Below the pieces are notes generated by a model. That model saw only the letters and a program-made list of their open reading frames with translations, was not told where the DNA came from and ran no database searches. The position numbers and the translations under genes are program-made. DNA of 39,494 nt, taken from the NCBI GenBank assembly GCA_021732845.1, contig JAKFUF010000118.1, positions 1 through 39,494 on the forward strand, written 5' to 3'. The stretch comes from Planctomycetaceae bacterium. GTDB lineage: Bacteria > Planctomycetota > Planctomycetia > Planctomycetales > Planctomycetaceae. Positions 1 to 39,494 of the stretch are shown here, piece after piece; position 1 is the first letter of the stretch, and every line of letters begins with the position of its first letter.

Positions 1-243
1 AGTCAAACCTGAACGGTTTCATGCAGAAACTTGCCCAGCTTCCCGGGCACATCATGTCCTATTTCCAGCACCCGTGCGCTCAATACGCGGCGGGCGATGT
101 GTGATGTTGTTCCGCGCCGAGGTAATAAGATGCACCGGTCTGGCGGACCGGCGCGACCAATCGCCGGACCTCCTCGTGGCCCACGTGAGCGTAAGTGCCA
201 TTTCTTTCAGTCGGGACCGAAAGCAAATACTCAAAGGAAGCCT
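1..243. other. Unassigned left edge
   Basis: No gene can be supported here. On the minus strand an open frame of about 65 codons ends with a stop at 3-5, and its last 30 or so residues have ordinary protein-like composition, so it might be the C-terminal piece of a decayed gene. Nothing in it is recognisable. Confidence 0.3.
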
Positions 244-597
244 TCAGACCGGACTTGACGCCATTCCGAGCATCATCATGGACGTGATTAGCGCAACGAT
301 CCAGTAAATTCCGAGCAGGATGTGTGCCACGACGAACGCTCTTCTGTCTTCGTTCTTGTAGATGGCTCCGCCGATTGCCACAGCAGTGCTGATCGGCAGT
401 AGCACGATTGGCATGCCACACAACAGACTGGGAATTGGCCCTCCCGCAACAGCCATTGCCGCAATCAGTAGCGGGCACACCGAGCCGTACAAGACAAGAT
501 CAAACTCGCCACCCATGAGGATTCCCACGAGAACGGTGACCCCACTGAATGCCGCTGCGCTGAGCAGGTAACTGCCGATGATGCGGGAACGTGTCAC
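244..597 (-). CDS. Small four-helix membrane protein of unknown function
   Basis: This 117-residue protein is almost entirely hydrophobic. About four membrane-spanning segments are visible, near residues 6-28, 34-52, 53-78 and 88-113, joined by short loops, with a charged stretch (KNEDRR) before the last helix. The start is a GTG at 597, preceded by a GGAG ribosome-binding site six bases upstream. I do not recognise the family. It stands apart from the sulfur operon, about 750 nt beyond its last gene and on the same strand, so co-transcription is not shown. The overlapping frames on the plus strand have no protein-like features. Confidence 0.55.
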   Translation of the reverse strand: MTRSRIIGSYLLSAAAFSGVTVLVGILMGGEFDLVLYGSVCPLLIAAMAVAGGPIPSLLCGMPIVLLPISTAVAIGGAIYKNEDRRAFVVAHILLGIYWIVALITSMMMLGMASSPV

Positions 598-1169
598 TTG
601 TCACTCCGGGTGACACACGTCAATCTCTGTCTTTGGGATAACGAGTGAGATGGTCGGGATGTGCCACCAATTGAGAAAGATCACGACGCCGAAGCAAGCC
701 GGCATATCATAGCCAGTCGGGTGGTACTGTCATGGTCAATTCGACGGTGACTGGATTCGATTCAGAAGCGAATCGCAGTGTTCTCGCTGAATGACCGACA
801 GTTTGCCAGAGATTGAAGCTGTGATTCTGGTCAACAGATGTCCGCTTCATGTCGCCAGCCGTTCGCTGCTAAGGTCTGATCGACGTCTGATCGACCGAAG
901 CGTCGAAACGGGGGCTTGGCTGCGTCGGTGGCCCACGCCCCCAAAACGTCGAACTGACTACCCAAATGGGTCCTGTCCCCTCGCCACAATGGTTGATCGC
1001 CAAGGCGATGACGACACCGTTGCGCTGCCGAATGATCCGCCACAGCCCCTGTCGGCTCCTGCAGCCCGCCGCGGCTCCCGTCAAGCTGCGCGCCGTGAGT
1101 ACGAGTTGAGCAGCCCACTCAATCGTGACGTACACACGACATCATTCAACCGAATCGTCGCAATGGCCT
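598..1169. other. Intergenic stretch without a recognisable gene
   Basis: An open frame on the plus strand runs from 791 into the methyltransferase fragment at 1170-1333, but its first 125 or so residues are rich in Arg and Pro and resemble no protein I know. I treat the stretch as non-coding or decayed DNA. Confidence 0.4.
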
Positions 1170-1333
1170 CCCGCGCCGACAAGAACCGCTTCATCGACTG
1201 CCCCGTCCGGTTCCAGGCGAATCGCTTGAAGAACTTCTTCCCCAGCGAATGGCACCGTGAGCACCAGATCGTCTACGTGAAGGCCGATCTGCTGAAAGTC
1301 GCAGGACGAATGCCGGGCGGCGTGGCGGTTTGA
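1170..1333 (+). pseudogene. C-terminal fragment of the recurring methyltransferase-like gene (copy 1)
   Basis: The last 53 codons plus stop are nearly identical to the end of the larger copy at 25099-25623. Both share NRFIDCPVRFQANRLKNFF followed by an FPSEWHREHQIVYVKADLLKVAGR-type tail, given here in shortened form. The sequence upstream of 1170 is unrelated, so only the 3-prime end is present. It ends 22 nt from the stop of the convergent cytochrome gene. It is a relic rather than a working gene. Confidence 0.75.
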
Positions 1334-1355
1334 GAAACCCCGACACCCGAAACAG

Positions 1356-2198
1356 CTATTTGGCGGAATCCGCATCTTCTGGTCGCAGTTTGGAATTGAA
1401 GGTTCCAAGCTGATCCCGTGGTGGCATGTGCTCGCTCAATCGAAACTTGGGGCGTTCATGGGAGTTGACGAAAGCTGCCAAGTCGAGAGCTTCCTGTACA
1501 ATGAGGTCGGTTTCGTTCAATGGCATCGCGACTTTCAGCCACGAGGCCAGTTGGACGACGTTTGCCAGACCAGCACCATCGTTGAACGACCGAGCGCCCC
1601 AGACTGGTGGATTCTCTTTGTTGCCCTGCCCATTTGCGGCGTGACAGCTCGCACAGCGTTCCGAATAGAGTTTTGCACCGCGCTGACCGTCGGCTTGAGC
1701 GATATCTTTCAATTGCGGGACCGCGTGGGGACCGGCGGGCCGTTCTGGGTTCATGCGGATCAGCTGGTCAGTGGATAGCCATGTGATGTAAGCCGCAATC
1801 GAGACCGACACTTCACTCCCAAGTGGCGGTCGGATGCCGTTGCAGCTCCGCATGAAGCAGTTGAGGATGCGGTCTTCGAGCGTGATGACGGTTTTTTCGC
1901 GCGGCGACCACGCGGGATACGCGGTCGCGACCCCGAGGAACGAAGCCGCTTGCTGATCGGTCCCATTCATCAGGTGGCAGGAAGTACAGTTGAGCGCGTT
2001 GCCGACAAATGGCTTGGACAAGCGATGACTCGTCGTGTTCTCGACGAGATCCCGGCCCAGACGGATCGCATCGCCCAGTGGTCCTTCAGGAATCTGACGC
2101 GGGATGTCCGGTGATTTCTGATCCTCGGCCTGCCCAACCCACGACATTCCGCCGAAGGCGACGAGTCCGCAAATCGCCAGCAAAAGGTTACGTTGCAT
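1356..2198 (-). CDS. tsdA: TsdA-like diheme c-type cytochrome (thiosulfate dehydrogenase/tetrathionate reductase)
   Basis: This 280-residue protein has an N-terminal signal peptide (about residues 1-24), placing it in the periplasm. Two heme-attachment motifs are visible, CTSCH at 71-75 and CASCH at 182-186. Between them the segment LEDRILNCFMRSCNG (107-121) matches the region of the TsdA/SoxA cytochrome family that supplies a cysteine as axial ligand of the first heme; Cys114 is the candidate. TsdA enzymes couple two thiosulfates to tetrathionate, or the reverse, exchanging electrons with other cytochromes. The gene is last in the sulfur operon, 19 nt after the DsrE fusion gene, with an AAGGAG site before the ATG. 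The direction of catalysis cannot be told from sequence. A generic diheme cytochrome is the alternative. Confidence 0.75.
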   Translation of the reverse strand: MQRNLLLAICGLVAFGGMSWVGQAEDQKSPDIPRQIPEGPLGDAIRLGRDLVENTTSHRLSKPFVGNALNCTSCHLMNGTDQQAASFLGVATAYPAWSPREKTVITLEDRILNCFMRSCNGIRPPLGSEVSVSIAAYITWLSTDQLIRMNPERPAGPHAVPQLKDIAQADGQRGAKLYSERCASCHAANGQGNKENPPVWGARSFNDGAGLANVVQLASWLKVAMPLNETDLIVQEALDLAAFVNSHERPKFRLSEHMPPRDQLGTFNSKLRPEDADSAK

Positions 2199-2217
2199 GT
2201 CGACGATGCTCCTTCAT

Positions 2218-3855
2218 CTATGGAACAGGAATGTACGAGTAACCGTCGGTCTGCTTGTTGACGACGACGGTCAAAGCGGCAGCGGCAATGGGAACCCCGT
2301 CGGTGACTTCGCCATCCGGGAAACCTTTGTAGTTGAGGGCCTGGCCGCAAACGAGGACTTCCACGCCCGCCTTCTGAAGCTCGCGGATCAACGGGAGATT
2401 GGGATTCTCATCTACTTGGAACCGAGCCTTGTATGCCGTGTCGTTCAAAACGGACTTGGTGGCTTCGCCGTGCAGCACAATCGTGATCTTCACGTCCTGG
2501 GCTTTTAGTCCGGCCGCCCCGTAGAGATTGAGCAGTCGGGCGACGCGGTCGAGCCCTTTGTTGACATCGGCGGGCTTGGCATCGGCCGTGGCATCAAAGA
2601 CCACCTTGGCACCTGCCCGCGGTTGTTCGACCGCTTTTGGACGGGGCAGAACCCCGCCATGCTTGGGAATGATCGGAAACTCCAGCTTCGGAGCGGCTGG
2701 CACAACGGCCGGCACCGGATGATTCTTGTGCGCCTCGTCGAATCCATGAGCGACAAACTGGCTGACGACCTCGGCATGGGCCTGAATCAAGATGACGACC
2801 GCTTTGTCATCAGACGTTGCGACGACCTTGACGCCTTTCGCGGTCTTTTCGACCGTCATCTTGATGCTGGCGTGCTTTTGGAAGATCGCGACGAAGAGCT
2901 CATCCCAGAACCGGAGCCCGCGCCCGTCCTTAATCCGCTGATGCATGGACGCGACATGTTCCTGGATCTGAGTGGCAACGTCCTTGTTGTCAGACTCCGT
3001 CAGCGTTTCGACACCGCTATCAAGCCGTTTGACCGAACGACGAATCTCCACATGGTGATCCAGCAGAAAATGGAACACTTCCTGGTCCACCCGCATCTCC
3101 GAACCTGGCCCACGCCCCATTCCCCGACCGCGTCCTGGGCGAGGCTCTGTAGCCGTGTTGGCGGGAGTGGGCTTTTCAAAGACGACGAAGTAGTTCTCTT
3201 TCAGCAGTTCCCGCTCTTCGTAGACCTTCTTGAGACCCGTTTGAAGGATCTCCGCTTCGAAGACTTCCTGTCCCGCCCGCACGTGGTTCATGACCCAGTC
3301 GGTGCTCGCCCCTTCAACACGACGAAAGTCCACCAGAATAACCCGTCCGCCCGGTTTCAATGCCCGGTGCAGCGACGCCATTGTCTTCAGTGGAAACTCG
3401 AAGTGGTGATATGTGTCGCAGATGAACGCGATGTCGACCGAATCGGGCGGTAGTTCCGTCGAATCGGCTTTGCAAAGGAGCGTTTCCACATTCCGTTGTC
3501 CCGCTTCCCGGCTGGTTGCCAGAATGTGATCGAGAAACTTCTGCGCGATGTCGACGGCGATGACGCGGCCCTCCTTGCCGACGGCATCGGAGAACATCCG
3601 GGTGTACAAGCCGGTTCCCGCGCCGATGTCGGCGACCGTCTGTCCCGGCTGAATCTCGCACGCCGCCACGATCTCTCTTCGACGCGCGAAGACCTCGCGA
3701 CTCTCGACCTCAAACTTGCCGAGAAACTCTTTCGGGTCGGGATCGCGAAAGAAGTCATTGATGCCGGGCTTCACGCTTTTGTCTTGGGCCGAAACAACTG
3801 GCAGCGCATGGACTGCCAGCGCAAGGACAATGAGGAGTTTCACGAGACGCGACAT
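2218..3855 (-). CDS. Exported fusion: SAM methyltransferase, His-rich domain and DsrE domain
   Basis: This 545-residue protein has a clear signal peptide (residues 1-23, hydrophobic core LLIVLALAVHALPVV). Residues 50-225 are a class I methyltransferase with the SAM-binding motif DIGAGTG at 77-83. A Gly/Arg/Pro linker at 232-253 is followed by a region (258-381) rich in regularly placed histidines (262, 267, 268, 300, 360, 370, 376, 379) that could bind metal. Residues 395-545 are a DsrE/DsrF-like sulfur-relay domain with the conserved cysteine at 503 (VCGQAL). DsrE domains carry sulfur as a cysteine persulfide. The ATG at 3855, with GGAAC upstream, is chosen over the longer frame because it gives a proper signal peptide. 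Its place between SQR and the cytochrome suggests periplasmic sulfur handling, which is inference. The methyl acceptor is unknown. Confidence 0.8.
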   Translation of the reverse strand: MSRLVKLLIVLALAVHALPVVSAQDKSVKPGINDFFRDPDPKEFLGKFEVESREVFARRREIVAACEIQPGQTVADIGAGTGLYTRMFSDAVGKEGRVIAVDIAQKFLDHILATSREAGQRNVETLLCKADSTELPPDSVDIAFICDTYHHFEFPLKTMASLHRALKPGGRVILVDFRRVEGASTDWVMNHVRAGQEVFEAEILQTGLKKVYEERELLKENYFVVFEKPTPANTATEPRPGRGRGMGRGPGSEMRVDQEVFHFLLDHHVEIRRSVKRLDSGVETLTESDNKDVATQIQEHVASMHQRIKDGRGLRFWDELFVAIFQKHASIKMTVEKTAKGVKVVATSDDKAVVILIQAHAEVVSQFVAHGFDEAHKNHPVPAVVPAAPKLEFPIIPKHGGVLPRPKAVEQPRAGAKVVFDATADAKPADVNKGLDRVARLLNLYGAAGLKAQDVKITIVLHGEATKSVLNDTAYKARFQVDENPNLPLIRELQKAGVEVLVCGQALNYKGFPDGEVTDGVPIAAAALTVVVNKQTDGYSYIPVP

Positions 3856-3922
3856 GGATCGAGTTCCTTTCAGCGCGGTAAGAGGGTGCGGCAACAGCGT
3901 TCATCCGACCAAACGACCTTGA

Positions 3923-4573
3923 TCACACCGATGAGCCCGGCGAAAGCGTGGACGCCACCAACAGTGGCAAGAGTTCGAATAGGCCGAAGAAGAAATGCTG
4001 TTGCTTACTGGTTGGCGTTAAATGCGTGTGTGACAGCTCTCGCACCAGCTTGAAACGTGGCCCCAACTCGCGGGACAGAGTGCCCGCATCATATCGGCAG
4101 ACCTCCAATCCACTGCACTTCAGAGGGCCGTCGACCGCAAAGGTTCCGATGATCACATGGCCGCCGATGCGCACTGTGCGAGTAACCGAATCAACGTACT
4201 TTCGACGGTCATTCGGTTCGGTCAGGAAGTGGAGCACGGCCCGATCATGCCAGACATCGCAGGGGGGCAGCTCCGCGATCTGGCAGATGTCTCCCACAAT
4301 CCAGTGGACTTGAGCGGCTTGAGCACCCAATCTGGCTTTGGCGTGTTCGAGGGCGATCTCTGAAATATCAAGGACCGTCACGGATTCGAATCCGGTGGCA
4401 ACCAATCTGTCAACGAGGCGCGAAGCCCCGCCTCCCACGTCGATCACACGGCCGTGCGAGGATGAGGCGGTGTTGATCAATTCCACAGAGATTTGCGGGT
4501 CCGATTCGAACCAACTGACGTCAGTCACCGCCTTCGTTTGGTAGATCGAGTTCCAGTGCTCGTGACGGTCCAT
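3923..4573 (-). CDS. Class I SAM-dependent methyltransferase
   Basis: This 216-residue cytoplasmic protein begins HWNSIYQTKAVTDVSWFE, a start typical of a widespread small methyltransferase family. The SAM-binding glycine-rich loop is DVGGGAS at 45-51, followed by an acidic residue after the next strand (VTVLDIS) and a third motif (DVWHDRAVLHFL). No signal peptide is present. It lies between sqr and the exported methyltransferase-DsrE fusion, with 57 and 67 nt gaps on the same strand, so it is probably co-transcribed. Thiol or sulfide methylation would suit the neighbourhood, but the acceptor cannot be read from sequence. There are two methyltransferases in the operon, one inside and one outside the cell. 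Confidence 0.8.
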   Translation of the reverse strand: MDRHEHWNSIYQTKAVTDVSWFESDPQISVELINTASSSHGRVIDVGGGASRLVDRLVATGFESVTVLDISEIALEHAKARLGAQAAQVHWIVGDICQIAELPPCDVWHDRAVLHFLTEPNDRRKYVDSVTRTVRIGGHVIIGTFAVDGPLKCSGLEVCRYDAGTLSRELGPRFKLVRELSHTHLTPTSKQQHFFFGLFELLPLLVASTLSPGSSV

Positions 4574-4630
4574 AGGTGGATTCTCCAGGTTTTTGAAACG
4601 TGTTCGACAGCAGTGACGATGCCGACACGT

Positions 4631-5827
4631 CTACATGCGGCCTTTCAGCATTCCGTGCCAATAGAAGATGGGCAGCAGGTAGCGTTTGAGAACCCACATG
4701 CTCCAGCGTTCCTTCGATTGGTCGACCGGGAATGTCTCAGCGGGCTTTTTGTGGTAATCGAACTCCGCTAGGACCAGCTTGCCGATGCCCGTGACGAGCG
4801 GACACGATGTGTATCCATCATACTTGGCGGGCAGAGGTTGCCCTTGCATGGCTGCCAGGAGATTTCTCACGACCACCGGGGCCTGCTTGCGGATCGCCGC
4901 GCCGGTCTTCGAGGTGGGGAGATTGCTGCAATCCCCCAACGCAAACACATTGGCGAAACGCTGGTGTCGCAGCGTGTCCTTGTCCACATCGACCCAGCCA
5001 TCCTTGTCAGCGATCGGACTGGAAGCGATGAACGTCGGCGGACCCATCGGTGGGGTGACGTGCAGCAGATCGTAGGGAAGCGTGACCTGCACCTGAGTGT
5101 CGAGGTTCCTGAACTCGGCTTCTTTGGATTCCGGCCGAATCTCGATCAGCTCGTGACGAAATCGGCAGTCAATCTCCTTGCGAGCCACAACTTTCTCCAG
5201 CGTGGCCCGGTAGGGTTCGATGGCAAAGATGTTGGGAAGTGCCGACGCATAGATGATCTTCGTCTTGTCCCGAACCCCGGCCTCGCGGAACCGGTCATCC
5301 GCCAGATACATGATCTTTTGCGGCGCTCCCCCGCACTTGACCGCTCCGGAAGGGTTCGTGAACACGGCGTTGCCGCCACGGAAGTTGCGAATCGCATCCC
5401 ACGTCGAATCGACGGTTGCATAGGTGTAATTGCTGCAGACGCCGTTCTTCCCGACCGCCCCCTTCAAGCCGGGAATCTTGTCCCAGTTGATCTGCAGGCC
5501 AGCGCCGACAATCAGCCAGTCGTAGGTGATGGTCTTGCCGTCTCGCGTCCGAATCGTGTTCTGCTCGGGGAGAAACTCGGCGACGGCGTCCCGAATCCAA
5601 GTCACGCGGCGCGGGATGACCGAGGCCTCCGTGTGTTCGGTAACCTCTTTCTTTGCCAATCCGGCTCCCACCAGCGTCCACAGCGGCTGGTAATAGTGTT
5701 TGTCCGAAGGCTCGATGACCGCCACATCGCGTGAATGGAACCAACCTCTCGTCAGTTGCGCAGCAACGGTGATGCCGGCTGTCCCGCCACCGACGATGAT
5801 GATTTGATGGTGCATAGTGTCCAACAT
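4631..5827 (-). CDS. sqr: Type II sulfide:quinone oxidoreductase
   Basis: This 398-residue flavoprotein oxidises sulfide to a persulfide and passes the electrons to quinone. The FAD-binding motif is GGGTAG at 13-18. The two redox cysteines sit in KCGGAPQK (Cys165) and YTSCPLVTG (Cys342), exactly the settings found in human SQOR. Other stretches, such as HVTPPMGPP and FPVDQSKERWSMW, also follow the mitochondrial-type (type II) enzyme closely. The C-terminal segment (WVLKRYLLPIFYWHGML) is amphipathic to hydrophobic, as expected for membrane association. The start at 5827 has GAGGAA seven bases upstream; a second ATG lies at 5815. It follows the exporter gene by 20 nt. The persulfide product is the substrate of the dioxygenase encoded upstream. 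Confidence 0.93.
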   Translation of the reverse strand: MLDTMHHQIIIVGGGTAGITVAAQLTRGWFHSRDVAVIEPSDKHYYQPLWTLVGAGLAKKEVTEHTEASVIPRRVTWIRDAVAEFLPEQNTIRTRDGKTITYDWLIVGAGLQINWDKIPGLKGAVGKNGVCSNYTYATVDSTWDAIRNFRGGNAVFTNPSGAVKCGGAPQKIMYLADDRFREAGVRDKTKIIYASALPNIFAIEPYRATLEKVVARKEIDCRFRHELIEIRPESKEAEFRNLDTQVQVTLPYDLLHVTPPMGPPTFIASSPIADKDGWVDVDKDTLRHQRFANVFALGDCSNLPTSKTGAAIRKQAPVVVRNLLAAMQGQPLPAKYDGYTSCPLVTGIGKLVLAEFDYHKKPAETFPVDQSKERWSMWVLKRYLLPIFYWHGMLKGRM

Positions 5828-5847
5828 GATGGGATTCCTCGCCCGGT

Positions 5848-6666
5848 TCAGGCGCTGAGATTTCGAATGATCACGAAGGCCGCCACCGCGAGGATGGTGA
5901 CCACGAAGACTTTCTGGAGCGCGGGGCCGGACAACTGGCGACCGATCTGCTGGCCAGCAAACAAGCCAGCAATCCCACCGATGACGAACAGGACCGTGAC
6001 CATTGGGGAGATGGCGTGGCCGGCCCACAGTTGCGATGCGACGCCAGACACACTGACCAGTGCGATCACCATCAGGGACGTGCCGACGGCGCGGTGAATC
6101 GACATGCCGCTGAAAAGCACCAGGGCGGGGACAATGACGAAGCCACCCCCAACACCGAAGATTCCCGACAACACGCCGGTCAACACGCCCACGATCAGCA
6201 GCAACACGGCGCATCGCGAATTTAAGATCAGAACCCCGGCAGCGTCACGCTGGCAGGTGGGACCATCCACATGTTCCGGGGCCGGACAAGCTGGTTCTGG
6301 GAGGACCGGATGCGACGCCTGTTGCCAGAGTCGCACAGCAACAATCACCATCAGGCCGGCGAATGACAACAGCAGCACTGTCTCGGGCAGGAATCCAGCG
6401 ATCCAAGTGCCAACTGGAGCGCCCGCCATGCCTGCGACTGCGAACAACAATCCGGTGCGAATCTCGACCTGGCCCAGCTTCCAGCGATGAAGAAAGCCCA
6501 CGAACGAAGTTGCCCCCACAGCCGCGAGCGAGATCCCGACCGCTTCTCGTGCATCCACACCCAGACCGTACACCAGCAGCGGAACCGCGAAGATCGCGCC
6601 ACCGCCACCGGTCAGTCCCAGCGAGAGACCCACGACCGCTCCGAAGATCAGACTCAGCCACAACAT
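5848..6666 (-). CDS. TauE/SafE-family sulfite/organosulfur exporter
   Basis: This 272-residue membrane protein has about eight helices in two similar halves, each opening with the glycine-rich signature of the TauE/SafE family (GLSLGLTGGGGAIFAVPLL and GVLSGIFGVGGGFVIVPAL). A hydrophilic loop of about 40 residues near 115-150 joins the halves and contains two cysteines. The family exports sulfite, sulfonates or thiosulfate, or moves sulfur anions across the membrane. Between the 61-residue membrane protein and sqr, it probably removes sulfite or thiosulfate made by the dioxygenase and rhodaneses. The substrate is inferred from context. Confidence 0.9.
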   Translation of the reverse strand: MLWLSLIFGAVVGLSLGLTGGGGAIFAVPLLVYGLGVDAREAVGISLAAVGATSFVGFLHRWKLGQVEIRTGLLFAVAGMAGAPVGTWIAGFLPETVLLLSFAGLMVIVAVRLWQQASHPVLPEPACPAPEHVDGPTCQRDAAGVLILNSRCAVLLLIVGVLTGVLSGIFGVGGGFVIVPALVLFSGMSIHRAVGTSLMVIALVSVSGVASQLWAGHAISPMVTVLFVIGGIAGLFAGQQIGRQLSGPALQKVFVVTILAVAAFVIIRNLSA

Positions 6667-6718
6667 CGTAAGGTCTCCATCGATTCATTCGCCGAGCCTT
6701 GGGGGCTGATGAGCGGTC

Positions 6719-6904
6719 TCATTCACGTCCGGTCTTGGTCACACGAGCCGCCTGGTCCGCAGTGTTGAGCGGCGCGTTTTGCTCGACATGTGGCACCCGA
6801 CAGGCACCACTCATATAGGTTTGAATCCCAAACAGCGGCAGAATCCAGACGTTCAGCACGATCCAGCCCGCGATCAGACTGGAAAAAAACAAAATATCGG
6901 ACAT
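6719..6904 (-). CDS. 61-residue single-span membrane protein of the sulfur operon
   Basis: The ATG at 6904 has an AGGAG site seven bases upstream; the longer frame starting at 6937 lacks one. The protein has one strongly hydrophobic segment (residues 4-27), then FGIQTYMSGACRVPHV (26-41), then a polar tail of about 20 residues. The gene is evenly spaced in the operon, 33 nt after the dioxygenase gene and 52 nt before the exporter, which supports a real gene. From memory, small membrane proteins with a similar post-helix motif (TCMSGxC) sit next to sulfide-oxidation genes in other bacteria; here the first cysteine is a tyrosine and one cysteine remains (Cys35). The function is unknown. Confidence 0.7.
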   Translation of the reverse strand: MSDILFFSSLIAGWIVLNVWILPLFGIQTYMSGACRVPHVEQNAPLNTADQAARVTKTGRE

Positions 6905-6937
6905 GGAAAAACTCCTCGTGAGGGTGACAGTTCTCAA

Positions 6938-8371
6938 TCACTTTGTGCAGACCGTGCCGCACGTGGCCGACGCAGTCCCATCGGCTGCGGTCGGCAGCTT
7001 CGAGGCGATCCAGGCTCTGATGCCACCGACGAGGTCACTGACGTTGGTTCGCCCCGCTTCCGCCAGCAGACTGGTGCCAATCGCCGAGCGGTAGCCTCCT
7101 TCGCAGTGGACCACGACCGGGCGATCCTGGGGCACTTCCATCATCCGTTCCCGCAGGTGTGTCAACGGGATGTTGTGACTGCACGCCAGATGCCCGGATT
7201 GCCATTCTTTCTCGGAGCGGACATCCAGAATGAACGGCTTCGTCGACCCGGCCAGTTGCTCGGCGAGAGCAGCGGCCGTGATCCGCAAAATCACCCGGAT
7301 CAACTCGGGGCGCGCTTCCAACGCCGCCATCCCGTCGCGGAGATAACCGGCGACGTTGTCGAAGCCGATGCGGCCCAACCGCATCACGGCTTCTTCCTCG
7401 CTTCCCGGATCAGCGACCACGACAATCGGACGATCATGGCTGAGGATCGATCCACACCAGGTGGCGTACTTCCCCTTGAGACCGATGTTGATCGAGCCCG
7501 CCAGATGCGCGCCCTCGAAATCGGCCGCCTCGCGGACATCGACCACTTCCGCACCCTGGTTCTTCAGCCGCACGGCTTCATCAACGCTGAGCGGTTTCAG
7601 CGAAGTGCGGAGTGTCGCTTCCAGATCGGGACGTTCCTGGCGGTTCTTGATGGCGTCGTACACGAAGTAGTCCGGGGCTTCCGGTTGATCGCTTGTCACG
7701 AGCCGCTTGAAGTTGTCGAAACCCATCGGCTGCAAGGCGTAGTTGAATTTCTTCTGCTCGCCGATCGTCGAGACGGTCTCTTTGCTCAGGTTCTTCCCGC
7801 ACATCGAACCGGCCCCGTGCGCCGGATAAACGAGCGTCGAGTCCGGCAGGCCGCGGAGCTTGTTGAGCGAGTGGAACAGCATTTCGGCCAGTTCGTCCGC
7901 CGTGACGCCAATAGAAGCGAGGAGGTCCGGCCGACCCACGTCGCCAATAAACAGCGTGTCGCCGGTGAGTACCGCCTGTGGCATGGTGTCACTCTTCGTC
8001 CGGTCGAAGAGCAGCAGCGAGATCCCTTCGGGCGTGTGACCCGGTGTCTCCAGAATCTTGATTCGAACGTCGCCCTGTTCGATGAGGTCGCCGTCTTTCA
8101 CTGCCTGCACATCGAACTCCGCTTGAGCACGGGCTCCCATCACGATGCGGGCACCGGCGCGGTTTCGCAGTTCGATGTGCCCCGCGAGAAAGTCCGCATG
8201 AAAATGCGTGAGCACCACGTATTTGATCGCGTAGTTGCCCTGCTGGGCATCACGCAGGTACTGTTCGATGTCGCGCTGCGGATCGACGACGACGGCCTGC
8301 TTGGTCCGTTCATCGGCGATCAGGTACGACGCGTGTGCCAGACAGCCGAGGTAGTATTGCTTGAGGATCAT
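6938..8371 (-). CDS. Persulfide dioxygenase-like metallo-beta-lactamase with two rhodanese domains
   Basis: This 477-residue cytoplasmic enzyme has an N-terminal metallo-beta-lactamase fold (1-250) with the metal-binding motif THFHADFLAGH (His56, His58, His65) and a further His112 (TPGHTPEG), as in ETHE1-type persulfide dioxygenases that oxidise glutathione persulfide to sulfite. Two rhodanese domains follow. The first (about 262-350) has Asp321 where the catalytic cysteine is expected, so it is probably inactive. The second (about 362-465) has the active loop CEGGYRS with Cys423. This architecture could turn persulfide plus sulfite into thiosulfate in one polypeptide. The ATG at 8371, with AGGAG eight bases upstream, is preferred over a start 31 codons earlier. 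It follows the rhodanese-DUF2892 gene by 52 nt. Confidence 0.92.
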   Translation of the reverse strand: MILKQYYLGCLAHASYLIADERTKQAVVVDPQRDIEQYLRDAQQGNYAIKYVVLTHFHADFLAGHIELRNRAGARIVMGARAQAEFDVQAVKDGDLIEQGDVRIKILETPGHTPEGISLLLFDRTKSDTMPQAVLTGDTLFIGDVGRPDLLASIGVTADELAEMLFHSLNKLRGLPDSTLVYPAHGAGSMCGKNLSKETVSTIGEQKKFNYALQPMGFDNFKRLVTSDQPEAPDYFVYDAIKNRQERPDLEATLRTSLKPLSVDEAVRLKNQGAEVVDVREAADFEGAHLAGSINIGLKGKYATWCGSILSHDRPIVVVADPGSEEEAVMRLGRIGFDNVAGYLRDGMAALEARPELIRVILRITAAALAEQLAGSTKPFILDVRSEKEWQSGHLACSHNIPLTHLRERMMEVPQDRPVVVHCEGGYRSAIGTSLLAEAGRTNVSDLVGGIRAWIASKLPTAADGTASATCGTVCTK

Positions 8372-8423
8372 GATCGAAGCTCCTGCAGGAAGTGAGCCAC
8401 CTGTGAACGATTTGTTGGAGGAA

Positions 8424-9017
8424 TCAGCCGCAGCAGGATGACTTCGGGGCGCAGGCCGCCCCACTGCTTGGGGTCCCGACCGTCGTCGCTTTCGGAACTT
8501 GATTCCAAGGCATGCGAGCGAGAATCATTCCCATGCCGCATGTATCCGTGATCCCAGCGAACGTGAGACCCGCTCCAACAAACGCCGACAATCCAATCCA
8601 GTACGGACTGACGAACGCGCCGAGCACCGATCCGACCAGCACCAGCAAGCCCGCGGCGATCCGCACTTGGCGTTCGAGGGAAATGGCCTTCTGGCCACGG
8701 ACGACGGGCAACCCCGCCTGATCCCACGCCTGCGTGCCCCCCTCGACGTTCACGACATTCGTGCAGCCCGCGGCGAGAAGCTGCTCGCAAGCCTGCCTGC
8801 CACGGCTGCCCGAACGGCAGATGACATACAGCGGCTCCGAGCCATCGCGGCCAGCGGCAAGCTGGGTCACGTCCAACTGATCGAGTGGCACGTTGCGGGC
8901 AAATCCCACGTGGACTTCGCGATACTCGACCGGCGTCCGGACATCGATCAGTTCGACCGAGCTGCCCGACTGGACGAGATCGTGCAGTTGTTTCGGCGAC
9001 ATCGTCGTGACGTTCAT
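8424..9017 (-). CDS. Membrane-bound rhodanese with DUF2892 domain and Cys-rich tail
   Basis: This 197-residue protein combines a rhodanese domain (1-110) with two membrane helices of the DUF2892 type (about 125-170), the layout known from E. coli YgaP. The active-site loop is CRSGSR with Cys67. Rhodaneses move sulfane sulfur to acceptors such as cyanide, sulfite or thiols. The C-terminus ends with a short tail of four cysteines (AACAPKSSCCG), which is unusual for the family and could hold a metal or relay sulfur. The ATG at 9017 is chosen because the upstream extension has no domain match. It is the second gene of the operon, 78 nt after the repressor. Confidence 0.88.
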   Translation of the reverse strand: MNVTTMSPKQLHDLVQSGSSVELIDVRTPVEYREVHVGFARNVPLDQLDVTQLAAGRDGSEPLYVICRSGSRGRQACEQLLAAGCTNVVNVEGGTQAWDQAGLPVVRGQKAISLERQVRIAAGLLVLVGSVLGAFVSPYWIGLSAFVGAGLTFAGITDTCGMGMILARMPWNQVPKATTVGTPSSGAACAPKSSCCG

Positions 9018-9095
9018 GTTGGATTCCCAATCTGGTGGTGGTGATGAATGTTTGACGGTTCGGAAACTGTCGATCCATTGAGTCAAAAAAAGAGC

Positions 9096-9410
9096 CTACT
9101 GACCCTCCGCGGAATCAAAACGGTCTTCGATGCACTTGAGGATGTGCTTGAGGTGCGGCTCGGCGACGTGGTAGTACACCTTTCTCCCATCCTTCTCGCT
9201 GGACAGGAATCCGCAGCGCTGCATCAGCCGCAAATGCTCCGACGCCATCGCTGTCGGCAACTCGCAGGCTTCCGCCAATTCCGTAACGGTGTGGTCGCCT
9301 TGCAGGAGCATCTGGACCATCCGCAACCGGTGTGGGTGAGCCAAAACGCGGAGACACTCCGCAGCCTGGCCCAAGGCTTCCAAATTGGTCAATCGTCGTG
9401 ACTTACTCAT
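9096..9410 (-). CDS. ArsR-family transcriptional repressor of the sulfur operon
   Basis: This 104-residue winged-helix protein has the typical ArsR core: LAHPHRLRMVQMLLQG, then the helix-turn-helix TVTELAEACELPTAMASEHL, then the wing EKDGRKVYYHV. An AGGAGAG site lies nine bases before the ATG at 9410. It is the first gene of the operon and a palindrome lies just upstream, suggesting autoregulation. Members linked to SQR/dioxygenase operons (BigR/SqrR type) sense persulfides through two cysteines. Here the cysteines are at 19, 49, 66 and 93, and the usual cysteine of the second helix is not in its expected place, so the sensing pair may differ. An in-frame continuation into the upstream transporter is an artefact of a frameshift there. 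Confidence 0.88.
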   Translation of the reverse strand: MSKSRRLTNLEALGQAAECLRVLAHPHRLRMVQMLLQGDHTVTELAEACELPTAMASEHLRLMQRCGFLSSEKDGRKVYYHVAEPHLKHILKCIEDRFDSAEGQ

Positions 9411-9444
9411 GGCTTTTACTCTCCTGCTCACACACTCAATAATA

Positions 9445-9458
9445 TCGGAAGTTTCCGA
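9445..9458. promoter_or_regulatory. Probable ArsR operator palindrome
   Basis: TCGGAAGTTTCCGA is a perfect 6-2-6 inverted repeat located 35 nt upstream of the repressor start, in the expected promoter zone of the sulfur operon and within an AT-richer patch. Symmetric sites of this kind are typical ArsR-family operators. Binding by the neighbouring repressor is inferred. Confidence 0.6.
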
Positions 9459-9498
9459 AGTGTCAAGCAGTCTTTCCAGATGATTCAGACGAAAGGGG

Positions 9499-9516
9499 GG
9501 CGGCGTGGCGATTTGA
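9499..9516 (+). repeat. Possible terminal remnant of the recurring methyltransferase-like gene
   Basis: About 27 nt around this stop codon match the 3-prime end of copy 1 (1307-1338) with four differences and read Gly-Gly-Val-Ala-Ile-stop. It is short enough to be chance, but it lies, like copy 1, at the end of a convergent gene. Confidence 0.3.
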
Positions 9517-9531
9517 GGAACCAGGTTCAGG

Positions 9532-10229
9532 TCATGAGACAGAAGCGCCAAACAGCGCTCCGACCCCGGCCGTGAGTGCCATCGCCAGCGCTCCCAGAAG
9601 GTGACCCGGAAGGCGGCCTTCACAACAGGGGCTCCCCCCGCGTGGGCACCAAACCCGCCCAGCAGAGCCAGAAACAGGATCGACGTGGTGATGACGACCG
9701 GGATCAATGCCGTGCGTGGCGTGACTAGCGCGGTGACCAGCGGCATGGCGGCACCAATGGCAAACGTTCCCGCTGAAGCGAATGCCGCCTGAACGGGCTT
9801 TGCGGTCGTCAGATCCGAGATGCCGAGCTCGTCGCGAGCATGGGCCGCCAGCGCATCGTGGGCCATCAGTTGATCGGCCACTTGCCTGGCCAGTGACGGT
9901 TCCACCCCGCGGCTCGCATAGATCGCGGCCAGTTCGTTCCGTTCCGATTCATCCTCAGACGCCAATTCTTTTCGCTCGCGATCCAGGTCGGCTTTTTCGG
10001 TATCCGACTGGGAACTCACCGAGACGTATTCTCCGGCCGCCATCGACATCGCGCCAGCAACTAGCCCGGCCACTCCTGCGACCAGAATGTCACTCGACGT
10101 GGAATGTGCGGCCGCAACTCCGACGACCAGACTCGCCGTGGATACAATGCCGTCGTTCGCACCAAGGACGGCAGCACGCAGCCAACCAATGCGATCCGTC
10201 CGGTGCCCTTCACGATGCTGCACATACAT
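9532..10229 (-). CDS. VIT1/CCC1-family iron/manganese transporter, frameshifted near the C-terminus
   Basis: The protein begins with the family signature around GWLRAAVLGANDGIVSTASL and GLVAGAMSMAAGEYVSVSSQ, has a charged cytoplasmic region rich in Glu/Arg, and ends in three hydrophobic helices. These transporters move Fe(II) or Mn(II) across membranes. At 9591-9596 a single G appears to be missing. Restoring it turns the tail after RVTFW into the normal GALAMALTAGVGALFGAS ending with a stop at 9532, for a total of 232 residues. Without it the frame runs through into the arsR gene and creates a spurious 384-residue fusion. The ATG at 10229 has AGAGGAAG nine bases upstream; another ATG is at 10250. 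The indel could be a sequencing error or a recent mutation. Confidence 0.8.
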
Positions 10230-10365
10230 TGGATGCGTCTTCCTCTGCATCTCGCAGGTATAGAGATCTCTTCCTCATTCGGCCGCTTCCGGCATTCTAC
10301 CAGACTGCTTGCAAGGGGCGGACGCCTTCGAGGTAGCCAGTTGGTTGACGGATTCAATGATCCCA

Positions 10366-10659
10366 CCGCTCGCAACCATGTCATCCGCGACCGGTCGAGC
10401 GCTCGCAACGGTCGTTAACCCAGTCGGGGCGAGACTCAGAGACAACCGAGAGTTTCGGGCGAGATTGGGAGGGAGAGCCGACGCGGGCGTGGCAAAGAAA
10501 TGTCGCGCGGCGGGGCGAGGCGGAGACTTCGAGACGCGACGCGGTGCTCGAAGTGGTTGCCAGAACTGGCGATAGCACGCGAAAAGGCCGCCATCCGGGG
10601 ATGGCGGCCTTTCGTGTAACCCGACGGTACGCGAGTTTCGCTACCGTCAAAACAAGTGG
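10366..10659 (+). repeat. 294-nt dispersed hairpin-rich repeat, copy A
   Basis: This block is about 85% identical, without visible gaps, to 34408-34701 and lies in the same orientation. Its last 80 nt hold three successive inverted repeats: a small one around GCCAGAACTGGC, a 14-bp stem AAAGGCCGCCATCC/GGATGGCGGCCTTT (10583-10612), and a bulged 11-bp stem starting GACGGTA (10623-10648). It contains no convincing gene. It may be a non-coding RNA, a mobile repeat or an exported terminator cassette. Confidence 0.75.
10583..10612. terminator. Strong symmetrical hairpin in repeat copy A
   Basis: A perfect 14-bp stem with a 2-nt loop, flanked by A residues on one side and T residues on the other, could terminate transcription in either direction. 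The T run is only three bases long, so termination is not certain. Confidence 0.5.
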
Positions 10660-10685
10660 AGTGCTCTGCGCTCCGCTCGAACCCT
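10658..10685. repeat. 28-nt remnant matching the end of the integrase-type IS at 24.2 kb
   Basis: These 28 nt match 24213-24240 with one difference. At 24.2 kb they lie at the 3-prime end of the transposase gene. Here nothing else of the element remains, and the remnant begins exactly where the 294-nt repeat ends. Confidence 0.55.
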
Positions 10686-10776
10686 CTCCCGCCGCCGGGT
10701 CATCATCCGCCACACATTACCCGGAAAGTCTCGCGGTCTACTAAACCCGTTTGGGTAAGCCGATGACGCCTAGTAA

Positions 10777-10821
10777 CTGCTGAAGGTGGCCGGTCGCGTC
10801 CCGGGTGCGGTGGGGATTTGA
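10777..10821 (+). pseudogene. Terminal fragment of the recurring methyltransferase-like gene
   Basis: Fourteen codons plus stop read LLKVAGRVPGAVGI, matching the C-terminus of the copy at 25099-25623 (LLKVAGRVPGAVAL). There is no coding sequence upstream in this frame. It is a relic. Confidence 0.6.
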
Positions 10822-11010
10822 AGTGGCTTGGTTCGGTCGCCCGCTGACTGCTTGCGACATGAATCAGATGAGGGAGTTTTAGAATTCTTGAGAAAGGAAG
10901 TTAACTCTTCGGCGAGCCTGCGATTTGGTCCGCATTGAACGATTTGCACGATTTTATGGAAATCGCTCATCGTGTGGTCCGAGGTGGTCAGTAAAAGTTC
11001 GGAGAATGAC

Positions 11011-12027
11011 ATGATTCGGCGAATGGTGTTCGGAATGACTGCGATGGCAGTGGTTGCAATGGCGCAAGGCCTGGCGATGGCTCAAGATGCTTCTGGGAAG
11101 GACATTGTGACGACGGCGGTAGAAGCCGGCTCGTTCAAGACGCTCGCGGCTGCCTTGAAAGCCGCTGGGTTGGTGGAAACACTGCAGGGCAAGGACCCGT
11201 TCACGGTGTTCGCTCCGTCGGACGAGGCGTTCGCGAAGTTGCCCGCTGGAACTGTCGAGACACTGCTGAAGCCGGAGAACAAGCAGCGGCTGATCGCGGT
11301 GCTCACGTACCATGTGGTTCCTGGCAAGGTGCTGGCCACAGATGTGGTGAAACTCACGGCTGCCGCCACTGTGAACGGACAGCGGGTCGATGTCAAAGTC
11401 GACGGGGAAAAGGTCCAGATCGATCAAGCACGGCTCGTAGCTGCCGATATCGCCTGCTCGAACGGCGTGATCCATGTGATCGATCAGGTGATTCTGCCAT
11501 CTGCAAACAACATTCCGGCGACAGCGGACAAGGCCGGCACGTTCAAGACGCTCCTGGCGGCCGCCAAAGCGGCTGGGCTCGTTGAGGTGTTGTCGGGCGA
11601 CACGCCGCTGACGGTTTTCGCTCCGACGGATGATGCCTTTGCGACACTCCCCGCCGGCACTGTGGGGAGCCTGCTGAAACCGGAGAATAAAGCAAAGTTG
11701 GCCGCGATTCTGAAGTTTCATGTCGTGCCCGGTCGCATTTTCTCCAATGAAGTTCTCAGCAAGAAGGAATTCAAGACGGTTCATGGAGGGACGTTGACTA
11801 CAGCGATGAAGAATGGTGCCGCGAGCATCAACGGAGCTGGTTTGGTCGCCACGGATATCGACGCGTCGAATGGAGTGATTCATGTGATCGACAGCGTGAT
11901 GCTGCCGCCGGCTGCACCAGCCAAGGGCGCTCATAACGCCCCGGCGCCGTCGCAACACGTCTCCTATGTCTGTCCTCAGACCGGACGAGTCGTAACCTAC
12001 CGCATGTCGGCGGCAAGTCGTCGATAG
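11011..12027 (+). CDS. Secreted protein with two fasciclin (FAS1) domains
   Basis: This 338-residue protein has a signal peptide (1-25, ending around AMAQ) and two FAS1 domains (about 28-165 and 170-310). Each shows the family motifs [15 protein letters not shown] or [15 protein letters not shown], a YHVVPG or FHVVPG stretch, and [13 protein letters not shown]. FAS1 domains act in adhesion or ligand binding outside the cell. A polar tail with [12 protein letters not shown] closes the protein. The ATG at 11011, with GGAG upstream, gives the best signal peptide; a start 13 codons earlier is possible. It stands alone, with a 386-nt gap after it, and repeat debris upstream. Confidence 0.9.
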
Positions 12028-12413
12028 GCCTCACACTTCAATTCCTGATTACCACTGACTCGCGATCCGCACCGGGGACGCGGGGCAACTCCCAAACTGA
12101 GGCTGGCCGGCCGAATTGACGGTATCGTCGACGGCCGGCCCGTGAGGCTGGTTGCGGAGAGACAAGACCTGGTTCTCGCCGTGGGACGCTGCCGGACTCT
12201 ACTGACGATCCGACGCAGTTCACGCTCAGTCATTGAATCTCTCCGTGAGTTTCTCACGCGATCTGACATCCGCTTGTTCGTTCGGATAAGGTGGTTGGGC
12301 AGAGTCGAAGTGCATCCGAATCCGTCTTTCTTGGTTCGAATGCTGCTTCCCCTGGAGTGATGTCGACTTTCAATCGGTGAGATGACCAGTGCTGCAGCAG
12401 ATGGGATTCCAGG
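12028..12413. other. Intergenic region with one strong stem-loop
   Basis: No gene is supported. A 9-bp inverted repeat, GGCCGGCCG (12105-12113) with CGGCCGGCC (12132-12140), could end transcription from the fasciclin gene, although no T run follows. Confidence 0.45.
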
Positions 12414-13928
12414 ATGTCGGGGTTGATCTTATTGACCGGAGCCACAGGTTATGTGGGGGGGCGACTTTTGTCGCTGCTGCAGCAACATGGCATCCACGTT
12501 CGCTGCGTGACGCGGCGGCCTGCAGCCTTGCTGGATCGGATCAACACGACCACCGAGGTTGTGGCAGGAGATGTCTTCGATCCCCAATCCCTGCAAGCCG
12601 CATTCGAGGGAGTGGGGACCGCCTACTACTTCGTCCATTCGATGGGCGACAACCGCGACTTTGAATCCCAGGATCGGATCGCGGCGGAAAACTTTGCGAA
12701 AGCCGCCACACATGCCGGAGTGCGTCGCATAGTCTATCTGGGCGGACTAGGCAATCCCGACGAGAAGCTCTCCAAACACCTCCGCAGTCGCCAGGAGACG
12801 GGAGATGTTTTGCGGGTCCATCACCCTCAAGTGATTGAGTTTCGTGCCTCGATAGTGATCGGTTCCGGCAGCCTGTCGTTCGAGATGATCCGGGCACTCG
12901 TCGAGCGACTGCCGATCATGATCTGCCCGCGGTGGGTTCAGGTAAAAGCACAGCCGATCGCCGTCGAAGACCTGCTGGCTTATCTGATCGCCGTTCTGGA
13001 ACTCCCCGCCTCTGCTTCCCAGGTTTACGAGATTGGCGGTCCCGACCAGGTCTCTTATGGCCAGATCATGCAGGAGTATGCCCGGCAACGGGGGCTCACG
13101 CGGTGGATGATTCCTGTGCCACTTCTGACGCCCTACCTGTCGAGCCTCTGGTTGGGGCTCGTCACCCCGCTGTACGCCCGAGTCGGTCGGAAACTCGTCG
13201 AAAGCCTGCGGAACCCGACGCTCGTCTCGAACAACCTGGCCGAATCGGTGTTCGTTGTCCGTGCCCGTTCCGTGCGTGATGCGATTGCTCGGGCGCTGGT
13301 AAACGAAGATCGGGAGTTCGCGGAAACCCGCTGGTCAGATGCAATGTCCTCGGCCGGTCAGTCGCAATCGTGGGGCGGTGACCGATACGGCTCGCGGCTC
13401 GTGGATTCGCGGACGATCACGGTGACGGTTCCTCCCGCGCAAGCGTTCGCGCCGATTCGCCGCATCGGCGGTCGGACCGGCTGGTACTACGGGAACTGGT
13501 TGTGGTCGCTGCGCGGATTCTTGGACTTACTCATCGGTGGAGTCGGTGTCCGCCGCAGCCGGCGTGATCCAGACAACCTGCATGTGGGCGAGCCGCTCGA
13601 CTTCTGGCGTGTGGAAGTTTTCGAGTCGGATCACCGACTGCGCCTGCAGGCCGAGATGAAGCTACCGGGGCGGGCGTGGCTGGAATTCGAGGTCAATCCT
13701 TGCGAGCAAGGAAGTACGATTCGCCAAACGGCGATTTTCGATCCCTTGGGGCTGGCCGGGCTGCTGTATTGGTACGGAATCTATCCGCTCCACCAATTCG
13801 TGTTCGCTGGCATGCTCCGGAATCTCGCCCGCGCTGCCGAAAGTTCCGATGGTGATGCTGCACAGCCACACGACATCGTGATCGAGGCGACCGCTCCGGA
13901 AACGCATTCATCGGGAGCCCAGTTGTGA
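12414..13928 (+). CDS. Atypical SDR/NAD(P)-binding protein with C-terminal DUF2867 domain
   Basis: This 504-residue protein has an N-terminal Rossmann domain with TGATGYVGG at 8-16 and the features of NmrA/atypical SDR proteins (about 1-300), including an Asp-Val after the third strand (VVAGDVFD) and YFVHSMG. From about residue 330 to 485 it carries a DUF2867-type domain (WYYGNWLWSLRGFLDLL, LHVGEPLDFWRVE). The pairing is known from bacterial proteins of unclear substrate. It heads a run of plus-strand genes that reads through a membrane protein, an SRPBCC protein, an FAD oxidoreductase, another membrane protein and a peroxiredoxin. Similar sets occur in light- or oxidative-stress-linked clusters elsewhere, so a redox or isoprenoid role is possible but not shown. 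Confidence 0.82.
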   Translation: MSGLILLTGATGYVGGRLLSLLQQHGIHVRCVTRRPAALLDRINTTTEVVAGDVFDPQSLQAAFEGVGTAYYFVHSMGDNRDFESQDRIAAENFAKAATHAGVRRIVYLGGLGNPDEKLSKHLRSRQETGDVLRVHHPQVIEFRASIVIGSGSLSFEMIRALVERLPIMICPRWVQVKAQPIAVEDLLAYLIAVLELPASASQVYEIGGPDQVSYGQIMQEYARQRGLTRWMIPVPLLTPYLSSLWLGLVTPLYARVGRKLVESLRNPTLVSNNLAESVFVVRARSVRDAIARALVNEDREFAETRWSDAMSSAGQSQSWGGDRYGSRLVDSRTITVTVPPAQAFAPIRRIGGRTGWYYGNWLWSLRGFLDLLIGGVGVRRSRRDPDNLHVGEPLDFWRVEVFESDHRLRLQAEMKLPGRAWLEFEVNPCEQGSTIRQTAIFDPLGLAGLLYWYGIYPLHQFVFAGMLRNLARAAESSDGDAAQPHDIVIEATAPETHSSGAQL

Positions 13929-13948
13929 TCGAAAGCAAGGAGAGTGGC

Positions 13949-14281
13949 ATGAGTCTCTCGTCAGACGGATCACAATCGCCGCCTTGGGCCAGTCGTTGGC
14001 TCTGGGCCGCGGGAATCTACAACCTGACTTGGGGAACACTGACCATCGCGTGGCCCCACCTGCTGTTCGACATCACCGGTGCCGAGCGGATCAATTATCC
14101 CGAAATCTGGCAGTGTGTCGGAATGATCGTCGGTGTCTACGGGATCGGATACCTCATCGCAGCCAGCGACTCGCACACTCATTGGCCGATCGTGCTCGTC
14201 GGACTGTTGGGCAAAGTCTTCGGCCCAATCGGGTTTCTGGTGGCACTCCTGCGCGGGACGTTTCCCCCCTCTTCGGATTGA
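13949..14281 (+). CDS. Small membrane protein of unknown function
   Basis: This is a 110-residue protein with about four hydrophobic segments (LWAAGIYNLTWGTLTIAW, the region around IWQCVGMIVGVYGIGYLIA, IVLVGLLGKVFGPIGFLVAL). An AAGGAG site six bases before the ATG at 13949 decides the start; a GTG at 13925 would overlap the previous gene's end. It follows the SDR-DUF2867 gene by 20 nt, so it is probably translated from the same transcript. The family is not identified. Confidence 0.75.
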   Translation: MSLSSDGSQSPPWASRWLWAAGIYNLTWGTLTIAWPHLLFDITGAERINYPEIWQCVGMIVGVYGIGYLIAASDSHTHWPIVLVGLLGKVFGPIGFLVALLRGTFPPSSD

Positions 14282-14370
14282 CGAGCCTGACCAAAGACGT
14301 GCTCTGGTGGATTCCGTAAACCATGATCCTGCGGGATGCGGCAAAGCACCAGAGAGCGACATCGCAGTCG

Positions 14371-14876
14371 ATGGGAATTGCGCAACAGCAGTACGTTAAA
14401 CAAACCCCAATCAATGCTCCCCCGGATGTGGTTTTTCGTTTTCACGAAGGCCCAGATGCGTTGCCGCATCTCATCCCGCCGTGGGAGAATATGAAAATGG
14501 TCGAGTCTGCCGGGTCTCTTCGGCCTGGCAGCCGGGTAGCCGGGTGGTCCTGCGTGGAAGTCTCGGAATCATACCGATTCAATGGATTGCCATTCATACG
14601 GAGTGCGATCCGCCGCACATGTTCGCGGATCGACAGGAATCGGGACCGTTTGCCTCTTGGTATTACCGCCATCGCTTTCTCGATGACGGACAAGGCGGAA
14701 CCCTTTTGAGGGACGAGGTCGAATATGCAGTTCCCTTCGGAGTGTTTGGGCAATGGCTCGGCGGCTGGCTTGTTCGCCGCAAACTGGAAGCCATGTTCGC
14801 CTACCGCCATGAGAAGACGCGGAGCTTGATCGAATCTGGGGAATGGACGAGTGCGGAATCGGCGAGCGAAAGGTAA
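14371..14876 (+). pseudogene. SRPBCC-family protein broken by an 8-bp tandem duplication
   Basis: The gene is split between two frames. The first gives the SRPBCC start (APPDVVFRFHEGPDALPHL to SLRPGSRV); the second gives the remainder (VVLRGSLG, MFADRQESGPFASWYYRHRF, LLRDEVEYAVPFG, WLVRRKLEAMFAYRHE). They meet at 14530-14545, where the 8 bases AGCCGGGT occur twice in tandem. Removing one copy joins the frames into a protein of about 165 residues. SRPBCC proteins form a hydrophobic ligand pocket. Slippage is the simplest cause; a sequencing error of this form is less likely. It lies 9 nt before the FAD oxidoreductase gene. Confidence 0.8.
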
Positions 14877-14885
14877 CAACGCCTC

Positions 14886-16127
14886 ATGAATCATGATGTT
14901 CTGATCGTCGGGGCGGGACTATCCGGGTTGTGCAGCGCCCGCCAATTGCAGCAGCAGGGTATCCGCTGCCTGGTGCTGGAGGCTTCCGACGGTGTCGGGG
15001 GCCGCATCCGTACTGATATCGTGGATGGTTTTCGCCTGGACCGAGGCTTTCAGGTCTTCTTGACCAGTTACCCGGAAGCAAAGGCGAACCTGGATTATGA
15101 GGCGTTGGACCTGAAGCCGTTTCTGCCAGGTGCTCTGGTTCGCTACGGTGGCCGGTTTCACGAACTGACCGACCCCTGGCGGCGTCCGTTGTCCGCCATC
15201 CGTTCGTTGATCTCGCCCATCGGCTCCTTCCCCGACAAGCTACGCGTCGCTGTTTTTCGTTCAAGATCGCTGTGTGGCACAATTGAGGACCGTTTTCGCG
15301 ACCCCGAAACCACATCCCTCCAGGCACTTCAAGATGCCGGATTCTCGCCGTCGATGATCGAGCGGTTCTTCCGGCCGTTTCTGGGCGGCATCTTTCTCGA
15401 CTCCGAGCTGCGGACTTCCAGCCGCATGCTGAACTTCGTGTTTCGCATGTTCTCCTTGGGAAATGCTTGCCTGCCTGCCCAGGGGATGGAAGCCATCCCG
15501 CGACACCTTGCGGCGGCGTTGCCGCCCGACAGCATCCGGCTGGGAGCCCGGGTGGTCCAAGTGGGACCTGGTGCGGTGACACTCTCCACTGGTGAAGAGC
15601 TGCGTGCCAAATCCGTGGTAGGCGCGGTGCCGTAAAGTAAAGGCACGTCGTGCCTTGTCCCGTCGGGGAAATCGTGTCACCCAGCAGGTCCGCGGCCGCA
15701 CGGCCCTCGACCGCCACCCCCCGTTACCCAACCGCTGCTTGTATTAAACGGGGATGGTCGCGGCCCGATCAACAATCTCTGCGTCCCCACCGTCGCCGCA
15801 CCTTCCTATGGCCCGGGCGACAAGAGCCTCGTCTCGGTGACAGTCTTGGGCACGGGGAACGATCCTGATCGCCTCCTGGCGGAGGTGCGCGAGCAGCTGG
15901 GCGAATGGTTCGGCACCGTGATCCAGGACTGGCGTCATTTGCGAACGTATTCCATTCCTTACGCCCTTCCCGCTCAGAGCCCGCCGGCGTTGAATGTGCA
16001 AGAGCGCCCCGTTCGCTGGCAGTCCGGAATCTACGTCTGTGGAGATCATCGAGACAACGCATCCATCCAAGGTGCGATGGTCTCGGGGCGTCGAGTTGCG
16101 GAAGCCGTATTGAAGGATATGGCATGA
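14886..16127 (+). pseudogene. FAD-dependent amine oxidase-like protein interrupted by a 97-bp internal inversion
   Basis: The first 244 or so codons encode an FAD-binding oxidoreductase of the phytoene desaturase/protoporphyrinogen oxidase type: VLIVGAGLSG near the start, then VLEASDGVGGRIRTD. A stop appears at 15633-15635. The C-terminal part resumes in the same frame from 15718 (TQPLLVLNGDGRGPINNLC) and ends at 16127 with the usual FAD-closing segment GIYVCGDHRDNASIQGAM. The missing middle (VAVEGRAAADLLGD, then TTCLYFTA) is found on the opposite strand between 15621 and 15717. Flipping that segment restores one 413-residue frame. The stop overlaps the next gene's ATG. Confidence 0.85.
15621..15717 (-). 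other. Inverted segment inside the FAD oxidoreductase gene
   Basis: Read on the minus strand from 15717, this segment gives 32 codons that fit exactly the gap in the surrounding plus-strand gene, and one base left over completes the junction codon. The flanks carry short imperfect inverted repeats (GGTAGGCG at the left, GGTGGCG read in reverse at the right) that could have promoted the flip. Confidence 0.75.
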
Positions 16128-16573
16128 ACGACCCTCTCATCCGACTTTTGTTCCTGGCCCACCTTGGATCATCCCTGTACATGGTAGGGCTCATTTGGTT
16201 TGTGCAGGTTGTGCACTACCCGCTCTTTGCCAGCGTCGGAAATCTGGAATTTCCATCCTACGAACAGCGTCACACGGCTCTCACCACTTGGGTGGTCGCA
16301 CCCCCGATGCTGATCGAAGGGGCAACCGCAGTGCTCCTGATTTTGTTCCGCCCGACCGGTGTCCCAGAGTGGTCCGTCTGGTCCGGATTGGCACTGTTGG
16401 CATTGAGTTGGTTGTCGACGGTCTTTATCCAGGTTCCCTGTCACAATGTATTGTCTAAAGTCTTCGACCCGCTTGTTCATCAACGCCTCGTCTCGACCAA
16501 TTGGTTGCGGACCGCCGCCTGGAGCCTGCACGGGGGCTTGGTGCTGTGGATGGCATGGTCATCGTTCAGTTGA
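16124..16573 (+). CDS. Four-helix membrane protein of unknown function
   Basis: This 149-residue protein has four hydrophobic helices (about 8-32, 52-75, 80-102, 128-147). Its start overlaps the stop of the FAD gene (ATGA), indicating translational coupling and a shared transcript. Histidines and a cysteine occur at helix ends (VVHYPLF, VPCHNVLS), which could hint at a cofactor, but I cannot name the family. Confidence 0.78.
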   Translation: MNDPLIRLLFLAHLGSSLYMVGLIWFVQVVHYPLFASVGNLEFPSYEQRHTALTTWVVAPPMLIEGATAVLLILFRPTGVPEWSVWSGLALLALSWLSTVFIQVPCHNVLSKVFDPLVHQRLVSTNWLRTAAWSLHGGLVLWMAWSSFS

Positions 16574-16608
16574 GGCATACCGACAACGCAGATTCTGGGA
16601 GAACAAAC

Positions 16609-17079
16609 GTGGCAAGATTTGAAGTGGGCGACCATGCACCGGACTTTTCCGCGACGACGCATGACGGCAACAAGATCCGTCTGGCCGACTTCTTGGGAAA
16701 GCGTGCGTTAGTTCTGTTCTTCTACCCCAAAGACGGCACGCCGATTTGCACACAAGAGGCGTGCGCCTTTCGCGACTCGTATGAGCAATTCATCGACGCT
16801 GGGGCGGACGTGATCGGCGTCAGCGGTGATACCGAGGAAAGTCACCGCACATTCGCGCGGCAGCACAAGTTGTCGTTCCCCTTGATCAGCGACATGGACG
16901 GCTCGCTGCGCAAGGCATTTGCGGTTCCAAAAACGCTGGGGCTTTTTCCGGGGCGGGTCACTTACGTCATCGATCAAGCAGGGATCATCCGACAAATCTT
17001 CTCGGCACAATTCGCCTCGGACGAACATGTCCGACAGGCTTTGACCGCCGTGGGTGCGGCAACCAGATCTCCTCAGTAA
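16609..17079 (+). CDS. bcp: Peroxiredoxin of the Bcp/PrxQ type
   Basis: This 156-residue thioredoxin-fold protein reduces hydrogen and organic peroxides. The core motif FFYPKDGTPICTQEACAF contains the peroxidatic Cys47 and, five residues on, Cys52 as resolving cysteine, the PrxQ arrangement. The GTG at 16609 with GGGAG upstream is chosen over an in-frame ATG at 16555 inside the preceding gene. It closes the redox gene run, 35 nt after the membrane protein gene. Confidence 0.9.
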   Translation: MARFEVGDHAPDFSATTHDGNKIRLADFLGKRALVLFFYPKDGTPICTQEACAFRDSYEQFIDAGADVIGVSGDTEESHRTFARQHKLSFPLISDMDGSLRKAFAVPKTLGLFPGRVTYVIDQAGIIRQIFSAQFASDEHVRQALTAVGAATRSPQ

Positions 17080-17103
17080 TGTCACTTGCCTAATAAATGA
17101 ACG

Positions 17104-18126
17104 ATGCGGATACCAATGAAGACAATCCTAAGACTGTTTCTCGCACTCATCACCCTCGCCTCCTTAGGTATGGTTTGGGGCCAGTTGGCCAGGAAAGGCG
17201 CCCAGGCGATTCCCGAGGGCCATGTGGTCTTAACGCTGCTGGTTGGCGACTTGGAGCGAGAATGTCTCGTCCATCTCCCGCCTGGCTATGACAAAACCAA
17301 GCCCGTGCCGCTGGTCATCTCGTTTCACGGCGGCGGCGGGACGGGCATCAATGCGATGAAGGAGACGGGCTGGTCGGCAAAGGCGGACGCGGAGGGATTC
17401 ATCGTCGCGTATCCCGAGGGCGTGCGACCGGATGCCGTGAAACCGCCAAGCCTGCGCAACAACATGCAGACATGGAATGATGGCTCCGGTCGCTTCTACT
17501 CCGCCGAGCAGAAAATCGACGACGTGGCTTTCATCCGCGTGCTGATCGAAAAACTCAGCGTGAATTACGCGATTGATCAGCGCCGCATCTTCGCGACCGG
17601 TTTCTCGAATGGAGCGTCGATGGCCTTTCGCGTCGGTGCCGAACTCGCCGATCGCATCGCCGCTGTCGCCCCGCATTCCGGCGCGTGCTGGTCGGAGACC
17701 GTAAAACCCTCGCGCGCGATTTCGCTCTGCTATCTCACCGGCACGGCGGACACATTGAACCCGCTCGACGGCGGTTTTCCGAAGCTGGCACTCGGCGGCA
17801 AGGATCAAGGCGGCAAACCGAAGCCGCCCGTGATCGACAGCATTCTGAAGTGGGCAAAGACATTGGGCTGCCCCGAAACACCCGTGCAAGACGACACGAA
17901 GAATGGGGTGCGCACGCGCGGCTTCGGTCCGGGACGCGACGGCGCGGAAGTTGTCTTCATCACTATCGAAGGCCTCGGCCACAACTGGGCGGGCGGCGTC
18001 GGACAGGCGCCGGAATTCATGGTCGGCAAGAACACGGACAAACTCAAAGCCACGGACGTCATCTGGAATTTCTTCCAAGTACATGGCAAGGCTTCTTCGT
18101 CCGCCATTGACAAGGAGAAACCATGA
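17104..18126 (+). CDS. Secreted PHB-depolymerase/feruloyl-esterase-like hydrolase
   Basis: This protein of up to 340 residues (an ATG four codons downstream is equally possible) has a signal peptide at the N-terminus. It has the alpha/beta-hydrolase features of the LpqC/poly(3-hydroxybutyrate) depolymerase group: oxyanion loop SFHGGGG near 73-79, nucleophile in GFSNGA with Ser168, a late Asp region (TGTADTLNP) and a His in EGLGHNWAGG. It probably cleaves ester bonds in polymers or plant-derived material outside the cytoplasm; the substrate is not deducible. Its stop overlaps the next gene's start (ATGA), which is a paralogue. Confidence 0.88.
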   Translation: MRIPMKTILRLFLALITLASLGMVWGQLARKGAQAIPEGHVVLTLLVGDLERECLVHLPPGYDKTKPVPLVISFHGGGGTGINAMKETGWSAKADAEGFIVAYPEGVRPDAVKPPSLRNNMQTWNDGSGRFYSAEQKIDDVAFIRVLIEKLSVNYAIDQRRIFATGFSNGASMAFRVGAELADRIAAVAPHSGACWSETVKPSRAISLCYLTGTADTLNPLDGGFPKLALGGKDQGGKPKPPVIDSILKWAKTLGCPETPVQDDTKNGVRTRGFGPGRDGAEVVFITIEGLGHNWAGGVGQAPEFMVGKNTDKLKATDVIWNFFQVHGKASSSAIDKEKP

Positions 18127-19175
18127 AAACGATCATCACGATCATCAGCCTGTCAGTCATTCTTTCCGGCCTGACTCTCTTAGCACAGGAAACGCCACGG
18201 CCCGCCACCGGCGACCTCGCCGACCATTCCAAGCAGCCCAACCGTAATGGGGACGGGAAGCTGGGGCCGGGCGACCACACACGAACGATCAAAGTCGGCG
18301 AGTTGGAGCGGCGCTATCGCATCTACATCCCGGCGAAATACGACGCGGCGAAGGCCACGCCGGTCATCGTGGTCTTCCACGGTGGCGGCGGGAATCCCGA
18401 GAGCATGATTCGCCTCACGGGCATGAATGCGAAATCGGACGAGGCGGGATTCATCGTTGTCTATCCGTTCGGCAGCGGAAAGTTGGACAACTCCCTGCTG
18501 ACCTTCAACGGCGGCGGCTGCTGCGGCTACGCGATGGAGCGGAAGATTGATGATGTCGGCTTCACCCGCGCGTTGCTCGATGACCTGGCTACGGTGGCAA
18601 ACGTGGATGCGAATCGCGTCTTCGCGACCGGACTCTCGAACGGCGGCATCATGTCGCATTACGTTGCATCGGAATTGTCCGACCGCATCGCCGCCGTCGC
18701 GCCGGTCGCTGGGCCGCTGATGATGGACGCGCCGAATGCCAAACGCCCCGTGTCTGTGATGCACTTCCACGGCACGGCGGATGAGTTCGCACCGTTCAAG
18801 GGAGGCTATGGAAAAGGATTCCTGGGTCGAAGCAAGGTGACGTCGTTTCGGTCGGTGAATCATACCATCCAGAGCTGGGTGAAGGCGAACGGCTGCGAGC
18901 CCGAGCCGCAAGTCATCGCACTCACGGACAAGACCAACGACGGCATGAGCGTGACGCGCAAGACGTGGAGCGGCGGCAAAGGTGGCAGCGAAGTGGTGCT
19001 CATCGAAATCGAAAACGGCGGCCACACCTGGCCCGGCCAGAAACCCATCGTGGCACTGCTCGGCAAGTCCACGGAGGACATCTCGGCTAACGATTTGATG
19101 TGGGAGTTTTTCCAGAAGCATCCGCTCGATGCGGAGGCGAAGCCCAGTGCCGTGGAAGGAACCGCCAAGCCATGA
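18123..19175 (+). CDS. Second secreted PHB-depolymerase/feruloyl-esterase-like hydrolase
   Basis: This 350-residue paralogue of the preceding gene has a signal peptide (1-21). Oxyanion loop VFHGGGG, nucleophile motif GLSNGG with Ser172, Asp in HGTADEFAP and His in ENGGHTWPG complete the catalytic set. Two adjacent cysteines (GGGCCGY) precede the nucleophile. A short region before the catalytic domain (RNGDGKLGPGDHTR) resembles an EF-hand-like NxDG loop and may bind calcium. AAGGAG precedes the ATG, which overlaps the previous stop; its own stop overlaps the following start, so three genes are coupled. Confidence 0.88.
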   Translation: MKTIITIISLSVILSGLTLLAQETPRPATGDLADHSKQPNRNGDGKLGPGDHTRTIKVGELERRYRIYIPAKYDAAKATPVIVVFHGGGGNPESMIRLTGMNAKSDEAGFIVVYPFGSGKLDNSLLTFNGGGCCGYAMERKIDDVGFTRALLDDLATVANVDANRVFATGLSNGGIMSHYVASELSDRIAAVAPVAGPLMMDAPNAKRPVSVMHFHGTADEFAPFKGGYGKGFLGRSKVTSFRSVNHTIQSWVKANGCEPEPQVIALTDKTNDGMSVTRKTWSGGKGGSEVVLIEIENGGHTWPGQKPIVALLGKSTEDISANDLMWEFFQKHPLDAEAKPSAVEGTAKP

Positions 19176-20147
19176 AAACGATGAAACCTAAGCTCCACCG
19201 CTCCCTCACTACTCTCGCGTCCTTCGTCTTTGGGTTTTCGGTTCTCTCCGCCGCCGGCGCGGAGCTGGAACCGCTCGACTGTTACCGTCTGTGCCGGGTG
19301 CGAGACGCGGCGGTGAAGAAGCAGGATCTGCGTGCGATTGAGAAACTGGTCGAGACGGAAGGGCTCGTGCGCAAGGAAAGCGGTTGGACAGCTCAGCGCA
19401 CAGCTCAGTTGCAGAAAGTCATCAGCGAACTCGAAGCCCGCGCGAAGATCGAAACCGTGACGTCGGTCCCGGCGGATTTGAAGCCGCAGGACTATGCCTT
19501 TGCGGTTCCGCGTCGTGAGTTGCTCGACGTGCGTTTCGCCGGGACGGAACAAGCGGAAGCGAAGTCGCAGAGCCTCGATGTTTATGCGCCGGCGGGCGGG
19601 AAAGGACATCCCATCATTGTCTGGCTGCACGGCGGCGGCATGAAGGGAGGTGAAGACAGCTACGCAGGCTGGGACGCGACGGGCGGCTATCTGCTGGCCT
19701 ACGCCATGCCGCTGAAGAAGCTTTATCTCACTTGCAAAAAGGCTGGTGCAGTCCCGCAACTCGATGCCGCAGCCGCTCAATCACTCATCGTCGACGGGCG
19801 TGGCTGGAGCAACAATGACCGCCACAGCTTCTACGATGCGCTGAGTGATGACCGCCGGCTTTGGCGAACGTGGAAATCAACCCACCAAGTTTGGTGGCAA
19901 GATCGGTCCCGAGTTCACCTTCGGAATTTATATGGAGAAAGAGCTGAAGGAGCCCATTCTGATTATCAAGACCGCCTGGGGCGGCAGGTCACTCAACACC
20001 GAATTCCGTCCGCCGAGCGCCGGGCAATACAAGCTGCCCAAGCAGATTCAGGAATTGTGGGCCAAATATCCCCAGGGTGCCCACGGGGTGCCCAAGCTCG
20101 AGGACCGGAAAAAATGGCAGGATGATAAGGATGCCGCCTCGGGTGTG
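19172..20147 (+). pseudogene. Chimeric, truncated hydrolase pseudogene (alpha/beta-hydrolase start, sialate-O-acetylesterase-like end)
   Basis: The N-terminal part has a signal peptide and an esterase start up to LHGGGMKGG (about residue 157). The frame then continues into unrelated sequence (MPLKKLYLTCKKAGAVPQLD, DGRGWSNNDRH) and, after a frame change near 19845, into a segment typical of sialate O-acetylesterase-type SGNH proteins (GPEFTFGIYMEKEL, LIIKTAWGGRSLNTEFRPPS). That segment stops abruptly near 20147, where transposase sequence begins on the opposite strand. At least one internal deletion and one truncation are needed to explain it. It was probably once the third and fourth genes of the esterase group. 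Confidence 0.7.
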
Positions 20148-20745
20148 TTGAACCGCTCGACGTGCGCCCGCAGATTGGGTGAGACCAGCGTGCTGCGTTT
20201 GATCTTCGCCCCGCTCGATTCAATCGCTGCATCAAACTGCGCCGTGAACTTTGTGTCGTTGTCCCGCATCACGTGCGTCGGGGCTAGGTTCAGATCTTCG
20301 GCCTCCATTACGAAGTTCCTGGCCTGCTGACTGACCCAGGCTGAATCGGGGCTGAGCGTACACGGCGTAATCCAGCACCGCCGCGTTCCCAGGTGCAAAA
20401 ACACGAGGAAGTAGAGGTCGACGAGACCCTTCACGGTCCACATTGGCTTCGACACAAAGCCCCACTGCCACAGCGTGTCGGCATGGATCTTCTGGAACTC
20501 GTCCCAGGTTCCTTTGCCGCGCTTCGGGCCGGGATCAATGTCGTTTTCTTTCAGGATCACCTTCACCGTCTGGCGAGAGATGTTCTTGATCCCGAGTTTC
20601 CGTAACTCGCCAAGAATGCGGGTGTAGCCCCACGAGTTTTCTTTGGCCAGTCGCAACACGAACTCACGGATTTCATCCGGTGTCCGGGGCCGAGGTGCGA
20701 ATCGAAAGCTGGTCCAAGTTCCACAGCGAGGCGTACTGGACCGTT
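20148..20745 (-). pseudogene. N-terminal half of an integrase-core (IS481/IS3-like) transposase
   Basis: Read on the minus strand, the sequence gives the helix-turn-helix region (RPRTPDEIREFVLRLAKENS, WGYTRILGELRKLGI) and the start of a DDE integrase core (HADTLWQWGFVSK, VDLYFLVFLHLGT, THVMRDNDTKF), stopping at VERFN. The rest of the core and the C-terminus are absent here but occur at 24202-24466. The region before the helix-turn-helix appears eroded. The break at the FN codons coincides with the end of the hydrolase pseudogene. Confidence 0.8.
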
Positions 20746-20864
20746 GAGTTGGATGAATGACAATCGCCGCCGAGTCTTTTTCGATTGGCTCGGCGGCTTT
20801 ACACGAGCGAGCTCCTGGGAGAGCGGGTGTCCTTCGGTCGCGGCTTCCGTGACACAGGTCGGCG

Positions 20865-21221
20865 TCAATTGGTCCGTTTGTTCTCTTGCAGCCTCGCTGC
20901 AGCAGCGCGTTCGTGTTCATGTCGTCGATGTCGCTCATAAGCTGAAGTCACGATCGAATTGCACAGAAGATCGGCACCCACGCAAACAGCCAGCAGGCAC
21001 AATAGATTTCGATAGATCCTCTTGCGAGTCGCTGCTGCGACCGGGGCCAATTCCCATCCCCCACTGCGCTGCAACGACCGCAGACACAGATACCGACTGA
21101 CGTGAATTGCCGAGACCATGGCCCAGGCAATAAACAATGTGGCCACGAGCAGGATGACGGAAGGCCCCATCACCCCTCCATTCTGGGCCAGCACGACGGG
21201 AAACTGGACGATGACGAACAT
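20865..21221 (-). CDS. Small membrane protein, unknown function
   Basis: This 118-residue frame from the ATG at 21221 has two or three hydrophobic segments (around SVILLVATLFIAWAMVSAI and IYRNLLCLLAVCVGADLLC) and a charged, Arg/His/Glu-rich C-terminal tail. Its gene lies 35 nt after another small membrane protein gene on the same strand, so the two may be an operon, divergent from the P-type ATPase. The family is not recognised. Confidence 0.5.
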   Translation of the reverse strand: MFVIVQFPVVLAQNGGVMGPSVILLVATLFIAWAMVSAIHVSRYLCLRSLQRSGGWELAPVAAATRKRIYRNLLCLLAVCVGADLLCNSIVTSAYERHRRHEHERAAAARLQENKRTN

Positions 21222-21256
21222 GCTGCACACTCCAGACTCAAACGCGATTTCAGCGG

Positions 21257-21538
21257 TCAGGTTCGCTGCTGATAGAAGAAATAAAGAATCATGAGCGGCA
21301 AACTGACGAGAAACGCAAGTTCGACAATTCCGATCCACCAGCACCTCCGAAAAGTTCCCCAGACGAAAACGCCCAAAAATCCCGCAGAGGTCATGAGCAG
21401 ATTTCCTGTGGCATTCGGAACTCCGGTCGGCGAGCAGAAGGTGATTAACCACGTCCAAGCAAACCATGCTGCGAACAACAATTGCAAGGCAGAGGTAAAC
21501 TGCAACCATCGCAATGCGATTTGGAAACTGCGTGGCAC
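21257..21538 (-). CDS. Small membrane protein, unknown function
   Basis: This 93-residue, largely hydrophobic protein has about three spans (ALQLLFAAWFAWTWLITF, LLMTSAGFLGVFVWGTF, GIVELAFLVSLPLMILYFF), and ends in a short basic tail. It is transcribed away from the P-type ATPase, 154 nt from that gene's start, and lies on the same strand as the next small membrane protein. No family is recognised. Confidence 0.5.
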   Translation of the reverse strand: MPRSFQIALRWLQFTSALQLLFAAWFAWTWLITFCSPTGVPNATGNLLMTSAGFLGVFVWGTFRRCWWIGIVELAFLVSLPLMILYFFYQQRT

Positions 21539-21692
21539 GACAGGCCTTCCCGTGAGGTGAGGATCAACCAGCAGCTTACCCAGTGCGTGATCTGGGGACT
21601 AGTTGATGGCGGTCCGGCGGCCGTCGCTGGTCGCCGGGTCGCCGGTCGGCAAGGCATTCCCGGATGAACCACATCTGGTATGATGGTGGGTT

Positions 21693-24191
21693 ATGGGGAC
21701 ACGAAACCTACCACTGGAACGCGTTGCCGGGCTGCTGAACTCAGACCAGGGCCTCACCACACCTCTAGCCCAGGAGCGGATTCGCCAGTACGGAGTCAAT
21801 GATGTCATCGATGCTCCAACGCATCCGTGGCGAACGCTGCTCCGCGAAACGGCCAAAGATCCGATGCTGTGGTTCTTCGTCGCGACGAGCGCCCTGTATG
21901 CGTTCGTCGGAGAATGGACCGAGTCGATCACCTTGCTCGTGGCCATCCTGCCGCTGCTCGGGATGGACGTGTATCTCCATCGACGAACTCAGGCCTCCAC
22001 GGAGGGTTTGCGAAGCCAGTTGGCGACGCGTGCGACCGTCATCCGTGACGGAAAGGTGTTGGAGATTCCAGTCCTGGACTTGGTTCCGGGGGATCTCATT
22101 CAGGTATCCGCCGGCGAGCCGTTTGCCGCGGATGGCGTGATCGTTTCAGCCCAGTCGGCCCAAGTGGACGAATCGGCGCTGACGGGCGAGGCCTACCCGG
22201 TCGGCAAGCAGGCGCTGCACGACATACCGCACGATGGCGTCACGCCACCGGTCGCGGAAGAGCACTGGGCGTTCGCCGGAACTCGTCTACTGACGGGAGC
22301 GGCACGCGTTCGGGTCGTGTTCACCGGGCAAGAGACGGTCTACGGTGAGATCGTCCGCTCGGCGGTTCATGGCGTGCATGAAAGCACCCCGCTGCAGCAA
22401 TCCATCGGAGGGCTGGTCCGGGTCTTGCTGTTCGTAGCGGTCGGACTGTGTGTTCTTCTCGCTGGTGTCCGCCTGTATCAGGGTCACGGGTGGCTGGATG
22501 CACTGATCAGCGCTGTGACGCTGGCAACCGCGGCGATACCCGAGGAATTCCCCGTTGTCTTCACAGTCTTTCTCGGCGTCGGCGTGTATCGGCTGGCCCA
22601 ACGGAAGGCCCTCGTTCGACGCGCGGTCACGGTCGAGAATATCGGACGTATCTCGTTTATCTGCTCCGACAAGACCGGAACGATTACTGAGGGGCGACTC
22701 CAACTGACGCACATGCTCCCAGAGGCCAGCCTCGCTGAAGAGCGACTCGCCTGGCTTTCGTGCGTCGCCAGTCGGGCCGACAGTGGCGATCCGATGGATG
22801 AAGCCATTTATCGCTCACACATCCAAGCGGCGACGATGGAACGGGTGGCAACCTTTCCCTTCACTGAAGATCGGAAGCGGGAGACCGGCGTGGTTCGCCA
22901 AGTCGACGGCACCTTTCTCGTGGCGACGAAAGGGGCTGCCGAAGTCATTCTGGGACTGTGCAGCCTGGTCGAGTCCAAGCGAGAGGAATGGCTGGCGCAT
23001 GTTCGGCAGCTTGCCGCCGGCGCACACAAAGTGATCGGAGTCGCCACGCTTGTCACGGTGGATGCCGCTGTTTGTGCCAGTGAAATTGAGCAAGGCCTGG
23101 AGTTTTCTGGGCTGCTGGCCTTCGAAGACCCGCTTCGAGACGGAGTCCAAGAGGCCGTGCAAGCCTGCCGATCCGCTGGCATCCATCCGATCATGGTCAC
23201 CGGAGATCATCCGCTGACAGCTTCAGCGGTTGCGCGAGAGGTCGGCCTCGGGGCGGATTCTCCAAGGGTCATCCTTGGTGATGACCTGGAGCAGATCGTA
23301 GCCAGCGGTCAAGCGGCGTCACTGCGAAGCGTGGACGTCATTGCCCGCGCCAAGCCGACCCAGAAACTGAAGCTGGTCCGAGCGCTCCAACAGCTCGGTG
23401 AGATCGTGGCTGTCACTGGAGACGGGGTGAACGACGTGCCCGCGCTCCAAGCCTCTGATATTGGCGTCGCAATGGGGGGGCGGGGTACTCGCAGTGCCCG
23501 CGAAGTCGCTGCCATCGTGCTGCTGGACGACAATTTTCGAACCATCGTTCGTGCTATCGGAGAGGGACGGCAGCTGTTCGAGAACCTGAGAGTCAGTTTT
23601 CAGTACCTGCTGATTGTACATATCCCAGTTGTCCTGACAGCCACTTTCATCCCGTTGGCCGGCTACCCGCTCCTGTACCTGCCTGTCCATGTCGTCTGGA
23701 TGGAAATGATCATCCATCCCACGGCGATGCTGGTTTTCCAGGAACAAGCCGCTCGGGAACTCGTCCCACGAGCGCGGATTACCGGATCGTTGCGATTCTT
23801 TACGGGCGGAGAATGGGCGATGTTGGTGACGACGGGCGTGTTCATCGCGGCGACGACAACGTTCGGATATCTGCGCAGCCTTGAAGGGATCAACAATGTC
23901 GAGCATGGCCGAGCGATGGCCTTGGCATCGTTCTCCGCGGCCAGCGCGTTTGTGACTGCGAGCCTGAGCCGACTGCGAACCCGGACGGCATGGATCACTT
24001 GCATCGCCACGCTACTCTTGGCAGTCGTGCTGATCCAAACTCCAGGAATCGATACTGTGTTGCACCTGAAGGCGCTCCACCGGGACGACTGGCTGTTGGC
24101 TCTCGTGGCCGGTGCGGGAGCCGCCACCATTCCCTTCGGACATAGCCTCCTGAAGTCCACCAAGGCCGAGCCCCCTGCAATCACGCACTAA
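21693..24191 (+). CDS. Cation-transporting P-type ATPase
   Basis: This 832-residue pump carries every hallmark of the family: the actuator motif LTGEA (near 163), the membrane helix 4 motif AAIPEEFPVVF (near 280), the phosphorylated aspartate in SDKTGT (about Asp326), VTGDHPLTA and the hinge GDGVNDVPAL (near 577), followed by four to six C-terminal helices. No N-terminal heavy-metal CxxC domain is present, and helix 4 is PEEFP rather than CPC, so a heavy-metal pump is unlikely; a Ca/Mn/monovalent-cation type II pump is more likely. The ion is not predictable. It is enclosed by the two halves of a split transposase. Confidence 0.92.
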   Translation: MGTRNLPLERVAGLLNSDQGLTTPLAQERIRQYGVNDVIDAPTHPWRTLLRETAKDPMLWFFVATSALYAFVGEWTESITLLVAILPLLGMDVYLHRRTQASTEGLRSQLATRATVIRDGKVLEIPVLDLVPGDLIQVSAGEPFAADGVIVSAQSAQVDESALTGEAYPVGKQALHDIPHDGVTPPVAEEHWAFAGTRLLTGAARVRVVFTGQETVYGEIVRSAVHGVHESTPLQQSIGGLVRVLLFVAVGLCVLLAGVRLYQGHGWLDALISAVTLATAAIPEEFPVVFTVFLGVGVYRLAQRKALVRRAVTVENIGRISFICSDKTGTITEGRLQLTHMLPEASLAEERLAWLSCVASRADSGDPMDEAIYRSHIQAATMERVATFPFTEDRKRETGVVRQVDGTFLVATKGAAEVILGLCSLVESKREEWLAHVRQLAAGAHKVIGVATLVTVDAAVCASEIEQGLEFSGLLAFEDPLRDGVQEAVQACRSAGIHPIMVTGDHPLTASAVAREVGLGADSPRVILGDDLEQIVASGQAASLRSVDVIARAKPTQKLKLVRALQQLGEIVAVTGDGVNDVPALQASDIGVAMGGRGTRSAREVAAIVLLDDNFRTIVRAIGEGRQLFENLRVSFQYLLIVHIPVVLTATFIPLAGYPLLYLPVHVVWMEMIIHPTAMLVFQEQAARELVPRARITGSLRFFTGGEWAMLVTTGVFIAATTTFGYLRSLEGINNVEHGRAMALASFSAASAFVTASLSRLRTRTAWITCIATLLLAVVLIQTPGIDTVLHLKALHRDDWLLALVAGAGAATIPFGHSLLKSTKAEPPAITH

Positions 24192-24201
24192 TATTTCCGG
24201 G

Positions 24202-24466
24202 TTATGGGGATCGGAGTGCTCTGCGTTCCGCTCGAACCCTGAGCCGCCCGCCCTGTGGCTCGCGGCAGACGATCCGCTGCTTGGTATCGTCGGTGTCGCC
24301 GTTTGGGGTTTCCGTCTCCGGCTGATTGACGGGTGATTCATTTCTCAGGGACTGGTGTGGCCGCTCTTCGTGGTAGTGGGCAATCATCTCCGGGACCAGA
24401 TGGTTCATGTGCTTTTCGCATAACACCTCGAAGTAATCGAGGCACTCCTGCTGCAACGTCTGGTTA
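24202..24466 (-). pseudogene. C-terminal half of the split integrase-core transposase
   Basis: The minus-strand frame begins at FNQTLQQECLDYFEVLCEKH, continues with the last acidic part of the integrase core (EMIAHYHEERPHQSL) and ends with an Arg-rich tail. It continues exactly where the half at 20148-20745 stops (VERFN), the two sharing only the bases AAC. The DNA upstream of FN on this strand belongs to the end of an ISAzo13-type element. Confidence 0.82.
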
Positions 24467-25098
24467 AAGGATCGCGGCAAAAATAACTGTCTCGTTTACT
24501 GTTGTGGAACTGCGCGGTAGTTCCATTTGCTTAACAGTGCATCGAAGAGGATTGGCATGGCGGCTTTGAATTCCTCCGAGGCTTTGCGTCCGGTTCCCGG
24601 TTTCGTAGGCTCCTTCGAGAATGTTCACTGTAGCCGACAATCCGGCGCGGGTGGAGGTGTTCTTCATCAGCCGGACCACGGTTTCCAGAGTGTCAAACAG
24701 AAACCCCTGACAGGCGCGGCCGACATGCGAGAAAAAGCGGCGTTCGATCGGGTTGTATTTCGAGCAGTAGCTGGGATCGTGAGCCACGCGGATCTCGATT
24801 CCGATGTCGTTCACCAGGCCTTGCAGATCCTGTTTGAAAAGGTGCTTGTTGGCCGCGTTGCTGCCGCCGCAGTCGCACAGCCACAGGATCGACGCGGCTT
24901 TAGAGTACGCCTTCCGGCCGAACTCATTCCAGTACCAGCGGAAGCTGTCGCAGGCGAACTCCGTCGTGTCGTGGCTCAGGCCCAGGTTGCCCGGCACCAC
25001 CAAGCCGAACAGCGTGTGCGAGCGGTTCGTGTCGCTCCAGGACGTGTACCGGACGTTGACGGAACTCTGCAGGCTGAAGCCGCCGGTGGCCGTCGAGG
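24467..25098 (-). pseudogene. Truncated ISAzo13-family transposase and element end
   Basis: The frame encodes the C-terminal DDE part of an ISAzo13 ('Rhodopirellula transposase') protein: [54 protein letters not shown]. The N-terminal half is missing; at about 25098 the DNA changes to the methyltransferase-like fragment. Near 24580 an extra base shifts the frame. In the other frame the normal ending (ASEEFKAAMPILFDALLSKW) reaches a stop at 24496. The 30 nt beyond it are probably the terminal sequence of the element, abutting the split transposase. Confidence 0.75.
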
Positions 25099-25623
25099 GG
25101 CGTTCGCTCCATCTACCCGTTGGTCGAACGTTGGTGCGACCTGAATGGCCTGCGGAAGATCGATCTCTGCGGCGGGATCAATCCCGTGCCCGGTTACGAG
25201 TCGGTCGATCTGCACGGCGGACGGATCGCCGCCGATCTCAACGCGCGCTGGCCGTTTGGTGATGGTGAAATGGGGGTGTTTCGGGCGCACGACGCCCTCG
25301 AACACCTCCGCGACCCCATTCATACGATGAAGGAGCTTCATCGCTGCCTGGCCCCGCAGGGCTGGCTTCTGTCGCAGACCCCCAGCACCGACGGCCGCGG
25401 TGCGTTCCAAGACCCGACGCACGTCTCGTTCTGGAACTCGAACTCGTTCTGGTACTACACCCGCGCCGACCAGAACCGCTTCATCGACTGCCCCGTCCGG
25501 TTCCAGGCGAACCGCTTGAAGAACTTCTTCCCCAGCGAATGGCACCGCGAGCACCAGATCGTCTACGTGAAGGCCGATCTCTTGAAGGTCGCGGGGCGAG
25601 TGCCGGGTGCGGTGGCGCTTTGA
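25099..25623 (+). pseudogene. Methyltransferase-like gene, longest copy of the recurring fragment (copy 2)
   Basis: About 175 codons encode a methyltransferase-like protein with a glycine loop ([20 protein letters not shown]), the pattern FRAHDALEHLRDPIHTMKEL, a post-motif CLAPQGWLLSQTPSTDGRG, and the C-terminal block shared with the other copies. It lacks a normal start: the coding pattern begins at the boundary with the ISAzo13 remnant, and the first possible start is a TTG at 25120. It could be expressed from there, but truncation is more likely. Such proteins often accompany polysaccharide genes; none are present here. Confidence 0.65.
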
Positions 25624-25882
25624 AGTCGACGTCCGGAGTCTATCGAGGCCCGGTCATTTGGGTTAAGATCATAAAAAGGGATAGGGGAGTGGTGAAGATC
25701 GGCGTTTTGCTCGGTGTCGCGGCGGTGTCCGTGCTGGCCACCCGCCATTTGCAATGAGGATTGTGCGACTGCATCCCATCTGAAACCGAAGCGACTTCAG
25801 CGTCAGCCGTGCGCGTGAGTCAGTCGCAGGGACTCCTGTAATACGAATTGGCGAACGCCAGTGGCCGGGAGTTTCCTACGGG
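25624..25882. other. Upstream region of the first ECF-kinase pair
   Basis: No gene is supported. The region presumably carries the promoter for the sigma factor. I see no clear motif. Confidence 0.35.
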
Positions 25883-26464
25883 ATGAACGAGACGCACAAC
25901 GTCACTCAGATTCTGCAAATGGTCGAAGCGCGAGATCCTTCGGCCGCTGAGGCGTTGCTGCCGCTGGTGTATGACGAACTCCGCCGGGTGGCCTCCGAGA
26001 AACTGGCGCAGGAGAAACCTGGGCAGACGCTGCAGGCCACCGCGCTGGTTCACGAAGCCTGGCTGCGGCTGGTGGATGTCGATTACGTCCAGAGCTGGTC
26101 CAGCCGGCGGCATTTCTTCGGAGCCGCCGCGGAAGCGATGCGAAGGATCCTGGTGGACCGGGCCCGCCGCAAGCATCGCCACAAGCATGGGGGCGACTGG
26201 CAGCGCATCACCGTGCAACTCGAAGAGGTCTCGGTCGCGGGCGGGGACAGCCTCCTCGAAGCTCTCGACGAAGCTCTGCGTCGATTCGAGCAGGTCGATG
26301 CGACCGCGTGCGAACTGGTGAAGCTCCGTTTTTTTGCAGGTCTTTCGCTGCGCGACGCGGGACAGGCCCTGGAGCTCCCGTCCCTAACTGCTGATCGAAT
26401 ATTGGCTTACGCCAAGGCGTGGCTGCTGCGGGAGATGCAGCGCGACCCCGCCGACTCTTCCTGA
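25883..26464 (+). CDS. ECF-type RNA polymerase sigma factor (planctomycete kinase-linked group)
   Basis: This 193-residue protein has sigma region 2 (about 10-95, with ALVHEAWLRLVD and the strand-opening part HFFGAAAEAMRRILVDRARR) and region 4 (about 130-190, VKLRFFAGLSLRDAGQALEL followed by a recognition helix). The pattern is the ECF subfamily common in Planctomycetota, often encoded next to Ser/Thr kinases instead of an anti-sigma factor. The kinase gene follows after 160 nt on the same strand. Control by phosphorylation is suggested by family knowledge and not seen in sequence. Confidence 0.9.
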   Translation: MNETHNVTQILQMVEARDPSAAEALLPLVYDELRRVASEKLAQEKPGQTLQATALVHEAWLRLVDVDYVQSWSSRRHFFGAAAEAMRRILVDRARRKHRHKHGGDWQRITVQLEEVSVAGGDSLLEALDEALRRFEQVDATACELVKLRFFAGLSLRDAGQALELPSLTADRILAYAKAWLLREMQRDPADSS

Positions 26465-26624
26465 ATCGGGTGGCCCAAAAATCCTTTTCTGTTTTTATGG
26501 CGCACTCTCCCCAGAAAAAACGCCACGGATCTTCAGGCACGATCTTCCGACACGATTCGCCCTCATCATCACTGGCCAGACCGAGCGTCACAGCGTCTGA
26601 ATGAAAGCACTGCGGGGTAATGCC

Positions 26625-29600
26625 ATGAACGAACGAGACATTTTTCTGGCCGCCATCGAGATCACCGATCCCGCCCGGCGGGCCGCGTATGTGGAACAGG
26701 CTTGCGGTTCCGATGCCACGCTGCGTGTCCAGGTGGAAGAACTGCTGAAGACCCATGCGCAGTCCAGCCAGTTTTTGGAAACGCCGGCCCTGGCCGCCGA
26801 ATCGGCGATGGCTCAGACATTCGTGACGGCGGCCTCCCACGCCGATGAGGACCCGCATGCGGAACGTGCATCGGCCGAGGCCGAGTTCCGCAAATACCTG
26901 CAACCGGCCATCCGCACGGGCTGGTTGGGCCGCTTGGGACACTACGAAATCGAGGCGATCCTGGGGCGGGGTGCGTTCGGGATCGTGGCCAAGGCGTTTG
27001 ATGAGAAGTTGCATCGCGTCGTGGCGATCAAGCTGATGAATCCCGAGCTCGCAGCGACCTCACCGCCCCGCAAGCGGTTCCTGCGGGAAGCGCGGACAGC
27101 GGCGGCGGTGACGCATGAGAACATCGTGGCCATTTACGCGGTGGAAGAGGACCCGATTCCGTATCTCGTCATGGAGTACATCCCGGGCCAGACGCTGCAG
27201 CAGTGGCTGGACGAGCACGGGCCGCTGGAGCCGGCGGAGATCTTGCGGATTGGCCGGCAGGTGGCGGCCGGCCTGGCAGCGGCCCATGCCGCGAACCTCA
27301 TTCATCGCGACATTAAACCGTCGAACATTCTGATGACAGGCGGGGCGCACGAGCGGGCCAAGATCTCCGACTTTGGCCTGGCCCGCGCCGTCGATGACGC
27401 CACCATGACTTCCAGCGGCTTAATTGCCGGCACGCCGATGTACATGGCTCCCGAGCAGGCGCGTGGGGAAACCCTGGACCATCGGGCGGATCTGTTCAGC
27501 CTGGGGAGCGTGTTCTACCAGATGGCCAGCGGTCGGCCCCCGTTCCGCGCGGCCAACACCGTGGCCGTGCTCAAGCGCGTCTGCGAAGACACGCCACGCC
27601 CCCTGGCTGACGTGATTCCGGGGATTCCCGGCTGGTTAGAGACCATTGTCTTCCGGCTGCTGGAAAAGGATCGGGACGACCGTTACCAGACGGCGCAGGA
27701 AGTAGCCGATTTGCTGGCCCGCTGTCAGAGCGAATTACAGCATCAGGGCCGAGTGACCTGTGTGCCGGGACGCCCCACCGCTGCGGAAACGCAGGTGTTG
27801 CCAGCGCGGAGAGGCGATCCCTCGGCACCCGGCCGGTGGCCGATCGGTTGGTTGGCAGGCGGAGTGCTTGCGGTGGTGGCCGTGATCGGTTTGGTGCTGA
27901 GCAACGGCGGCAGACAGAAGCCTGAGGGAACCGCAGCCAAACCTCCCGCCCAAGCCGCAGCCGCCACGGCCCAGACCCCAGCGGAAGCGCCGGCCAAACC
28001 CGGATGGCACGGCTGGCCAGCGGACGCTGCGCCCCCCGCCATCGCGCCATTTGATGCCGAGCAGGCGAAGCAGCATCAGGAGGCCTGGGCCAAGTACCTC
28101 GGCGTGCCGGTTGAGTACACGAACTCCCTCGGCATGAAGTTTCGCCTCATCCCGCCGGGCGAGTTCAAGATGGGGAGCACCAAGGAGGAGATTGAAGGGG
28201 CACTCAAGGAGGTTTTCGCGGATGACAAGCATTGGCAGGAGTGCATCAAGTCGGAAGCTCCTCAGCACAAGGTGATCCTGACGAAGCCGATTTATCTGGG
28301 AGTGGATGAAGTCACGCAGGCGGAGTATGAAAAGGTCATGGGAGTGAATCCCTCGCATTTCGCCCCGATGGGTGCGGGCAAAGAGGCGGTCGCCGGGCTG
28401 GAGACGACCAATCACCCTGTGGAAACGGTGAGCTGGAATGACGCGGCCGAGTTCTGCGCCAAGTTGAGCCAACAGGAGAAATTGAAACCGTTCTACTTCC
28501 GGGCCAGTGAGACGATCACTCCGCTCGACGGGACGGGTTACCGACTCCCCAGCGAGGCGGAATGGGAGTTTGCCTGCCGAGCCGGTACGGCTACGAAGTA
28601 CTGGATCGGCGACAAGGATGAAGAACTATTGCAGGCGTGCTGGTTCACCGGAAACGACGTGGGCCAGACGCATCCAGTGGGAGCATTGAAAGCGAATCCA
28701 TTCGGGCTGTACGACATTCACGGCAATGTCAAGGAATGGGTGCAGGACGGTTGGGATGCAACCTATTACGACCAATTCCGAGCGAAGCCCGCGATCAATC
28801 CAAACAGCCCATTCCCCTCGGGTCGCTGGCGCGTGTTCCGGGGCGGCAGCTATTACACCTCCGCAACCTACTGCCGGTCGTCGGATCGCAGTGCCGTCGA
28901 TTTGCCGGGCAGTGACCACGGCGTCGGTTTTCGAGTGGCGCTGTCGGTCGATGCCGTGCGGCAGGCGTTGAAGGTTGATGGGGCGAAGATCGTGAAGCCT
29001 GGGGTGCTGGTGGGGGCGAACGGGAATCCGGTTGCCGAGCCGGGCCGCAGTGCGTGGGATGACCTTGATCCCGCGCAGATTCCGGAGGCGGAGCGAGTGC
29101 CACGACAGCCGGAAGGTCTGGTCGCCGTCCTGGGCCAACATCGGCAACGCGTGTGGGCGCGCATTCGCTCGGTCGCGGTCACGTCCGATGGACGGCAATT
29201 CTTGTCGACGACCGACGACGGTATCTATCTTTTTGACCAAGACCCGCAACAAACTCCTTCGTTCTTCCCATTGGACATCGGCGAAAATCCGGCTACCTTT
29301 TTGCCCGACGGGAGGATCGCCACATTCGTCGGCGTGCGTGGAAAACAGAACGTTCAGCTGCAAGTCTTTGCACAACCTCAGCATGGCGCTCCTCTGAAAT
29401 CGCAGTCGAGCACCGACACCAATGAACCCAGCATCTTCCATAGTCTGCGGGCATCGTCGGACGGCCTCTGGATGGCTGCCTGGGAAACGAACTCAGGTCG
29501 CTTTGCCCTGTGGAACCTCCGCGAAGGTGTTCCCGAGCAAGTGGCCAGTTTTCCCATGCGAGCCAGAACAATTCCTCCGCCAGTCAGCTTTTCGCCCGAC

Positions 29601-32600
29601 GCCAACTGGTTCTGCTTCACGGACAATTCGCAAGGCGAAAGCACGGTTCATCTGGTCGATCTGCGTGAGGAAACGCCCAGTGAGACCCACGTTCTGAAAG
29701 CGGACGGTGAAGAAAAATCCGACGTGCCGGCCAAGGGGTTTTCGCAAAGCATCTTTCTGGCGGATGGTCGACTGGCGACAGCCGACGGAAACGGCCGCAT
29801 CTGGTTCTGGAAGCTCGATCAGGGAGAACCACAGCGCGTCGGGGACATTCGCGACCCCGGGGGCATCCTGGCATCCCATCCGAGTTCCTCGCGGCTTGTG
29901 GTGATGGATGGATCGATCTTTCGTGTCTGGGAGTTGGGGGTTGAGCCCCCCAAGCTGATCGGTAGTTCGACCTCGTCGTTTCCAGCAGACAACATTTTTT
30001 ACGGAGCGATCGCGCCCGATGGACAGACAGTGATGACAAGCCATCTGAACGGGTCTCTTCGGTTCTGGAATGTCTCCCCGACGGAAATCACCGAAACAGG
30101 TCCACTCGCGCCGAATCCAAGATTCGCTGGGGACAACTTCTTGACAGAGGTGTTTGACGATTCCTTGTGTTCGTCGACGGAACAGCACCGGGTCGGAATC
30201 TGGCGGGCAACGCCCGAGGGGCTGCAGGGTATTGCCGATAGCCCCCCCGCTCACTTGATCCTGAGGAAGAACGCAAACCAAAGAGTTCTGATCGTCAGCG
30301 AATCCAGCGTAACCGGCGGCACACTGCTCCTTCGCCGGGAAGGCGCTCAATGGAAGCCCGTTCGACGTATCGACGGCATCGGACTCCTCCGTTGCGCCGC
30401 ACTGAGTGATGATGGGCACCGCCTCGCTATCGGCCGCAACAACGGCACTGAGGAAGTGATCGAGTTATGGGGATGGGAATCCGGGGAGCAGCCGGCGAAA
30501 AAACTGGCGGAACTGAAGGCGCCGCACCGGGAACATGGCTGCGTGCAGTTGGCGTTCAGCGACGAAGGGCGGACGCTCGTTGGTCGGTTCAGCATCCATG
30601 CCGTCGAATTGTGGGACGTAAAGGACGATCAATTGATCCGTCGTGCCCAACTGCCGCTGCGGCAGTTTTACCGGTTCGCGATGTCGCCGGATGGCCGCAC
30701 GCTGGCGACAGTGGGCTACAGCGGCCTGGAACTCTGGGACCTGAAATCGGATTTCCGACAACCGAAGGCCAGTTTTGCGATCGGCATTACGGGGGCTGTC
30801 GCATTCTCGCCCGACGGGCGACACGTGGCCGCTTCGTTCCGCGAGAACGGAAGTTCCGCGGGTGTCAAGTTCGTGAACCTCGCTACCGGAATCGTCGAGA
30901 AGAGTCTGACCTTTCCCGGAGTCGTTTACGACCTCGACTACACCGACGACGGGCGTCACCTGGTTTCCGGCAACGCGAACGGCACGATTTATGTTGTGAG
31001 GTTGGCGGAGCCTGCCAAGGCCACGTCCGCAGCCCCGAAGCCCATTCAACCCTGGCACAACTGGCCTGCCAATGCTCCCAAACCGGCCATCGCGCCGTTC
31101 AATGCGGCGCAGGCGAAGAAGCATCAGGACGAATGGGCCGCGTATCTCAAGGTGCCGGTTGAGTATACCAACTCCATCGGCATGAAGTTCCGCCTCATCC
31201 CGCCGGGGGAATTCACGATGGGCAGCACCAAAGAGGAGATAGAAGAAGCCCTCAAATCGATTGCTGGTGATCAAAGCGAAGAGCATTGGCAGGAATGCAT
31301 CAAGAGCGAAGGCCCCAAACATAAGGTAACGTTGAGGCAGGGGTTCTACCTCGGCATGCATGAGGTAACGCAACAAGAGTATGAAAAAGTGGTGGGGGCA
31401 AATCCTTCGAATTTTGCTCCAGCGGGGCGGGCGAAGGAGGCCGTTGCTGGAATTGATACCACCAGACATCCAGTTGAAAATGTCACTTGGGACGAAGCCG
31501 TCGCATTCTGCGTAAAGCTCAATCATCAAGAGGAATTCAAACAGCACCGTCCAGAATCCGACCCTGCCCAACCTGGAGCGACTCCTGAGGTTGGGTATCG
31601 ATTGCCAACGGACGCGGAGTGGGATTTTGCCTGCCGTGCAGGAACAATTTCAAGGTATTGGATCGGCGTCAACGAGGAAGAATTGTCGAGTGTCGGCTGG
31701 TTTAGTGCCAACTCAGCTGGACGGACTCACCGAGTTGGCGAGCTGAATCCGAATCCATTTGGGCTATTTGACGTTCATGGCAATGTTTTTGAATACGTCC
31801 GTGACTGGTGGAATCCGACGTATTTCACTGAATTGCAAGGCGCTTCCGCAATTGACCCAAGCGGTCCCACATTGGCCGGTTCGCGGCGTGTCGTCCGGTC
31901 TGCGAGTTATGGCTACAAGGCAACATACAGCCGGGTATCGTCTCGCGGTGCTTATCTCCCAGCGCAGGACCGCAATCATCACATCGGTTTTCGAGTGTCG
32001 TTGCCCGTCGATGCGGTGCGTCAGGCGTTGAAGGTTGATGGGGCGAAGATCGTGAAGCCTGGGGTTCCGGTTGGGTCCAAATTGAATCCGATCGTCGAGC
32101 AGGGCCGCAGTGCGTGGGACGACCTTGATCCCGCGCAGATTCCGGCGGCGGAACGAGTGCCAGGCCAGCCCGAAGGCCTGGTCGCCGTCTTGGGACAACA
32201 TCGACGAAGACTTTGGGGCTCCATTTACTCGACAGCCGTTTCAGCGGACGGCAGTCAGTTCATGTTGACCACATGGGATACGCTTCACCTGTTCGATCGA
32301 GATGTCAAGAAGCCCTCGCGGACCTTCAAGTTGGGTGATGTAATTTCTTCAGCGACATTTCTGCCGGACGGACGAATCGCCGCATTCGTGAGCGTTCCCG
32401 GCAAGAGCAGTGTGCAGTTGCAAATCTTCGCGAAACCTCGCGAGGGAGAGCCTCTGGAACTGCAATCGACGACGAATTCTGATGATGGCTCTCGTTTAGC
32501 GATCGCGTCGTCTGATGGCCACTGGCTCGCTGCGTTTGAATACAACCTTGGAGGGATCGTCCTCTGGAAACTGAGTGACACGCCGCCTCGGCAATTTGCA

Positions 32601-34073
32601 AAGTTCAAGTTTCGTGTTCCCTACGCTAACGTCCCTCCGCTCAGCTTTTCACCCGATGCTAAGTGGTTCTGTTTCACAGACCTCAGCCAAGAGCAAAGCA
32701 CGATCCATCTAATAGATCTGCGAGGCGACACGCCTCGTGAAGCCGCTGTGCTGAAGGCGGATGCCGACGAGAAATCCGATGCCCCTGCGAAGGGCTTCTT
32801 GCACGCAGTCTTTCTCGCGGATGGTCGCCTAGCCACCGCCGATCGCAACGGCTGCAATTGGCTTTGGAAAATGACTGAGGGTGAGCCGCAAAGAGCCGGG
32901 AAAATTCAAGACTCCGGAGTCTCCCTATATTATGCACCCTCGAAGTCATTGCGGCTCGTTGTCAGCAACAGCGCAACCTTCGGTGTTTGGGGTCTCACCG
33001 CCGATCCGCCGAGATTGCTGGGCCGTTCGACGTCGGCGTTTCCGATAGACAATATCCAAGACAATCTTAGAAGTGCACCTGACGGTGACATCGTCTTCAC
33101 AGGCCATCTGAACGGGGCGGTTAGGTTTTGGAATGTGTCTCAAGCCGGAGTGACTGAACTCGATCCGCTGGTTCCCAATCCACATCGCCTCGACGGTCTC
33201 GGTACAACCAAAGTCCTCGGCCAGTTCTTGTGTGCATCGCAGGAATCGGTGCGAATCGGAATCTGGCGACCGACTCGTGACGGGTTGCAACAAGTTCCTG
33301 AAGAATCATCCTCGCTGTTAGTTTGGGGTACTTCTCGCGCAAATCGGCAGCTCATCGTTGGAGAATCGGGAGGCGCAGGCGGAACAGCCCTTTTCCGTTC
33401 TGAAGAGGGCCGTGTGACACCGACTCGCCGCATCACCGGAGGCGGTGTTCGATCAACCGCGCTGAATGATGCTGGGCACCGACTCGCACTCGGCCGGCAC
33501 AATGGAGCCGAAGAAGTCATCGAACTGTGGGGCTGGGAATCCGAAGACGCCCCTTCAAAAAAACTTGCGGAGGTTAAATCGGCCACTGCACATGTTGTGA
33601 AACTGGCGTTTGCCGACGGTGGGCGATCCCTCGTCAGCCGTCACGGGTCGGCGATGCGAATTTGGGACGTACAGGATGATCAACTTGTCTCGCGAACAAT
33701 GCTTCCCGAAGATCAGTACCACCAATTCGCGATCGCGCCAGATGGAGTCACCCTGGCCACGGTTGGTCATTCTGGACTGCGGTTGTGGAATCTGAAGTCT
33801 GATTTAAAAAAATCGAGTTCCGAATTCGTAGTCGGTGAGTCGCACGCCGTTGCTTTCTCACCGGATGGAAAGCGATTAGCAGCAGCATCCGGCGGGACTG
33901 GCTACGTCACCGGAGTGCAGATCATCAACCTCGCCAGCGGCGTCGTGGAAAAACGGCTGAGCTTCCCCGGCCCGGTCCATCAACTCGACTTCACCGACGA
34001 CAGCCGCCACCTCGTCACCGGCAACGCCAACGGCACGATCTACGTCGTGCGATTGGCCCCTCCGCCGAAGTAA
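26625..34073 (+). CDS. Giant Ser/Thr protein kinase with duplicated SUMF1-WD40 module
   Basis: This is a 2482-residue protein. A PASTA-less kinase domain (about 107-375) has the glycine loop LGRGAFG, Lys136, HRDIKPSN (227-234), DFG (249-251) and an APEQ segment. A single membrane helix lies at about 406-425, followed by an Ala/Pro/Lys linker. Then comes a module of an FGE/SUMF1-like domain (about 492-778; FRLIPPGEFKMGS, YRLPSEAEWEFACRAGT, GFRVAL) and a WD40-type propeller (about 838-1460). The whole module is repeated: SUMF1 at about 1508-1795 and WD40 at about 1858-2478. The kinase should be cytoplasmic and the modules outside. The SUMF1 domains lack the paired cysteines of true FGE. The start at 26625 is preferred over 26601 because MNERDIF is the typical start of this kinase group. 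Confidence 0.92.
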   Translation: MNERDIFLAAIEITDPARRAAYVEQACGSDATLRVQVEELLKTHAQSSQFLETPALAAESAMAQTFVTAASHADEDPHAERASAEAEFRKYLQPAIRTGWLGRLGHYEIEAILGRGAFGIVAKAFDEKLHRVVAIKLMNPELAATSPPRKRFLREARTAAAVTHENIVAIYAVEEDPIPYLVMEYIPGQTLQQWLDEHGPLEPAEILRIGRQVAAGLAAAHAANLIHRDIKPSNILMTGGAHERAKISDFGLARAVDDATMTSSGLIAGTPMYMAPEQARGETLDHRADLFSLGSVFYQMASGRPPFRAANTVAVLKRVCEDTPRPLADVIPGIPGWLETIVFRLLEKDRDDRYQTAQEVADLLARCQSELQHQGRVTCVPGRPTAAETQVLPARRGDPSAPGRWPIGWLAGGVLAVVAVIGLVLSNGGRQKPEGTAAKPPAQAAAATAQTPAEAPAKPGWHGWPADAAPPAIAPFDAEQAKQHQEAWAKYLGVPVEYTNSLGMKFRLIPPGEFKMGSTKEEIEGALKEVFADDKHWQECIKSEAPQHKVILTKPIYLGVDEVTQAEYEKVMGVNPSHFAPMGAGKEAVAGLETTNHPVETVSWNDAAEFCAKLSQQEKLKPFYFRASETITPLDGTGYRLPSEAEWEFACRAGTATKYWIGDKDEELLQACWFTGNDVGQTHPVGALKANPFGLYDIHGNVKEWVQDGWDATYYDQFRAKPAINPNSPFPSGRWRVFRGGSYYTSATYCRSSDRSAVDLPGSDHGVGFRVALSVDAVRQALKVDGAKIVKPGVLVGANGNPVAEPGRSAWDDLDPAQIPEAERVPRQPEGLVAVLGQHRQRVWARIRSVAVTSDGRQFLSTTDDGIYLFDQDPQQTPSFFPLDIGENPATFLPDGRIATFVGVRGKQNVQLQVFAQPQHGAPLKSQSSTDTNEPSIFHSLRASSDGLWMAAWETNSGRFALWNLREGVPEQVASFPMRARTIPPPVSFSPDANWFCFTDNSQGESTVHLVDLREETPSETHVLKADGEEKSDVPAKGFSQSIFLADGRLATADGNGRIWFWKLDQGEPQRVGDIRDPGGILASHPSSSRLVVMDGSIFRVWELGVEPPKLIGSSTSSFPADNIFYGAIAPDGQTVMTSHLNGSLRFWNVSPTEITETGPLAPNPRFAGDNFLTEVFDDSLCSSTEQHRVGIWRATPEGLQGIADSPPAHLILRKNANQRVLIVSESSVTGGTLLLRREGAQWKPVRRIDGIGLLRCAALSDDGHRLAIGRNNGTEEVIELWGWESGEQPAKKLAELKAPHREHGCVQLAFSDEGRTLVGRFSIHAVELWDVKDDQLIRRAQLPLRQFYRFAMSPDGRTLATVGYSGLELWDLKSDFRQPKASFAIGITGAVAFSPDGRHVAASFRENGSSAGVKFVNLATGIVEKSLTFPGVVYDLDYTDDGRHLVSGNANGTIYVVRLAEPAKATSAAPKPIQPWHNWPANAPKPAIAPFNAAQAKKHQDEWAAYLKVPVEYTNSIGMKFRLIPPGEFTMGSTKEEIEEALKSIAGDQSEEHWQECIKSEGPKHKVTLRQGFYLGMHEVTQQEYEKVVGANPSNFAPAGRAKEAVAGIDTTRHPVENVTWDEAVAFCVKLNHQEEFKQHRPESDPAQPGATPEVGYRLPTDAEWDFACRAGTISRYWIGVNEEELSSVGWFSANSAGRTHRVGELNPNPFGLFDVHGNVFEYVRDWWNPTYFTELQGASAIDPSGPTLAGSRRVVRSASYGYKATYSRVSSRGAYLPAQDRNHHIGFRVSLPVDAVRQALKVDGAKIVKPGVPVGSKLNPIVEQGRSAWDDLDPAQIPAAERVPGQPEGLVAVLGQHRRRLWGSIYSTAVSADGSQFMLTTWDTLHLFDRDVKKPSRTFKLGDVISSATFLPDGRIAAFVSVPGKSSVQLQIFAKPREGEPLELQSTTNSDDGSRLAIASSDGHWLAAFEYNLGGIVLWKLSDTPPRQFAKFKFRVPYANVPPLSFSPDAKWFCFTDLSQEQSTIHLIDLRGDTPREAAVLKADADEKSDAPAKGFLHAVFLADGRLATADRNGCNWLWKMTEGEPQRAGKIQDSGVSLYYAPSKSLRLVVSNSATFGVWGLTADPPRLLGRSTSAFPIDNIQDNLRSAPDGDIVFTGHLNGAVRFWNVSQAGVTELDPLVPNPHRLDGLGTTKVLGQFLCASQESVRIGIWRPTRDGLQQVPEESSSLLVWGTSRANRQLIVGESGGAGGTALFRSEEGRVTPTRRITGGGVRSTALNDAGHRLALGRHNGAEEVIELWGWESEDAPSKKLAEVKSATAHVVKLAFADGGRSLVSRHGSAMRIWDVQDDQLVSRTMLPEDQYHQFAIAPDGVTLATVGHSGLRLWNLKSDLKKSSSEFVVGESHAVAFSPDGKRLAAASGGTGYVTGVQIINLASGVVEKRLSFPGPVHQLDFTDDSRHLVTGNANGTIYVVRLAPPPK
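28010..31010 (+). repeat. First copy of the 3-kb internal SUMF1-WD40 duplication
   Basis: This part of the giant kinase gene aligns in order and length with 31040-34070. Both begin with a W-HG/HN-WPA linker (WHGWPADA and WHNWPANA) and the shared VEYTNS-GMKFRLIPPGEF start. Both end with GNANGTIYVVRL. The copies have diverged mainly in the outer loops. Confidence 0.8.
31040..34070 (+). repeat. Second copy of the 3-kb internal SUMF1-WD40 duplication
   Basis: This aligns with 28010-31010. Its SUMF1 domain is more degenerate: the GGS motif before the former cysteine site is SAS, and both cysteines are absent. The WD40 half keeps the same blade order and closing motif. Confidence 0.8.
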
Positions 34074-34407
34074 ACGATCTAGTTGGACATGGAGGGCGAG
34101 GCGAAGACAAGAAGTCTCGAAAGCCATAGCGAACAAGTCGGAGACGTGTCGGCCACTGCTTTCGTGAATTCAATTCTTGTCCTTGGCCTCCGCGTCTTCC
34201 GTGTCGAAATCGGTTCCGAAGTCCAGTTCATTAACCTCGCCACTGGCAACGCCAACGGCACGATCTACGTCATGCGATTGGAATACGCCAAATCGTTCAC
34301 GACAGGCAACCCCAGCCCGCGGGGCTCATTCCGATCGATGGGCACACGATAGAATCACGCCCTGCCTGATGCTCGCGCGACAACTCTATGCCGACAAGTG
34401 CCTCATA
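34074..34407. other. Intergenic region with a decayed third end of the WD40 module
   Basis: At 34214-34281 the sequence again reads VQFINLATGNANGTIYVMRL, almost the same as the last residues of the kinase at 34020-34058, but it is not attached to a gene. It looks like a remnant of a further module copy or of a neighbouring homologous gene. Nothing else is recognised. Confidence 0.55.
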
Positions 34408-34701
34408 CCGCTCGCAACCATGCCATCTGCGACCGGGCGAGCGCTCGCAACGGTCGTTAACCCGGACGCGGCGAGACGCAGAGACAACCGAGAGTTTCGG
34501 GCGAGATCGGCCCGAAAATCCGACGCGGGCAGGGCGACGGTGAGTCGCGCATCGGGACGAGCCGGAGACTTCGAGACGCGACGCGGTGCTCGAAGTGGTT
34601 GCCAGAACTGGCGATAGAACGCGAAAAGGCCGCCATCCGAGGATGGCGGCCTTTCGTGTAACCCGACGGTACGCGAGTTTCGCTACCGTCAAAACAAGTG
34701 G
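34408..34701 (+). repeat. 294-nt dispersed hairpin-rich repeat, copy B
   Basis: Same length and orientation as copy A (10366-10659), about 85% identical. The two large hairpins are fully conserved (34625-34654 and 34665-34690), while the middle third varies. Copy B lies between the giant kinase and the next sigma factor; copy A lies upstream of the fasciclin gene. Confidence 0.75.
34625..34654. terminator. Strong symmetrical hairpin in repeat copy B
   Basis: The 14-bp stem AAAGGCCGCCATCC/GGATGGCGGCCTTT with a 2-nt loop is identical to that in copy A except for the loop. It could terminate transcription from the kinase gene 550 nt upstream. Confidence 0.5.
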
Positions 34702-34878
34702 CGGGAACTCGATTCGGACCGGCGACCGCGAGGTTATGAGATTTCGGTAGAACCCACGTCGCACCTGAAATGCATGCTGCTCGCAAGGCACCCCTCACTT
34801 TGAAATTCTGGTACTTTGCGAAAAATCTGCGTCATGCATGTGCGGCATTGACGCTGGATTGGGTAGGGAGACAGAAAA

Positions 34879-35454
34879 ATGACGGCGGACCAGAAAAACA
34901 TCGGAGAGACTGCGAGCCGAGTGGCGTCCTACCGTGATTATCTGTGCCTGCTCGTCCGCTTGCAGTTGGCTGCCCAATGGGCCACCAAAATCGATGTTTC
35001 AGGGGTGGTGCAGCAGACCTTGTGGGAGGCATCCCGTTCACCGCTGCCCGAGCCGGATTCCGATCTGCTCGCATGCTTACGGCGGATTCTGGCCAACAAC
35101 CTGCGCGACGAGATCCGGCGGCAGACTCGAGCCAAACACGATGTCCGACGCGAGATTTCGCTGGACGCGGCCCTCGACCAGTCATCCCAGCGGATCGAAG
35201 GCTGGCTGGTCGGTCAAACATCCAGTCCCAGCCAGCGCCTCGTCCGGATGGATGAGTTGTGCCGACTCGCCGCTGCCTTGGCGGATTTGTCTGAGGACCA
35301 GCGACGAGTCGTCGTGCTCCATCACTTGCAAGGACTTCCACTCGCTGTCACAGCGGAGCGGCTGGGACGCACGAAAGAAGCCACGTCCGCACTCCTTTAT
35401 CGAGCCCTCAAGCGATTGCGCGAGCGACTGGACCAGCGTGGAGAAACAACATGA
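34879..35454 (+). CDS. ECF-type RNA polymerase sigma factor
   Basis: This 191-residue protein has region 2 (about 20-95; DVSGVVQQTLWEASR, LACLRRILANNLRDEIRR) and region 4 (about 130-185; LSEDQRRVVVLHHLQGLPL, then AERLGRTKEATSALLYRALKRL). It belongs to the planctomycete group encoded with kinases. Its stop overlaps the start of the following kinase gene (ATGA), so the two are co-translated, which strongly suggests they act together. No anti-sigma gene is present. Confidence 0.92.
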   Translation: MTADQKNIGETASRVASYRDYLCLLVRLQLAAQWATKIDVSGVVQQTLWEASRSPLPEPDSDLLACLRRILANNLRDEIRRQTRAKHDVRREISLDAALDQSSQRIEGWLVGQTSSPSQRLVRMDELCRLAAALADLSEDQRRVVVLHHLQGLPLAVTAERLGRTKEATSALLYRALKRLRERLDQRGETT

Positions 35455-38400
35455 CGACCGACAGCCGTTCGCACTCACAGGTTGACCCGGCGCTGGAACG
35501 CGCTCTCACTGAATGTATTGAGGCCATCGAGTCTGGACAAACAACATCGGTTGATGATTGGGTCGTCAAGTACCCAGAGTTCGCTGGTCCGCTGCGGGAA
35601 CTGATTGCGAATCATGGACGGCTGAATGAAATTGTCGCCCGATTGCCAGCCGGTCCGGCCGATCTGAATGAGCGCACGATCTTGAGCGCGGACGCGGAAT
35701 TGGATTCGGCCCAAGAGAAAGCCAACCAGATCCGCTACTTCGGTGACTATGAGCTGATTGAAGAGATTGCACGCGGGGGGATGGGCGTTGTCTTTCGCGG
35801 GAAGCAGGTGAGTCTCAATCGCCCCGTCGCGGTCAAGATGATTCTCTCAGGCGAGCTCGCCTCGCCGGATGATGTGGCCCGTTTTCGCTTAGAGGCGGAA
35901 GCCGCGGCCAATCTGGATCACCCTGGGATTGTCCCCATCTATGAGATTGGCGAATCCCAGGGGCAGCATTACTTCAGCATGAAGTACATCGCGGGCCAGA
36001 GTCTGGCGACCCGCCTCAAGCAGCGAACAGCGGGGGGCGACCAAGCGCTTTTGAACAAAGAGGAGATTCGGCAGGAAGTCCGACTCTTGGCTGCGGTTGC
36101 CCGCGCGGTCCACTACGCGCATCAGCGCGGCATCATTCATCGTGACCTGAAGCCCGCGAACATCCTGATTGACGCCGAAGGCCATCCGCATGTCACGGAT
36201 TTCGGCCTCGCCAAGCGAATGACGGGCGATAGCCAATTGACGCGGACCGGAGCCATCGTGGGAACGCCGAGTTACATGTCACCCGAGCAGGCGGGGGGCG
36301 ACAGCGCGGCCGTTACGACGGCGACGGACATCTACGGACTCGGAGCCATTCTTTATGCGGTCCTCACCGGTCACGCACCGTTCGAGGGGGCCCATCCCCT
36401 GGAGACCTTGCAACGAGTCCAAAACGAAGCGCCGCGTAAACCGAGTGGCCTCTCGCCACAGGTCGACCGCGACCTGGATTCAGTCTGTGGCAAGTGTCTG
36501 GCGAAGAATCCCGAAGATCGTTACCGCTCGGCCGGGGAGTTCGCCGACGATCTTGAACGCTGGTTGAGCGGGGAGCCCGTGACGGCCGCGCCACCGAATG
36601 CGGCGACCGTCCTGTGGCGCTGGCTCTCCGCGAACTTCCGTGTGGCGGCGGCGGTACTGATCCTCGGCGTCGTGACCGGATGGCTGGTCATCGAGCCGGC
36701 ACGAATGACGCAGGCGCACAATGTTGGTTCGTATCTTGGAATCTACCGCGGATCGTTTCCCACTCTCCAGCCTCCGGTCATCCTCATTCGGCTGGCCGAG
36801 TATCCCCAATGGTTGGGTGTCGGTTCATTTCTGCTTGGGGTGGGTTGTTTTCTGAGCATGGGGTGGTGGTCTGACTGGCTGGTTCGCCCCAAATCAACAG
36901 CCACTGCGGTCCTCACCGGCTTGGCTCTCGGCGGGACGGCGGCGGTGACGGCGTTTTTCGGCGGCGTCGGCTGGACGGCATTGAGCCAGCAGGCAGTGTG
37001 GCCAATCCACGCGGATTTAGAGTTGCTGGCCGGAACGATCGATAACGACACGTCCTTTAGCGAAGGTCGTCGTCTCGCTGAAACATACCCCGGCGTCCGC
37101 GCCCGTCAGGTAATGAAAAAGGCGCTCGCGGACCTGGAAACGGGGATACCGGTCGCGCTGGGGTATGGACTGCTATTCTCCTTGAATCTGTTGCTGCTTC
37201 CCGCCGTTTTGCAGACGTTCGCCGCTTTCTGGATGCGACAGCGTGGGGATGGATTGTGGCAACGGCTGTTCTATCTGGTTGAACTGTCGATACCGCTGGC
37301 GGTCATCCTCGGTGGCAGCGGATATTTGGTGTATCAGCGCCCACGAATCGTCCTGGAGGTCATGGCTTTTGCGGTCATTGCCTGGTTGGTCATCGAATCC
37401 ACTCGACGCTGGACACAGTCGGCCCGCCGTGGCGTGCTGACAGTCGTCATCCTCGCCGGGCTGTTTGCTCTGGGTTTGGCGGTTGGTCCCGACAAACTCT
37501 TGTTCGGTGGACAGTTCGGAAGCGGTCCTGGTGGAAACAACCCGGCTCTCTACATCGTCGGTGCCATTGCTGCGGCGACTGTTGTCGCTCAACGGTGGCC
37601 CTGGTGGCGCTATGGCGTTTATGCAATTTGGATCACCACGCTACTCAGCACGTTCACGGGACCCGGCCTGACCTTTCCCACGACGCCTCTCGAAATCGAG
37701 ACGAGTGTGCGGAACTCGGCTGTGGGAATGATTCTCGTGATTATCCTGACCGGCATCGGCCGCTGGTTCTGTTCCACCTTGACCTGGAAGCAGTGGCACG
37801 CCGCGCGGGATGCCGCCGCTTCAACTCCCCTGGCCATCTCCCGCAGGAGAAGGTGGCTGATACATGGGGGAATTGCCGCAGGCTGCGCGATCTTGATCGC
37901 CATCGCAGTGCTAATCCCGCTCATCATCCGCCATGACCGCCACGCAAAACTCGCGGACGCCATTGATCGGAATCAGCCCGACAGCATTCCTGAGATCAAA
38001 CGACTGGTCACGGAGGGGGCTGACATAAAGACGCGGGGATTCGACAATGCGGTCGCGATGGTGGCCGCGTACTGGAACGATCCAGGACTGCTCAAACAGT
38101 CCATGGACGCCGGTCTCGACCCCAACGCTCAAGACAGCTTCGGCAATACGGCTTTGCACTTCGCAGCTTTTGCTCCGAGCGTGGAACCGACGCGGCTGCT
38201 ATTGGCGGCGGGGGCGCAGGTCAATGTTCAAAGCAATCGGGGAGAGACTCCGCTGATGGGAGCGGTGCGCAATGCGCAGTTCGATCAGATGAAGCTGCTT
38301 CTCGCCGCAGGCGCCGAGGTCGATGTGGCAAGCAAGAGTGGCGAGACGGCGGTATCGATTGCGCGGTCCCTCAAGCCCGGCGGTCCGCGGCCCATGCGTC

Positions 38401-38465
38401 CCGATCTCACGGCTGACGACTTTGTACGGCTGCTTCAGGATATACCCAACCCGAGCAGCAGGTGA
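35451..38465 (+). CDS. Polytopic Ser/Thr protein kinase with C-terminal ankyrin repeats
   Basis: This is a 1004-residue protein. The kinase domain (about 100-372) is complete: IARGGMGVVF loop, Lys129, HRDLKPAN (230-237), DFG (250-252), SPEQ segment. Residues 1-75 form the small helical N-terminal region seen in kinases of this phylum. From about 395 to 845 some eleven hydrophobic helices follow, an unusually large membrane part. Residues about 865-990 contain ankyrin repeats (DSFGNTALHFAAF, NRGETPLMGAVRN, KSGETAVSIARS). The gene overlaps the sigma factor gene by 4 nt. It may gauge a membrane signal and act on the sigma factor. Confidence 0.92.
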   Translation: MTTDSRSHSQVDPALERALTECIEAIESGQTTSVDDWVVKYPEFAGPLRELIANHGRLNEIVARLPAGPADLNERTILSADAELDSAQEKANQIRYFGDYELIEEIARGGMGVVFRGKQVSLNRPVAVKMILSGELASPDDVARFRLEAEAAANLDHPGIVPIYEIGESQGQHYFSMKYIAGQSLATRLKQRTAGGDQALLNKEEIRQEVRLLAAVARAVHYAHQRGIIHRDLKPANILIDAEGHPHVTDFGLAKRMTGDSQLTRTGAIVGTPSYMSPEQAGGDSAAVTTATDIYGLGAILYAVLTGHAPFEGAHPLETLQRVQNEAPRKPSGLSPQVDRDLDSVCGKCLAKNPEDRYRSAGEFADDLERWLSGEPVTAAPPNAATVLWRWLSANFRVAAAVLILGVVTGWLVIEPARMTQAHNVGSYLGIYRGSFPTLQPPVILIRLAEYPQWLGVGSFLLGVGCFLSMGWWSDWLVRPKSTATAVLTGLALGGTAAVTAFFGGVGWTALSQQAVWPIHADLELLAGTIDNDTSFSEGRRLAETYPGVRARQVMKKALADLETGIPVALGYGLLFSLNLLLLPAVLQTFAAFWMRQRGDGLWQRLFYLVELSIPLAVILGGSGYLVYQRPRIVLEVMAFAVIAWLVIESTRRWTQSARRGVLTVVILAGLFALGLAVGPDKLLFGGQFGSGPGGNNPALYIVGAIAAATVVAQRWPWWRYGVYAIWITTLLSTFTGPGLTFPTTPLEIETSVRNSAVGMILVIILTGIGRWFCSTLTWKQWHAARDAAASTPLAISRRRRWLIHGGIAAGCAILIAIAVLIPLIIRHDRHAKLADAIDRNQPDSIPEIKRLVTEGADIKTRGFDNAVAMVAAYWNDPGLLKQSMDAGLDPNAQDSFGNTALHFAAFAPSVEPTRLLLAAGAQVNVQSNRGETPLMGAVRNAQFDQMKLLLAAGAEVDVASKSGETAVSIARSLKPGGPRPMRPDLTADDFVRLLQDIPNPSSR

Positions 38466-38574
38466 TCACAAGAAGCCAATATGGGCTTTCCGCCATCGTC
38501 CGCGGCGAAAGGTCCGTGAACAGGCATCAACGACGTGGAGGTCTTTGCGATATTCTTCGCGAAAGCAGCGAAAG

Positions 38575-38917
38575 ATCGATCTCCACGGCGGACGGATCGC
38601 CGCCGACCTCAACGCGCGCTGGCCGTTTGGCGACGGCGAAGTCGGCGTCTTCCGGGCGCACGACGCCCTCAAACATCTCCGCGATCCGATCCACACGATG
38701 AAGGAACTCCATCGTTGCCTGGCCCCACAAGGCTGGCTGCTCTCGCAGACCCCCAGCATCGACGGCCGCGGAGCGTTCCAAGACCCTACGCATGTCTCGT
38801 TTTGGAACTCGAACTCGTTCTGGTACTACACCCGCGCCGACCAGAACCGCTTCATCGATTGCCCCGTCCGTTTCCAGGCCAACCGCCTGAAGAACTTCTT
38901 TCCCAGCGAATCGCACC
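38575..38917 (+). pseudogene. Methyltransferase-like fragment (copy 3)
   Basis: About 114 codons are roughly 87% identical to copy 2 in DNA, reading [20 protein letters not shown] through NRFIDCPVRFQANRLKNFF and then diverging at FPSES. Compared with copy 2, 45 nt are missing between two TCGATCT repeats, joining the two halves in frame. Neither a start nor the normal C-terminus is present. Confidence 0.75.
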
Positions 38918-38997
38918 CCACTGCATTGCCTTTCCGTTCGCTGGCGGCAGCAACCCCATGAGGACCCCACAGACGCTGGTCCGCAGGAGGTGGCGTT

Positions 38998-39306
38998 ATG
39001 AGCGAAACCTCTCTGAGTTTGCTGGAACGAGTGCGAGGCGACGTGACTGATGAAGCATGGCAGAAGTTGATTGAGGTTTATTCAGCGCTGTTGCGATCTT
39101 GGCTGACGCGATTCGAGGTTGGCTCAGCCGACGCAGATGATTTGGTTCAAGAAGTCTTACTGACTCTCTCCCGCGACCTGCGGAATTTCGGCATGACGCC
39201 GTTTTGGGCTGCGCACTCAACACAAAGCCTCAAGCCACAATATTTTGTGTCGAAAGATCTTGTGGCATTTTCGGCCCAGCGTGAAAAAAAAGGGCCGCGG
39301 GTGTAA
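38998..39306 (+). pseudogene. Truncated ECF sigma factor
   Basis: A near-perfect ribosome-binding site (AGGAGGT) precedes the ATG. The first 64 or so residues are a normal start of a planctomycete ECF factor (MSETSLSLLERV, VGSADADDLVQEVLLTLSRD). After DLRNFG the sequence becomes unrelated and AT-richer, with a 38-residue tail and stop. Most of region 2 and all of region 4 are lost, so it should not act as a sigma factor. Confidence 0.75.
39220..39266 (+). repeat. Two overlapping, mutually exclusive stem-loops in the tail of the truncated sigma gene
   Basis: ACACAAA (39220-39226) can pair with TTTGTGT (39244-39250), while GCCACAA (39234-39240) can pair with TTGTGGC (39260-39266). The two stems cannot both form. 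They may be the end of a small mobile element. Confidence 0.4.
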
Positions 39307-39392
39307 GAATCAGCGGGGTCATGCACTTTCTATTATGGATTTAGCCGTTCCCTTCGGAACGAAGTTTATCGCGCACGCCTGCGGAGAAGTCC

Positions 39393-39494
39393 ATGCCCGT
39401 CATCCATCCCGCAAAGGAGCAGTTGATCGCGTTCGGGCAGGGAAAGCTGGCGACAGACGAGTCTTCGTCAGTCGAACAGCATCTCGAAGTCTGC
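39393..39494 (+). CDS. Start of a probable Ser/Thr protein kinase, cut by the window edge
   Basis: Thirty-four codons are visible, reading MPVIHPAKEQLIAFGQGKLA and then DESSSVEQHLEVC. This is the usual start of many planctomycete kinases (HPxxEQLxAFGxGKL, then a VExHLxxC zinc-finger-like cysteine). It lies 86 nt after the truncated sigma gene, giving a third sigma-kinase pair. Confidence 0.65.
   Translation, partial: MPVIHPAKEQLIAFGQGKLATDESSSVEQHLEVC

Follow-up and report, generated by a model that had tools for sequence, protein, structure and literature searches.

A 97-bp inversion interrupts an FAD-dependent oxidoreductase gene in a planctomycete and very probably represents a one-way micro-inversion

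Organization of the locus

The window analysed here is a whole stretch of 39,494 nucleotides, contig C82 of a 9.25-Mb genome available as a draft of 262 contigs with a completeness of 95.68%. The features considered are listed below, with the evidence for each in brackets; the genes marked as controls are intact.

12414 to 13928, forward strand: NAD(P)-binding/DUF2867 gene, control (Pfam, tblastn)
13949 to 14876, forward strand: upstream gene, broken; 311 aa in the relative L032, with an N-terminal half and a polyketide-cyclase half (tblastn, codon projection, PF03364 on the L032 ortholog)
14886 to 16127, forward strand: FAD-dependent amine-oxidase-like oxidoreductase gene, broken by the inversion (Pfam Amino_oxidase, PF01593)
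15621 to 15717, reverse strand: inverted 97-bp segment, the ends 15622 to 15716 being indistinguishable (reverse-strand match in relatives, end-point scan)
15624 to 15628, forward strand: left copy of a 5-bp inverted repeat, inside the segment (sequence)
15710 to 15714, reverse strand: right copy of the same repeat, inside the segment (sequence)
15718 to 16127, forward strand: downstream part of the oxidoreductase gene, open and severed from the N-terminal part (frame analysis, tblastn)
16124 to 16573, forward strand: small downstream gene of unassigned family, control (tblastn)
16603 to 17079, forward strand: AhpC/TSA peroxiredoxin gene with an approximate start codon, control (Pfam, tblastn)

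The oxidoreductase frame starts at 14886 and ends at a stop codon in 15633-15635, giving 249 aa; the same frame reopens at 15718 and continues until its stop at 16127. The interruption at 15635 and the resumption at 15718 correspond to those reported in the preliminary description. When the segment 15621-15717 is reverse-complemented in silico, a continuous frame of 413 aa encoding an FAD/amine oxidoreductase is obtained, as had also been claimed, so that the orientation of the segment determines whether the gene product has 249 aa (as sequenced) or 413 aa (flipped). Residues 12-249 of the fragment encoded in the window correspond to positions 1-255 of the 443 positions of the PF01593 profile, whereas the intact ortholog L036 spans the profile over its whole length (1-443). 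The best NCBIfam match of this ortholog is HpnE (hydroxysqualene dehydroxylase), with 70.6 bits for a cut-off of 283.05; the score being far under the cut-off, the oxidoreductase was not assigned to HpnE. The gene gives a single DNA match in the genome, and no second strong match was found at this completeness; two other proteins match weakly (E-values of 1.8e-4 and 3.1e-4). At 16124-16127 (ATGA), the start codon of the small downstream gene shares bases with the stop codon of the oxidoreductase. Because of this overlap of stop and start codons, truncation of the oxidoreductase may also reduce translation of the downstream gene. This small gene displays no match in Pfam or NCBIfam.

Delimitation of the inverted segment

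An open frame was also left by 4,149 of the 14,000 pairs of end points tested by flipping, and the openness of the frame alone therefore represents weak evidence. The inversion is accepted because homology to relatives shows it, rather than on the basis of the restored frame. In BLASTN comparisons, the segment lies on the opposite strand within an otherwise colinear alignment in all six of the close relatives that have kept it (L032-L036 and L040), the aligned 90-102 bp being 75-93% identical. The more distant L037 and L038 gave no reverse-strand match in blastn, and the protein comparison indicates that both are unflipped.

The ends were located by a scan of 60 x 60 (3,600) pairs of end points against five intact orthologs, using the summed identity as score. 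The top score (1490 out of 1800) was obtained for 15621-15717, tied with 15622-15716, and 15620-15718 reached 1489; the unflipped arrangement scores 1242 in the same scan. The 97-bp inversion proposed in the preliminary description at 15621-15717 is thus confirmed to the base, the orthologous stretch in the close relatives being its reverse complement. The inversion is real, well beyond chance.

Orientation of the segment in homologous loci

The contig scan for homologous loci returned 17 loci. Seven loci were treated as close relatives (L032-L036, L040 and L043), all metagenome-assembled genomes (MAGs), four of which are titled Schlesneria. The relatives are also the basis for regarding the host as a planctomycete. 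With the 413-aa protein as query, the segment was found unflipped in 20 of the 21 loci showing at least 44% identity (L003-L011 and L032-L042), and it is deleted in the last one, L043. Since L003 and L038 are identical over the compared stretch, the count of distinct loci is 19 unflipped out of 20. The weaker matches L012-L014 and L016 (23-27% identity) were excluded from the orientation count. At this level of identity, the flipped state occurs in none of the 20 loci that contain the segment, and the derived state is restricted, among the loci compared, to the lineage of the window. Judged from these sequence comparisons, the unflipped form is the ancestral one.

The same picture was obtained by blastn between the window and nine relatives, where a nested inversion appears in six comparisons, the exceptions being L043 (deletion), L037 and L038. 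Among the nine relatives themselves, no nested inversion was found in any of the 36 pairs, whose alignments add up to about 171 kb; 15 of these pairs include L037 or L038 and constitute a weak control, because blastn missed the known inversion in these two loci.

These data also bear on the idea that a shorter, useful protein is made from the flipped form. The 249-aa N-terminal product is indeed still open, but it spans little more than half of the amine-oxidase family profile, as indicated above, and the flipped form is present in none of the relatives compared. A useful role for the short product is very unlikely.

Inverted repeats, folding and recombinases

A further explanation is a reversible intragenic switch (inverton), in which a recombinase would flip the segment both ways and the window would represent the OFF state. 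The exact restoration of the reading frame and the clean ends of the segment are in favour of this explanation; the sequence around the ends is not. Short imperfect inverted repeats had been described as flanking the segment. A perfect 5-bp core does exist, but its copies lie 3 bp in from the respective ends of the segment, 81 bp apart, and it is not rare by chance: among 39,094 equally spaced pairs of positions in the window, a run of at least 5 bp occurs in 2.7% and an 8-of-14 match in 7.4%. Site-specific recombinases require inverted repeats of about 9 bp or more. Arms of such length were not found near the ends, where the longest perfect arm is this 5-bp core. A flip driven by a hairpin receives no support either, since the single-stranded fold of the region is no better than that of shuffled sequences (z of 0.79; 159 of the 200 shuffles reach an equal or better fold).

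The genome contains seven matches to PF00239 (resolvase family) and 23 matches to PF00589 (phage-integrase family), which could supply a recombinase acting from elsewhere. None of them is on contig C82 (0 of 7 and 0 of 23, respectively; the search covered these two families). Taken with the absence of flipped copies in the 20 loci containing the segment, and with the separate lesions that break the adjoining upstream gene (see below), these features make a switch quite improbable.

State of the neighbouring genes

In the oxidoreductase gene itself, the inversion is the sole lesion. The preliminary description had named other decay in this gene as a mark of a simple mutation; such decay is not found there, the other lesions being located in the adjacent upstream gene. 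The latter carries three of them in the window: the loss of one nucleotide in a run of C near 14264-14269, a TAA codon at 14317-14319, and an 8-nt tandem duplication at 14530-14545, which together spread the gene over three frames. It forms one frame in L032, L034, L035 and L043, and also in L036 save for a single stop that lies a few codons short of where the match ends. The label DoxX, considered for its N-terminal half, is given no support by Pfam. In L034 (2072-5980), extra DNA of about 1.7 kb precedes the upstream gene and about 1.2 kb follows it; the first extra piece is itself preceded by a diverged 35-codon fragment of this gene.

In three of the seven close relatives, this gene pair is damaged by other lesions. 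L043 (6001-6451) displays an out-of-frame deletion of 788 bp in the oxidoreductase. In L040 (6001-7232), the oxidoreductase is frameshifted and the N-terminal part of the upstream gene was not found. In L033 (5073-5985), the upstream gene has lost its ATG and contains a 1-nt insertion. As the relatives are draft MAGs, single lesions among these may be errors.

The three control genes of the window are whole, the proteins of the window used as queries being matched in the relatives in single frames and over nearly their full length. The exception is the peroxiredoxin of L033, whose match stops at residue 54, with unrelated sequence free of N from 7880 onward. This break corresponds to an insertion or a rearrangement, and, the peroxiredoxin being also interrupted, the decay in L033 extends beyond the gene pair.

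The number of contigs of the draft and the close clustering of several lesions could point to an artefact of assembly or library preparation, the true genome being uninverted. Against this, a balanced flip of 97 bp with almost no repeat at its ends would require reads covering both junctions, which assemblers should not invent. The draft also appears sound: in the 839 kb sampled, 329 stop-to-stop open reading frames of at least 900 nt cover 584 kb with little overlap, and the three genes neighbouring the broken pair are whole. We consider an artefact improbable.

Selection on the gene pair

A pseudogene would be marked by lesions that disable it by comparison with intact orthologs, which are present, and by relaxed selection (raised dN/dS), which was not seen over the whole oxidoreductase gene. 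With the segment turned in silico, the dN/dS of the oxidoreductase between the window and five relatives is comprised between 0.103 and 0.144, compared with 0.092-0.145 among the intact relatives. Versus L032, L033 and L034 the values are of 0.135, 0.126 and 0.144, respectively, and 0.139-0.145 among these three. For the segment alone (33 codons), dN/dS is slightly raised, 0.204-0.293 with the window against 0.128-0.248 among relatives, values that rest on 4-12 amino-acid changes per pair with the window. The upstream gene shows no excess, with 0.181 for window-L043 and 0.184 for L043-L033. The dS between the window and L043, its nearest relative, is 0.22-0.31 in three genes.

The lack of excess amino-acid change counts against the reading favoured below and implies either recent decay or continued use of the gene in part of the cells. 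Accordingly, the lesions probably fell late on the branch separating the window from L043, or unsampled cells still make use of the oxidoreductase. The codons kept at about normal dN/dS are also in line with the switch. The more particular proposal that a switch with almost no inverted repeat toggles a planctomycete FAD oxidoreductase, which would explain the about normal constraint on a gene seen in broken form, is very unlikely.

Surroundings of the gene pair and searches for further inversions

In all seven close relatives but L040 the main alignment starts near 12064, and in all but L033 it ends at 17052-17110, with 71-91% identity. Pieces of the fasciclin gene located upstream also match the relatives, at about 70-77%. 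Two other 20-kb stretches compared with three relatives gave patchy matches, mostly of 66-80% identity among the matches listed (40 first-look candidates per genome were scored, and the patchiness stems in part from this cap). The region 12064-17110 is possibly a horizontally shared gene block. For a reading of this block of 12.06-17.1 kb as a mobile element, terminal repeats of 18 nt or more pairing its ends were sought and none was found.

In L035 (11306-11478), pieces of both block ends (window positions 12064-12106, 12143-12194 and 17028-17090) are found next to each other and look like a second copy of the block whose interior has been lost. Elsewhere, the starts of two contigs of the genome (L083:1-160 and L073:1-160) are 98.75% identical, and nine contigs of G046 contain about 100 bp of this start at 81-91%, indicating a dispersed repeat.

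Further inversions could not be counted in the two 20-kb stretches or in a 7.5-kb kinase gene, the matches being too patchy. Two ab-initio methods were applied to 839 kb. A Viterbi search of coding potential for inverted pieces gave 33 candidates, and a flip-and-score test gave matches at 320 of the 386 stops tested. Both missed the known inversion and were unusable; for this reason no genome-wide rate of inversion is claimed.

Interpretation

Very probably, a single micro-inversion of about 97 bp, recent and one-way, accounts for the data; it lies in a pair of genes that is being lost in close relatives time and again, through independent events. A piece of the FAD oxidoreductase gene would have flipped once, recently, in the lineage of this bacterium. 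The flip would have ended translation after codon 249 of the 413, so that the flavoprotein lost its C-terminal part. The truncated protein is presumably non-functional, and flipping back at a useful rate is not expected. Very short inverted homology may have led to the new joints, through polymerase template switching or microhomology-mediated break repair; this mechanism is a guess, because the short repeat sits 3 bp inside the ends. The microhomology route fits somewhat better than template switching, as the perfect arms have only 5 bp, an analogy drawn from eukaryotes.

The preliminary description had left a mutation, an assembly error and a switch side by side. The ordinary disabling mutation is favoured over the switch, because the relatives are unflipped and the upstream gene is also broken; the switch is disfavoured by the lack of long repeats, of a recombinase match on the contig in the two families searched, and of a flipped relative. 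The locus provides a clean bacterial example of a gene broken by a 97-bp micro-inversion. When one genome is considered alone, such inversions are easily overlooked or mistaken for switches, and the relatives together with the state of the neighbouring genes can tell a mutation from a switch without reads. Among the matches listed, titles and the starts of abstracts revealed no paper on a micro-inversion of comparable size in a bacterial pseudogene; this was a glance and not a proof of absence.

Comparison with known systems

Intragenic invertons were reportedly described by Chanin et al. in 2024. As in invertons, including the intragenic kind, turning the segment of the window toggles the reading frame between broken and whole. 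Unlike them, this segment has no long inverted repeats and no recombinase match on its contig (two families searched), and one state was seen. To detect invertons, inverted repeats are first sought in the sequence, and the reads supporting each orientation are then tallied (PMC11892184); thousands have been catalogued, and the intragenic kind is cited in a review (PMC11868660).

The inversion of a stretch between short inverted repeats during replication would be shared with the template-switch mutations of yeast (PMC8604942) and with the quasipalindrome mutations of Escherichia coli (PMC7202029). In yeast, spacer inversions are reported only with arms over 9 bp and with spacers of a few bp, one having derived from an ancestor with 5-bp arms (PMC8604942). 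In contrast, the perfect arms in the window are of 5 bp and are separated by 81 bp.

The micro-inversions between human and chimpanzee have 17-33 nt, and the flanking repeats in primates 3 to 75 nt; microhomology-mediated break-induced replication has been proposed where the repeats lack the length or the perfection that template switching needs (PMC8755829). The inversion described here resembles them by the exact reverse-complement swap in colinear DNA and perhaps by very short inverted repeats near the ends, which are here of a length not rare by chance. It differs by its size of about 97 bp, by its location in a bacterial coding gene and by a 5-bp repeat located 3 bp inside the ends. This case is a fresh instance of an already known type of mutation.
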